64,000 nucleotides of DNA, from assembly GCA_000310025.1 (NCBI GenBank), contig FN649734.1:330781-394780 (forward strand), written 5' to 3'. The translations under genes and the position numbers were made by a program. This document shows positions 1-64,000 of the stretch, piece by piece. Numbering within the stretch: the first letter of the stretch is position 1; each line of letters starts with the position of its first letter. The notes beneath the pieces are model-generated. The model was not told the origin of the DNA and searched no databases. It worked only from the letters and a program-made list of their open reading frames with translations. The DNA is from Ectocarpus siliculosus. Taxonomy: Eukaryota; Sar; Phaeophyceae; Ectocarpales; Ectocarpaceae.

Positions 1-181
1 GGCGTCGACAACACCGATCACATGTGCCTCGTCTCTGTTGTGGTGTCGTATCCTTGCCGCAGTCGGTGTTCACCAACCCCTCTTTTTGCTTTGGAAGACA
101 CGCTCGAGGCTTGTTGGAGACTTTGCTCCAGCCCGTGCTCACTCTGCGGTGTCTCTTTTTGGTCCTTTGACAGCGGTTGTC
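1..181. other. Upstream flank of CDC23
   Basis: This is the region in front of the first proposed CDC23 exon. It presumably holds the 5' UTR and proximal promoter. I see no convincing TATA box or other element, and the short reading frames here show no recognisable domain. Confidence 0.3.
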
Positions 182-3100
182 ATGGACATCGACACGCCGC
201 GCCCTGGGGAAGGGGACGGGGCCTCTGCATCGGCATCGTTCGCAACGACATCCGGGCCGAAGGTACTTCTGCTCTGTTGCTGATTTATCATTTGTTGTTG
301 CTGTCACCTTTGTTTGTGGCGATATTCTAATGAGAGCGTTGGCTTTTTTTGTCGTACACCTTCTCCACAAGCGGGAAACAACCCTTTTTTTTGTTATCAA
401 CTGTTTTCGTTCGGATGCCCTTCGCTTTTTGCCAATCTTGACGCACGTCGAACATGCCATCTCGAGGAGCGATGTGCTTGCTGTACACTACTGCAGTAGC
501 CGTCGTTGCAGGCGGAAACTCCACGAGATTTTGCTTGTGAGTACGGCCTGAGCGGCCAATCAATCCCAGTCCGAGTGTATTGTGTGCTGACTGCTAATTC
601 CTCGGTTTGTGATTGGGTCGGTGCTTATTGCCCACCTCACCGCTTCCCCTATCCGTCTCACATGGCGGGGGAGCAAGCGGTATCAGTCGATGATTCCATT
701 CCCACCTTTCGGTGACTCTACAGATGCCTCCAACCGCGGAGATACGCAGGGCTCTGCTGGGCGCAGTGGAGGAGCTGTCCAACCACGGCCTCAAGCTCGC
801 CACGAAATGGTGAGTTTTTGGCTGTGTTGTGTTGCAGTTTTGCAGTTTTCAACTGCAATTGTACCGGTATGCGGAGTCATTCTTGATGGCGGCGGGGATG
901 TTGGGATGTCGTGATGTTGTTGCGGCTGCTTCCGCGGTGTTGCTGTCTTTTTTTATTTTGTTTACGCACGAATGCCCTGTTCCTTACGGACGGTGCGGGT
1001 GTGCTAGTGGTGATTCACGTCTCGGTTGTTTGGGTGGCCATGCGTCATGTTGGACGTGTGCATAACCAAAGCGGCGACGTTGTGTTTGAACATCTCGGGT
1101 GTTTTTCCGCCCGCACAACATTGTCCTGGCTTGAAGTTAAATTCAGGGCTATCTATCGTATGGGATAGTGGTACTGCTTGAGACCTGTCCCCCCTTTGTT
1201 CTCCTGGTGTTCTCCATCCGCATTTATTTCTCCCACAACTTGATGTGCCCTGTACTATACTCCAAGTTTTTCAACTTTTTTTATTTATTTGTCTTGTATA
1301 TACAACACCATGGTCTTGTTGCAAAATCAGGGCTACTGAGCAGCTGGTCGGTCTGCCTGACGATGAGGCGCCCGACGACTTGCGGTACGCGGCGGAACCA
1401 AACCCAGCCACCCCTCAGAAGCAGGAAGGGGGGGCGAATCTGCGGCTTCAGGGCCGCGTAGCGTTTGCGAAGTCCCTGATGGATGTCGGTGAGAAGGCCA
1501 AGTGTGAAGGTTGATTGATTGATCGCTCTTGTGGTTGCCAACCAGTGTTTTTTTGAAATGTAATCGAGTTTGCACCATCCTGTGCTATTTACATCGCAGC
1601 TATGCCCATGTTGCCCCAGTTCTTTCCCCCCTTTTCTTCGCCTTTTCCTTGTTGGCACTGCTGTTTTCTTGCTTTTGGCCTTTTTTTGTGATGACATGTA
1701 CTTGTTGTGGCCGTTGTCCAAGAGGTCGAGGTCGTGCTCAACTCATTCTGCGGCAATATCCGGCACACACCGGATGCACTTTTGCATACGGTAGGTTATT
1801 ATCTCTTACACCAGGCTGGTATGTTTTGTTCTCATGGCCCCGCTCTGTGGCATGTGTGGCAGCAGGGTTGGCTGTCCCTCTCAGCACCGTGGTAGCTATC
1901 TAAAAACATGGGGGGTTACTGTTCGCTTCCTGATTCCGATTGTCGAAACAGCCATCCAACGCACAGACGAACTACTTTTAACTCGCCTCTCAAGGAAAGG
2001 AAAGCAAACAACGCACACACACGCACAAGTGCATGCACTCAGCTGGTCGGTGGCGGGGACGACCGCCTCACCTCTCAAAATTTCTCGATACCGAGAACGC
2101 GACAGCTGTTGCACAGCAGTACACACTTTTACACAAGCACATGAATCAGCAAGATTGTAGCGTTTTCGCCTCAAGACAAGACTGTTCCAATGCCCCGCCG
2201 ACGCGTTTGCAAGCACAACCGCGGGCGTTCGGCAACCTGGTTTTCAAGCAGCTAGGATCGTAAAGGGCACGCTGTTTGGCTCGGAGTATGTGATGCCGAG
2301 TGAATGCCGAGAGGGGGACGATGCAAACAACAACCCATCGACATAGCAACAACAGTGATGTGAAAACTGGAAAGTAACGAGCTCCCCGAAACCACGCCGA
2401 TGCCCAGGGGAATTCGAGAGGGCGTCGCAGGCTTTCGGAAACAAGAGCTGGCCTGCTGCAGCGGCGGCAGGCTCCGTTCCGGGCGGCCTCTACTCCCGAG
2501 CCCGGTTCCTTGGGTGGTACTCCCTCTTCCTTGCCGGTGAAAGGCGGCGCGAGGTGAGGTTTGTGTAGACTTACCGGACTCCACTCGACGCAGAACAAGA
2601 ACCAGAACCGACTCATAGGGCTCGGAAGAGACTATCACGACGATCTAGAATTTTGGAGGTGGGGCGATAGACCAAGAACTTTGCTTGCGGTCGGCGAGTC
2701 GTTGAGCGCCCCTTGTTACGCTGCGATCAAACGCCAGGCCAAGAGGAACTACCTGCCAGACGTGAGCTTTGACGCAGTGGGTGGCCGGCTACTGCCAAGA
2801 ACTCAGATTTTTCTGGAGATGCGAACTACGCCTTGCCTTCTCGGCTGAACTAAAACGCGAGGCCGCATGCCGCGAGATGAGCAGTACCACCATCAATCTC
2901 CTCCAACTGATCGGGGTGGTCCTGAACGCGTGGGTGCTGCACTAGTTAGTAGGAGACCGTCCAGAAACTAAGGGCGATCCCTTTCGGATGCGACTTCGCG
3001 GCATTCACGTGGTCGAATCGCTGCGGTGATGCGAAAGATAAACGCATGCGCTTCTGGTAGTAACAGGCCAAGGGTGTACGTTCCGAAGAACTTGACGGGC

Positions 3101-6100
3101 ACAGTCGTGTTGTACGATTTGGTCTGTGGTGCGACGTGCAGCAGCAGCAGCAGCAGCAGCGAGCGGGTCACCTCTTTCCTCGATGGTGGCATGCCCGGGG
3201 TGTTTGATTACCTCTCGTGTACTTGGCTTGTTTTACGTGGAGGCCGCAACGCCCGATGGACAAGGCCCGCCTGCTGATGCTCGACAAGGATCGAGCACAC
3301 ATCACCGACCAGTCCGCAAAGCAAATCACCTCGATGTCGGACTGGAAAGTCGAGCACTTGTTCCCCCCCTTGCCCGAAGGCGTCGTCCCCACAGCCACGC
3401 CGGCAAAGTGGTCGATGATGTGTGCTCGATCCTTGTTGAGCATCAGCAGGCGGGCCTTGTCCATCGGGCGGCCGACGACGTTGTAGCCTCCGCGTAGCAC
3501 GAAGTCCTTGGGCCTTGCTGTCGAGTTCCATAGCTCGGAAAGTCTCTTGTCGGTTTGCTTCACACCGGCGCTCTTTGGGTTGGGTGGAGCGGCTGGCACG
3601 GCGGCAGCCGGGACAGCTGGCGCCGGAAGCCGTGGGGGTGGGCGTAGGCCACCAGCGGGTTGAAGGACGGCCGGCTGTGCCTGTTGCGGCGGCTGCTGCT
3701 GCTGCTGCTGTAGCGCCAGGATGGCCTGCTGATGCTGCTGACCTGCCAGGAGTTGTTGGAGAGTCGCCTCTAAGTTGTTGGCGATGGCGCTATTTGCACC
3801 GCCTCCGCCTCCGACGTCTCCTCCCCCGGCATCTTCAACGGCAAACGTCGCATCGATAACTTCCGCCTCGCCTTCTCCTGTCTCTGCCATGGCTTGCACC
3901 TCCCCATCCGCGGCGGCTGCGACGCCGTTCTTGTTGTTGTCGGCCGCCGCCGCGGCCGCCACGGCTGCGGCGACGGGTGGACATGACGGAAAGTCGACCA
4001 ATTCCTATAATCCACAGATATCCTCCTCACTCGTAAATCTGTAAGCTATTCACAGGGTCTGCTACCAACACGGTGCTCGTCCACTGTCTAGAAGTATTTG
4101 TCCGAATCCCTAGTGGTATCTTGCCTGTGATCCGAGCGACCTCGAGTTCTCGCTTGGGTGTGTCCCAGATACAGCAGTTTCCTCTCGAAACGTTTTTTTT
4201 TCAACCGTTACTGTGCCAAGAACTGTTGTTCTGCGAGGGGGGCGGGAGTGGGGGTACAGCCACCTCCTTTGTGCTCTGATTGCGTTGTGATGGATCACGT
4301 TTGTCGGCAGGAGGAGTCGCAACTGACCGACGCTCTTCAGCGGCGAAGACTGGTCAACCCGCACCTCAAGACGCTCCACGCAGAACTGTCGCAGTGCGAT
4401 CAGGCCGGGACTCTCGATGCCTTCGGCCTATACATGTGAGATCTGGTTATGATTTGGTTCGGTTGTTGTTGTTGTTGTTATTATTGTTGTATCGTTTTGT
4501 GATGGGCAGGAAGACAGTCCCCTTGTTGCCTTGTTGGCACATCGGAGTCGTTCCAATCGTGCTTACACTCACAGTAGTCGAGCAAGAACGGGGTGCTCAA
4601 CCCCTTGGAGCCTTCCATGAATCCCGCGGTAAAGCACAATTTTGTTTTATCTAGAAAAGCTTGTTCACGCGTGAAGGCGTCTTCAACATTCAGGGGACAA
4701 TAACTTACCATCCCCGGGGTCAATGGAGGCGTTCGCGCCACACGATTTTTTTTCTGGAGGGTAACGTAGCAGCAGAAATGGTGTGCACGACAAGGCGGCG
4801 AACAAGCCGGGGATAGCGTCCCTTCGACGTGACAGTGGAGGTCTTGCCGTGGTGAGACTAGGCTTGGCGTTGGTGTCGGTCGGGCATGACTTGACATGAC
4901 TCTCGGGAGTAGGGTGTCGCAGGATTGACAGCAGACAGGTAACAACCTTTTTCTTACGGATCCCCTGGTCGCGTGTGTTCGCGCAGAAGATGCTGTGTCT
5001 GGCTCCAAGATGCTCGTGATGTACTTTTCGCTTGTAGTTTGAGAGTTTCGAGCACATACCCCGCCCTATGGACCACTCAAGGCCATCAATCATTTCTTGA
5101 CCACAACTGTCTCAGATACGCCGCCGTCCTCAAGGCCCTGCGAGAGGAAGGGCGTGGGGGTGCAGGGGGCACGGGAGGAAATACCCCAACCCCTACAACG
5201 CCTCACTCAAGCGGTGGTGGCGGCGGTGCAAATTCTCTTGGTGGGAGTGGCGGTGGAGCTTTCGTGACGCCGAGAGCACGAGCTCCATCGGGCGGCAGGG
5301 GTGACGCGACCGGTATGCATAAGGGGGTGGGGTTTTATTTTGTGTGTGTGTGCGGTTGTGAGAATGTTGGTTTATGGTTTTCTGGGGTGAAGCGTCAGGA
5401 GTTTCTCGTTTTGTATCTCGTTTTGGCATTTTTTTTTCATTTTTTGGAATGATGCCATCTGTATGAGCAGGTTACCAACACATCATCCTTCGGCCGGGAA
5501 TGGTTCGCCCATGCCTTCACCTCTACCGCCTTTGGTGTATTGATCGAGGCGGTTTAGCCTGATACAGCCTGCTCACGGCATTGGCACAAAGCCGCTTCTT
5601 AATCCAGAATTATTTATCCCAACACGGGACTTGCCCGTTCTTTGTCGCACCCGCGGGGCCCCTTGGCTCTGCATTCCGTTTCGTTTCCTCGCAAATTTCT
5701 TTGAACCGGCTGGTCTGTGTGTGTCCCGCTGTCTAGGAGGAGGGGGAGGAACGACGTCAACCGAGAAGACCGCGGTGACGACTGCGACAGCCCAGGAGGT
5801 TTTGGCTCGGTCTTTGCGGCTGTTCCCGTACAACTGGTCCGCTTGGCTGGACCTTGCATCCCTGTGTCTCGAGACCGACACGGTGGGATGCTCTGTCTCT
5901 CTCTCTGTGTCTTTTGCGTCTTATTTCTTACCATCATGTTGTATTTTTTGCTGTTGCTTTTGTTGCCGTTAATATGCATGCCGTAGGTGGTTTTGTCATT
6001 GGAATAGCTGGTGGTGGCGGTGGTGGTGGGCTGCTGCTGTTGTTATTGACGTCTCCGCCATGTAGGCATGGCCAGTCGTGGTGATCCACGTGGCACTTAC

Positions 6101-9100
6101 TGGTACGGACGTTTCTGGTCCCGCAAGACAAGGAAACCAAGACCAAGTTCGTGGGATTACCCTATGGTGCTGTACGGTATTCGATCAAGGACAATATTCA
6201 ATCAAGCACACACCCACGCCTTGTTCGTTTTCGTTTTCGTTGGCCTGACGGAATCAGGTACCCGAACGGCTAGAGGCGGATCCGCCTTGCCAATGGATGT
6301 ATCAGGTCTGTGCTGTGCCGTCCATCCATCCCGTATATTTGAGCTATGAGAGTGATGTTTCTGAATGTGGTAATATTTAACTCTGTTTTACGTTGGCTAG
6401 GGGCCTGGATATATATGTTTGTTTTCTTCTTTGCGGCTGATAGTGTTGGGCGCACTGACTCGTTTCACGCGGTTATCACCGCCGGCCGTCATGTTGCTAT
6501 GTTGCTGATCAAAAGCACGTGTCGGTACGCTTTTCATGGGGACTGTTGGGCGTGCATGAGGGAAAGGGTGAATCAGCACGGGCTAGTTGATTCCCCAAGA
6601 TAAGAAGGCGTGGCGTGTTGTGACAGCTTGCTGCGACATACTTGTATGTGTTTTGTTGTTGTTGTATGCACATTTTCCGGTCATTTGTTTGTGATTCCTC
6701 TCTCTCTCTCTCTCTTTTTTTTTGGGTCTGCTCTCTGCTCGGTTTGCTTCCCCCTTTCCCCTCTTTTCCCGACGGCGATGGCGGCCTCAGTTCTTTCTGC
6801 AACACCTTCTGGTTGAGCAACACCTCTCCAAGGATGCGCTCGCCATCCTCGACGACTTGGAGCCGTCTTTCCCTTGCAGCTCCTACGTCCTGTCGCAGAC
6901 GGCGGTCGCCCACTACCACCTGAGGAGTGAGGCGAACAACGGTCATGCACGTACTGTAGTTTTTGTCCCGCTGCATGCAGTTCAGTGCTAGTAACTCTGC
7001 CCTCGCGTTTTGCATGAGTCGCGGTGCGGTGTGAATGGTAGCCGATCAAATTACTAGTGTGTTGCAGAATTTCTTTGGTCGGCTTGTGCTATTGTCGGGT
7101 TGGGCCATAGGGCGTTGTATCGGTTGGGGTAGTTTCCGTGCTGGTCCCCCCTCTTGCTCTGTGGCTGGGCAACTCCATAGAGAGGAGATCTGCTTGGTGT
7201 CCATGCTGTTGCAGCAAAGGTGAAGCGTCGCCTCCCTTACCTGGACTAGGAAGATGATTCACCCAGGAACCGTGAATATTTTCCACCTTTGAGGGTTTAC
7301 GTTAAGGCAGCCCTTACCCTGGTGCTGCGCTTGGCGGGCGAATAGCATTGTCTGTCTCGTGTATCCACGGGCAAACCCCGGCAAAAAGGGGAGTCGAATG
7401 ATTTCGTGTGTTGGCGAGACACTTGCACCCCTCAGAATGCGTGTTGCACCTGTGAGCTGTACTCTTATCTCCGTACGCCTCCCTTTACAGCTCGACAAGC
7501 GGCACGCTGGCTGTTTGTGGGTCAATCATGCTATTGGTCTGGTTTCTGCCATGATGATTGCGTGTTGTGTTTGGACGTCGACGTCCTTATTGCATGCCTC
7601 GGTGTTGTTTTCGATTACATGCCAGATTTCGACCAGGGCCACGATGACTTCAAGGAGCTTCGAAGGCGGGATCCCCTGCGGATGGAGGGACTCGACGTGT
7701 TTTCCAATATCCTGTGAGTGTTACTCGCCAGCAACGGGTCCAACGGTCCTATGATCTCTGACAAGCCTCGACCATTGAATTGAGGGTCCCGACGACCCGT
7801 TTCTACCCCTTTTTGTTCTCGCATGCATGTTTTGCAATCGTCACCCCTAGGCTTGGCTCTCTCGGTTGTTTTCGTAAGTATATTCGCGGGCGGCGGCTTG
7901 GTGGCACGATATTGCGCCAGATACCCACCCCTGCACTTGTAGCCCGTCTGGGGCGTGTTGGAGCAGTTTCTCTTACATGTACAGGGTTCTCATCTTCTTT
8001 CGTTCGCTGACTGCCGCTGTTTTTTTATGTTGGCTTCCCGTCATGCTTCGTTGGGTCCGTGTATTTCGATTGGCGCTGATTGTGTGCAGTCTTGCTTTTG
8101 TTCTGAACACTCGTGTGTGCCTGGTTTGACCACTCCAGGTACGTGAAAGAGTGCAAGGCAGAGCTGTCCTTCCTCGCCCACACCACCAACAAGAGCGCGC
8201 CGCTACGTCCAGAGACGAACTGCATCATAGGTGAGCCTAAGCAACGTGTTGTGACTGCGGTTGCCTAAGCAACGTGTTGTGACTGCGGTTGCCTAAGCAA
8301 CGTATTGTGACTGCGGTTGCCTAAGCAACGTGTTGTGACTGCGGTTGCCAATGACGCAATGTTGGCTTGGCGTCGTTGCGTAGACGAAAAAGCGGGGGAA
8401 CAAGTTGAAACTCTCACGGGTTTTCCTGCCCTCCTCCAAGGTGTCAACCTCGTCCTTGATGGGTGTGTTGCGCTACGCGACTCTCAAGGCTGAAGCCCTC
8501 TAACCACGCCAGTTCCTAACAACGATGCTGGCCTTTTTTGCCGGGGACAATGCGAGGTCGTTTCCCCCAACGCACCTACTGTACTCACAAGAAAACACGC
8601 GCTGGTTGCAACATTTTTGGCTTGTAAAAAAACTGGACCGCGTGATTTGCTTGGTCTGTGTGGTTTCTTTCGTCGCCCGTACGCGTTGGGTTCATTTTAT
8701 TATATGAATTGCCACCAGGTGTGGTGTTGTATTGTGTGTGCGGCGGGAGGGCTGCCTTGTGTGGGTGTGTTATCTTGTGCGGTGTGCGGTACTTGTTGCA
8801 CAAGTCGTGTGGGTACGAACCAGGAAGTGCTACGTATATATGCCTCTGCCGGCGTGGCACGAACAGGCGGCCAATGACCCTTTCCTCCCCCAAGACTTTT
8901 AGGAGTGATCTCGACCCTCGCACATGAAATCTACACGATGTTACTCTGTGTCTCTGTTCGTTTGCCGGAAACCAAGGGAACTACTACAGTCTCAAGGGGC
9001 AACACGAGAAGGCGGTGACGTATTTCCTCAAGGCTCTCCGACTGGACCGACGATGCCTTTCGGCCTGGACGCTCATGGGGCACGAGTTCATAGAGCTCAA

Positions 9101-9579
9101 GAACTCTGGGGCTGCCGTCGAATCCTACCGTCAGGCCGTAGGTGAGCTGCTGTTGTCGTCGTCATCACCGTCGTGGTTGTTTGTGTGTTGGCCATGAAGT
9201 TCCCCAGGGCGGTTGTTGTTGCTGCTCTAAGAAGCCCTCTATTTCTGTTACCGCTATGCACGGTGTGGGGAGTGTGATGAGCGATTCTCTGTGTTAGCCT
9301 CTTCCACGGGGAAGGCACCAAGATTCTTGAGACACTGAGTGCCTCCCTAGATATTGTGTTCCCTTGTAAACCCCCCATGTCGTTGCCGAATTCATCACTT
9401 TGCTTGATTTGTTTGTTGTCTTCGTCTTCAGACATCAACCCAAAGGACTACCGGGCATGGTACGGCCTAGGGCAGGCGTACGAGATCCTCCACATGCACC
9501 TCTACGCTATCTACTACTACAAAAGGGCTACGGCACTCAGGTGTGCTCGTCGTCATCGTCATCGTCTTCGTCTTCATGT

Positions 9580-9632
<53 letters not shown>

Positions 9633-10327
9633 GCTGTTGTTGATAATTCCAAGTGCGTCGAGCTGTGAGCGGTTCTTTTGGTTCTACTACAGCGTAGCGA
9701 GTCTGTCTGCCACGCAAGTGTTGTGTTACGCTTGATTATTATTTTCTGTTTTTGAGCAGGCGACGATCCAGACGGTATGATGCCACCTTAACAGCATCAA
9801 TTTTAAAACAGCAAGCGCATCCTGGCCACGGTTTTCCCCCTCTCCCTACACACAATATCGCACATTGGACGGATTGATATGTATCCTGAATAGGCCCATT
9901 CCATTCTGGAATACCCTGCGCCCCTGAAAGATTTATTCAGTGATCTTCGACTCCGATTCGGCACGCCAGCTCTGCGAACACATGCTTGCATGTGTAGTGG
10001 AGTTGTCAGGCAGAGCTGGTCATGATGTTTAGGGACGACAACACCTAGGTCTGGCCCAAAATTCTAGCTGTCTCAACAACAACGCCCAACTGTGCCAAAT
10101 ATCGGTGATCATCATCCGCCACCTCACCCAGGCCATACGACGCCCGAATGTGGATCGCAATGGGGCAGTGCCTCGAGAAGCTCGGCAAGAGCGCCGAAGC
10201 CATCAGCACCTACGAAAGGGTGCGTGAGGTTGTTCTTGCCATTGCCAGATGAGAGCGACAACATCGTCTAGTATTCATAACGTGAAGATGCAAAGAGAGC
10301 AAGAGAAATACATAGAAGGAGAGAGAG

Positions 10328-10400
<73 letters not shown>

Positions 10401-12871
10401 TGTGTGTGCGTAAGAGAGGTTCGAATGAAACAACTGGGTGGATGAGAGGGGAGCAACGACTGAGTGTCTGGCTTCCGTTACGTTTGATTTTCTTTGTGGA
10501 TTCGTTACCAGGCTATGGCGAACGATGACCGAGAGGGTATCGCCCTCGCACAGCTCGCCAAGCTGTACGACGGTGCGGGCCGGAAGGACTCGGCCGCCAA
10601 GTGCTACGAGACCATGCTGGCCAACAGATCGGCAGATGGCGACGTGAGTAGCTATGCTTCGATTTGCCGTAGCTGTTGGTTTGGCGGATCGATGTTCGAG
10701 CTTGCGTTCAAGACGTGGTGGGTGAAGTACATGCTGCGCTCGGGTTGCTCCTTCGGAAGATCCCTGTCCGCGACATCACCTTACGATGCAAGGTTTAGCT
10801 CCCACTGTCGGTAGGTCGCGAAGTGCGCGTTGAAGGGAAGACCATTCTCGGCTTGCAGAATCGAGAGTCTTGGTCGTGATTCGAAAGCTTGCGTGTGCTG
10901 AAGAAACTTTCATTCTGTAAACAAAACACAGAAAGGTTAGATGTTCTTTGTGCGGCCCAACCCTAGATAGTTTTTCAAGAGGGATTGAGTTGATAATTTC
11001 CTTCGAAGGTTGGGGGCTTGGCATGGTATGCTCGTTCGCTGCAGTCGCGAGAGACGTTCCCCTAGGCCATTCCAGGTACTGTTCATCAGGTTGCCTATTT
11101 AGTCACGCCCGGGCCGCTTGATGACTTTCTGCCTCCGTGGTTTTCGCTGACCACTATTTCATAAGCATCACGAACGTGACGCTCGTCCTGAATCTACCAG
11201 GGGGCCTTCGCCAGCGAGAAGGTGTCGGGACTGAATTCCGCGTGGAGACCCGTACGGTCCTTAAGTTGAACGATGTTTTGGTGCATGGCAGGGGCGAACG
11301 CAATCCGACACGACCGTAAGCGAGACGTCCGCTCTGCTTAGTTTGAACAGGTCTTCTGCAAGGTGCCTAACCCACGGCATCTGTTGTCTCTGGTTTGGTC
11401 TTGCGTACTGTCGTCCCCCCTGACTCCCTCGCAGAACTCGTCTGCCGAAGAAGGGATGCATTTCCTGTGTCTCTACTACAAGAACAAGGGCGACTACACC
11501 AGGGCATCCAAGATGGCGAACGGTCTCCTGGACTACACGGGAACGGTGAGTTTCCACTCTCAACGTTTTCTCTTGGTATCGTGAACCGTTGATAGCATGC
11601 TGCTTCGGCTGGTGGTGGTGTTGGAGTTATTGCTGCTTCCTGCGCCGCCGCCGCTGCTGCTTCCTGCTGATGTTGCTTGTTGCCACAGGTTTTGCGATTT
11701 TGAACGTTTACGTCGTTGTTGTTGCCGGGGGTCATCTGTTGGCATGTTGATGGTTGGTACCGCTCTTATTGTGCGGGTATTTTTTGGGACGTTTCTTGTG
11801 ATGGAAGGGACAACGCCAGGGTTCCCGCACGCCGATCTGCTCTTTTACCCTGCTCCATTTTTGTTTGCTCTTGTTCAGTATATCCAGACGCGCATTGGCA
11901 AGGCATCCAACCACCTCCAGAAGAACCCATGGACACGCGGCGGTCCATCTCGCACTTTTCACAACATGTTTATTGGAGTAACTGCTGTGCAGGATGGATT
12001 TCTCTCTATGTTCTTCTGATCCTGTTCGCTACGCATTCATACCCACGCCCCCCCAAATCGTAATGTAGGGTTGTCCCTGTGACTTTCGCTTGTTTTCACA
12101 GCCTTGGCCTTTTCGCGATTTCCAGCGATAGTGGTGCCCATTTTCTGCTAGACTTATTTATCGTCACGCCCACCGTTCCTCTGCACCCACGTCGCACGCA
12201 CGACGACACCACAACAGTCGCGTGAGGCAGCACTGGCGGTTCTGAGAGAAATCCGAAGCATAATGGAAACCCGGCAACACCAAGCCGCCGAGTCTTCCGC
12301 CCTACCTCAGCCCCACAACGCCAACAACAGCCACGACGACGTCTCCCTTGACGGGGGCAGCGGACGGCCCCTCTTCACGCCGAGGGCGGCGACAGGGTCA
12401 TCTCACCACGACGGTAGCGGAGCGGGCGGCAGTCAGCTGTTCAACGCCAACAACAGCGGCCTTGGTGGTAGCGTTCGTGGTGCAACAAGAGCAGCAGCGG
12501 GCACTTTCCCCACCCCGACCCCTCGTAGACCCGGCAGGGTCCGCAACGGGGTTTCACCAGGAACAGGCGGAGGCGGCGGGGGAGCCGCGGGAGGCGGGGC
12601 CGGATCAGGGACTCCAGGCTATCGGCTGATGGGCAACAGCGGAGGGGGGACTTCTTTGGCGCCACGGTCCCCGGAAGACATGAGCGTCGCGATGAGCCTT
12701 GGGTCTTCAGACGAAGACGACGACGGAGGGGCGTTGGCCCGATATTCGCCGGGCATAGCGACGCCGGTCGCGACTGGCCATGGTGGTGCGGGTGCCGGGC
12801 ATGATGGGTCGCCTGAGGCGGGCGGAGACGGGCAGGGCGAGGAGTCTTTGAGCGATATCCTGTCCCCATGA
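182..12871 (+). CDS. CDC23: Anaphase-promoting complex subunit 8 (APC8/CDC23), 17 exons
   Basis: This encodes a TPR scaffold subunit of the APC/C ubiquitin ligase, which acts in nucleus and cytoplasm in mitotic cyclin and securin destruction. Exons: 182-262, 724-809, 1331-1509, 1723-1790, 4311-4435, 5116-5312, 5737-5882, 6258-6305, 6791-6926, 7626-7713, 8139-8230, 8977-9141, 9432-9540, 10132-10219, 10512-10643, 11435-11545, 12218-12871. All phases agree, giving about 834 codons; human CDC23 has about 600. Diagnostic stretches are [20 protein letters not shown] (exon 12), [17 protein letters not shown] (exon 13) and [18 protein letters not shown] (exon 14). The N-terminal APC8 segment spans exons 2-7 and the TPR core runs from about residue 250 to 617. 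Exon 6 adds a Gly/Thr-rich insert, and the last exon adds a Gly/Asp/Ser-rich tail of about 200 residues. The ATG at 182 is preferred because its exon ends in phase at a GT donor and the next ATG (724) directly follows a CTACAG acceptor; 724 is the alternative start. A piece matching the animal segment around the first TPR (human FLYMYSRYL region) was not found in the 2.5-kb intron 4. Confidence 0.93.
3168..4001 (-). other. Reverse-strand ORF inside CDC23 intron 4 (mobile-element or gene fragment)
   Basis: A 277-codon open frame lies opposite CDC23 within its fourth intron. The N-terminal half is low complexity (Ala, Gly, Gln and Pro runs, including a Gln-rich [18 protein letters not shown] stretch). 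The C-terminal half is less biased ([20 protein letters not shown]) and then runs into the two arms of an inverted repeat, so the last part repeats its own sequence on the opposite strand. I do not recognise the family. The palindromic end and the intronic position suggest an inserted and rearranged fragment of a repeated gene or element rather than a working gene. Confidence 0.35.
3254..3466. repeat. 57-bp inverted repeat with 99-bp spacer
   Basis: Arms 3254-3310 and 3410-3466 are reverse complements with two mismatches seen by eye. Both arms encode the same peptide start (MDKARLLML, then N or D, then KDRAH) on opposite strands. The transcript of this intron could fold into a long hairpin. 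An inverted duplication of a coding fragment is the simplest origin. Confidence 0.85.
8236..8347 (+). repeat. 28-bp tandem repeat, 4 copies, next to a splice donor
   Basis: Four head-to-tail copies of a 28-bp unit (CCTAAGCAACGTGTTGTGAC followed by TGCGGTTG) start five bases after the end of CDC23 exon 11. The third copy has one substitution (GTATTG for GTGTTG). The array lies wholly in the intron and abuts the GTGAG donor. Confidence 0.95.
9579..9642 (+). repeat. (TTG)n microsatellite in CDC23 intron
   Basis: About 20 TTG units with one TGC interruption near the end, preceded by a TCG/TCA-rich run that begins just after the exon 13 donor. Confidence 0.95.
10333..10397 (+). repeat. (AG)n microsatellite in CDC23 intron
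   Basis: A nearly pure AG dinucleotide tract of about 65 bp, preceded by an impure GA-rich stretch from about 10310. It lies between exons 14 and 15 of CDC23. Confidence 0.95.
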
Positions 12872-13436
12872 CGGCGCCCGGACCTCGATCGTTTCTAATG
12901 TTTCCAATGGATCGGCCCGTAGCGTTGGGTTTCGGTGACTATTAGGGTGATGGCCCGCCCGGGGACCACAAGCTAAACGCCTCTTTCCCCCCCCTGATGC
13001 ATTCGATATTATTTCTTCGGGTCGAGATAGTGCGTGGTGCACCGAAGGGAGAGAGGGACGTACAGGGGACGAGAAGCCGTTCGAGCTATTCTTGGTTTGA
13101 TCCTTTGTTTACCTAATATCAAAGTAGGTGCCGAAGTGGAGATGAAAACGATGGAGAACGGCTGCTTTGCTGCCACCAGATGGACATAAATTGTGCTCTT
13201 GAAAATATCCGTGGATAATGGATGGTGCGAGTGCAGTGTCGTGATGGAGAGCCTTTGCGCAGAGGAAGGCCAAGCCCGAAGAGTCCATCGTTCTAAAGAG
13301 CCGTGGCCACGGGAGTAGCAACCTGGGCCTCCTTCTACACGTTTTGGCAAATCCCCGTAGCTCATGCTGGAGGTGACGAACGCGACACTCGAATAAATCC
13401 ACGCGGGAAATATCCCATTGCGGCACAATCCAGCGC
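12872..13436. other. Convergent intergenic region
   Basis: This stretch separates the CDC23 stop from the probable 3' end of the minus-strand polycystin-like gene. It should contain both 3' UTRs. Open frames are present on the minus strand but I see no domain or splice pattern that supports coding. Confidence 0.4.
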
Positions 13437-13630
13437 TCACAAATAGACGCTTTGGTCTTCAGTGTCAACCTCAACCCGACCACGGTAATCTGTACCAGGT
13501 ATGCTTTCCGATGCTGATATGTCGTCGAGTCTCGGCGTCTTAGCTGGGGTATTGCCGGATCCATTGATCGGCATTTTATACGCCTTTTGCTCCATCTTCC
13601 GCCGCCGCCTAGTTTTTTGTGTGACTTGAC
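13437..13630 (-). CDS. Candidate C-terminal cytoplasmic tail exon
   Basis: The minus strand encodes a charged, Ser/Asp-rich segment (PAKTPRLDDISASESIPGTD, then YRGRVEVDTED) that ends at a stop at 13437-13439. It lies downstream of terminal exon copy B and has the composition of a cytoplasmic tail. A possibly related segment (ENERLDIVLPSRDVV) occurs near 17.1 kb, downstream of copy A. The splice link to copy B was not established. Confidence 0.35.
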
Positions 13631-16600
13631 CTACAAGAACGAAAAGTATGGCTTCGCCGTGCCATGCCATCACGCATTAAAAAAAGTTTGTCTCGGCTTG
13701 CACTCGCCATCGATTCGGTGGCTCAGCCCCACCTCCCGCGTTCGCCGTTGATGGCGTCGGTGAAGCGTCCTTCCAGTCTACATTAGGACCCGCCCTCTTG
13801 GCTCAAAGAAGATAATGCAAGAACGCAAAATATCACAACTTCTTGGCCTCCAAACCTGGCCAATCCTCAGTAGAATATCCGTCTCTCTCGGTTCACCTAC
13901 TGCTGTGTTGCTCTCCTGCTTTACGCCGCCCAGTGTGCCTCCTCCTTGCTCGTGAATTCTACGAGAGAGTGATCACTCCAAAGGATATTTTCCAAAGTAA
14001 GTTATCCCAATAAACAGGAACGAACACGCCTCTGGCAAAATCGACGGTTTCAATGAAAAGTAGTCAGCATCGGGCAGCATTCACAAACTTGCTCTTGCAA
14101 ACACGGCGATGGCTCCACCAATATACATTCATCCACCGAGTACATGTCAAAACGGCTTGAGTGGAAACCGACAACGACTTGCCACAAAGACCAGTCGGGA
14201 ACGCCTTGCGCGTGACAAGCCACACAGAACGCTTTAAGCACGAGACAGTGGAATTACGGTGCTTCTCGCCCAGCATTCACTATCTCAACCATGAACCTCA
14301 GCTACAATGATATTGACCTACTCGGTCCGAGGTTGGAGGTTGAGCCCCCGGTCCTTCCGCGGTGTTTGCTCCTCCGCAAGGTATAGCCCAACTCCCCAGA
14401 ACAGACATTTCCCACCCGTCCTTGGAACGCGTACAATACACTCGTTCGAACCAACGTCTTTTCGCTGTGCTCCCGCGTATAAGACGAAACAGCCTGCGGC
14501 TAACCACGTTACCCCAGTTATTCCCCGAAATCGATTTTTTCTACACGTAGAAACATCCAGATATTTCAAGTGCCTACACTAGGCTGGTGGTCTGTTGTAG
14601 AACACGAAGTTGCCGAACCGAATATCTAAGTACTTCTCGTCGGTGATCTTACCGTCGTGAGATTGCATTCATCCCCCCCCGGCCCCAACACTACATTCCC
14701 TGAATAGTATACATCGTTAGGATTACACATTGCATCCGTCCTCCGTTCCGCAAGAGAGCGAATTATTTAGTTTTCTATCCGCATGGATGGTCAGGTGAAT
14801 CTTGTTTTCCCAAGTGCCTCGTTGACGTAGGCCCTCACCCGGTTGCAGAGAAACAAAGAAGGAAGAGATCGGACGTGAGCAAGAATCGATTTGCATCACT
14901 GTAGGACTTGAAGGAGTAGGGAGATTTCCGCCTCATGCGTTTGTGAAGACCTTCAAGTCGGTCTCTGAGGGCGACTGTTGCTATAACGTAGCCCGATGCC
15001 GGGACACTAACAGCGTCGCGAATGAAGTAAAAAGTAGCCACCGCCAACACTGACAGAGGTTTCCTAAGTAAAATATCGACCAGCACCGTGATTCCGACAG
15101 ATGTCATCCAGCTTCTGCCAGAGGGAATCCAGGGGAGAAAACAACGGCATGTGTAGGCGTCGGGTTGTAATCGTGTTGCGCGCACTCGAGAAGGATAGAT
15201 ATATCATGAACGCGCCCTTAGCTCACCTGCGTACTATTATTGTACATACGTACATATGTATATGTACTCATGTCTCAGTCATCTTAGAGATCACCATGGA
15301 GCAAGGCTCTGAAGTCACCTAGACTATTGTGTTGTACTTCGAAGTAAAATACGTCGAGTATATAATAGTGTGCAGAATACCTCAGGCAAACATGCACCGG
15401 TCAACCATAGCAGCTATCGGCCACCGGTTTCCTGCCATCATCCCTTTCCGCCCACGGTTGGTACCTACTGTCGGCAGAGCCACCGGATTCATTCGTACTT
15501 GATAAATCTTCACACAGCCAAGGGTATGCGCGAAAAACATTACAACACACACATAGGCCTACTAATCGAAAATCGGGGTCCGTGGGGGGGGGGGGGGGCA
15601 TGCCCCCATGTATCCCCGGGTTTTCCCCGGAGGCGTCGGCGCTTTGGCGTCCGGGTCTCTAACCCTAACCCTAACCCTAAGCTCTCTCTCGCAAAAAACG
15701 TAGCGAGACCCCGGGGGAAAACTCTCAAGCAGGGGTCCCCATGAGTAAGCGGGGTAAATTGATAAAGTCAAACTTAACCCTAAAAACAAAGGCTACAAAT
15801 AAATTGCGAAACTATGTTCCCTGTTGTGCCCTGCTAAAAGCGGCAACGGCAATTTTTTTGCAAGGCAGGTGGTTGTGTTGGATGGTGGTTAGCGGCGAGC
15901 TGCTTCGCTCATGTCGAGCTTTGGTCGATGTTGGGATTTTTGTAGCTATGGCGCTGCAAGGCGCTACCACCGTACGTATGTTCCCGTAGCACGGCTGGGT
16001 GAGCGTGGGCCGGCTTCTGACGAGCAGATGCGGAAGGGGCAAGGAGAGCGAAACATGTTTGCAATCCGTTTAACCTCATGGTAACTTTTTGACGATTCGT
16101 GGTAATTTGTCGAATTCTCCCCCCTCCGGGAGGGGGGCGGGGGGGCTATGTGTCCGGATTTGTTTTTCGCTGAGACCCTTCACATAGCATCAACGGTGTA
16201 CCAACTGGGAAGGGCCCACTATCCGGATGGATACAGTAAGGGGCCGTAGAAAATACCCATGGGAAGCCCATGGGCGGCCAGTGAGAGCATTTTAACCGAA
16301 CCACCAGTCAGTGTACTCCTAAACAACAGTTTATCTGCATTGATTGGAACGGGCAGTGTGTTTTCGTCCTATTTATTATGGCGACAGTCCCCCCACTTCT
16401 TTTTCGTTATGAGATGTGTACTACACTATTGAGTGTATTGAGAAGTACGACACTTTCAGTGTGTTTTTCGTTCAACTACAACCATCCAGGGTCACACAGG
16501 ACGGGGGCTTGTTTTTCTTCGTTTCATTCATTTTCGTGCCCCACCTTCCTCTTGCGGTGCCTGCTGAACTTCATTTTTGTCGCGAGAAGGCTCTTTCCCT

Positions 16601-19600
16601 CGTCGAAGGTGCTAACGTCGAAGTTTGGTTCTCACGAGAGCTTTTTCAGCTATATCTCGCTTTCAGCAGGAAATAGTGTAATTTTTTTACCCCATATGGG
16701 GATATGAACACACGACCTTTGCGGCAGCGGTTTTCGAGGATACCACTAGACCACCGGGGCGGCTAACAGTCCTAATGCAAACCCTAACTCTAACCGCAAG
16801 CCAACACGATGCGTGCTAGGTTGGCGTTGGTGGCTAAGTTCTAGGTTGATGTGCCCACGGTGGGCACTTCATGGGCCACCCATGGGTAGTCGCCCATGGG
16901 CGGCCCAACCAGTGCCCATAGGCGGTCCATGTGTGGCCCATTGGTGACCCATGGTGTCCCATGGGCGGTTTAGCGAAACTGTCAGTAGTGTGGGAGACTG
17001 ATGCATGTGGGTCTTGACACCTTTTGGTACAACTTTCTGGACACACCAGCCGGGGTTGGAGTTGTTTCATTTCGGTGAGAACGACCAGGTTCTATCTCGA
17101 CGTCCCTAATCGGACAAACTACGTCTCGGGACGGAAGAACAATATCAAGTCGTTCGTTCTCGTCGTATTGCGCACCCCCTGTGTCCAATGGTCCTGAATC
17201 CGAACCATGAAATGGACGTCCAGTTGCGTTCTTTGCGAGCTTTGTGGTCGACGACGAAAAGTGCATGACAAACAAACATTGCCGGCATCATTGACTACAA
17301 TTTTTACGTCGTGACCTCATCAGGCATATTTACATTGTTTATACTACTTCGTGAAAGTGAATACGGGTTTCATCCCCGACAGGGACAACACTGATTAACC
17401 GAACGCCGTCGTCCTGCGTCACTTGAAAGCTTCAATTGCGTGGTAACCGTCCCGGCCTCGGAGAGGATGTTGACCTGTTCCAGATTGGGCGGAGCTTCAA
17501 GTTGATGAGCAGACAAGAAACGTTTATGATCGAGAAGGCGAACACGGACACAGGCACATGATAATGCAAGAGGCACCAATCAGCCAAATTTGGTGATTGC
17601 GTGTAGAGAGGTACAGGATTATGGATGAGATGCGTTCTAGCGCCTCTGGAGTTCGGGAGAAAATCTGCTCGATTCGAAACTTCCGACTGAAAGTGATCAG
17701 GGCTGACTGACAAACAGACAGAAATACGGACACATTTGTTTGTTTTCGTGGAGCGGTGAAACCTCTAGCGACCGTATCGATCAAGTGACGAAATTTGTTA
17801 TATGTGGAGGGAGCAAAGTATCAAAACTGGAACGACAAGATAAGTACTTGCAAACCCCAACAACGTCGCTAACAAAAATCTTCGCTGAGGTTGAAGGAGG
17901 GAGACGCATGGAGAAATCCTAAATGCCGCACAAACTGAAACACAATATTGAAACAAGGACAGTTTGGTTTAAGGCGTAGGCAAAGGTGTAGACAAAGCAA
18001 ACCGAGGTTTATTGAAACAGTTCGAACTGCCATACTGTTTATATTGGAGTACCCGGAATGTATTGTGTACCCGGTTTTTCACCATCACTGGATTGGTTTC
18101 TCAACACTCTTGATACCGAGAACATGCTTTTTGCCGGCATACATTGTATCGTCCTCCAACGGACGGGACGACAAGGGCATCGACGAAAAAACATCCCCAG
18201 TCATCCCCCAAAAATACTCTCCTTACAGAACTTTGTGTTCAGTTGTAGCACGCCCCGACGAGCCCCTAGTGATATAGTACATTCGTAGCGCTTCCGTGAT
18301 TGTACACTATGCTTTTATGCAAAAATGATTTCTACTACTGCCGGTTTTCGGACCACTATGCGTGTATCCTCCGCCCCAACACCCTACATGCATGTGCACA
18401 TTAGTCTTGAAGAGGAAAGAAGGCATTGAAATCAATCACCAACTAATTGCATGAGCTAAAACTTCCCAATCGGTCTCTGAGATCGGCCCTTGCCAATATA
18501 CACCGTTCCCGGGACACGAGCACTATCACGAATGGTATTGACTGTGGCCACCACCATCACTGACAGGGGCTTCCTGAGCACAATGTCGACCAAAACAGTA
18601 ATTCCGGTCGCTGCAATCCAGTTCCTGCACGGAGAATCGAGCGCAGGAGGAGGCAATAGATTGTGGCAATGGTGCCTTGTCGATAAGAGATGAAACCTTG
18701 GCGAATTGTAGGGAGAAGTGCGTTTAGTCATCCAGACCCCTCCTCGCTACTCTCGCCGCTGACACAGTCCACTCAGTGCCTACTTGAAAAAAAAACATGT
18801 GGCGCGAACCTGGAAATCAACCAAACCCGGAACATTTTGGGCAAGGGAGAGATGTGGCAAGCAAACTCGTTGTTGTCAAAAAAGAGTGAATCATTGTGGT
18901 CGGAGAAAACCGAGCAAGGCTGCTGACGACAGTGAGAACGACCCGTCGAGCGTCCGCTCGGAAAGTTCAGAGCCGAAGACAGTTCCGACTTGAAAAAATG
19001 GCGGACGCGTAGAGGGAGCCTGAGGAGCTTTTCGACTTCTCGTGCGCGTCAGGCCTGCGAGCGGCACTACACAAACACGTTACCACTATTGGAAATTGTG
19101 GCAGTCCCCGCACCGTATAGCAGGACCATCGTACATGACCACGTAGCAGAGGTTGATCCATGCAACCGACGCGGTGAAAACGATGAGGCATGCGTAGGCC
19201 CGAAACGTCAGTCGCCTTCGCATGCTTTTGACGCGAGGACACTGCCATACGACCACTTCTTGGCGCCGAACAGCCCTTCGCGGCGGCAGCCCCAGTAGTT
19301 GTTGGTGAATCAGCACACGTCAGTGACGGCGAGCACATGCATTTCATCATTAGTACCCGGAAGGAAGGGTGACAATTTTATCATTCATACTCGTTCGTCG
19401 TGGGGTTCTGCACTCCCTGATCGACCTTCCCAATTCCACGAGCAGTACTACCCATGCCAATACTGTAAACATACGGATGTTGTTGTTGTCGTGGCCACAC
19501 CGGAATTCTGACGACAGCAACAAGACGTTTATGTGATGGAAAATGAAAATCTTCCCGTGGATGACGGAATCTCAGTTCTCTTTGATGCACTCGACGTGCA

Positions 19601-22600
19601 TATAGCTTTATTCATACCTCTGATGGGCTTGGTACATTCGCACCAGGGTCTGAATCTTTACCGCAGCCGTGTTGCGCAAAATGCAAAGGTCGATGGTCGA
19701 GGAGCTGACGTGTTGGTGGCTGTGGTCCACCTTGGGCGGCGGTCGGTACATTTTGGCCATCGATATCTGGGGCACAAAATCCAAACATTGAAGAACGGCG
19801 AGCACGCAACCAGTATAAGTGGAGGGAGGGAAGCAGAGGAGCTTTCAAGGAAGCTCGAATCAAAACCGATCGGCCGCGATGGCGGTGCACATGCCACAGA
19901 CTCCATGACTTCGGTATTGGCTGAACCGTGCCGCAAAAGAAAACATTATCGCACAATACTTCGCGCGCTGCCTGCACCCCCGCTGTACTGCCGACAACCG
20001 CATTTCTCGGGCTGAGCTTGAAGTGCACCCGACGGTGCGCACACGCTGCTCTAGAGGGGTTTGGACTGACCCTCTCAGGCTTTTGATAAGCGAGTTGTTT
20101 CAAGGCCTAGGCATCACCAGTATTTCGCCGACTGCTCTGAATCCAAACATCAATGTCTGAACCGTCAAAATGAGATTTCATGGGGGTCGGGGGTCCACGA
20201 TTGCCCAATCGAGGCTTGTGGTCCTATCTGGGATTGGTTCACGCCTCGTCCGCTACGTTTACGGTGTTGGTTGAAATCCTTGTATCTTGTTCGTCTATGC
20301 ATAGAACCACAAGGAAGCATAGTATAGAACGAAAGAAGATTGGGTGGGTGGGAAACGACGTGTCTGAAGTCTGAACCGTCAAAATGAGATTTCATGGGGG
20401 TCGGGGGTCCACGATTGCCCAATCGAGGCTTGTGGTCCTATCTGGGATTGGTTCACGCCTCGTCCGCTACGTTTACGGTGTTGGTTGAAATCCTTGTATC
20501 TTGTTCGTCTATGCATAGAACCACAAGGAAGCACAGTATAGAACGAAAGAAGATTGGGTGGGTGGGAAACGACACAAACAATTCGCAGCTCCTGACGCTG
20601 GTAAACCATTAGAATCCTTTTGTGTGCTTCTTCTCTCTGTGGGCTACGATGTTTCTGGCACGCTAAGACGCTCTACGTTAACACATGTTGGACAATGTGA
20701 TAGAACCCAACTCCTTGCCTCATTCTGGGTCCCCGTATCATGTGGGCAATACGTTCCTGCGTACCCCAATCTGAACGTCATGATAATTCGAATGAGCTCA
20801 ACAGACATGTTTTTTTCGGTCGACGACTTCAACAACCCTGCCGTAGATGGGAGGACCATACACGGCGTAAAGGACAGATCGATAGCGGGGAATCATATGG
20901 CTACGTGCCAGATGCGGCTCCTACAGACCCCGACTCGATGGCGTACCTGGGACATGTATCTTTGATTCACCGCGTCCATACAGGGCATCAGTTCATTCTG
21001 CAGGAGAGGCAGGAGCAGCCAAAGGACCGAATGCACAGCGACCGGCGCCACAGGGGCAGAGAAGGGGGGGAAACAAGATTTGATTCGCACAGCGATGAAT
21101 AAATGGCTGTCCATACAGCCTACGGATGTATGAAGGCACAGGCCGGAAATCCATACCAACGGTGTGGCAGGCATTCTACTCAGCTGCCCCTGTGGGCCCC
21201 GACATCCGCGAGCTAGCTCTCATACTGGTGTTCAAGCGAGGGAAAAGTAACAGGATGGAGGAACTATGGAAGGAACCAATGTCCGGGCGTGTGCTGCGTA
21301 GATTTCAACAATTAGACACGAACGAGTTCAGCGGAAGACCTAATGTTCCGAATGCGATTCAACATGCAACGTGTCCTCGAGCAAGGGCCTATTTTACCTT
21401 GTGGCTTCCAAATATCTTGACGACGGAGAGGGCGAACAACGTTCCGTACAACGCAGTGGACGATGCCGCGTTTCGCACCCCGTGGAATGCCAGGACGACC
21501 TGCAACGCGGTCACCACTATCCTCGCGAACACGATCGAGAAGAGCACATTAAAGTTCAATATGCTGAACGACGACGCCCTTGTGGAGAGAACAGCATCTG
21601 TAAATGTCGCCGGAATACGTGGGTGTATGCGTGCGGATGTCAGCTGTAGGTGGTACCACAATGTTTTACGATTCAACTACTCATCGATGAGGGAACGGAT
21701 AGTGAACCCTGATTGAGATGACATGACCCATTGAAGTACTCTATTTTTCCAAGCGGGGGGTAATCGAAAGACGGCATTCCCACCATTGTGAGAATTATCC
21801 GTATTTTCTTCAAGGAACATTTCCCCAGATCGGGGTCCCTGAAGGGCTACCATAGAATAGGAGAGTGGCTCATGTGGTTGGACTTCGAAAGGAACAAAAA
21901 AAGCGATACACTGCTCGAGACACAACATCTCGAGGAGGGCGTTCAAAAGTTCAAAAAAGAAGTGAGAGGTTGCAACTTCTTGCCAACAACACTTCAACAT
22001 TTACGATGGGCCAGAGGAACAACCACACCACAAAAAATGCATCACGTACGATATTCTACCACCGCTGCAAATTGCCATATTCCCTCATGTCTGTCTGAAC
22101 GTCGAACGCGCCCTGAAAAAAGCTGGATTGCTCACCAAGGAAGAGGAGCCCCAGAAGCAGGCCCGCCACGGTAGTGGAGATTAGAGCTTTCTCCAGCTGG
22201 TCTTCGATTCCAATCGTTGCCGATAGCGCGACGCACACCAAATCGAGCAACATTTGCCAGAGGCCGGACCACACCAGGTTCCTTGGAGAAAAATCCGCGG
22301 GAGGAAGAGAAGGTGTAAGATCGAGAATGGCCTATTAGTCAAGACTGGTAGGAAAGGTCCGGCCACGGTTGGTTGGACCCTGCGGTTCCTGGCTTCTGAA
22401 TAGTCCCCAGGTGAACACGTAAGCAGGCACCCGCGGCGTAGAGCTGACCCAAACTGCGAGCAACATCTTTACATCTTCGCGTCTTGTTTCGTTGTGGGTG
22501 GCGCGGCATCACCGCAAGCTACATACAACACATGGTGGACTATCCAACCCTCCCAATATTGCCGCAGGCGTTTCCAAACTATCCCGCGCTCGTCCGACCG

Positions 22601-25600
22601 GAACTGCTCAACTACGCTGCCATTGGGTGTATCTCGCAGAGAATCATCACGGTGGGCTCCAGCCGGAAGTCTCGCCAAATGTTTGGTGCATCATCCGAAC
22701 CGAGATCACAATAGCAAACTCGCGCTGGAAGGGCCTCCAGGCGTATTCATTCCGTACGTCATCACTCGGAATGCTACTAATTTGGGTTTGTTGTAGCCAT
22801 GTTGGTGAAAAGGTACAGTATTCTGCTGAGGTCCGGCAAGCAGCCTCTGCCTGTTTGGTGTTTAAATGTGCAGGTCGTGTCACCCTATTCGTCTTCTTCT
22901 ACGACCAGACCTCCTGCCAGGGCTTGACTGCCGTCGTACTCACGTTCCACGATCAACAGCCCCACCCGTGGAGTACCGTCGACCCCCTCGGAATGACGGC
23001 GGCACTCGCAATGTGCTCCTCAACACCGCCGAGGAAATCAGACGAAAAACTGCCATCACCGTGTTCGGCTCCCGCAGCCACCTGCCCGTAAGAGGGCGCA
23101 GTGGAGTTGGTGCTGAACGCGATGTTGTTTTGTTGTCTCATCAAGCCTTGTCTTGTGTCTTTTACATTCAAAATCTTCCTCCAATAACTTTAGCCTTGGT
23201 GGAGTACGCACCGTTGGACCATTGGAAGAAAGAGCAAAACAGAAGGCACCTTACGTGAGGTGCAATGGGTACTGGGAAGTGGGCAACGCCACCACCATGA
23301 GACAGAGCACGACAGGGCCTGGCTTCCCACACGACTGGCGGTTTCCACCAAGCACCACCACAGATGAAGGCATACCTCGTTTGGGAGTTGGCCTTGGAAT
23401 TGGTCATGTCTTGGGCTGTTAGAACTTCTTGGTTCGTGGATGGGACAATCTGCAGAGATTGACGTTTGGGCGAACACGACAAACCAGGGCGTTGTTTGTC
23501 CTTTCCTCGGATGGGTACACTTCTTGAAACTAATGCGCACCACGATGTACACCGGTTGTTTATGACACGAGAATGCGTGGTAGGATGAACTGCTGTCCAA
23601 CCAGCTCTTGTGCCCGGTACAAACATCTGAACCGCCTTGCATTCGGTGGAAACGCGGCTGGAAAAGCGGCTGGAACAGCGATATAACCGTGGGTTTACAC
23701 CGTCTTCTAGGTGAAGCGTTGATGCATTCCTTCGGTCTATTTAACACTGTTTAAACGGCTTGAACAAATTTCATCCTAGCGTGTTGTCTGAACCAACGGA
23801 CGTTTCCTCACCTTTTCCCACGCATGGAGCATTGTCACCGTGACCGACGGGGGGGGGGCAGCTGCAGTCGCGAACAGCTTGGGAATTAGGATGGAAGCCG
23901 GCATCGAAACAGCCAAGCTGCAAGGCAAACAACGTCAGGGTGAACGGTCGGCACGGCCGAAAGAGTCGGTATCGGCATCGAAGCCTCCAGCTGCAAGCAA
24001 TGTTTGGCCATCCTTAGCAGCTACAGCGTTGCCGTACATGTGGTGGGTCAGCGCACAGAGACGGGCACAAATCCGCTATGGACATCCCAACACGTCTGGA
24101 GGCGCTGTGATAGGAGAGAGAGAGAGTACATTCGAGGCTTATCTAGCCCCCGTACGACCCACCTGACAACAACATGAAGCGCTCGTATTTTGTAGCTCGT
24201 CGAGTTTGCGACAAAACTCGCCTCTACCAGCATATGGACGAGTATCTGCGCAAAAATCAACAGGGACAGCTGCCACACAAGAACGGCGGGGCAAGAGCAC
24301 GACCAACGACAACGAACGGGGAGTCTTCGGGTATGAAGTGCAAACGTCGGTGTCCTGGTCCTTATGGGACGGACTGCGGACCATCAACCTCGGGCTATTT
24401 TTGTACCCGCAATGCCATGTTCTTCCACTGGACACAACCCACAGAAGTGCCTATTAACATGTGCATACGAGACGATTCCTCACGATTTGCCCACGGCACC
24501 TATGCTCGTTACAACCTGCCGCGGAAGCGAGGTAGCCAGGTCCGACAAAGCGACGTCGCTATGGCACTCGAATATCGGAGCCTCCAGAAAAATAGACATC
24601 AGCTGAACGGGGTAAGGGCATGACGTCTACATGGATGGAAGTGCAGGGCACGAACACGCAACCGCCTCTGTTCCCGCACCTGTTCACGGGTAAGGGTTAC
24701 GTCCGAAGAGGACGGCGCCACAATGCCAAACCAGGGGTGGTGGCGAAGCACCAAGCGAAAGAAGCTTCGACAACGACGCGCTAAGCTTCGACATCTGTGG
24801 TTCAGGAGGGAAAAAATGGGAAGCGTAGCGCGGACCGCGTTGGTGAAGATTCTGAATGGCGAAATTTTCCCCTTGCCTTATGTCTGCTGATAATATAGAT
24901 GGCTGGCCCCGAATTGGGGTCGGTGTTTCGGCATGAATACCACACCGATCCCGAACCAAGAAACACATTTCTAAACACCTGCTTTGTCTGTTCTCTTGGC
25001 AAATAGAGCACAAAGGCTAAGAAATCGGCTGTCGTGTTCGGTCTTGCTGATCTTTGCCATATATGGTGTCGTGAGTGGGCCTGCCCTTTGAGGAACACCG
25101 TCTTCCTTGCGCTGGTGATGATTTTTCGACCCCCCTCACCTTTTCATCATACACTGCCGAAACGTCGTCTTGGCGCGTCTTTGCAACCGCCTTCTCGCGT
25201 GGCGGTGGTGCGTGTCAGGTGTCGGGTCCGCTTGGACCAACGCTGCCAAGGTAGGGCGATTCCGAGACTACCGAGGGGTTCATTCAAGAGTTACATTTCG
25301 GCCGGATGCGGGGAAGAGTGTTCGTCACGCGGAAGATCAATTCCGGGGACATCATGTAGCAACAGGAGCGTACAACACCCGAGAGCAACTGACCGGACCC
25401 AAGAGATCACGCCATCCGCCACGCATGTACCACTCTCCGCATCAGCTCACCCGCAACCACGCACAAACGCTTTTGTACAAGCAATCATCCCCATACCTTC
25501 CCGGTGGCTACGTAGACCTCGTCAGTCTTCCTTGCCAACTGATTGCTGAGGTTAGTCTTGACATCCGCCATTCTTGCGGTGGTGCGGAGGAGCACTAGCA

Positions 25601-28600
25601 GCAGCAGGACAAAAAGCAGTAGCAGGACACCCATCTTGGAGATTTCCCGCGCCTTTAGAAAGACGACTTTCCCCGAGGTCTATGGTGCGATAAATACGTA
25701 ACGTTTGGAGGTTCATTCACGGAAAATGGGAAACAAACAGACCGACGGGTTAATTACATGCACTCGAACACGGTGCGTTCTGGTTGATAATGACACATCG
25801 CAGCGTGAAGATCAACCATGGCTCGCCAGGCAAAACGGCGACGCATGCGTGTTGCCTTCATGTTTGGGCATGCTCAAGAAGCGTGTCAATGGAACTTCAC
25901 TATTTTACACCCGCGTCAACGAAGGCCTTTGTCTCTTTTCTCCCACCACCTCTGCTCCTCTCCGAGCGGATTCTCTTTGAGGGCCCATGTACGAACCTCA
26001 ATGATTCCGCACTTGCAATGCTGGTGCGTCTGAGTTATTCGAGAGACGTCGTGTTCGGGCTCTCACCAAGTCCACATGCTGAAAACCCGAGCCGACTTCG
26101 TCCGCAGATATTGTGAAGTCCGACAAGTGAAACGACCAACAGGTAACGTTCAAACCCGTTAGTCCATCCGCGTTGCTTTCGTCCATTGGCGTTATGGCGG
26201 CCTCGGTTACTAGCCCATCCTCATCCCAGAGCCCGGTAATCTCGTTGTAGTACACGCAGGATGGGCTATTGGACAACGTTGTCGCCATTGAAGCCCTCAT
26301 CGTCATTCGAACTGGTGCTGAGAGGGCAATATCCTGCGAGACGGGCGTCAAGAGTTTCGGCCAAGATTTCGGGAATGCTGGTGACCGAGGCGGAGGGTGA
26401 GAAACATTTCCGGACGAGCAAACAGAGCCCCCCCTTGCAAGCAAGAAACTTCCTCGCAGACCATACCGCTCCGGCAATACCCCGTCAACAAACTCGAAAG
26501 GGCCCGAACTATGCGAGAACGACCGGGCACACCTTGCTTCGGATCGACAACAAACTTCGACTGCTCTGTACCTAAGCAGAATGAAGCCTGTCCGGCTCTG
26601 ACTTTAACCTATCCAGGCGCTTCTGTAGACCATGTATTTGTCTGGTAATTGCAGCTTCATACCTGGCCTTCACTTGAGGTGGTGATTGTTATGCTCGATA
26701 CCCCAGCATCTACTTGGCTTGATGGTCTGCCATGGGCGCTGAACTGTAGGCTGGCGATCGTTATTGTGGCTGACGCTGTCGCAATCGAGTCCATCCGGCG
26801 TCGTTGCAAAATGCGACCGTTGATTATTCGGCCCGCTGGACTAGAGGATGAGGTCGTCATTCGTCTTCTTCTCCGTCGCACGCTTGTGGGGTTTAAAGCA
26901 CCCTTAGGAACAAATACCGATAATGAACCTGATCGAATGGCATGTGGTCGAGCAAAGCGAGCAGATCCTCTGAGTCCAGTTTTAGTGCTAGCACGGATGA
27001 GGGTAGCAAAAAACACTTTCCGTGTCGCTCCATGTTCCTTGCCGATGATAGCAAAGCACGCGCCCCTCGTCTAGGGTGTCAACGGATGAGGGCAAGAGAG
27101 ACATCGTCTCACCAGCGGCGAGGTCCATGGCCGCGGTCTTCGAAGTGACAAGGCCCAGCACATCAATGAAACTGTTCCCAATGAGTGCCGCGTCCTCTCC
27201 GTCTTCCAGGTTTGATGTCATCAGAAGCGCCATCGATCTCACCGTTTCCGGCAATCTGCTCAGGCAGCAGGTCGTTGGGCATTCGAAACCAGGATTGGCC
27301 CAAGGTAGGACAACATCGCAGCATGCTCGAGCGGAAAACGTTTTCTCCATTTCAACGCCCGGATCAGTGCGTGACACCGTTGTCAACCATTTCCATCGAA
27401 CGGATAATACTGCGAAAACAAGTGCCATGAACCTCGATCACGCTCGTCCCTGGAAGTGAATCGGGTGCGTTTCGGGAGAAACGACCGACATATTCCGAAG
27501 TCCCTTCTACAAACTATTTTTGAAGTCGAGATGCGATATTCACTTACAGTTCGGCGGCAGCATCACCGAGTTTCTCTCGTCCCACAACTCCAGCTGAAGA
27601 AGCGTTGTATCCGCCGATGACATTATCAAGTAGTTCGAGGGTGGGGCTGAAGGAGTCCGAATCCCAGGAGTCCTCTTCTACCGCACGCTCTAGTACCCCC
27701 GCGGACAACGACAGAATCGCCTCCTGTTGATGAAGTTCACGACAAGTGAAAATAAGGCTTGAGGAGCACCAATTGATCTGGGTTAACTTGTCGTCTCTCA
27801 GACACCGTTGAACCTTCATGAAAATGCTCGTACATGAGATGCCGCGTGCTTAGCGGGGCGAATTGATCGTCTTGGATGGGCCGTTTTGGAAATGGGCACA
27901 ATCAATGATAGCATACGCTACGAAAGGGAAAGACCTCAACAACGGCCTTCCGAAATTATGCGGAACCGCAACGCAGTTCAATCTCGTTCAGCAACAGCGG
28001 TAGAGTGGTTGTGCCGTCAGTCATCGCGATTCTAGGCATGCGGTCATATACTGACGGATGATAGCACGAGCGCGGTAAGAAGGCAGGGATTCGTTGGAAT
28101 CAAACAATCAGGCAAACAACGCTTATTGTAGTCGACGCTCTACCACATGTGCGTTCACTACCATGGGAGGTGATGACCAAAATTTCGCACCTGCGAATCC
28201 GATGTTCGTAGGTTTTCGCTCCCTGACACCAGCACCATCGTATCTAGTAGTGCCCCCGCGGTCGTTGTGGAGTACTCCAACACCTCGAAGTCATCCGCTG
28301 CGTCTTGAACCATGGTCGCCATCAAACCCTTCGGATTGGCGAAAAGGTAGCACGGCAGGACACTCGAGTAGTCCGGCTTAGATGTGTGTGGTGCGTAGTC
28401 CTCCTACAGACCACCGGCAAACGATGTGCGGCGCCGACACACATGACCAATGCCACCGAAATGAGGACAACATCTCGACTACAAGCTCACCTGGTACATT
28501 GTAATTTCCTCTGGGACGTACAGAGACGCATCCTCGAATTGGTCCACCAGCAAGGAGGCGTACGCCCGGACAGTTGATGTTGCTTCTCCTGGGGTGTCGG

Positions 28601-31600
28601 CGGTCTCGTCATGTGCTGCCTGGTAGGCGTCGATGATTGTCTGCACACCAGATGGGTCTGTGTGATAAATCATATGATGCATGCCTCTGACCAGCCTTTA
28701 CACAGAGAAATTACCTACAACAACACGTCATCAAGTCGTCATTCTGGCGCGCCTCGATCAAGCCCGATTGTCCGTTGAACCAAAACTTCCTAACATTTAA
28801 CAACCACACAATGTTGCTGGATGATCGTCATAGTGCAACCCCCGCGTGGTTGTAGCCATCACCAGTTTTCGCACGCGATAACGAGGAGGTGTACTCCACG
28901 CTGTGTTTCGTCGACAAGAATACGCAAAGTAAAACTCATGTCCTGTACGTATCGGATGCTTTGTTTCACTTACAGCATCACCGTTTGAAGCAGTCCAACC
29001 AGCAACCCGAACAGTCACCGGCGACCCAATGGCGTCGCTTGTTGACACTGCTGTTGCCCCGAAACTATCAGATACATGGCCTGCACATTGTTCAGCGTGC
29101 GGAAGGGCAGGTCACACATGCCCTGGCGAAAACGAGAGTTGTCCTGCTTCGGAGGGGTACGCCTAGGGACGTTCGAGAGTCGCGTCATTGTCTGCACTGA
29201 CCGTGAAATACGTTGAACGTCGGGAAAGGGTATTCAGACCACGCAGAGAGGGCAAACGCTGTCAGGGTATCGTTAATAGTTTCGCCAATCCAGTCTACAA
29301 CGATGACCGTCGCGGGTATGACGTGCGAATGCAATACAATTTACGCCGGTGGCAAGAAAAAAAAGAAATCGTAAGGAGGGAAACGAACAGAACTTCCTAG
29401 AGTTTCCACCTTTGATCAACATCGTGTAGTTGTCCGACGATGGGCCGAGAGGCAACGACCCTTGCCACTCCGGCGATTCCACCGCGAACACAGAAAGGCT
29501 GCGTTGCTGGCCGCTCTCCTCCTGTGGTGAAGACACGAAGAAATGACTCCGCTGCGATCAACATACTGCACATCAGACTCAGCACGCAGCGTGCCTATCT
29601 ACAGGTCCGGAAACAAAAGGCATACACAATCAGTGCCCACGCCCGTGCCTCTCACGGGATACCCCACTGCACACGTGCCATGACCTCGTACCTCGACAAC
29701 GCTACCCAAATCCTTCGGCGACACTGATCCCGTACGACCCCCGCGTTTTCCGTATGCCTGCATTACGAAAGTCTACATTGCCTCAGCAACCATTTCCCTC
29801 GTGACCATCTCCGTCGTGGGCTTCTGGAACATCCATCCTCGGTACAACAATGTGTTTGCTGCCTAGATGCTATCTGGTATCTGTGTTGGGCATCGCGCAG
29901 CAACGTCGTTGTGTTCTACCATCTTGTCCATAGTGTGATAATCGAATGGCCAATCTCTATGCTGTAGCAAATGAAGCTGCATGAGCATTAGACTATTGTA
30001 CCTCATTGTTGTACGAAAAGGAGAACATTAGTGGGAGGTCGTCCACTTCGTCCGTCCAATCTAGACTCTCCAGCAAAAACGTATCGACCGCTGCGACTCC
30101 CGCCCTTGGAGAAGCATCGACGTGGCCCCCAGTGGGGGGCGCGTTTATTGTCAAGGTCATATCCGCGAAACCTGAAGGTGGTTGCAGGACGTGCGAAATC
30201 GGGTATCGTGCTTCTGGTTTGGTGGCGGAGAGGGGTTGAGGTGCTAACCGGGCAATTTATCACGAAAAATAACTCACTCAACCACGACATCAGTTGAAGC
30301 CCACGGGTACGCATCGAAAATCGAAATAGTCGCACGGCTTTTCCAAGATCCAGCAGAAACAGCGCAGCCTAAACCATTTTGAGCGATGCGAGTGGCAATA
30401 CACACGAGCGAGTCTTCGGCAGGCGTATCAATCTATTCCCCGGACAGTAGGACCATTGTCACGCCCACCTGTTGCTTGGGAAGCCACGTCCGTTGCTGAC
30501 AGGCGAAAGGTATAGGTAGATCCACCGGTGAGCAACCCTCTTGGGATCACAAGGTTGGCCCTGGATTGTCAGTACGAAGCACGGAAGACCCGGTCAACGC
30601 CGTTACAGCGAACCTCCCAAATGAATTGTAAAAGTTGTTTGGAGAGCTGGTTGTGTCAATGATGTTCACGAGATTTGGTGGTTGCCGTCGCTGCGGTCAA
30701 ACCACGATCTCGAACGTTTTACGCAACCACGAGTCGTTTGTTCTCACCCCGTTTGAGCAGTAGCGAAAACCGTGCTCCACTCCCGCTCTTCCAGGTCGAG
30801 GTCCCCTTCGGCCTGAAGAAATAAGTGGAGCCACAACAACATCGCGTATTTTTTTCTTGCGGTCGAAAAGGGTGCGTCTCGACCTCAGGTACGATCGTCG
30901 TCGGTAGCAAGGAGCTCCACAACAGAAGCCGCAGCTCCGACTGTGTGCGGTGTTTCGATTACTGGGGATGGGCATTGGAGCTGCCGCCACAAAAATATAG
31001 CGGCGCAGTGTCCGTCCTCTGTTCGCTAAGTTCACGTATCGAGAATTCTTTGCAGCACCCTCGACAAAGCCCGCCCTTGTGTTCTACCTACCTGGGTCCA
31101 TAGGAGATCGTACGACGATGACTGTTCCGAGACAGATCCATAGATGACCACTTTTTTGGTAGGGTCTTGCTTCAGGCTGTCGTCCTTGGAGATCAAAACG
31201 ACCTCGGGAGCCTCGAAGGACACAACCTTGTCGCGGATAAGTCGAAAGGAACGCGCAGGTTATTTCCACGGATGATCGTTTATACTTCCGAAGGCAAGTT
31301 CGAGTTTCGAGGAAACAGTACGACGAAGTTTCGATGGGGTAGCGTGCAGCATATTGAATTGAAGCAGGCAACAAGTAAGCAAACTCCACCGTGTATGCTC
31401 GTGGAACTTGGGTTGTTTGGCTTGAGTAGTAGGGAAGAAGGGGTACTGGATCCCAGGTCAGAACGATCTTGAATCTGAAGAAACAGAAACAATTCAGCTA
31501 CAAGAAGCCCGCGATTACCAGGTTTCCTCGACGGCCAATACTTCTATGACGGCCCGGCAACGTCATTGACCCTAAAAGGCCAACAGCAAGCTGTAGGTTC

Positions 31601-34600
31601 TAACAGGAATGCTTGCGATGCGCCACAAAACAGGTACCTACTCTACGATTCACATCCGCACTTGGCTTCATGATTCCTTACGTGAACAAGGAAGACTCTG
31701 TTGCTCGCCCTCACCTGCACTTTGACGCTGGCCGTATCCCAGCGGAGCTGACTGTATAAGTCGGTAGAATCGACGCTGCCTTTGCTGACGTTGAGGAAGA
31801 ACTCGTAGAACTGCCGTGATACACAGGTTTTTAACGGGATTGGCTCGGCTGGCGTGATCGATTCCGAGATCAAAGTCAATGGACAGACGTAAATTTACGT
31901 GAGCAAAAATGTTATAGGCACGCCCGGCAGAATCAATATCGATGGTAAACAGCGGTCGTCATCTTCTAGATTCATGCGGAGATGTGCGCCACGGTAGCTT
32001 GTGGATTTGGTTTGCAGCAGCTTGAGGGATATCAATATGCATCAACCAAGAATCAAGTCACAAGCTGGAAGAAAATGGATCTTCTGACACGAAACATAAG
32101 GGAGACGACAGCGATTTTTTCCCGCGAACGGCGCCGAAAGTACTTGCGGCGAAGATTGAAGTTGCCACCCCCCCCCCCCCCCCACCTTTAGTAGGTTCCT
32201 CAACCTACCCACAACCTGCCCTGGCCACCAGCTTGCGTGTAGCTCGACACCGAGGAGGCGCTCTGAAACCTACGCAGTCGGGAGGTTCTTACCAGCCCTG
32301 ACTCCAACTCCTCGGAAGGAATGACCAGTACGGATCCGTCTGCGTCCGCAGTCCAGTCATCTTGTGACGTGCAGTTCTGTGAACACCACCACTCGTACCT
32401 GAAACGTGTGCATCATCACCAAGGACGTCGTACGTCGAAGCTACGCTCGATTCACGTATGGGTACGGTGAATTAGCCGTGCGAACAATATGTGTCCACGG
32501 CTTGAATTCGCCCATTCCTTCTGAACTGGTCACCAGGGCAACAGGCTTGCTGTCAATTGCGCGCCGGGCACATCAGGCAACTAGGGCAACCACCCAAACG
32601 GTGCTAGTGTATTGTGTTCGTCTATGTGTCGGGAGGCTATACCGCCGCCCCGGACGTCGACTAGTTAGCTCAGTGCGACAGGCCTCGACCAGCGCATCTA
32701 AAGCAGATAGGGCTAAGTCATCCACGGTGTACGGTCAAAGATGGGGCGTTCATAGCTGTTGAAATCCACATGTCCCCTAGGGGTCTGTGACAGGGGAGCA
32801 GGAATGTACACTGAACACACCGCATGTCTAGTTCCGTGATGTCGTCGTCGTCCACCGAGTCGCTCCCGTCCAGCACAAGGTCGTTGCCTGCGGATGGTAT
32901 TGGAGTGTTGGGCCTTGAGGATACATGGTGTAATACCGTCCATGCATGGCTTTTGCGGAAGCCAGGTCTACTCACGCACACTATTGCTTCTTGGAAATAT
33001 TACACTTGACGCACAGGCCTACCAGTTCTCTTAGGATGCCCACAGGGTCACTACTTTGCATGAGAGTGACCGAATATGGCCGGGACGAAACGTGCCGAAA
33101 ATGGCACCAGGGATCCTATCCAATAGGATGATAATTCTCTGTGTCGCTGATATTAAGATTTGGGCACCGTTTTAATCGTCTTTAACCCTTCTGTACTCAT
33201 TGGGGCTGGCGAGGATCTCAGGCCTCAAAACCAAGAGTTTTTTCCTTTCGACACGACCGTTCGGCACCAGACACCCTAATAGAGACCAACGCAATCCCTA
33301 TCCACCTGCAGAATGTTGGCGGAATTCGCCCCCTTGGATGTTGGCCCGCAGAACCCCTTGTTCAACAGAAACCTGTCAGGCGAATGGGAACGGGCAGCTT
33401 AGTGTGGTATTACGGCACAGGTTTCTAGGAAATACGGCTGTGATTGCGTAAACCATTTCCTGTGGACGTATGTGGAGGGGCAAGGAGCAATAATTCGATT
33501 CGTAGAACAAACCAGGAAGACCTACCTCAACTTTGAAGCAAGTGACGTCCACAGAGATAAACGCACCTCCACGGTCATTGAGGCGCTCGCTTCGGACAGC
33601 TGCGAAGTCGCAGTTGCGGCAAAGAGGTAGCTGGACCCCGGATAGCCCAGGGTGTACGCAGGAAACGTAATGACCGTAGGATCGCGCTGCGCTAAGCCCT
33701 TCGAGTTTGCGTGAAGCGGAAAAGGACAAATTGTCGAAGAGGTTACCCCTCGCCAACCATCCAAAAAGAAGGTGGGGTGTGGGACAGCCTGCTTGCCCTA
33801 GAAGCAATCATCTAGAGTCTGTTTTTTTCTCGGTGCGAGGAATCAACCAAAGTGGAGCAGCACGAGAAAACAAACACGTGCCAAGATTCGCACCGCTCTG
33901 GCCTAGCGCAGGTTGTATACTACCGTTATCGTATTTCGCTTGCGCTTCGCATAGCACAAAACGTATGCCGAGTGAGCTTCCTTTGCCTGCTCTAGACAGC
34001 GGTTTTGTCGGCGTTCATGAACATGCGGTGGCTGTGCCTCAGCTACAGTAGAATCGTTGTTTTCAGCATGTCCAGCGTCCTGATGTCAGCAACCGTCAGT
34101 CGCATGATTCCAGGACGAGCGGGCCGTCATTCATGTATCATTGGAACGTGGAGCGATGGCGTGAGGATGAACCCGCTTGTCGTTTGTCTTGCATGTCTCC
34201 TCCCATGTTCACGAGACAAACACGATGAGTGTGTAGCCACAGACATGCAGAGTTCTTTGGGTTGGAACCAGGTGGCACAGAAAGGCGGGAACAACCTGAA
34301 ATCCGTTCGGTGCCTCGACACGGTGGCGGCATTGTTGACCATTAATCCTGGATGGGTTCAGATCGTTGTAGATGCCTCTCGTAGCACAAGCCTCCATCCA
34401 TGTGAAAAGCGCGTGTCACCGTGGCATGGAACTCACGCCATTGCCACGGCATGATCCTCAACTCAATTGATCAAACAGAGTAAATCAACTAGTTTTGACT
34501 CCATCAACAGTGGGTATGCTATTTTTTTCCTCTCCCGTTGTGGTTGCTGGAGGGAAGAACACCCACTATATATTTCTTCCATCACCTGAAACACTTCAGT

Positions 34601-37600
34601 ACCGATTTCGTCGTATGCAGCTCCACCAACTTCGGACCACGAACGATTGAGTAGCTGCCTTTCGCCTGGACATAGTGGGTTTGCGGGCGAGTCCACGAAA
34701 ATGGCGGAAGTGATGCAGAGACGTCCTTTCTCGGGCAACAGTAGGAGGCTAATAGCGGTCAAGGAGGGCGTCTCGCAATTTACGCCGAATGGCCCTCTTC
34801 GTCAATTTCAGTGTGGGCGCTGACAGCGTGTACAGTCGAGTAGAGTGTTTAGTGGGACGCGGCGTGCCGGGCAACTAATTTCGAGCTTACCGCACGCCGG
34901 TGATGTTGCTGTGATCCTCAGGGAGGTTGGCCGGCTCCTCTTCACAACTCGTGTTGCTGATCCAAGAACTGCAACCGACGGTACGTCCTCGGCTCTACAG
35001 AGCAGGTTTGCAAACGCAATAACATGCAAGGGTTGCAAAACGGTTAAAGAGCACGTGGCTGTCGTTTGCCTCGTATTGTCTAGGAGTCACGCTAAAAGCA
35101 ACAGTATCGTGGCTGATACTCTCCCGAAGGTGAAGCTGATTCGTTCGGGTGAGTCGCCGACTTTTCCACGGAATTCTCCAAAGCACCGCTGTTTTCATCT
35201 CATGGAAACGCGGAAGTGTGGTTTGTAGTCGACATGACTCTGGTGTTGGAGCACACACGTCTCCCACGAAGGCGTTCTGGAGGCAATCGCTCAAGAACTA
35301 CTTCCAGGATACCTGGTTCCAGGGTACCACATTCCGGAACAGTCCATACTGCAAAGTCGAAAATAGATCACATCTCAGATACACATCTCACATTCTCGTG
35401 ACGGCGACAGTTACTCCATTCGTGTCGCCAAGGAAGTTCCCCACGGTTAGGGCAAACATGAACTTCACCCCGGGCTCTAACGCAGCTGCGTCGAGTTCTG
35501 CGACCAGGGATCCTTCAAACAATGCGAGTGCAGCTTCGATGCTACTCGTGTTGGCGAAAGACGCGGCCGAAACGTTCCAGGACGCCGACATGGTCCGCGA
35601 AAGCGCCCCTGAGGACGCCCGTCCGTCTAGCGTGAGCGTGCCGCATAGCCCCACGGTCTTGGTGCACCCAGCAGAATCGGTCATTACATTTTTGGAAAGA
35701 ATGGGGATGACACCGGGCGTTGAGGGTTGGGAACGGGTGGTGTTTCGACATCTGTGTCACTGGCTTTCATGCACAAGGCCCCCTCGTGGGTATGCGTGTG
35801 GTTACGCGGTTCCTGTTTGACACAGCGGGATTCTTCCCTCAAGCTGTCAGGAGAGCACGACTCGGTGTACTTCAACCTGTGTGACAACCGCCAAGCTCTT
35901 TCGAAGAGTCGTTCCAACCCTCGGAAAGGCAACTACAACTCGCTTTGGAAGCCGTACGTTGTTTCTTGCCAGCACAGTTTCAAAAGCATGTGAGTTCTTA
36001 CGCCACTTTCGCGACACTGTCAATTTATATATGCATGGTGCTGACAATTAGTACCTCGCTCACTTTTCACGCTTCAAGACCAAAATCATCATGTTGCATG
36101 ACATGCGTATACTCCTAAATCCACGTCCTCGGGTGGGCATGGTTCCATACACAATGGTGCCAGGTCAAACGTCTGACGGCTGTACCTGAGGGGCTACCAG
36201 GACCGCCGATACCGCAGGAGGGTTCTCAGGGGCCAACACTGGTGTGGAGCCCTCGGAGGAGAGAACAGCCAGTGCCTCCGTGCGGACGCCGCCGTCGAGC
36301 AGGCTTATGCAGGAAGCCTGGCTCAGGCATGACACACCGGAGCCCGTGTCCGGTTTGACTATTGCATCGTAGCCGAGGGCTATCGTCAACTCTCGCTCCC
36401 CCGTCCATTCGCCTGGATGATAAATGAGAACATAAATGTTTCGGACGCAACCAAAGGAGAGGTTTCCATCGCTGATGCTGAAACTGATGCGACACCTCAC
36501 TAAAAACACATCCCATCCTGCATAATGCGCGACAGGTATGAGCGGTTAGTGCTTGCACGAGGCCGCCCTGGAGTGACTAGCCGACCACGGAGTGCTGCTT
36601 GCAACGCAAACCGTGAACAATAGTATCCACCCGAGCGGGAAAATGGACGGTTCTGCGCTCGTTAACTTGATTGAGTTACGCTTGGTACACCCTTCATTTG
36701 CAACGTTGTACAGAATGTAACATACTCACATGCTGCCCCTTCACCGATGGTAGCAATCGAGGATGCATTGAGCAGCGCTTTGCACGACCCCGGGCCGCTT
36801 CCTGATGCGGTGTCGGTGGCGTTGAGCAGCCCGCTACTTGCTGAGCTCTCGGGTGAAAACGCGACGATGATCAATTCCCCGTCGTTTGAAAACATGGCCT
36901 GCTTACGTTTCACAAGTACAGGTCGCGGTCTAGCACGAAAGACATATCGCACAAACCGCCAGTGTTGAAATATGGTGGGCTAGAGGAATTCGCAGCAACC
37001 GCTGGGGTCGGCTAATGCTTACGGAATACTTCAATATAGGACGCGTGGTTCTCTGCAGGGACATGAACCAGACAATGTGTGAAACACGTGCTACCTGGAG
37101 CAGCTCGGGCGGGGCGGTACGGGCTTCGAGAGATACCGTTCCTGTGGCATACTCGATGACGCCGTCCGACACCGACGGGATCCCTCCAACAACGTACCTG
37201 AAACGAGGTAAAATGTTCGGAGGGATATTCATGTGGCATCTGGGTCGTGGCACATGTGCACGTACACTATTCATTGGCATCGCCTTCGCTCCACCGAGAG
37301 CGGCGGGGTGAATAAGCGCATGGAAACACATGAGGCGAGTGTGGCAACATTAAGCCCATGTGCCTAACAATACAAGAGGAATGTGGGCCCACCCGTCGTC
37401 TATGAGTAGCAATGACCGCCTCCGTAGCGCATGAGGTGGGGTGAGGTGGGGTGGGTGCGATGAATGCCAAACGTTTCGAATACAGGAAAAATGGTGATTA
37501 AATTTGGTCAGAATATCACCAAACGTCTCGAACGAGGGCATCGAAGTCGAGACTCGTCTTTTCCCGTAAACATGTGAACCTTCGCTGTGAAAAATCAAAG

Positions 37601-40600
37601 GATGCATTCCAAGACCTTTAACCTCACCCGCCGGCTAAAGTGATGTTGACTCCGGCATTCCATGAGCCGGCATACGCGTCATCGTAGGTTATAAGTGCCG
37701 TCAAGCTGTCTTCCGACCAATCGCACGTTGACTGGTTTCCGAACGTCGTTCGAGTGTCCTCGTCGAGCACTTTCTCGATGTCACACCTACCACGCATCCA
37801 GATTATGCACCAGAACGAGGAAGTAAATGACGAAGTAATGCGTTTGCGTTCTGGTAATCGAACACCACATCAGGTGCCGTAAGATCCCCACGGATGCCAA
37901 TACGGACACAAAGACATACATTGTCCTGTAGCAGTTCTAAAGGTACGCTCACAAAAGGAAGAACAATTTCCAGCAGTACGCCTGTCAGAGTCGGTTACGA
38001 CTCACGGGCTCTATTTCGCACTGAGGGGTACCCAGCGCAGCTCTCCGAAACAAGAAGCGAGAGCTGCAAACGGAAACAGTGGACAAAATGGCGACGAAGT
38101 TATTGAATCTTCTCACCCTTTGTCATACTCCCCCGAAACGATGTCGTAGCCGCAGAGTGCCACATTCGTACCACTCCAGCCCACCTCAGCACAAAAGCAT
38201 CTACTGCTGAACTGCAGGGAGAACGTCCTTTGTGTGTCAGAGAGCACGGCAGACTCGAGGTTTGGCGCAGGAAGCAGAACAGCCACGGCTGGGTCACTCG
38301 TGGGCAATGGTGCTGATGTCCTTGGTCCAGGTGTAGGTGTTGAAATGCCTTCACCAGGCGTTGGCGCCGGCGCTAATGTTGGGGGTCTCGTGGAAGGGGC
38401 CGGAGTTGGTCCAGGTGTAGGTGTTGAAATGCCTTCACCAGGCGTTGGCGCCGGCGCTAATGTTGGGGGTCTCGTGGAAGGGGCCGGAGTTGGTCCAGGT
38501 GTAGGTCTTGGAGTGCCTTCACCAGGCGTTGGCGCCGGCGCTAATGTTGGGGGTCTCGTGGAAGGGGCCGGAGTTGGTCCAGGTGTAGGTCTTGGAGTGC
38601 CTTCACCAGGCGTTGGCGCCGGCGCTAATGTTGGGGGTCTCGTGGAAGGGGCCGGAGTTGGTCCAGGTGTAGGTCTTGGAGTGCCTTCACCAGGCGTTGG
38701 CGCCGGCGCTAATGTTGGGGGTCTCGTGGAAGGGGCCGGAGTTGGTCCAGGTGTAGGTCTTGGAGTGCCTTCACCAGGCGTTGGCGCCGGCGCTAATGTT
38801 GGGGGTCTCGTGGAAGGGGCCGGAGTTGGTCCAGGTGTAGGTCTTGGAGTGCCTTCACCAGGCGTTGGCGCCGGCGCTAATGTTGGGGGTCTCGTGGAAG
38901 GGGCCGGAGTTGGTCCAGGTGTAGGTCTTNNNNNNNNNNNNNNNNNNNNNNNNNNNNNNNNNNNNNNNNNNNNNNNNNNNNNNNNNNNNNNNNNNNNNNN
39001 NNNNNNNNNNNNNNNNNNNNNNNNNNNNNTGGAAGGGGCCGGAGTTTGGTCCAGGTGTAGGTCTTGGAGTGCCTTCACCAGGCGTTGGCGCCGGCGCTAA
39101 TGTTGGGGGTCTCGTGGAAGGGGCCGGAGTTGGTCCAGGTGTAGGTCTTGGAGTGCCTTCACCAGGCGTTGGCGCCGGCGCTAATGTTGGGGGTCTCGTG
39201 GAAGGGGCCGGAGTTGGTCCAGGTGTAGGTCTTGGAGTGCCTTCACCAGGCGTTGGCGCCGGCGCTAATGTTGGGGGTCTCGTGGAAGGGGCCGGAGTTG
39301 GTCCAGGTGTAGGTCTTGGAGTGCCTTCATGACCACAAATTGAGCAACACGGCGCAAGTAGTGGTCCGTCCGCCAGAACCTCCGAAGGGTTATCCTGAAA
39401 TATCCGATAGATCTAGGAATCCCAAGTCGTGGAGCGCCTTTTTCGAGGACACCACTCGACACGGCTTTATGACGGGCATTCCCCTGAGTCACTCGAAGTT
39501 GTTATCCGTCTTTCTATTTTGTCCCTAGCCTGCTGTTTAACTGTTATTTGAGCTATTTGAGCAATTCTGCCGGCCCATTTGACGACTCTCCCTGAAATGA
39601 CTTCCACAAAATGTTGACTTTTTTATCTCAACGACACCAATCGTGCCCTGTTTGAAATCTCGCGTGACATTATCGAGATAGCAAGCTAACCGTTCCGTTG
39701 CGAGTGCGTTCATCTCATTGTCTCGGCGGTGGTGTTCCGGCGTTCGAACATCTCCTAGGAAGAGCGTTTCCGTGCGGAAATTGCGCCAGTCATGCAACTT
39801 GTTCGTTGGTGGCCGAACGAATAATGTGACACCGAGGCGCCAACGGCTCGAAAACGGATTTTCAACTAAAAAATCGGTTGACATTAGCGACGAGCCGCAG
39901 AATCGTGTAGCAAACCATTATCGAACCCTCAATGCAAACCGAGCGCATAGAAACCAAAAGGAACACCGCGGAAAACGCCCTCAGCGGGAGGTATCTAAGG
40001 TGAGCTGGCAAAGCCCGGCTGTCTGTTAAGTGGGACAAGCGCTGATACCTTCACAGAACGACACACAGTACACCGCACGGGGGCAGGGTTGAGCAATACA
40101 GTCACGTGCAGATGGGGTCCTAGATAGTTTTCCATCTACGTGCCCGGAACCAACTTACCGACGGGTGCCGAAGTGGGGCTCTCGGTGGGCGACGGTGAAG
40201 GAATTAGTGTCGTCGGGAGCGATGTCGGGCTCGGTGTCTGACACAGCGAGGATGTCCATTGGGGATTGATTTTTTTTCGGGAGACAACAGATAATTGCGA
40301 AACCCGGCACCGGACGTTGACGAGGTTAGTCTTCTAATATAATAGTTTACCAATTCGTAATCGGAACAACAGCATGTGCGTGCGTGCCAGCTGCTTGTCA
40401 CGCTGACTAACTACGGGTGCCGTCGGTGCTTGGGGGGTGGAATTGATCGTACCGTGGGCACTCCAAAGCGAGACCGTGGCCAATGACTGAGGTTGGCTCA
40501 AATCAATCGAGACCTTTCGTTTTCATGTTATCTTGAGTATACCTGGTCACCAACTTGGAACGTGAGCAGCCGTGCTCCATCAGCTACCTGATAGGATATG

Positions 40601-43600
40601 GACGGCATGAGACATGAGCGATTCAAAATTGGTGGGCCGGCAGGAAAAATATCAACTTCAAGAGTACCAAATATCGGCGGCGCTTCAGGACATCGAGTGA
40701 CAAGCCATCGATTACAACGGACGACGGGTTACACGCATATGCCAAGACGGCCTTCGGATGAGAAAAATGGGACCTGGACTGCTAGAGAAGAGTGACAATG
40801 CATCAGAACACGCGCTGTGCAGAACTGGAACAAGAAACACTCCACATGTAAGAACTGGATGGTGACCTGTGAAGGTAAATAGCTCTAACACATGCTCCTA
40901 CTGTACGTTTTTCGGTTTTCTGCAGTCGTTGGATATGTTGCTTGCCGGTTTCACTATCATGCCGTAAAACGTTTCGTTATGTCATGTCGTGAGCTAGTTG
41001 ATTCCAGGGCACCTCCACACGGGAAGCCTTTTCGACGATTCCCACAACACTCGAAAATGATGCGTCGAAAATATTTCATGCGTCACTCACGAAAATGTGG
41101 TTTCCATCCGGCGACGGCAGCAACCTGTTACACGCGTCCGGTTCGCCTGTGGCGACGCTGCATATCACCGACCCACTGTATGAAAGTCATCATCGGGAAC
41201 GAGGTACAGTCAATCGGAGAAACGTGCTGGTGTTGGGGGTGCGTAGTGCTCGACAACAAGTCCCTACACAAATGTCAGACGTGCTGGATGCAAAAATTTG
41301 CCTCTCACAGGTCACCATCCGGAGTCCTAGCGTGTTGGAACAGATCCCCAGTGGCTTGGTTTAGCCCGTAAAAGATCTGCGCAGAAGATTAGCAGAGAGG
41401 CATCCAACAAGGAGTACACAGACACCAGACTTCAGGCGTACTGACTGATCATTGATAGATCATGTGCGGATGCTGGTGTGGTGGCAAGCCGTGGAGTTGC
41501 CGCCCTGTACAGTATACGCATCCCTCCACGCCAGGGGTTGGCAAATGCTGTTGTAGGCATCGCTCGGGTTATCCGGTAACCAATGACAAGACGTCAGTTC
41601 CAGCGGGTAAAAGCAAGGTCCCTGGAAGCGTACCAAATTCGAAAAATGCACAATGTACCAAAGGCGAAAGCCACAATGAATCTCTCTACATACCCTTTCA
41701 ATGCGCCACACATCATAGCTCCGCGTTGAACTGACCTTACCCGAATCTAGGACGACACTGCTGCAAAGAGAGGAGGGCATGAAAAGAGGTATTTCAAGCC
41801 CAGCCAAAACCAGGATGTCGTGGTATGCTGCATCTCAAAACATGCAAATATGTAATCGTACATTCCCAAGATCCAGCAGTCATCATGTCAGCAGCCAACT
41901 ACCCAGCAGCAACATAGACGCGCCCTACAAAACAGCTCCACACGTACCCTCGCCCGAACATACGTAGCCACTGAGGCAAAGGTAGATGTGTGCTTGTGTG
42001 CTTGTGTGCTTGTGGGAAAACACACAGGAGCTCTATTAGTGAGTCGGCAGGGCTCACATTGGGGAAGGAGGTATGGTTTTTCAAGCCCTATCATAGGTCA
42101 TGTTCATAGATCATTTGAACATACACTGAAAAAGAGTAGTTTAGGCAGCTTGACGACTTATATATTCAAAGTATACAAGGTCGATCTGCCCGACCGGCCG
42201 CACCGCGACTACCCATCAACCCTTCGATGACCCTGTCTGTGGCCACTACCCTTTCGCGGGCTGCCCTCATGACATCCAAACCAACCCCTACAACCGTGTA
42301 GAAAAAAATCAACGCGAAGCGGCTCGATCGGTTCATTTACGCTGCAGAGCAAGGGTATCCCGAGGCTAGGGTCTACCCCATGAGCTCCTCGCGGCATTTG
42401 CCGCCCCTTCTCCCCTTCTTTGATAAGGGAACGAATAAAGACAGCAGAACCTTACCCAAGGAGAAAAAGGGGGGTCCAAGCAGGTTCATTCTCACCGTGC
42501 CGTTCGGGCTGATGGCGACTGACGTGTAGTCCGCAGCCTCAACCTCGTCGCTGAAAGAATCCCCGAGCAGTAGCGTGCCGCCGTCATTGTAGCTGTTCAA
42601 CATCACGACGTTACCGGTCCACCCCTCTATATAGACCTGGGTGGGTGAACAGGGTGGTGGTTGGGAGAACAAAGGAACAGACAGTGGAGGTGACGAGAAG
42701 AAAGATCGACTCCATGAAAACGTGCCGAGTAAGATTGCGGGTTAAGCCATTTACCCATGGTCAGCTGGTGACGAACGGAACTATTCCGAGCGAAAGCCGG
42801 CGAGAACACGGCGACACCGCCCCAACGGCTGCCTGAACGTCAAACGGAGGAACCCATGCTTGCGCCCTCACCCCTACCGAGGTCGGCGACACAGCGATGT
42901 ACGAAGGCCCATATATCTTGCTCGGGAACTTCGTGATCGATTGTATGGGCCAGGTCAGTTCATCTTGACCCACGCTAGCGCCGACGTTGAACACCTTCAC
43001 GAACCAGGACGACGACACGAGTACCTGCATCGGCGAGCGCACGCCCAGGATACGATCAACGCAACATAGCCGGCTGCTTGTAGGGGTAGGGCATGCATCG
43101 TTTCGCTGAGCTCGGTTTCACCTTCCAGACATCCAAAGATCCAGTGTACGGTAGGATATCGAACTACCACGAATACCAGCGACCTACCAGTCCACGAGCA
43201 GGAAGAACAGGATTTTTATCCGGAAGTGCGACAAAACATGACACAGCAGTCATGCAATACTATACCACGTAGTCCCCTGTCGGATCGGCATTGGCGGCGG
43301 TAATGTCAGCCTCGGATACTTGATCAAAATGTTGCAGATTCCCGGTGTTCTTGCGCTCGAACCGGTAAATGTCGCCTCCATCCACGGCAACCTGGAGTGT
43401 CACGGACAACAATCAACTTCAACACGTTGAATACTTATGTGTTCAGTGGCTGGACTGCTGCGGAGAGTGCCCTCGTTTCGCAAGAAGTACATCAAAACGA
43501 AACAATTGTGTTCTCATAGCCTGCCTTAAACACGGGTTAACTGTTTGTGCGCTGCATGGGTACGACAGGCAATGGTCAACCGTGTCCTGCGATGGCTGCA

Positions 43601-45843
43601 GCACCCCGGACGCCCGTTCACGCACGCATCGGTGGGAGAAAGTCAGCACAGGGCCGCTGCATACTCATTCCGCGCCACTCACAAGTAGAGTATCGCTGGA
43701 CGTCATGCCCAGGTAGAGAAAGTCGGTACTTGAACCTATGCTGTCTTCGCTGATACGACTAGACGAAGAACAAAAACAAACGGGCGGTTAGCGCTCGTTG
43801 GTGCTGTGTGCAGTGGTGTTGCAGTTGGTCTCGCTGATGTTGCTACAGTGACAATACTGGAAGAGCACCTCCAGAAATGAACGCACGGAACGATATCCAC
43901 TGTCGATTCAGAAACAAGGCATTTTGAAGGCCTAGGGATGTGTACGGTCGATGAGTCATTGCCAATAATATGGGTATTGTTTTTCCTAGTGTCGCGTATG
44001 AGCTTCGTGAGTTCTACAATCTCGATGGTTGGTGAGTGCACGCACCGTGCATGCTAGCAAAAGGAACCCCTGTTCGTTTGAGAATGACAGGTTTGGCGTC
44101 AATATAATTTCCTGCTTCAAGTACCACGGCTCAAAAGCTATGCGCAATGTGCGTCGCGTAAACTTCTCCAAGTACTTCAAACGTCATGTACACGTGCGAA
44201 GGACATAATCAAGAACGTTTGGGGACCGAATCGACTCTCCGACGTGAAACGTTCTACCGATGTACGAAGATATGCCCAAGCTACTGACCTGGAGATATCC
44301 GATGTTTCGAACGAATATATTTTCTTGGAGCGGCAGTGCGGGGCAACGGCCAAGACACCCCGGTCATGATGATTCCCGTTCAAACATTCATTGCGCCGGC
44401 CGCATTGTGCGGTCGCGTCGGATTCGGACGGCAACCAAAACAACGGGGGGGAGGATGCGATAGTCTTGGAGAGCTTCATGAGCTTGGAGGGAGGAAAGCC
44501 TACACAGTCGGGGGGAACGTCAGTCTCTAACTCCCCAACAGCATGCGTTGGTACATACTACATCGATTTTCGATGCTTGGGTATTCGCCAGAAACCTAAT
44601 CTTCTGTGTCGGTTCTCAAGTCTTAATTGCCCACTCCTGCCTGATTCGCCAGTTCAGCGCAAATCTCACAGCAAGTTGATAAACGATCATTCATGTAGAC
44701 TGGGGGGGTTGTGAAGGGAGTCAACAACCCTGGCTAGTTGAGGCCAGCAGCAGCTACATCTAGTCAGATTGTTCCTGGCGCAGGTGGGGGAAAAGAGTCA
44801 ATCCAGGTCAACGGACCGTTCTCACCGACAGCACTGGCAAAACGATGTATACGTTGATTCCGTCGAGGCTCGTTGTGACAGGAGACGCATACAGGGAAGC
44901 GTCTTGCGATTCGTAGGTGTATTCGCTGACGAGAGTGAGCTGGCCGTTGGGGTTGACGTCGAAGCTTCTGAAAACGTAGACCGGATCAGGCCCTTCGTCG
45001 ATTGCCGTTGATATCAGCTGCAGTGATGACGGTTGGGGGGAACATGCAGCCTGAAATGGCCTTGTCTCTGTATTCGAAGTGTTACAGTATTGCAATGGTG
45101 ATACCGTTTCCCGAATGGCACCGAGAAGTTAGCGGTAAGGAGTTGACGGTACCGGGTTGTTGCTTAGATGTTGCCTGTTCATCTAGGCCACCTACACGCT
45201 ATTGAGAAACTCGCGGGCCCACAATTATACTTTTTGACGTTAAGGCGCCTTTCTTTGAGACCGAACGAACGGGTTTCAACACGAACTATATATCTGTACA
45301 CGTGTCTGACGGTTTGGTACTCCCTTCTGATTGGGTAGACGCCAGGATAAAAACAATAGTGATGATATCTGTGTCTCTCTCTCGCTGCTCTTGTGCATCG
45401 ACGGAGGTTTCCTCCCCTTACGCGTTCGTACCGAAAGGCCATCCGGTGTGATAGCAAGCCTGTCATATGGCGTGCTGCCTCCTGTCACGACCGAAGAAGT
45501 TGCGCTGGAGAACCTATTCAGTTGATCGACGCAACGGAGAATGTGGGCACGGGGACAGGTCGGGGGGGGACGTGATTCCGTTCGAAGACAACCATCGGGT
45601 TAGGCAGTCCTACTCTTAGTATCGAAACACTTTCTGTAGACTAATGAATAGCAGCGCATAATGCGTGTCACGTTTAACCTGTGTTGCTCACGTGCATTGA
45701 GCCGCCGCCAGCCTTGCCGTCCATCCATAGGTACACAACCACGCAGTGGCCCCGCGGTAGCCAAGTAGCCGTGCTGTCCCTGTCATCATAGCTCGGGCAG
45801 CAGTGCGTGTACGGGTATCCCCTGCCGGCGCGCGACCCGTACA
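13437..45843 (-). CDS. Large REJ/GPS polycystin-1-like membrane protein (lactonase-like propeller, PT stalk, REJ, GPS, multiple TM)
   Basis: This is a multi-exon gene read right to left, reconstructed from exon motifs. It predicts a big cell-surface receptor or adhesion protein: extracellular lactonase-like propeller, Pro/Thr stalk, REJ modules and a GPS site, then a multi-span membrane part. Exons with good splice signals and phases include 45017-44826, 43391-43266, 43024-42878, 42636-42456, 37786-37628, 36412-36186, 30171-30002, 27723-27548, 27255-27113, 26928-26663, 26333-26067, 25267-25140, 24794-24680, 24269-24163, 23917-23812, 22281-22136, 21597-21398, 20997-20947, 19766-19618 and 19275-19114. 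Then come alternative last exons at 18624-18456 or 15114-14839. The downstream exons pair one to one with the plus-strand copy at 58.7-63.0 kb. The span is a best estimate; the first exon and signal peptide were not found. Polycystin-1-like is a family-level assignment; no PLAT domain or PKD2-type channel pore was recognised. Confidence 0.72.
14839..15114 (-). CDS. Terminal TM exon, copy B, of the polycystin-like gene
   Basis: The exon opens after a GGCAG acceptor in phase 2 and closes at a GTGAGG donor. It encodes WMTSVGITVLVDILLRKPLS followed by a hydrophobic stretch and a basic segment (LHKRMRRKSPYSFKSY). The same exon, diverged and shorter, occurs at 18456-18624 with the same acceptor phase, so either copy could follow the exon at 19114-19275. 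Copy B is the open one. Its hydrophobic stretch would fit the last membrane helix and start of the cytoplasmic tail. Confidence 0.6.
15600..15745. repeat. GC-rich hairpin with internal telomere-like repeats
   Basis: Three CCCTAA units (15661-15680) lie inside nested inverted repeats. The inner arms are GGGTCTC (15653-15659) and GAGACCC (15705-15711). The outer arms are GTTTTCCCCGG (15620-15630) and CCGGGGGAAAAC (15711-15722), with one extra base. A run of 14 or so G's ends just before 15600. The pattern fits a small inverted-repeat element or a scar of telomeric DNA captured during break repair. Confidence 0.7.
16247..16970. repeat. Cluster of CATGGG-type short palindromes
   Basis: CCATGGG/CCCATGG motifs and one-base variants recur, twice near 16258-16276 and many times in 16868-16968. 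They alternate with GGCGGCC-like and GGCCCA words. Each unit is close to self-complementary. No coding signal explains the repetition. Confidence 0.6.
16688..16760 (-). pseudogene. tRNA-like sequence, probably a tRNA pseudogene or SINE head
   Basis: Read on the minus strand from 16760, the sequence begins GCCCCGGTGGTCTAGTGGTA. This contains a good box A (TGGTCTAGTGG) in the usual tRNA position. A box-B-like TGTTCATATCC follows at the expected distance. The T-stem does not pair well, and the 3' end (CCCATATGGGGT) only partly pairs with the 5' acceptor strand. A run of seven A's follows. It is therefore unlikely to be a functional tRNA; a tRNA-derived repeat is the better reading. Confidence 0.45.
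17000..17260 (-). other. Possible tail exon associated with terminal exon copy A
   Basis: The minus strand encodes a polar, acidic/basic segment (ENERLDIVLPSRDVV and DVEIEPGRSHRNETTPT). It is weakly similar to the candidate tail near 13.5 kb. It lies downstream of terminal exon copy A. The similarity is short and splice sites were not resolved, so this is only a candidate. Confidence 0.22.
18456..18624 (-). pseudogene. Terminal TM exon, copy A, frameshifted duplicate
   Basis: The exon follows a CGTGCAG acceptor in phase 2 and encodes WIAATGITVLVDIVLRKPLS, a close match to copy B at 15.1 kb. After about 40 residues the reading frame departs from copy B, although the DNA still matches (shared CTCAGAGACCGA), and it ends at a TAG at 18456. 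A small indel has evidently shifted the frame. It could be a decayed duplicate or a short alternative terminus. Confidence 0.6.
19114..23917 (-). CDS. Membrane-span exons of the polycystin-like gene
   Basis: Five later exons carry hydrophobic helices or loops. 22281-22136 encodes DLVCVALSATIGIEDQLEKA followed by a second helix (STTVAGLLLGLLFLG). 21597-21398 encodes NVLFSIVFARIVVTALQVVL and a second hydrophobic run. 20997-20947 is a 17-residue loop. 19766-19618 contains an IQ-like segment (VKIQTLVRMYQAHQR). 19275-19114 encodes the basic RRRLTFRAY followed by LIVFTASVAWINLCYVV. 23917-23812 encodes SLAVSMPASILIPKLFATAA and matches the exon at 62705-62804. Phases chain correctly from 22281 to 19114. 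One small exon around 23.4 kb, ending in phase 2 (SQTR), is needed but its acceptor is unclear. Confidence 0.62.
20155..20573. repeat. 214-bp tandem duplication
   Basis: Copy 1 (20155-20368) and copy 2 (20369-20573) are nearly identical; one substitution was seen (GCATAGTATAG versus GCACAGTATAG). The second copy stops at GGAAACGAC, where the sequence becomes unique. The pair lies in an intron of the minus-strand gene, between exons at 19766 and 20947. Near identity means it is recent. Confidence 0.95.
24163..25652 (-). CDS. First TM helix and following cytoplasmic/TM exons
   Basis: The exon starting about 25652 carries the first membrane helix after the GPS site (MGVLLLLFVLLLLVLLRTTA, then RMADVKTN); its end is either about 25495 or 25452. 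Exon 25267-25140 is very basic (RHARRRLQRRAKTTFRQ), a cytoplasmic loop. Exon 24794-24680 has LRHHPWFGIVAPSSSDVTLT followed by REQ, the HPW...LTR signature of polycystin-1-like proteins. Exon 24269-24163 is the next helix (LSLLIFAQILVHMLVEASF). The last three are 128, 115 and 107 nt long, exactly the lengths of their plus-strand counterparts at 61284, 61856 and 62295. Confidence 0.82.
26067..26333 (-). CDS. GPS (G-protein-coupled receptor proteolytic site) exon
   Basis: The 267-nt exon, phase 0 at both ends, encodes DIALSAPVRMTMRASM, then SCVYYNEITGLWDEDGL and, about 30 residues on, CWSFHLSDFTI. This is the GPS motif: Cys, then a Trp/Gly-containing turn, then Cys-x-x-x-HLS, where autoproteolysis occurs between L and S in adhesion GPCRs and polycystin-1. 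The HLS cleavage residues are intact. The acceptor is CTCGCAG and the donor GTGAGA. The plus-strand paralogue has the equivalent exon at 60193-60450. Confidence 0.88.
26663..29600 (-). CDS. Juxta-GPS extracellular (GAIN-like) exons
   Basis: Well supported exons are 27723-27548 (LELLDNVIGGYNAS), 27255-27113 (SMALLMTSNLEDGED) and 26928-26663 (Arg-rich RRRRRRMTTSSSS, then FSAHGRPSSQVDAGVSSI). All three are matched in order and phase by the plus-strand copy. Upstream coding-like segments are about 28240-28340 (MVQDAADDFEVLEYS), about 28495-28660 (Asp/Glu-rich, VRAYASLLVDQFEDA), about 28985-29050 (TSDAIGSPVTVRVAG) and about 29400-29510 (VFAVESPEWQGSLPLG). In animal homologues the region between REJ and GPS is the GAIN domain that carries out self-cleavage; that equivalence is inferred. 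Confidence 0.68.
30002..38117 (-). CDS. REJ-type extracellular module exons
   Basis: A run of short exons encodes REJ-family signatures. 37786-37628 has TFGNQSTCDWSEDSLTALIT; 37197-37095 has DGVIEYATGTVSLEA. 36898-36730 has FSNDGELIIVAFSPE and a Cys pair; 36412-36186 has ELTIALGYDAIV and APENPPAVSAVLVAPQV. About 35660-35392 has TLTLDGRASSGALSR and later GSLVAELDAAALEPGVKF; about 35010-34890 has VPSVAVLGSATRVV. About 33690-33567 has FPAYTLGYPGSSYLFAATAT; about 32930-32830 has GNDLVLDGSDSVDDDD. About 31830-31690 has FLNVSKGSVDSTDLY; 31220-31090 has KKVVIYGSVSEQSSSYDLLW. 30171-30002 has NAPPTGGHVDASPRAG and LDWTDEVDDLPLMFSFSY, the most diagnostic REJ piece. REJ modules occur in polycystin-1 and sea-urchin egg-jelly receptors. 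Confidence 0.78.
38331..39330 (-). repeat. 84-bp coding minisatellite for the Pro/Thr stalk, interrupted by an assembly gap
   Basis: The 84-bp unit encodes 28 residues on the minus strand (PTPGPTPAPSTRPPTLAPAP, then TPGEGTPR). About seven units lie at 38331-38929 and about three and a half at 39030-39330. The two units nearest the REJ side carry a variant (GIS in place of GTPR). The block connects the propeller to the first REJ exon, whose end is at 38117 (donor GTGAGA). The product is an extended, O-glycosylation-prone mucin-like stalk; copy number sets its length. A similar Pro/Thr/Ser linker exon is at 40237-40159. Confidence 0.9.
38930..39029. other. Assembly gap (100 N)
   Basis: Exactly 100 Ns sit inside the 84-bp minisatellite, so the size is a placeholder and the true copy number is unknown. 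Directly after the gap one unit reads GAGTTTGGTCC where all others read GAGTTGGTCC. This extra T breaks the frame and is probably a consensus error at the contig end. Confidence 0.98.
40159..40237 (-). CDS. Pro/Thr/Ser linker exon
   Basis: Between a GTGTCAG acceptor and a GGTAAGT donor the minus strand encodes TPSPTSLPTTLIPSPSPTES followed by PTSAPVG. The composition matches the minisatellite stalk. It lies between the propeller exons and the repeat block. Confidence 0.6.
42456..45017 (-). CDS. Lactonase/YVTN-like beta-propeller exons
   Basis: In-phase exons encode blade-like repeats. 45017-44826 reads YVFRSFDVNPNGQLTLVSEY and then SLDGINVYIVLP. 43740-43684 reads SSTDFLYLGMTSSDTLL. 43391-43266 reads DGGDIYRFERKNTGNLQHFD and then DPTGDYV. 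43024-42878 reads WFVKVFNVGASVGQDELTW and YGPSYIAVSPTS. 42636-42456 reads VYIEGWTGNVVMLNSYNDGG and then TSVAISPNGTV. The recurring pattern (V-Y/F-x-F..., N/G-x-L-x-x-V, ...SPDG...V-Y) is that of lactonase or YVTN propellers. The first two and the fourth exon listed with both ends have lengths divisible by three, typical of repeat exons. A sugar-phosphate or ligand-binding role is only inference. A further blade (STPYDRLAITPDGLSV) ends at 45432. Confidence 0.65.
45692..45843 (-). CDS. Putative N-terminal Cys-rich exon
   Basis: The minus strand between a CTACCTAG acceptor and a GTGAGC donor encodes YGSRAGRGYPYTHCCPSYDD and, further on, RGHCVVVYLWMDGKAGGG. Its Cys, Gly and aromatic content fits a small extracellular domain. 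It lies upstream of the propeller exons of the same strand. I do not recognise the domain, and the connecting phase was not confirmed. Confidence 0.45.
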
Positions 45844-46520
45844 CTAGGTAGGGTTAGGCGGTCCTGCTCTTAGGGCGTAGAATTTCTAAAACATAAACAC
45901 AATATATAGTCTATCGCTGTATTCAAATGACGACATTTCAACGACGCTGGGATCTTATCTGCACTGCTGTACCGCGGAACCTACTTGTCACTCCTTCAGC
46001 CCCATCAGCAAGCAGCCTGGCTTCGACGGCCGCCACAGCAGGGACGTTCGTGCCGTTTTCCCTATGGGTTCCGCAGTACACGTGCCGGAGATCACAGTAT
46101 AGCAGTAGAGGCGGACGGTCGCAATAAAATGGTCGCTAAACTAACGTTTCATGTCTACAGCCACAGTGCCGTGTGACGTCACTGTAGTGGGCATGGTGGA
46201 ACAGTAGTTAACAAGTAGTGGAAGCAGGTGGCGATGGAGGGACCCGAGAGACTGCATGAGCCAATCCCGGCTGGATCGTTGAATTAATATAGTGGAGGGG
46301 TAAGCCCTGGCGAAGCAAGCGGTATTAGTTAGGATATGGAAAGCGCATGCACGCAAGCACAGGCTGAGCACCGAGCACCGAGAACTTCCCATTTCCCACC
46401 TCTCCTTGGTTCTCCGTGTTTTTCGGAGGCGACTCGCTGGGCTGATTCCGCCGCATTTTTTGTCCCGGTGTGAGGCAGATGTGCATGCTGTGTGTAACTT
46501 GTGCGCGTTGTAGGGGCACC

Positions 46521-46766
46521 ATGATGTGGCAAAGAGCAACAGCCTTTGTGGCATCAGCGTCACTGGCGCTTTTGATGCCGGCAACGTCCTTTATGCTGCC
46601 CACCTGCCCACACACAACAAGCATCGGGCAGCGCCAAGGACAACGTGCTTCATGCGCTGGACCAAGTCGGGAATACCAATCGCGGATTGATGGGGCAACG
46701 GACACAGCCAGCGCTCTTGGCAGGGTAGGGGCGGCGAGGATTCCACCCCTTAGTGCGATAGCTCAG
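46521..46766 (+). CDS. Orphan first exon with signal peptide and transit-type presequence
   Basis: The ATG opens an 82-codon exon ending in phase at a CTCAG/GTAATG donor. The N-terminus is a hydrophobic signal peptide (ATAFVASASLALLMPATSF) followed by a Ser/Arg/Gln-rich, acid-poor stretch. Heterokont plastid proteins carry such bipartite presequences, with an A-x-F cleavage motif; here the motif would be ATSF before MLP. No following exon was recognised in the next 2 kb, and the retroelement begins at about 48.5 kb, so the rest of the gene may lie beyond the insertion or be lost. A secreted protein, or the start of the plus-strand polycystin-like copy, are alternatives. Confidence 0.45.
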
Positions 46767-48525
46767 GTAATGCGTGGGTGTGTTTGTGTGTGTGCCCGCT
46801 TTGCCTTGCGGGGGGCTAGGGTTAGGTGTATTGTAGGTCCAATTATGCACATGTTCGCGTACACCGGGCAGCCCGCACAGCTATTTTTCGTTGACGCAGG
46901 GTTGACACGGACTTGCAGCACCCGGAACACACGTAGTGAATCGGAGACGCGGCGTGTTTGACTTGCACTGCTGCATTCCTGAAATAATTCCGCCAGTTGT
47001 CAGGCATTCATCCACGACCGAGGGCTCTCTGTAGGGGTACAGTTGCATGTAGGATTCATCCGTCACTCGCCGATACAACTGGCTCTTTACGAGGTGAGGC
47101 CGACCGATTTTGTGACTGACTGGTTTCGAAAACGACCGAACCAGCAGCCGGCGATCACATATTGTACGAGATGCGTAAGGCCAGCTGGGAAGTGTTCCGG
47201 AGGAGAAATTACTGCAGTAGCCGCACAGGGCAGCTGTTAGGACTTGTCATTGCAAGCATTTCGCGCGGTCTATTCATACCTCCAGATACCTTCTCCACGC
47301 ATAGAATCAACAAAAACAAACACGAGTCTAAATTCAAGACACATAGACGACACGGCGAGTGCTTCGACAGTATATGCTACAAGTGTACGGCGTTGTTTTG
47401 CCGTTTTTTTTTTTTTGTTGCTGTCCGGGACCAATGTTCCCGAACTTCAGAACGCCTTGCAAACCACCACCAAACAATACAGTAAATTTAGGGCCACACT
47501 ACGCACCTCAATTGGCACTTTGTTGTTGGTCGGTATCTCAATATACTGAGCTTTAACCGCAGGTGCCACTTCGAGGGTGCTAGCTGCAGGTGCGAGACAT
47601 AAGGGTTGTTCATTGTTTCGGTCGCCGGACCTCCCCCGTCAGATGATACCGGGCCCCAAACATATCTCCGCTCTGTCTCGCTATCGTTTCCTTTGTTATT
47701 TTTCCCTGTAAACCACCACCCTTTCGATGTCGTTGGATTGCGGAGCCCATGGCGAAGATCCTCTTGGAAATAGAGTGCAAAGAGGGCCCAGATCCACGTT
47801 TCATGTTTGCTGATATCTGCATCCAAGAGGGGCGAACCCCTGATGTCATGGGTGCCACAGAAAGCCAACGACACCAGCTTGTGTGTCCACCGTTTGGTTC
47901 AAGTCGCACGGCCCAGCGTCAGATGCTGACGCGTCCTCCAAATCCGTCTGTTCAACCAGATCTGCCTCCAAGTCAACCTGTGTGACACTGGCAACACGCA
48001 CAGACCTGCGAAACAATGGCGGAAGACTGGTATACAACGTCTGAAAGTACTGTGCAGTCTTGTTTCAACAGCCCACGTAAATCCAGGGTGGCGCCAGGTG
48101 TAAGTGCGCCAAACCGCTTGCCCGGGGACGATGTGGGAAAAAGTCCCACATCGGAAAAAAGCCTGATTACTGGGTCAGCCCTTTTCAAACCCTGTTTTCC
48201 ATACCCAGAACGCCACACGCCCTCATCTCCCTTCGTTCTTCCAGCGAGAAGGGCTCGTCAGGACCGTAGCTACTCGGTGGGTGGTGGTGCCATATCACAG
48301 GTCGCCGCACCAGAAATTGCTTTGGGCAGCGTACCGTCGAAAGCAGCAACATTACCCAAACCAGTTCAATGACCAGGAGAACGGTGTGACTACGAGCCGT
48401 CTAACGCGTTAAACAATGCACACTCAATTTTCGGCGACCACACCACTTTCATCTCTTCCCCGGATGGCCTTCTGTTTTTTTTTCTGGGTTTCAAGACTGA
48501 ACCAAGGGATGCAATTTCAAGTCTA
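46767..48525. other. No firmly supported gene
   Basis: Open frames on both strands show no domain I recognise. A minus-strand frame at 47488-47874 has protein-like composition (HETWIWALFALYFQEDLRHG) but no splice pattern or relatives in the window. A perfect 10-bp hairpin lies at 48130-48153. Confidence 0.3.
48130..48153. repeat. Short perfect hairpin
   Basis: The arms CGATGTGGGA and TCCCACATCG flank a short A-rich loop; a poly-A run follows. Function is unknown. Confidence 0.6.
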
Positions 48526-48868
48526 TGTTATGGTATTTGGACCCTTGGACTAAGATACCATCTGGGCGGGTATATCTTTCTGGAATATCCCGACCACCTG
48601 CCCAGGTTCCCAGCATTCCGACTTTAGGCAGGTAGCAGTACAATGGTTACTAGCAGTAGCAAGAGAGTGCAAGCGTTCCACCTTGCTCAGTGTTTTGCCT
48701 GGTGTTCCCTGGTGTCTTGCCTGGGAGTGAGCGATAGCGAGCGACTGAGAGAGAAAGGAAGGATAAGGAAGGAAACAGACTGAAGAAGCGAAGCGGCTCC
48801 TACCAGCACACAGTGGTCGGACTAGCTCCACACTAAACCCGCGTCAGAGGTCGTCACATCTCGTCACA
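48526..48868 (+). mobile_element. Candidate 5' LTR of the retroelement, with primer-binding site just downstream
   Basis: A TG...CA interval can be drawn from TGTTATGG at 48526 to CACA at 48868, with a TATATCT at about 48570. Two bases later TGGCCTCGTCTTGG starts at 48871. Retrotransposon primer sites begin with TGG because they pair with the tRNA 3' CCA. The next bases (GGATTCGAAC) resemble the complement of a tRNA T-arm, though the spacing is two bases short. No 3' LTR was found for comparison, so the left end is a guess. Confidence 0.3.
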
Positions 48869-49006
48869 CTTGGCCTCGTCTTGGATTCGAACGTGAGTCG
48901 CTTCTACTTTTTAGTTTTCTTTTCGGGTGCAGTGGAAAAAAGTTTTCTGCTGTGGGATTCCTTGGGTAGACATATCTCTCTCTTTCGTAAGCTTGAGCTC
49001 GCCACC

Positions 49007-50676
49007 ATGGCAGCACTCACAGGCGGCGGCGCCGACTCATCCGCAGCCAGCCCACGCAGCACCAATAGTGCTCCACGTAGCTCTGCTTCTAGTGGCAACA
49101 GCTCCCCGGCTTCGACACATTCCGCTACCTTCACGGACGCCACTCAAGTACACTCCTTGCTGCAGCAAGCAGCCTCATCTTTAGTGTCTTTGGTCGAACA
49201 TGCAATTGCACCTTCGGTTTCACAAAGCACATCCGTGCCTCGTGATACACACCAAACACCCTTCGACACTAGTAGCACACTGGCCGCCAATGATACTCCA
49301 CTGACCGACAATGCTGCTTCAAGCGACGCCATTCTCGCCACGCAAGCACACACTCTGCAAAGTTCGGATATGCCTTTTCTTGCTGAAGGGCCTTCAATCG
49401 GCATTTCCCACAAGGCAAGTGACACGGCAGAACAAAAGGCTGCCATCGCCACAACCTCTGCTGTTGTAGAAAACGAGTCTACCGCCATACGCGCCACACC
49501 TGAACACGACACTACGCTCTTTCAGCGCACGCTTGACCCCATTGATGAGGATCACTCCAGCGAAATCCGCGCTCTGCCCGACACAGCTATCGCCATGCAA
49601 TCGGCAATTAGCACCGACAATTTTGGCACTTCTCCGCGTGCCCATCGCACATCTCCGGAGATCGCAGAACTCGGCATTATTCCATCGGTTGCCGAATCTT
49701 CTGCACATAATACACTGCCAATTTCTCGACACTTTCTGGGCCCACTACACCGCCTGCGACATTGCCTGCTGCTCCCGACAATAATGACGTTGTGCTCTCT
49801 GCAATTAATGCTGCACTCATGGCATTCGACAATTTTTCGTCAAACAAGACTGCAGCTGTCAACGGCCCAGGCCATCGTGCTGTGTCTGCTGCCTTTGGGA
49901 ATCTTTCTCTTTCTGCTCCATCACAAGGTCACCGGTCGAGCAACCGCTCATCCTCGTCACAACAATCGCATGCCTCAGGCTCATCACGCAACCCAATAGT
50001 CATGAACATTCGATCCAACTCGCACTCGGATGTTTTTGATCAACACTACAATGCGTGGCCTTTAGCTAGAGATGACCACTGGTACACGGTCTTCCAGGTT
50101 TCTGAGAGTTTCACATCCAGAAAACTGCCATCACTTTGGACGCCACTAGTATCACGACACGAACGAGAACAAGCCTTCCGCGACAATCAAGGACTTTGCC
50201 TCAACTGCCATTCAACCGCACACTCCATGCGCAACTGTGATCAGCCTTTCACCAACCGTTCTGGCATTCTCAACGAAGATCTCCGCCACCTCAACGACAA
50301 TGACGACACATTCCAAACCTGGCTTCAGCGGTTACGATGCCACAGGACGACCCGTGGCCCCAACAGACAGCAGTCCAACCGCCAAAACTCGAACCGTCGC
50401 ACCAACAACCGGCGCAACAACAATCGCGGCTACAACAGCTACAACAACCACGGCAATGGTAACAACAACAGCTACGGCAATGGAAACCACACCCACTCCA
50501 GCGGCAACAACAACGCCAATGCCTACAACGGCCAACAACAAGGCTCTCTCACCGTTTATCAACCGGCCCAATCTGCTGCCTCGGCACATTCCGTCAATAC
50601 CGTCAATTCTCAAGACGCACGCCTTCACGGCAATCAGTCGTCCAACGCCACCAACACCAGAAACGGACGCGGATGA
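49007..50676 (+). pseudogene. Retroelement Gag-like region with CCHC zinc knuckle, frameshifted
   Basis: The start is ATG 49007 in a perfect GCCACCATGG context. The first part is Ser/Thr/Ala-rich with no recognised fold. Near 49.70-49.74 kb the sensible frame moves by one base (back one), after which the protein continues as PTTPPATLPAAPDNND. A nucleocapsid zinc knuckle CLNCHSTAHSMRNC (CX2CX4HX4C) is at 50197-50238. It is followed by an Asn/Arg-rich, Gly/Asn/Ser low-complexity tail of the kind that binds RNA. The frame ends at a TGA (50674-50676), but the same frame is open again directly afterwards. Base composition is strikingly C- and A-rich, unlike neighbouring introns. Confidence 0.75.
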
Positions 50677-53436
50677 CTCCGCAACGGCGGTACGCCCTCC
50701 GTCCCCGTGCCGCCGACAGCACCACAGGGAGAACTGCACACTTCTGCCTCCGGCACACATGCACTTCGCGCAACACACGACAATTCGACTTCGGACATGT
50801 CAATAAAACAACGCATGCCGACAACCGACACTACAACCGGCCCTCGCCATCCTCGCACTGCTAGCAATGCACAGCCTAGCACTGCCGACACTAAACAGGG
50901 GGAACTGCAACCGTCTGCCACAGGCACACCTGCACTTCGCGCAGCACACGCCAATCACGCCTCTGCTCCGACAATACCCTCACCGTCTTCGACAACCGGT
51001 ATCTCCACCGGCTCTCGCAACAGCGGCACTACGAGGTCAGCTCCGCCTCGCACTACCGCCACGTATGATTACAGTTCTCTCCCGCCAGCTCAGTCAACCG
51101 CCACTCCAAGGATTCGCCCCCCTGGAGAGACGATGGCTTTGAGGCGTGGGTACACTGCACGATCGCCAGAACCTCATTCGGCATCATCATGCGACACCGG
51201 CAATGCTCCACATACCAGTAATGTCCTAGGACCTCAGCAGGTGGCTCCTGCAGCGGGCCCACCGGCAGACACTGGCAGTGCAACACTTTCGACAATTTTC
51301 GAACCGGTGCATGGACCAAGCTCTTCACAAGACGTACAGCGACCTCCAGAAAATTACGCCGCCGCTACCGCTAGTTCTACTGTATTAACCCAGAGTTCTA
51401 CCCGTACCCGCGAAGGTGCTGACCCCACACTCTCCAAAGGACGCTTTGGACAGAACCCCGCTAAAAGAATGGGAAGCTCGCGCCCCCCGTCAGGGTGGAC
51501 TAGACCAGAGCCACCTGCTTCTACTCGACTCAATCGACTACTACCAGGAACGTCTACTCCAAGCGATGACGACACTCGGAGCCAGCGGACCTCCGACTGT
51601 CCGCCACTTGATTCAGCGACTATAACAGCGCCATCAACTGAGCCACGACAATACAGGCACTTTCCTCAGAGCTCTCGGAACCACCGACAGCCTCACGACA
51701 CTGCCTTTGATGCCACACAAGAGTACGTCAATAATAACGTCATTCTTTTCTGGCAACCGCCCTCCATTTTTTCTCAATGGACACCTTCGACATTTTCGGT
51801 CGATGGAGTGGAACACTCCTGTGCCGAACAATTCTTCGCGGCATCTAAGGCACGACACTTCGGCGACAAAAGCATGCTTCACAATATCATGCTTTCTTCA
51901 GACCCAACAATGCACAAGCGCTACGGACGACAAGTGCGTGGCTTCACGCAACAGGAATGGGAAAAGGTGAGAGAATACATCGTGCTTGTGGGCACTTTCG
52001 AGAAATTCTCCCAAAACCCTTCCATGCGTCAATATCTTCTCAATACAGGCAGCAGCATTCTAGCCGAAGCCAGCCCTTTCGACAATACATGGGGCATCGG
52101 CATGAGAGCCGATCACCCCGAGGCAGCCAACCCCTCCAACTGGACAGGCAAAAATTCACTTGGTAAGGCACTTCAATCGGTTAGAGACTTGCTTCGCTCC
52201 TCTGCACCACTACCGATGCCGCCACTGGAAAACCCTACCGACTCCGCACTCGACAATAACGGCATTCACGAGATCAACACCGACACTCAGCAAGCGATCA
52301 ATCCAACTTCAGAGTCACCCCCAGAGCCAACGGGTATCAACGCTCTGTGGCCCTCTGATGCGCCTCCCGACTACGACGACGACATTCTCCACATTGCGGC
52401 CGCCAATTTCCACGTCGACAATCACCCCAAAGTACTTGCTGAACATGGACCAGGTCTCGTTGACGGTATTGTCACCGTTGACGACGCTTCACAATCCACC
52501 AAAGTGCGCATACACTCAGGTTCCGCAACTTCAGGTTACCGCTGCGGCGCTCTCCTGGACTCCGGCTCTCCAGCCACGTTCATCAACAGCAATGCTATCG
52601 GCACCATGCGAGCAACAGGATGCGCGGCACAAGACTGCATCGCCACTAACAACACTCGCTCTTGGGGAGGATTCGGTAGCGCTCAACCACTCGTCACTAA
52701 TCAGATGGTACGTCTCAGTGTTCAATTTTATCACAAGGACCAACCCACTGCTTCACTCGCCGTCTGGGCTCATGTAGTTCCAGCCAACACCATGCGACAG
52801 CCATTTCTACTAGGACGCGACAGCTTCATGCGCTACACCAACCGCACCTACACCGTGCTACCTGCGCCTTCTCCAACACAACGCGTGCTGGGAGAATATG
52901 CTTTCTCTCACCACCAAGCCTGCGGCGCCTCAGCCTACATTCCAGATCCCTCTGCAGCTCCAGGAAGATTCCACCTCAAATACGCTGGGAAATCTGGAAT
53001 CTCTCTCTCGTCAAATCATCAATTGGTCGAAGTCAACCTCGTCCGCGCCAATGGATATCCTGCTCTGGAAGGCCACTACATAGTCGATACTATTGCAGAC
53101 TTGTCCCCTTCAGACGAACTCTTCGTCTCTCACGGCCGCCAATTTCTACCTCTCGCAGGATGCGCAGAGCTTGAACCGGGCGACGTATTAGGTACAGCAG
53201 CCGCCCCTCTCATGCGTGTATCCATCGACACTATCCAACAATTTAGCGACAGGCAACAGTCAAAGCACTTCCAAGTGCCAGGGCCAACACACTCTGCCGA
53301 TGCGGCACACTGTGATGATCCCTTAATCGGATACGTATCTACCGGCAATAACGGGGAACCTGCACCGCACTCCCCTCCCCCTCACAACAATCCGTCTCCA
53401 CCGACACTCCCACCACAGAGCTTCTGGACCGCTTAG
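50677..53436 (+). CDS. Retroelement polyprotein segment: linker, NADAR domain, aspartic protease
   Basis: The frame continues from Gag after one TGA. There are about 340 residues of Pro/Ser/Thr-rich linker, then a complete NADAR domain (51721-52196), a second linker, and a retropepsin-like segment. The protease active site is LLDSGSPATFIN at about 52552 (DSG in place of the commoner DTG), and a later hydrophobic strand with QPFLLGRDSFM fits the flap-distal part of the fold. The frame ends at TAG 53434-53436, and the next polyprotein part (ELLDRLDAAQQKSFLSLW) is open in the -1 frame over the same bases. Gag-PR-RT-RH-IN is the standard Ty3/gypsy order; the NADAR insertion before PR is the oddity. 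Confidence 0.8.
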   Translation, partial: LRNGGTPSVPVPPTAPQGELHTSASGTHALRATHDNSTSDMSIKQRMPTTDTTTGPRHPRTASNAQPSTADTKQGELQPSATGTPALRAAHANHASAPTIPSPSSTTGISTGSRNSGTTRSAPPRTTATYDYSSLPPAQSTATPRIRPPGETMALRRGYTARSPEPHSASSCDTGNAPHTSNVLGPQQVAPAAGPPADTGSATLSTIFEPVHGPSSSQDVQRPPENYAAATASSTVLTQSSTRTREGADPTLSKGRFGQNPAKRMGSSRPPSGWTRPEPPASTRLNRLLPGTSTPSDDDTRSQRTSDCPPLDSATITAPSTEPRQYRHFPQSSRNHRQPHDTAFDATQEYVNNNVILFWQPPSIFSQWTPSTFSVDGVEHSCAEQFFAASKARHFGDKSMLHNIMLSSDPTMHKRYGRQVRGFTQQEWEKVREYIVLVGTFEKFSQNPSMRQYLLNTGSSILAEASPFDNTWGIGMRADHPEAANPSNWTGKNSLGKALQSVRDLLRSSAPLPMPPLENPTDSALDNNGIHEINTDTQQAINPTSESPPEPTGINALWPSDAPPDYDDDILHIAAANFHVDNHPKVLAEHGPGLVDGIVTVDDASQSTKVRIHSGSATSGYRCGALLDSGSPATFINSNAIGTMRATGCAAQDCIATNNTRSWGGFGSAQPLVTNQMVRLSVQFYHKDQPTASLAVWAHVVPANTMRQPFLLGRDSFMRYTNRTYTVLPAPSPTQRVLGEYAFSHHQACGASAYIPDPSAAPGRFHLKYAGKSGISLSSNHQLVEVNLVRANGYPALEGHYIVDTIADLSPSDELFVSHGRQFLPLAGCAELEPGDVLGTAAAPLMRVSIDTIQQFSDRQQSKHFQVPGPTHSADAAHCDDPLIGYVSTGNNGEPAPHSPPPHNNPSPPTLPPQSFWTA
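51721..52196 (+). CDS. NADAR domain (YbiA/COG3236-like) inside the polyprotein
   Basis: About 158 residues match the NADAR family from end to end. The N-terminal strand and WxPS element is ILFWQPPSIFSQWTPSTFSV. The predicted catalytic Glu lies in HSCAEQFFAASKA (Glu codon 51826-51828), aligned with the family VEHYFQAQK motif. Then come YGRQVRGFTQQEWEKVRE with its conserved GR, W and R, then LLNTGSSILAEASPFDNTWG with the family TG...L.E....D..WG signature, and finally NSLGKALQSVRDLLR (N..LG..L..VR). NADAR proteins include bacterial YbiA and plant riboflavin-pathway N-glycosidases, and some remove ADP-ribose from guanine in DNA as antitoxins. No stop or frame break interrupts the domain here. 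The substrate in this element is unknown. Confidence 0.85.
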
Positions 53437-56331
53437 ATGCCGCTCAACAGAAAAGCTTCCTATCTCTCTGGGACCGCCTACCACCGCACATGCGAGCCAT
53501 TACGTTCAATCTACACGGCGAAGGCTGGACGCCTGCCGTCATAGATGAACTCGCTGATGTCTTACACAACTTCCGGGACGTCTTCTCCACTTCACCAACG
53601 GACCTGGGCTGCTGCCCGCTGCTACCGTTCAAAATCGACATTCCGGACGGCTCGCCACCGGTGCGAACCAAGCCTTACCGCATGAACCCTCTGGTCGCCA
53701 AACAAGTGGACGCCATTTTGGATAAATACCTCGCGGCAGGTTTAATCCAACACTCCACTTCTCACGTACTGCAGCCCCATCGTCGTCATCCCCAAGAAAT
53801 CTGGTGGGCTTCGCATCACCGTCAATTACCAGAAACTCAACCGCATCAGCAGCTTTAGTCAACTACCTGTTCCTCGTGTGGATGAGATCATGAACAAACT
53901 GCACCAGGGCTCCATCTTCTCGCTCTTCGACTTCACAGGCTCCTTCCACCAAATTCCCGTGCACCCCGACACAATTCCGCTTACTGCGTTCGCCACACCG
54001 ACTCGCCTTTTCGAGTGGCTCAAAATGCCGATGGGTGCCAGCCAATCTTCAGGCTGGTGGATGAAGGTTATCAATGAGGTCATCAAAAACCTCGAAGGCG
54101 TCGACGCGTACCTTGACGATGTGGTGCTCTACGACAAAACACCGGCGGATCACATCCGCACCAGGCGCGCCTTCTTGCAACGGCTGCGTAAGCACAAGCT
54201 TAAGCTTTCACCGCCCAAGGCAACCATCGGCAAGACACACTCTGCATTCTTGGGACACACCATTACCCCCGACGGCATTAGGCCCAACGCCAACAAAGTC
54301 GCTGCACTCGCAGCTATGCCAATGCCAACCGACCTCAAGAAACTTCGCTCCCTTCTCGGTGGTCTGAGCTACTACCGCAGCTTCGTCAAAAACCTGTCTA
54401 AACGAGTACGCCCCGTCACGACGCTTCTCAAGAAAAACTCGTCCTTCACCTTCACCGCCGACATGGAAGCTATCGTCCGAGAAATCCTTAAAGAACTCTC
54501 CGAACCGCCAATTCTCGTCTTCCCCGACTGGAAGGCCATCGAAGACGGTACCAGACCTCTCCGCCTCCACTGCGACGCAAGCCTCGATGGTCTGGGCGCG
54601 ACACTAGAACAAGAACAAGCAGATGGCTCTGTTCGCCCCATCGTCTTCATCAGCAGATCGACACTTGACGCTGAGCGCAACTGGACACCACTCGACTTGG
54701 AAGCTGGCGCCATCGTTTGGGCCATCAAACGCTTGCGTGGATACTTGCGCGGCACACACTTCCAAATTTGGACCGACAATCAGGCACTGGAGAACATCTC
54801 CAAGGTGGGAGACCACAGCCCACGCGTACAGCGTTGGCTTGAGTTCCTCACAGCGTATCAATACACTCTCAAACACCGCCCGGGCTCCTCCAACAGCAAC
54901 GCTGACATGCTGTCTAGACTACCCATACCCGCCACTCCGCAGGACATCACAGGAGATAGCCGCATCACCATGCCAGATGATGTGGGTGTCTACATGATTC
55001 GCGCCACCGGCAACACTCCTTCTGGTCCTTCTCCACAGGGTATTGCTTTGGGTGGGCTAGTACCCAACAACGGCACCGACACTTTGAGTGGCTCCCCACT
55101 GACACCAGCGGATTTCCAGGATTTTCGCCGGCACGGGCTCCGAATGAGCATTGACGACCTCGACGCTCCTCCCGGAGTATTCGCAGCTCGTGCTTTTCTG
55201 TCAGTCTCCAACAACATTTCACGTCTCCACTCTCGCCACCCTCCTGCGTTGTGCGACATCAACACAGTGCATCAATCGGCTTTGCCTCGACATTTGGACC
55301 ATCATAGCAAGGACCCTACCACAGAACGTCCCCCTTCCTCAAATCTTCAACACCATCCCGGCACACTACAGTCTGCCGCTCAATCTCCGGCACAACCTGC
55401 CAGTTCGACAATGCCCCCTGCAACTGCAGCTCTCTCCAGATCAGACATCCTGGAAGCACCTGCACTTCAGCGGCCTCTCTCTCCTTCGCGGTTGCGCCCG
55501 CGTTCTTTGGATCTATCAGATTTGATATCCACCCGCACTCGACGCCGCGCAGCTGCAACATCGGGGAATCCTCTGCCTCAAGTAACTTACCGCTTCAGCC
55601 CAGACATTTCCGCCACTGCGGCACCAGCACCTGCTGCACAGCCACGCAGGCCGCACACAAACCCTTCTACGCCACCTGCGCAGACGACCGCTGAACTTGT
55701 ACCCACCGTACCAACAGCAAATAACACTGCTCCCTCAGAACCTCTCGCAGAACCTCTGCCGGAATCGGCAGACACACCATCCACAGGGACCCCCTCCACT
55801 TCAGCTTCTTCGTCACTTCCAGCGCCACTACCTTCTCCGGCTGAGATATCCTTCATGGACTCTGTAGCGCGCTTCACACACGCCGACTGGCATGAGGAAC
55901 AACAAAAGGACGTCACTTGCAACTCCGCCATTCGCTACATTCAACTTGGGCAACCTTTGGCATTGCCCACAAACTTTTACGGCGACACCCCAGAACACTT
56001 GCGCCCTCCCCTCACCAACATCAAGGAATTGGCCACCAAAGGTCGCATCATCACAGATGACGACGGCAATCCGCTCTTGGTTCGACAATTTACCAAACCG
56101 CCAAACTCCGACAACGATCGTCCTAGCGGTAGAGCTGCTCGCCTTCTCGACAATGAACCCACGCGCATCTATGTGCCCGTACACATGCGTCCTTGGGTAA
56201 TGCTTCAATGCCACTCCAACACTCTGTGCCACCTTGGCACCGCCAAAACCATCAGCCTTCTGGAACAACTCTACTGGTGGGTTGGCATGAGCTCTTGCGC
56301 CCGCTTCTGGACTCGACAATGCTACACGTAG
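53437..56331 (+). pseudogene. Retroelement Pol: reverse transcriptase, RNase H, truncated integrase
   Basis: RT starts in one frame (FSTSPTDLGCCPLLPFKIDI, then KPYRMNPLVAKQVDAILDK). Near 53765-53770 the frame shifts by +1, after which CSPIVVIPKKSGGLRITVNY continues. The palm follows: SLFDFTGSFHQIPVHP with the first catalytic Asp, then AYLDDVVLY with the YLDD box at 54109-54120. RNase H has LHCDASLDGLGATLEQE, a downstream Glu in LDLEAGAIVWA and WTDNQAL. The Ty3-type signature HRPGSSNSNADMLSR is present. After a Pro-rich spacer the integrase zinc domain begins (CHSNTLCHLGTAKT) but ends CYT-stop at 56329-56331, one residue short of the last Cys. No integrase catalytic core or chromodomain follows. 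It is a decayed Ty3/gypsy element. Confidence 0.88.
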
Positions 56332-58747
56332 CAGAGAGAGCGGTAGGCGGAGGGTAGAACGAAGCCCGTTGGCACACAGAGTACCTCGCAACACGCACTC
56401 TTCGTTTGTTATGATGATGGTTGAGCTATGAAAATACCCTAACCCTACAGACAAAATGTTCACGCGTTGCGTGGCACGCTAGCTAGATCTCTCGGCGTAG
56501 AGTTGCTGCTGAAGTGGTGGCCGGTTGGTCTTGGTCAGGGCTGAGCCTACCACAGGCAAACGCATATCGAAGTAAGTTCCCCAAAGGAAGGACGTATCCA
56601 AAAGGATCGTGGCGATCGGTGTTTGGAACCGCTTGATCTGAGTGTGAGAGGGTGATCGATATGGCTCGTGTCTTGACAAATGGTCACAGCAGGTTTCGCA
56701 AGCCGTTCGAACTTCTTCCCGATTTACAAGACCTAAATCAAGGACCTTTTGGTCCGTAAGCGTACGATCCCTCCAAACAGATATTTTATTTCGCTAAAGC
56801 AAAAATGCGCTCCTATCAGCGCGCGTGAACTGAAAATATGCTACGATGGTGCGGGCGTCACCACTCCAATATCGTCAACCTGTCAAACGCACGCACACGC
56901 GTGTCAAACCCACGAATGGGGCACGGACACACTCGCATGCGCCAGCACGTGCTGTAGGTTGCGTTCAGCAGAGGAGTTGATGTCTGTGTCTGCGTCGGGA
57001 GGGAACGACATTGAACCTTTGGAGATTGTTGTGCAGACGGTTTTGCTTGATGCGCGGACGTCGTTGTCGCGATCGAGTCAGCCCGAGACTGCCCAACTCC
57101 ACATGCGCGCGTCCGCAAGACGCTGCTTTGTCCCAAACATTCAAGCCCACCACCACCAACACTCGCCACACCTGTAACATCCGATTCTACATCATGCCTC
57201 CCACCAGCGAGAAACTTCGTAGTAATCGCGCATAGTGTGTGGTGCCGATATGGCGAGGCAGGAGGACACACCAGCAGGTTCTCGCAAGCGAGACACGGAC
57301 CGCACTACTAACCGTGCCCGCAACAGAAAAGGCTGTCAAGGAGAGGGATCGCGGCTACCATTGCAACAACAAGGACTCTGTCAACTCAAACAAACGGGTT
57401 ACATCCTATTGCAGAGCTTAATGGCAACGATGAGCATCAAGCTCTTACGGAGACACGTAGACCCGATATTCTTGATTAGCAAACAGGAATCAATCGTATC
57501 CACGACATACGCATGTTTACGGCGGATTGCGGTGTTACGTGCATTGCGCTCTTGCCCTCTTCCACGGTGCGATTCGGGCCCCTCCACCCATTGGGGGCGG
57601 CGGGGCCGTTCAGGCCCTAGTATTGAGTGACTTCGTGTTTCTCGCGGTCATGCTGCCGCAGATCTCATGACAGCGGCAAGTCTCTCGTCATGGGGGCGTG
57701 GCGCTACGAACGATTCGCTTGCACAAGGGACTGGAATCCACCCTCTCTGTCGGGTGTTAGAAGGTAGGCCGACCTCTCTCCGTGATTTTGAGCAACGGGC
57801 GTGTGAGGGTTTAGGTTGCCTTTGCCACCACGCGCAACAGGCCGAGTCCACGATACAAGACACAAATGGCGGCTCGCGATATTTAGCATCGCCGCAAAGC
57901 AGAGAGGGTTCCATCATCGTAAGATAGTATTTTGAGGTTGTATCTGCATTGAACAAACTCGCTTGTTCGTTATCATTCTAGTGGCTGCGGGCTGACCGGG
58001 GTTCGCGAAGATCCGTCTACAGTTTTACCCAGATGGCTATGGTCACGACCTTGACTTGAGGTGGACAGGTGTTGACCGCTCACAGACAGCCAGCTTTCCG
58101 GCATGGTACGGATGCCGTGGTGGCGGCAAGAACGGCACGGTTGATTGTTCGTCGACAGAGCGTTTGCACGAACATCGCACATCCCTCTCTGAAGAAGACT
58201 GGGGGGCCGGGTCCTTGACAAAGAATTTCCTGCTCACGACGGTGAGGTTTGCGTCCATGTACGAATGTATGCCTTCTAGAGCATGAGCCGATATGCGTGT
58301 TTGTATTCCGTTTCTTCTCAAAATAAAGGGAGAGAAACGTTGCCAAACAACATGGGGTTCGTTCATAGATTTTTCAGACTTTGGTACAGTGGAAAGCGTT
58401 CCGCACACACACTCTCAGTTTGTGATATCTTCCCGCTTGGATCGCCCTATGGACACGTGTTCACAGAGCTGACGCGCGTTTTTAGTCGTCCACACTGAGA
58501 GGTAGTTTCCTACCGTTGTTCGCAGCCTTCCCCCTTGGCCTTGAACCAATGAAAGGAGAGCCTCCTCGATCCCGAGTCATAAGAATAATCGTTCAGCCGC
58601 TTTTTCCTTCACACCCACTCGCAAGGATGCGCAACATGCTTACAACGGGGGGACACAGCTGGAACAGAAAGTAGTTCTCAAATGAGATTCGAGCTCCCGA
58701 CCCATCAACACTACTGGAGCTCCGGCATGTCCACCTCTTCTCTGCAG
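56332..58747. other. Region between retroelement remnant and second polycystin-like gene
   Basis: I see no protein-coding exon that I can support. There is no recognisable integrase core, polypurine tract or 3' LTR. Upstream exons of the plus-strand polycystin-like copy should lie here if it were full length, but no REJ or propeller motif is visible. A short CCCTAACCCTA occurs at about 56439. Confidence 0.4.
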
Positions 58748-61700
58748 GTGTTGGACCAAGTGATCGGGGCGTACGACACGTCTTTGGACACCATCGTCGG
58801 AAGCGACCTAATGGGCCAAGACGCCGCCAATAAGTGAGCATCGAAGCGTGCTACAGTGCACCACGGTGCTTTCTTGTGATCTCTGCCGGCTAGTCCCTGA
58901 TCCTGCTGGCGTTGTTTCAATTGATATGAACGTTTCCATGAATGCGTGTGTTGCGTGACGCCCGGTGCCGCATAAACAAGTTTGACGGCCATCGTTCAGT
59001 CCATGGGGCTCCTAATGGAGGCCGGAATGGAAGATGGCGAAGATGTGATGACAATCGAGAGTGACCACGTACAAGCTAGCTGCCTCATCACTTCAAGGAC
59101 GGGGAGCTTGAGTTTCGACGCTGGTGAGAGCTTACACTCGCACAACTTCCTTGAACAACGAATACTTCCTTGTGGAGTGTGAAGGATCCAACCGATTGGA
59201 CGATTCTCTTCGATACCGGTCAAAAACAGAAAATGCAAAAAAAAAAGTACGCGCTTGTTGTCCTGTATTTCCGTAATGAAAGGAACATCATCGGTGTCGT
59301 TCGAGAACGGCGTCATTGGTTCTCCATCGCCGCCATCCACGAGGAGACGAATGACTCCTGAAATGGACGAGGGGTCGAAGTGCAAAGCAGGCGGATGTGG
59401 TTCATCGACAAATCGCAGGCGAAGGCCATCCTCTCGTCGCCTAAGTACTGTTTCCCCGGCATCTACATCAACCGTGCTAGTCACAAACCAGCTCTTCAAT
59501 GCTGTTAGCCGGCCGTCGGCCCTCGTCAACGGGGGCGTCACACAAATCAGGGTTTCAAGTACCGATGACGGAGAGGTGTGTCAAGTCAGTCATCGAGAGA
59601 ACATGTAGTCTGTGCCTGCTTGCAACATGCTTTCAATGTCAGGTCAGAGGCAGTTCGGCCCAACCGTATCTCCGCAGAGTCAGACAAGCAACACACGTTG
59701 ATCGTGGTAGCAACGACAGCCGAACGTGCTAGCATTAGGGATCATTTCGTTCATTTTCCCTTCTAGGCCGATGTTTCTACCTTATCAGCAAAACTGCGAC
59801 TTACCATGCACGTTTAGCCTTTGCGTATCAGCCATGCTGTGTGGAGTTGCGTGGGGGTGCCGTGTCTTCTGCCACCCTACTACTTGATCTGAACATGGTT
59901 TTTCGTACTCGGTGTTAGCGGAAAAGACGATTAGCGAAATGTGTGGGTTTCTGTCGGGGGTGTTGCTTCTTTCGTGGGTGTGGTATACGGAGTGTTTGCC
60001 ACGCAACCACCAACATCATAAGGTGTCACGCGTTGTGAAGTCAGGTTGCCGGGCATTGCTAGTTGTCTTCCGTTTGCCATGCATACCATTAGAAGAGGAC
60101 CGCATGTACCACCTGGGTTTCACCACGCAACCAGTTACTTCGCTGGCCCTCATGTCTTGCCTGCCTGCTTGCCGATCATCTCCACCCTTCAGGACATCGC
60201 GTTGGCAGGCCCGGTGCAGCTGACAATGAGGGCGTCAATGACATCGAGTGCTCTACTCCCGTCGTGTTCATACTACAACGAGGAAACCGGCCTCTGGGAT
60301 TCAGAGGGTCTCGCTATTGGCGCAGTTGCTGTCCCGATCGACGCGGGCGACAGCGCACTGGATGTCCTCGTGTCCTGCGTGACGTTTCACCTGTCGGACT
60401 TCGGTGTGGCAACCACAGAAATCGAGACCGTCTTCCAACCGGTGACGTTGGTGAACTTTTGTGTTGATTTGTGACATTGTGAACGTTTGTGATCTCGATT
60501 CAAGTTTTCCACGTTGTCTTGTACCATGCCCAAGAAAACGTCGGTGCCTCCCATGATTGAGCCGGGAACGGCGTGCCGCAGCTAGCGTTGGCCCTGCAGC
60601 ATCGTCTATTCGGCACCCCAAGCGTAGTGTGCCTTGCCTGAGCTCGCACCTTTCCCAGGAGCACGTGTAGGATACAAGTACATCTGCTCATCTGTAGCGG
60701 GCAAAACAATCATAGACTATTCCCACAATGATGCATCCTTACCCCCCCGCATGGTTCTGGTCAGGGGGCAGGCCTCAGTGTCGTCAGTGGAAGGGACATG
60801 ACCGTGTGGGGACTTGTGCTGACGGTAGGCGCCTTGATCCTTTTGGGCATCGTCTGGAGCGTCTCCAGGATAGCAGATTATCGTTCGAAAACGGCCGAAA
60901 AGCTTCAGACAAGGGCCTACGACCACTACATCGAAACAGGACATGTGAGTGTTAAGTGTACCACCCTCTCAGCAGTACCACAACATACCCGAAGTTGGTG
61001 GCCAAGTTTGGCCACAGCTGTCTCTGATTGCGACTGATGTGTGCCGGGGTAGATTATCCTCTCCCCAGCCTTGCGTGTACATACGTACATACACACGGGT
61101 GACGCATTGGTCACACGTCCAGAGAACACAGAACATAACTCAGCGGGGCGGGCGAACACGTCAAGCCTGCACACACTCCGCCGTGTTTTATTGTAACCCG
61201 TTGAGGTGTAACCTCGCCCGTCACACTGTTTGGGTCCAATTTGGGCATACGTTCGTTTCCCTCGACTGCTCTGTCCGCACCAGCCCCAGCGGCTACCGAC
61301 TTTGGAAGATATCAAGGACTTGAAACAGACGCTAGAGAGGAAGCACAAGAGAAGACGGAAAAGACGGGATGAGTCATTTGCAGGATACCTTCGACGGAAG
61401 TTGTTCCAACGGTGAGACTACTTTGTTCAACGGTGTGTCATGATAGCTGTGTGTTGCGGATGACGTTAACGCCGCCTTGCGCTACTTCACGATCGGTAGA
61501 ACGTGGGGAAGGTGTGTCTCGATGACCTTTCTAGGTATGGCCTTGTTGGGGTTTCATGCGTAACGGTATGGGTGATGCTAATAGAGTCAGTTGGTCGTCG
61601 ATTTGAGCGGCATGAAGAAAGTGTACCCGTCCCTTCCTCACCCTTGTGCACGAGGGCCGAGATACTTCCGGTGACGCAAACGACACTGTTTAGCATTTCG

Positions 61701-63013
61701 CTGGGAGGGGTTAGCGGCGAGACATCGGCCATAGACGGTCGTCCGTGCCGGTGCTTCTAGTTAGGGTTCATGGGTAGGGAGACACAAGCCACCCGAGCCA
61801 AATGATACACTACTCATCGAATGTTCCGCATGCCTTTCTCCTCAAATCGTATCAGAACTCGGTCCTGGCTTCAGTTGATCTGGGCACTGCTTAAGCATGT
61901 GCTTTTCTTCCACCCTTGGGCTGGGATAATTGCGCCATCTGGAACTCATTTAACTCTCACCAGGGCACAGGTAGGAACAGTGACCTGGAGCGAAAAAAGA
62001 CTGTGTCACGATCCGAGTGCGCCATTAAGTACTTCTGCGTCCTCATGGGACTAGGGGTACCGTAGCGGTCACGGCCTAGATCCGGATGCTAGGAGGGGGT
62101 AATCATGGCCCCAGATATTATCATCCACCTTTGAGTGCTAAACGCGACTTGTTGCTCAGCGAAGGCGACACAATGAATCGCTTAACAAGATCGACATCCA
62201 GAAGATACTTTATCACTACACGCCCCCTCATGCCCCGCACTCAGACCGGATGCTTACGTTGCATCGATCTCATACCCTTTGCTTGCTTTGGCAGCTTTCA
62301 TTGTTGATATTTACACAAGTGATGGTCATCATGATGCTTTCCGCTGCCGTATCTGGAAACGCCACCAGCCCAGAGGTTGAATACGTGCAGATTTTGGTCA
62401 GGTGAGATGGAGGAATTCTACTTGCCGCCCATCATATATTGCCGAAAACGGCCGATGGATGCCGTGGCCGCGAGAGATACTAATCCCGCTTTCGGTGTGT
62501 CATGTGTTGCTAGATGGTCCAGATGCTACACAATATCGTAAGCAGCTGCGCACCAGATCCTGCGTGCGTGCTTCAATCTACAAAGACTCCTGTTGGAACA
62601 GGTCCACGGTCGCACCATGTCGATATTACCGCAGCCGATGCAAATCGATGGGACATGATGCCTTCCTTTGTCACTGCTTTCTGCCCAACCATTTGCTCTT
62701 CCAGCTTAGCGGCGACGCTACCGGCCTCAATTATCGTTCCACGGGCGTTTGCTGCCTCGGCTACACCACCTCCTTCGGTCACCGCGAAACGCAATTGGTT
62801 GCAGGTGGGTGCGTCATATGGTTGACGGTCGGTTCTATCAGTCTGCAACACTCGAAGCTATTGACATCGTAAACTCAAGATATGTCTTCTCGTAAAACCC
62901 TGTCCCTAATGCCACCTGTCTCACAACACCCCGACATAGGTCGTCGCGGACGCAAAAGGAAAATACCAAGCTTCGAAGCCAATTCTATCATCGGAATACG
63001 GCAGCAAGTCAAG
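58748..63013 (+). CDS. Partial second polycystin-1-like gene (GPS and TM part)
   Basis: Ten exons read in phase: 58748-58833, 58981-59123, 59283-59575, 60193-60450, 60765-60944, 61284-61411, 61856-61970, 62295-62401, 62705-62804, 62940-63013. They encode juxta-GPS segments (VLDQVIGAYDTS; SMGLLMEAGMEDGED; STRRRMTPEMDEG), the GPS exon (SCSYYNEETGLWDSEGL...CVTFHLSDFG, with cleavage residues HLS intact) and the first TM helix (MTVWGLVLTVGALILLGIVW). Then come a basic loop (KHKRRRKRRDESFAGYLRRK), the HPW exon (FFHPWAGIIAPSGTHLTLTR), a further helix (LSLLIFTQVMVIMMLSAAV) and SLAATLPASIIVPRAFAA. Each of the first nine matches a minus-strand exon between 27.7 and 23.8 kb in order and phase; four share identical lengths (143, 128, 115, 107 nt). 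The first listed exon begins at an acceptor, so at least one earlier exon is missing or unrecognised; later TM exons probably lie past the window. Confidence 0.82.
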
Positions 63014-64000
63014 GTGTGTGATGATGATTTACCTAAACATCAAACATGTGTCACGCAGTAATGGACCATGGCCGGTTTCGCAACTATGTAGGCTAGTAGT
63101 GGCGGCAGATTTCAACTTTCAGGAAGTATGGAAATATGGATCTTGTCTAGTTTATGCCAGACTCGTCACCAGCAGTTGGTCAGTTCGACCAAAACCCCTC
63201 GCTCTAGCCCAACATCTTGTCTCTCGTTTAACCACACAACCCGTTGTAATTGTCTGATGGTCGCTGTCGGATTTATTTCCGACGTCGTCGGGTACAAGTA
63301 CGTGGGTTCACGTTCCCTGTATCGCGGGCAACCCTAGAGTGAGACCGGCGGTAACCGTTAGGCTTTGCTTCAAATGTGCAACGTTTCTGCCAGAGAGCGC
63401 CTGATGATCTCACATATCAAACATGTCTGCGGTCGAGAACCGTGTACGGGGACTATGTGTAGAAATCAGCAAACATTTTTCGCCTTCCGTATACATTTTC
63501 TCATTATCTTCGACGTCCCACATCACACCATAAACATTTGTTTTCATTTTATTTTTTGTTCATTGCGGTTTCGTTCATGTGACGCTTGCTCTTTGCTACT
63601 GTCCCTTGCATGTCGCAATGATACGATGTAGATGGGTGCGCGAGCCAAATTACTTTCTGGCGGCAGTATACTTGGTGGTCGCTCGAGTAAGGCAAAGCAT
63701 TCCACGCGACGGGGCTTTTCCTCCTCGGGACCCTGATATCGGGGACGTCCTTAGTCGGGGAACGTGAGTCAAACGCAGCATTCGGACACTTCATCCGCGG
63801 CTTAGACCAATGCATATTGTCCAACTGCCCTTCGGGAAGGTGATCAGTTGCGTGCTCCTTGTTTGCCTCGCTTTTGCCTCTCACGGCCGGTTGAACATTG
63901 ACCTGAAAATGTTGCGACTCCTCGACAGGGGTCATTCGAACTCTCTCAGCTAATGTTCACGCTGCTGACATGCTGACCGAGACCCCGCCTCAGACCGACT
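63014..64000. other. Probable intron or downstream part of the second polycystin-like gene
   Basis: The next expected exon, equivalent to 22281-22136 of the minus-strand paralogue, was not found. No other coding signal stands out. Confidence 0.3.

Follow-up and report, generated by a model that had tools for sequence, protein, structure and literature searches.

A stretch of 64,000 nucleotides from Ectocarpus siliculosus, referred to here as the window, contains a NADAR domain inside a Ty3/Gypsy-type polyprotein, which raises the question of whether a retroelement lineage has kept a working enzyme and, if so, for what. A prior sequence-only reading of the window knew of no described retrotransposon with this domain. 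One is in print: a Gypsy lineage of Ectocarpus whose Pol carries an N-terminal NADAR of the YbiA family was published in 2025 (Genome Biol 2025;26:320, PMC12477816), and the fusion itself is already known. What our results appear to add is the site of the domain, just after a conserved and possibly leaky stop codon, and its occurrence in other classes of jumping genes. The main text of that report makes no mention of readthrough, a stop codon, a frameshift or the word catalytic; readthrough in the NADAR-Gypsy lineage was found in print neither there nor in a search of open-access papers, and searches of the open-access literature found no NADAR in Copia or tyrosine-recombinase elements.

The window copy, read on the forward strand, begins with a 343-bp 5' LTR (48526-48868; TG...CA), whose edges were set from genome-wide repeat matches and whose TG and CA were taken from the sequence; this segment (query 927-1269) is repeated alone at many genomic sites with 87-99% identity. 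A frame-broken Gag region (49007-50676, from a presumed ATG) gave no match in a Pfam profile search and contains a zinc knuckle, CLNCHSTAHSMRNC, which lies 1524 nt upstream of the NADAR segment in the same frame. Gag ends at an in-frame TGA followed by C (50674-50676), a candidate readthrough stop with the same frame on both sides. The ORF list and the Pfam profile search then define a 919-aa ORF (50677-53436) with a linker, the NADAR domain (PF08719, 51721-52194) and, downstream, a protease DSG motif (LLDSGSPATFI, 52558-52566); the protease was recognised from this motif, the Pfam search of the ORF giving no protease profile match. Reverse transcriptase, RNase H and the start of an integrase (H2C2) follow at 53746-56331 (RVT_1, 5.4e-22; RT_RNaseH, 2.1e-30; Integrase_H2C2, 1.8e-9), such that the order Gag, protease, reverse transcriptase, RNase H, integrase is seen up to H2C2; the integrase core is missing. 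Repeated sequence stops at 56327, a truncation inside the integrase at which 12 other matches (90-99% identity) also stop (query 428). No 3' LTR was found, direct repeats of at least 40 nt being absent from 46500-60500. The copy at 48526-56327 is a 3'-truncated, frame-broken relic, no more than a commonplace dead copy of a type already described.

The domain within this relic is well preserved. PF08719 matched 51721-52196 with 160 bits (E 6.8e-47; cut-off, 35.1 bits) and the whole ORF with 156 bits, in agreement with the earlier placement of a NADAR between a zinc-knuckle Gag and a DSG protease and in the frame of the protease. The AlphaFold model has a mean pLDDT of 97.4, and a PDB fold search returned, at E <0.001, only 8bau, a NADAR with ADP-ribose (4e-11, TM 0.82), and 2b3w, which is YbiA (1e-7, TM 0.74). 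The predicted catalytic glutamate (E36) does lie at 51826-51828, where the earlier reading had placed it, and is accompanied by a lysine (K43, 51847-51849) and a YbiA-type glutamate (E116, 52066-52068). These three residues align with E88, K95 and D171 of E. coli C7, which are required for guanine de-ADP-ribosylation (PMC11543638). Seven residues (E36, K43, K66, G69, R70, E116 and D121) are identical in the 29 copies that were read (the window copy and L001-L028) and in P0121-P0124, and by alignment the conserved residues map onto P. nicotianae positions surrounding ADP-ribose (PMC11543638). The YbiA subfamily is reported to have Glu, rather than Asp or His, at the catalytic position of the last strand, together with an active-site E and K (PMC11125620); E116, E36 and K43 are present in all 29 copies. 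It is conceivable that catalysis is dispensable and that Pol uses the fold as a structural or RNA-binding module, as the nematode protein SNA-3 uses NADAR domains in RNA processing (PMC9303266). However, mutations at the catalytic positions of SNA-3 impair function, although its authors allow for effects on folding (PMC9303266), and the active site is invariant in our 29 copies even though the domains of the family representatives are only 54-64% identical to that of the window. We regard a purely structural role as improbable.

The domain is also not confined to a single copy; such confinement would have counted against its capture by the element. Among 230 candidate NADAR matches in the same genome, 150 were scored and all 150 exceeded the Pfam cut-off. 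The 29 copies read, which were picked for long frames or high score and are biased toward intact ones, fall into six families. Among named proteins, the nearest come from a brown alga, Ectocarpus sp. CCAP 1310/34. Copies L009-L028 all show the order Gag, protease, reverse transcriptase, RNase H, integrase (20/20, although Gag is seen in 19, L020 being incomplete), and the integrase core PF00665 is annotated in P0123 and P0124. LTR pairs were found in two of three copies examined (L022 and L009), with identities of 99.0% and 99.7% and with 4-5 bp target duplications, as judged by eye, so that these are recent copies; for L014, no LTR pair was found within the available sequence. Of the 101 reverse transcriptase matches of the lineage, 85 are preceded on the same strand by a NADAR no more than 6 kb away. 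Six of the 16 matches with no listed NADAR were examined and four of these were NADAR-less; in these four, the element homology starts downstream of the NADAR or is absent and there is no Gag match, and hence they look like truncated elements rather than elements lacking the domain.

Substitution rates were compared among the copies, a check suggested by the sequence-only reading. Between families, the NADAR is held under purifying selection (pS 0.73-0.88, saturated; pN 0.15-0.33; 10 pairs), and values for the reverse transcriptase are pS 0.70-0.82 and pN 0.09-0.29 (9 pairs). Within two young families, constraint on the NADAR is small, with pN/pS of 0.74 (7 copies) and 0.48 (11 changes in 2 copies). 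A host NADAR gene acquired once by chance, and neutral and decaying since, would be compatible with the dead state of the window copy and with the stand-alone brown algal NADARs (P0007, P0010, P0013 and P0016) found among the best 120 of 6698 homologues. This explanation is very improbable in the face of six families with intact active sites and saturated synonymous versus low non-synonymous divergence, and of NADAR-less copies that look truncated. The claim of an intact, captured and selectively maintained NADAR in a Ty3/Gypsy polyprotein is upheld by the 29 intact active sites, the six families and the purifying selection between them. In this lineage, Pol starts with a NADAR that is of YbiA type and looks catalytic, and the domain has been retained for a long time.

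The origin of the domain is less clear. Trees were built from 56 NADARs and then from 37 of them, after near-duplicates and P0125, P0129, P0130, P0133 and P0099 were dropped; the rows labelled bacterial are partly unnamed metagenome proteins. The trees split two Gypsy NADAR groups, brown algal genes and bacterial relatives (those named being Myxococcota and Planctomycetes), and two unnamed ENA proteins, P0037 and P0099, were placed within the Gypsy group in the 56-NADAR tree. AU tests on the 37-sequence tree rejected no grouping: a single Gypsy clade (p = 0.33), Gypsy with all algal genes (0.27), Gypsy with brown algal genes (0.33), Gypsy with Copia (0.26) or all retroelement NADARs of the 37-sequence set together (0.13). 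Hence, none of bacterial transfer, which is the source suggested in print for the Ectocarpus Gypsy NADAR (PMC12477816), host capture or independent capture by each class is demonstrated. A phage or giant-virus source was considered and rejected, as the identities of phage NADARs (41-46% for the best ten of 704 matching records) and IMG/VR NADARs (37-49% for the 80 listed of 192 loci) do not exceed those of bacterial or algal genes, which reach about 55% among the best 120 of 6698 homologues. The model also has fold matches in giant viruses, phages and nidoviruses, which are uninformative on origin.

How the domain is made may bear on what it does. Gag and NADAR-Pol share one frame with one stop between them, and TGAC is present at all 26 junctions found, which represent five families; the scan covered 35 sequences, and the junction was not found in L002, L008, L020 or L035-L040, the last being short upstream stretches. 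UGA-C is a leaky stop context. This single conserved in-frame TGA-C suggests stop-codon readthrough with the NADAR placed first in Pol: ribosomes would probably pass the UGA infrequently, such that the NADAR is made only within Gag-Pol, and Gag-Pol would carry it into the virus-like particle in enzyme amounts. The motif GGYGG lies 12 nt past the T of the TGA in 25 of 26 junctions, the exception being L012. The sequence of five families allows a GGYGG-CCGYC hairpin, with folding z from -1.6 to +0.4 against mononucleotide shuffles at two lengths; RNA folding 3' of the stop was not significant in any of the five. Directly 3' of the stop, synonymous divergence is low in three of six pairs and ordinary in three. 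Over the first 30 codons past it, two of the six pairs have a pN no lower than pS (window-L022, 0.50 versus 0.47; window-L027, 0.42 versus 0.35). Fisher's test, applied in four comparisons on three pairs, gave significant protein-level constraint for L027-L014 alone (0.04 over 30 codons; 4e-5 over 60). These results against post-stop constraint make readthrough slightly less likely. Pol might instead start internally or from a spliced RNA, with no readthrough of the TGA; an in-frame Met occurs 14-41 codons past the stop in three of five families, and Fisher's test gave no significant constraint right after the stop for the two window pairs. However, the other two families have an open frame with no in-frame Met across 220 (L009) and 386 (L014) linker codons, and the frame and TGAC are common to all five. 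We therefore consider such a start unlikely.

The most likely role for the domain is that of a Pol-borne de-ADP-ribosylase acting on a substrate that we infer to be the element's own RNA or cDNA. NADARs strip ADP-ribose from guanosine in DNA and RNA alike (PMC11125620, PMC11833690). Within the particle, and with a probability somewhat short of even, the NADAR would hydrolyse ADP-ribose off guanine in this RNA or cDNA, and would thereby clear damage, or a restriction mark set by the host, that otherwise blocks reverse transcription or integration. Taken as a whole, the account of a long-kept NADAR made by readthrough and acting on ADP-ribosylated nucleic acid has about an even chance of being right. 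The earlier proposal that the enzyme removes host ADP-ribosyl marks is still the best guess for the role; the same genome has no DarT match and only four PARP matches, all short and partial, and so gave no clear candidate for a mark-making enzyme. A different, fairly unlikely possibility is an action on small molecules (NAD-derived signals or reactive riboflavin intermediates) in the cell or the particle that tunes host defence or detoxifies, with no cleaning of nucleic acid. Bacterial and plant NADARs are N-glycosidases of riboflavin intermediates, and phage NADARs have been proposed to target mainly soluble ADP-ribose derivatives (PMC11543638, PMC9503650). Additionally, in a scan that did not include the window domain, P0126, P0127 and P0131 exceeded the curated cut-off of NCBIfam TIGR02464 (riboflavin intermediates N-glycosidase). 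Against this, a domain made solely after the stop would be low in abundance and bound to the particle, as would suit a particle-bound substrate.

A NADAR also occurs in a polyprotein of Ty1/Copia type (P0134), and giant proteins that resemble retroelement products carry one too; some of the latter match tyrosine recombinases weakly. One broader, speculative and rather doubtful reading is that retroelements have repeatedly turned to stripping ADP-ribose from nucleic acid as a counter-defence. On this reading, NADAR was taken up by Ty3/Gypsy, Ty1/Copia, tyrosine-recombinase-type and (as published) Tx1 LINE elements, and UGA-C readthrough delivers it at the start of Pol in the brown algal Gypsy lineage. 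If true, algae and other protists would have an unrecognised restriction of retroelements in the ADP-ribosylation of RNA or cDNA; and should the domain act in this way on the nucleic acid of its own element, this would point to ADP-ribosylation of nucleic acid as a eukaryotic defence against retroelements. Direct, cheap tests are offered by the conservation of UGA-C and by the reappearance of NADAR in Copia and tyrosine-recombinase-type elements.

Several known systems resemble this arrangement in part. In betaretroviruses, a dUTPase lies N-terminal to the protease and is expressed by frameshift; it is likewise an accessory nucleotide-sanitising enzyme between Gag and protease, but differs in its unrelated fold and chemistry and in its frameshift expression. 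The readthrough stop of murine leukaemia virus has a 3' pseudoknot. Both the Gag-UAG-Pol of this virus (PMC4178896) and the Gag-UGA-Pol of Candida Tca2 (PMC2194720) have gag and pol in the same frame with a single stop between, as here; Tca2 has a potential 3' pseudoknot (PMC2194720), whereas the window lineage has no significant structure. Nidoviruses, hepe-like and picorna-like viruses also carry a NADAR inside a replication polyprotein (PMC9503650), but are RNA viruses without reverse transcription; yellow head and gill-associated virus entries in a viral fold library match the NADAR model with E 2.5e-6 to 7.9e-6. The closest likeness, judged by description, is to the published Ty3/Gypsy lineage of which Gypsy-12_Ec32 is one example (PMC12477816); the published Ectocarpus lineage has a C-terminal chromodomain on its integrase, and the window copy is truncated before that point. 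The NADARs in ORF1 of Tx1 LINEs of Crassostrea gigas (PMC12477816) are similarly a retrotransposon capture, but in a non-LTR element. Finally, a cytosine methyltransferase has been captured by dinoflagellate DIRS and LINE elements and by charophyte Gypsy elements, with purifying selection reported in the latter (PMC5890265, the main text of which does not include NADAR). As with NADAR, a nucleic-acid-modifying enzyme has been taken repeatedly by several classes of retroelement, but the methyltransferase places a mark, whereas a NADAR would take one away.

An ORF at 50677-53436 (+) of the window encodes a complete NADAR domain (PF08719), which scored 156 bits in a profile search with the whole ORF and 160 bits with 51721-52196, bearing out the coordinates and motifs proposed in the sequence-only reading. 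A phmmer search of PDB sequences (E 0.001) returned only the P. nicotianae NADAR (8bau, 4.7e-11) and YbiA (2b3w, 1.3e-7), and the predicted structure (modelled from 54 sequences; mean pLDDT, 97.4) matched the folds of these two entries and no others below E 0.001. The placement of the domain between the Gag zinc knuckle and a DSG motif, also proposed earlier, was confirmed: the knuckle CLNCHSTAHSMRNC precedes the domain without a change of frame, and DSG was seen by eye downstream within the same ORF. Profile searches detected RVT_1, RNase H and Integrase_H2C2 in ORF 53746-56331. Genome searches with the element edges placed the 5' LTR (TG...CA) at 48526-48868 and showed that the repeat ends on the right at 56327, inside the integrase; a 3' LTR of this copy was looked for and not found. 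Gag and the protease-RT part are scattered across different frames. The window copy is a dead element, and the biology is to be read from its relatives.

PF08719 gave 150 scored matches in the 189-Mb genome (from 230 candidates), all 150 above the cut-off. Besides the window copy, 28 copies (L001-L028) were read, the 8 top-scoring and 20 with open frames of >2000 aa, a choice biased toward intact copies. At 80% identity, the NADARs of these and the window copy fall into six groups (sizes 3, 7, 1, 5, 12 and 1), and the window NADAR domain shares 54-64% identity with representatives of the five groups to which it does not belong. The NADAR, protease region, RT-RNase H and integrase-side end of the window ORF were matched, with the order kept, in 20 of 20 copies (L009-L028), and Gag in 19, the exception being L020, which is cut short. 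With the RT of one family as query, 101 scored matches were obtained from 639 candidates, of which 85 are preceded on the same strand by a listed NADAR no more than 6 kb away (median distance, 1.6 kb). For six of the other 16, 3.1 kb of upstream DNA was inspected: L035 and L037 contain a frame-broken NADAR, and L036, L038, L039 and L040 contain none. These four look truncated, since none shows a Gag match and homology to the element starts in the NADAR-protease linker (L036) or within the protease region (L039 and L040), with none at all in L038. In L008 (G000:C10:3695821-3696270), the NADAR is 96% identical to that of the window copy and the protease region only 63%, and Gag-side and integrase pieces 94-97% like the window lie nearby on the contig; this mosaic suggests exchange between families. 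NADAR matches at G000:C3:3913787-3914242 and G000:C489:435177-435536 lie in open frames of 10,887 and 6,365 aa, which far exceed those of other copies; masked stretches would be one possible cause.

Selection on the NADAR is evident between families, where pS is saturated (0.73-0.88) and pN is 0.15-0.33 (10 pairs). The corresponding values for RT-RNase H are 0.70-0.82 and 0.09-0.29 (9 pairs), and constraint is weaker on the protease region (pN, 0.27-0.39; 3 pairs). Within families, pN/pS of the NADAR is 0.18 (12 copies), 0.25 (5 copies), 0.74 (7 copies) and 0.48 (2 copies, 11 changes); the last two values show little constraint in two young families, as expected after insertion. All 29 copies are identical at E36, K43, K66, G69, R70, E116, S118, D121, W124, G125, N145, L147 and G148, and E36, K43 and E116 align with E43, K50 and E125 of 8bau. 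By the residue roles described in PMC11543638, transferred through alignment, the invariant residues include ADP-ribose-binding and catalytic positions, and the YbiA subfamily is distinguished by the Glu found here as E116 (PMC11125620). Signs of recent activity are seen in two copies, which retain LTRs with flanking duplications recognized by eye, L022 (about 309 bp, 99.0% identical; GTAT) and L009 (about 299 bp, 99.7% identical; CCCT(T)); no LTR pair was found in the DNA around L014.

In intact-frame representatives, the Gag zinc knuckle and the NADAR share a frame with a single common stop in between; some copies (e.g., L013, L014, L016, L019 and L028) have extra stops or frame breaks before the NADAR. 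The junction was sought in 35 sequences (window, L001-L028 and L035-L040) with family motifs that include the stop, allowing up to 10 mismatches. It was located in 26, covering five families (window, L022, L027, L014 and L009), and all 26 have TGA followed by C; no junction motif was found in L002, L008, L020 or L035-L040. UGA-C is a leaky stop context. The open frame that runs from the stop to the NADAR measures 291-435 codons in the five family representatives, with the first in-frame Met at codon 221 (L009), 387 (L014), 41 (window), 14 (L022) or 32 (L027). GGYGG lies 12 nt 3' of the T of TGA in 25 of 26 junctions (L012 deviates), and in each of the five families' representatives a hairpin can be drawn by pairing it with a CCGYC further downstream; its stability is no greater than that of mononucleotide shuffles (z, -1.6 to +0.4). 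Over the first 30 codons past the stop, three of six pairs have a low pS (0.35-0.47) and the other three an ordinary one (0.66-0.79); pN is below pS in four of the six, the exceptions being window-L022 and window-L027. Fisher's test past the stop was significant for one of three pairs, L027-L014 (0.04 at 30 codons, 4e-5 at 60). We consider it fairly probable that these elements use programmed UGA readthrough, which would make the NADAR the first domain of Pol.

The sequence-only reading knew of no described retrotransposon with this domain; the NADAR-Ty3/Gypsy fusion is already known in print (PMC12477816). A search of the open-access literature found no printed account of what is added here, namely the putative readthrough stop, the evidence from residues and selection, and the cases of Copia and candidate tyrosine-recombinase elements. 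The latter cases were found among long proteins with NADAR regions and belong to ENA or JGI records. P0134 is a Ty1/Copia polyprotein (RVT_2, 7.3e-56; rve, 2.9e-11) with a NADAR at 155-307 (3.6e-40). This ENA protein (2178 aa) carries its NADAR N-terminally, and it also has a PTM/DIR17-like Tudor domain. Giant proteins with a NADAR are P0125-P0127 and P0130-P0132; P0133 (1686 aa) is similar to the N-terminal part of P0130-P0132, and no RT or recombinase match was found in it. P0127 has RVT_1 (2.1e-15), RT matches in PDB and a tyrosine-recombinase motif seen by eye only, and weak Phage_integrase matches under the curated cut-off occur in P0130 (0.011), P0131 (4.8e-4) and P0132 (5.8e-5). A C-terminal profile of P0130-P0132 detects P0126 at 3e-35 and P0125 at only 0.006. 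RT was recognized by eye only in P0126 and P0130-P0132, and a search of PDB with P0131 found no RT match. P0125 combines its NADAR with a C5 methyltransferase match (DNA_methylase, 9.3e-7), and a methyltransferase-like region was seen by eye in P0127. All eight of these proteins (P0125-P0127 and P0130-P0134) retain E36 and K43. P0125 alone lacks E116 and P0132 alone lacks R70, whereas K66 is present in two and replaced by Arg in the remaining six.

P0132 (3927 aa, ENA) carries NADAR, deoxynucleoside kinase, Nudix and SET domains with its weak phage-integrase match, and is a retroelement-like polyprotein with a nucleotide-metabolism set. The NADAR regions of P0126 (5.7e-9), P0127 (1.2e-5) and P0131 (5.7e-7) match NCBIfam NF053876 (NADAR family anti-phage protein) under its cut-off. 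Profiles found eight and seven NADAR stretches in two abalone (Haliotis) proteins, P0128 and P0129 (4719 and 4240 aa). Stand-alone NADARs of 227-252 aa with a Cys-rich N-terminal stretch occur in Ectocarpus, Pylaiella and Scytosiphon (P0007, P0010, P0013 and P0016); they are likely host genes and possibly a source or an offshoot of the retroelement NADAR.

Among the hydrolase families tested, the ability to strip ADP-ribose from guanosine in RNA was confined to NADARs, which act on guanosine in DNA as well (PMC11833690 and PMC11125620). Readthrough of the UGA between Gag and Pol would place the NADAR at the start of Pol, and it would then be packaged with Pol into the particle, where it may clear guanine-ADP-ribose from the element's RNA or cDNA. 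The main rival explanation is that the NADAR acts on a small-molecule substrate; the most economical reading is that a particle-borne NADAR would benefit the element by keeping its RNA or cDNA free of guanine-ADP-ribose. The position of the NADAR in the Ty3/Gypsy element mirrors that of other accessory enzymes riding on Gag-Pol, such as the betaretroviral dUTPase. The methyltransferase-NADAR combinations of P0125 and P0127 recall the DNMT-bearing DIRS elements of dinoflagellates (PMC5890265).
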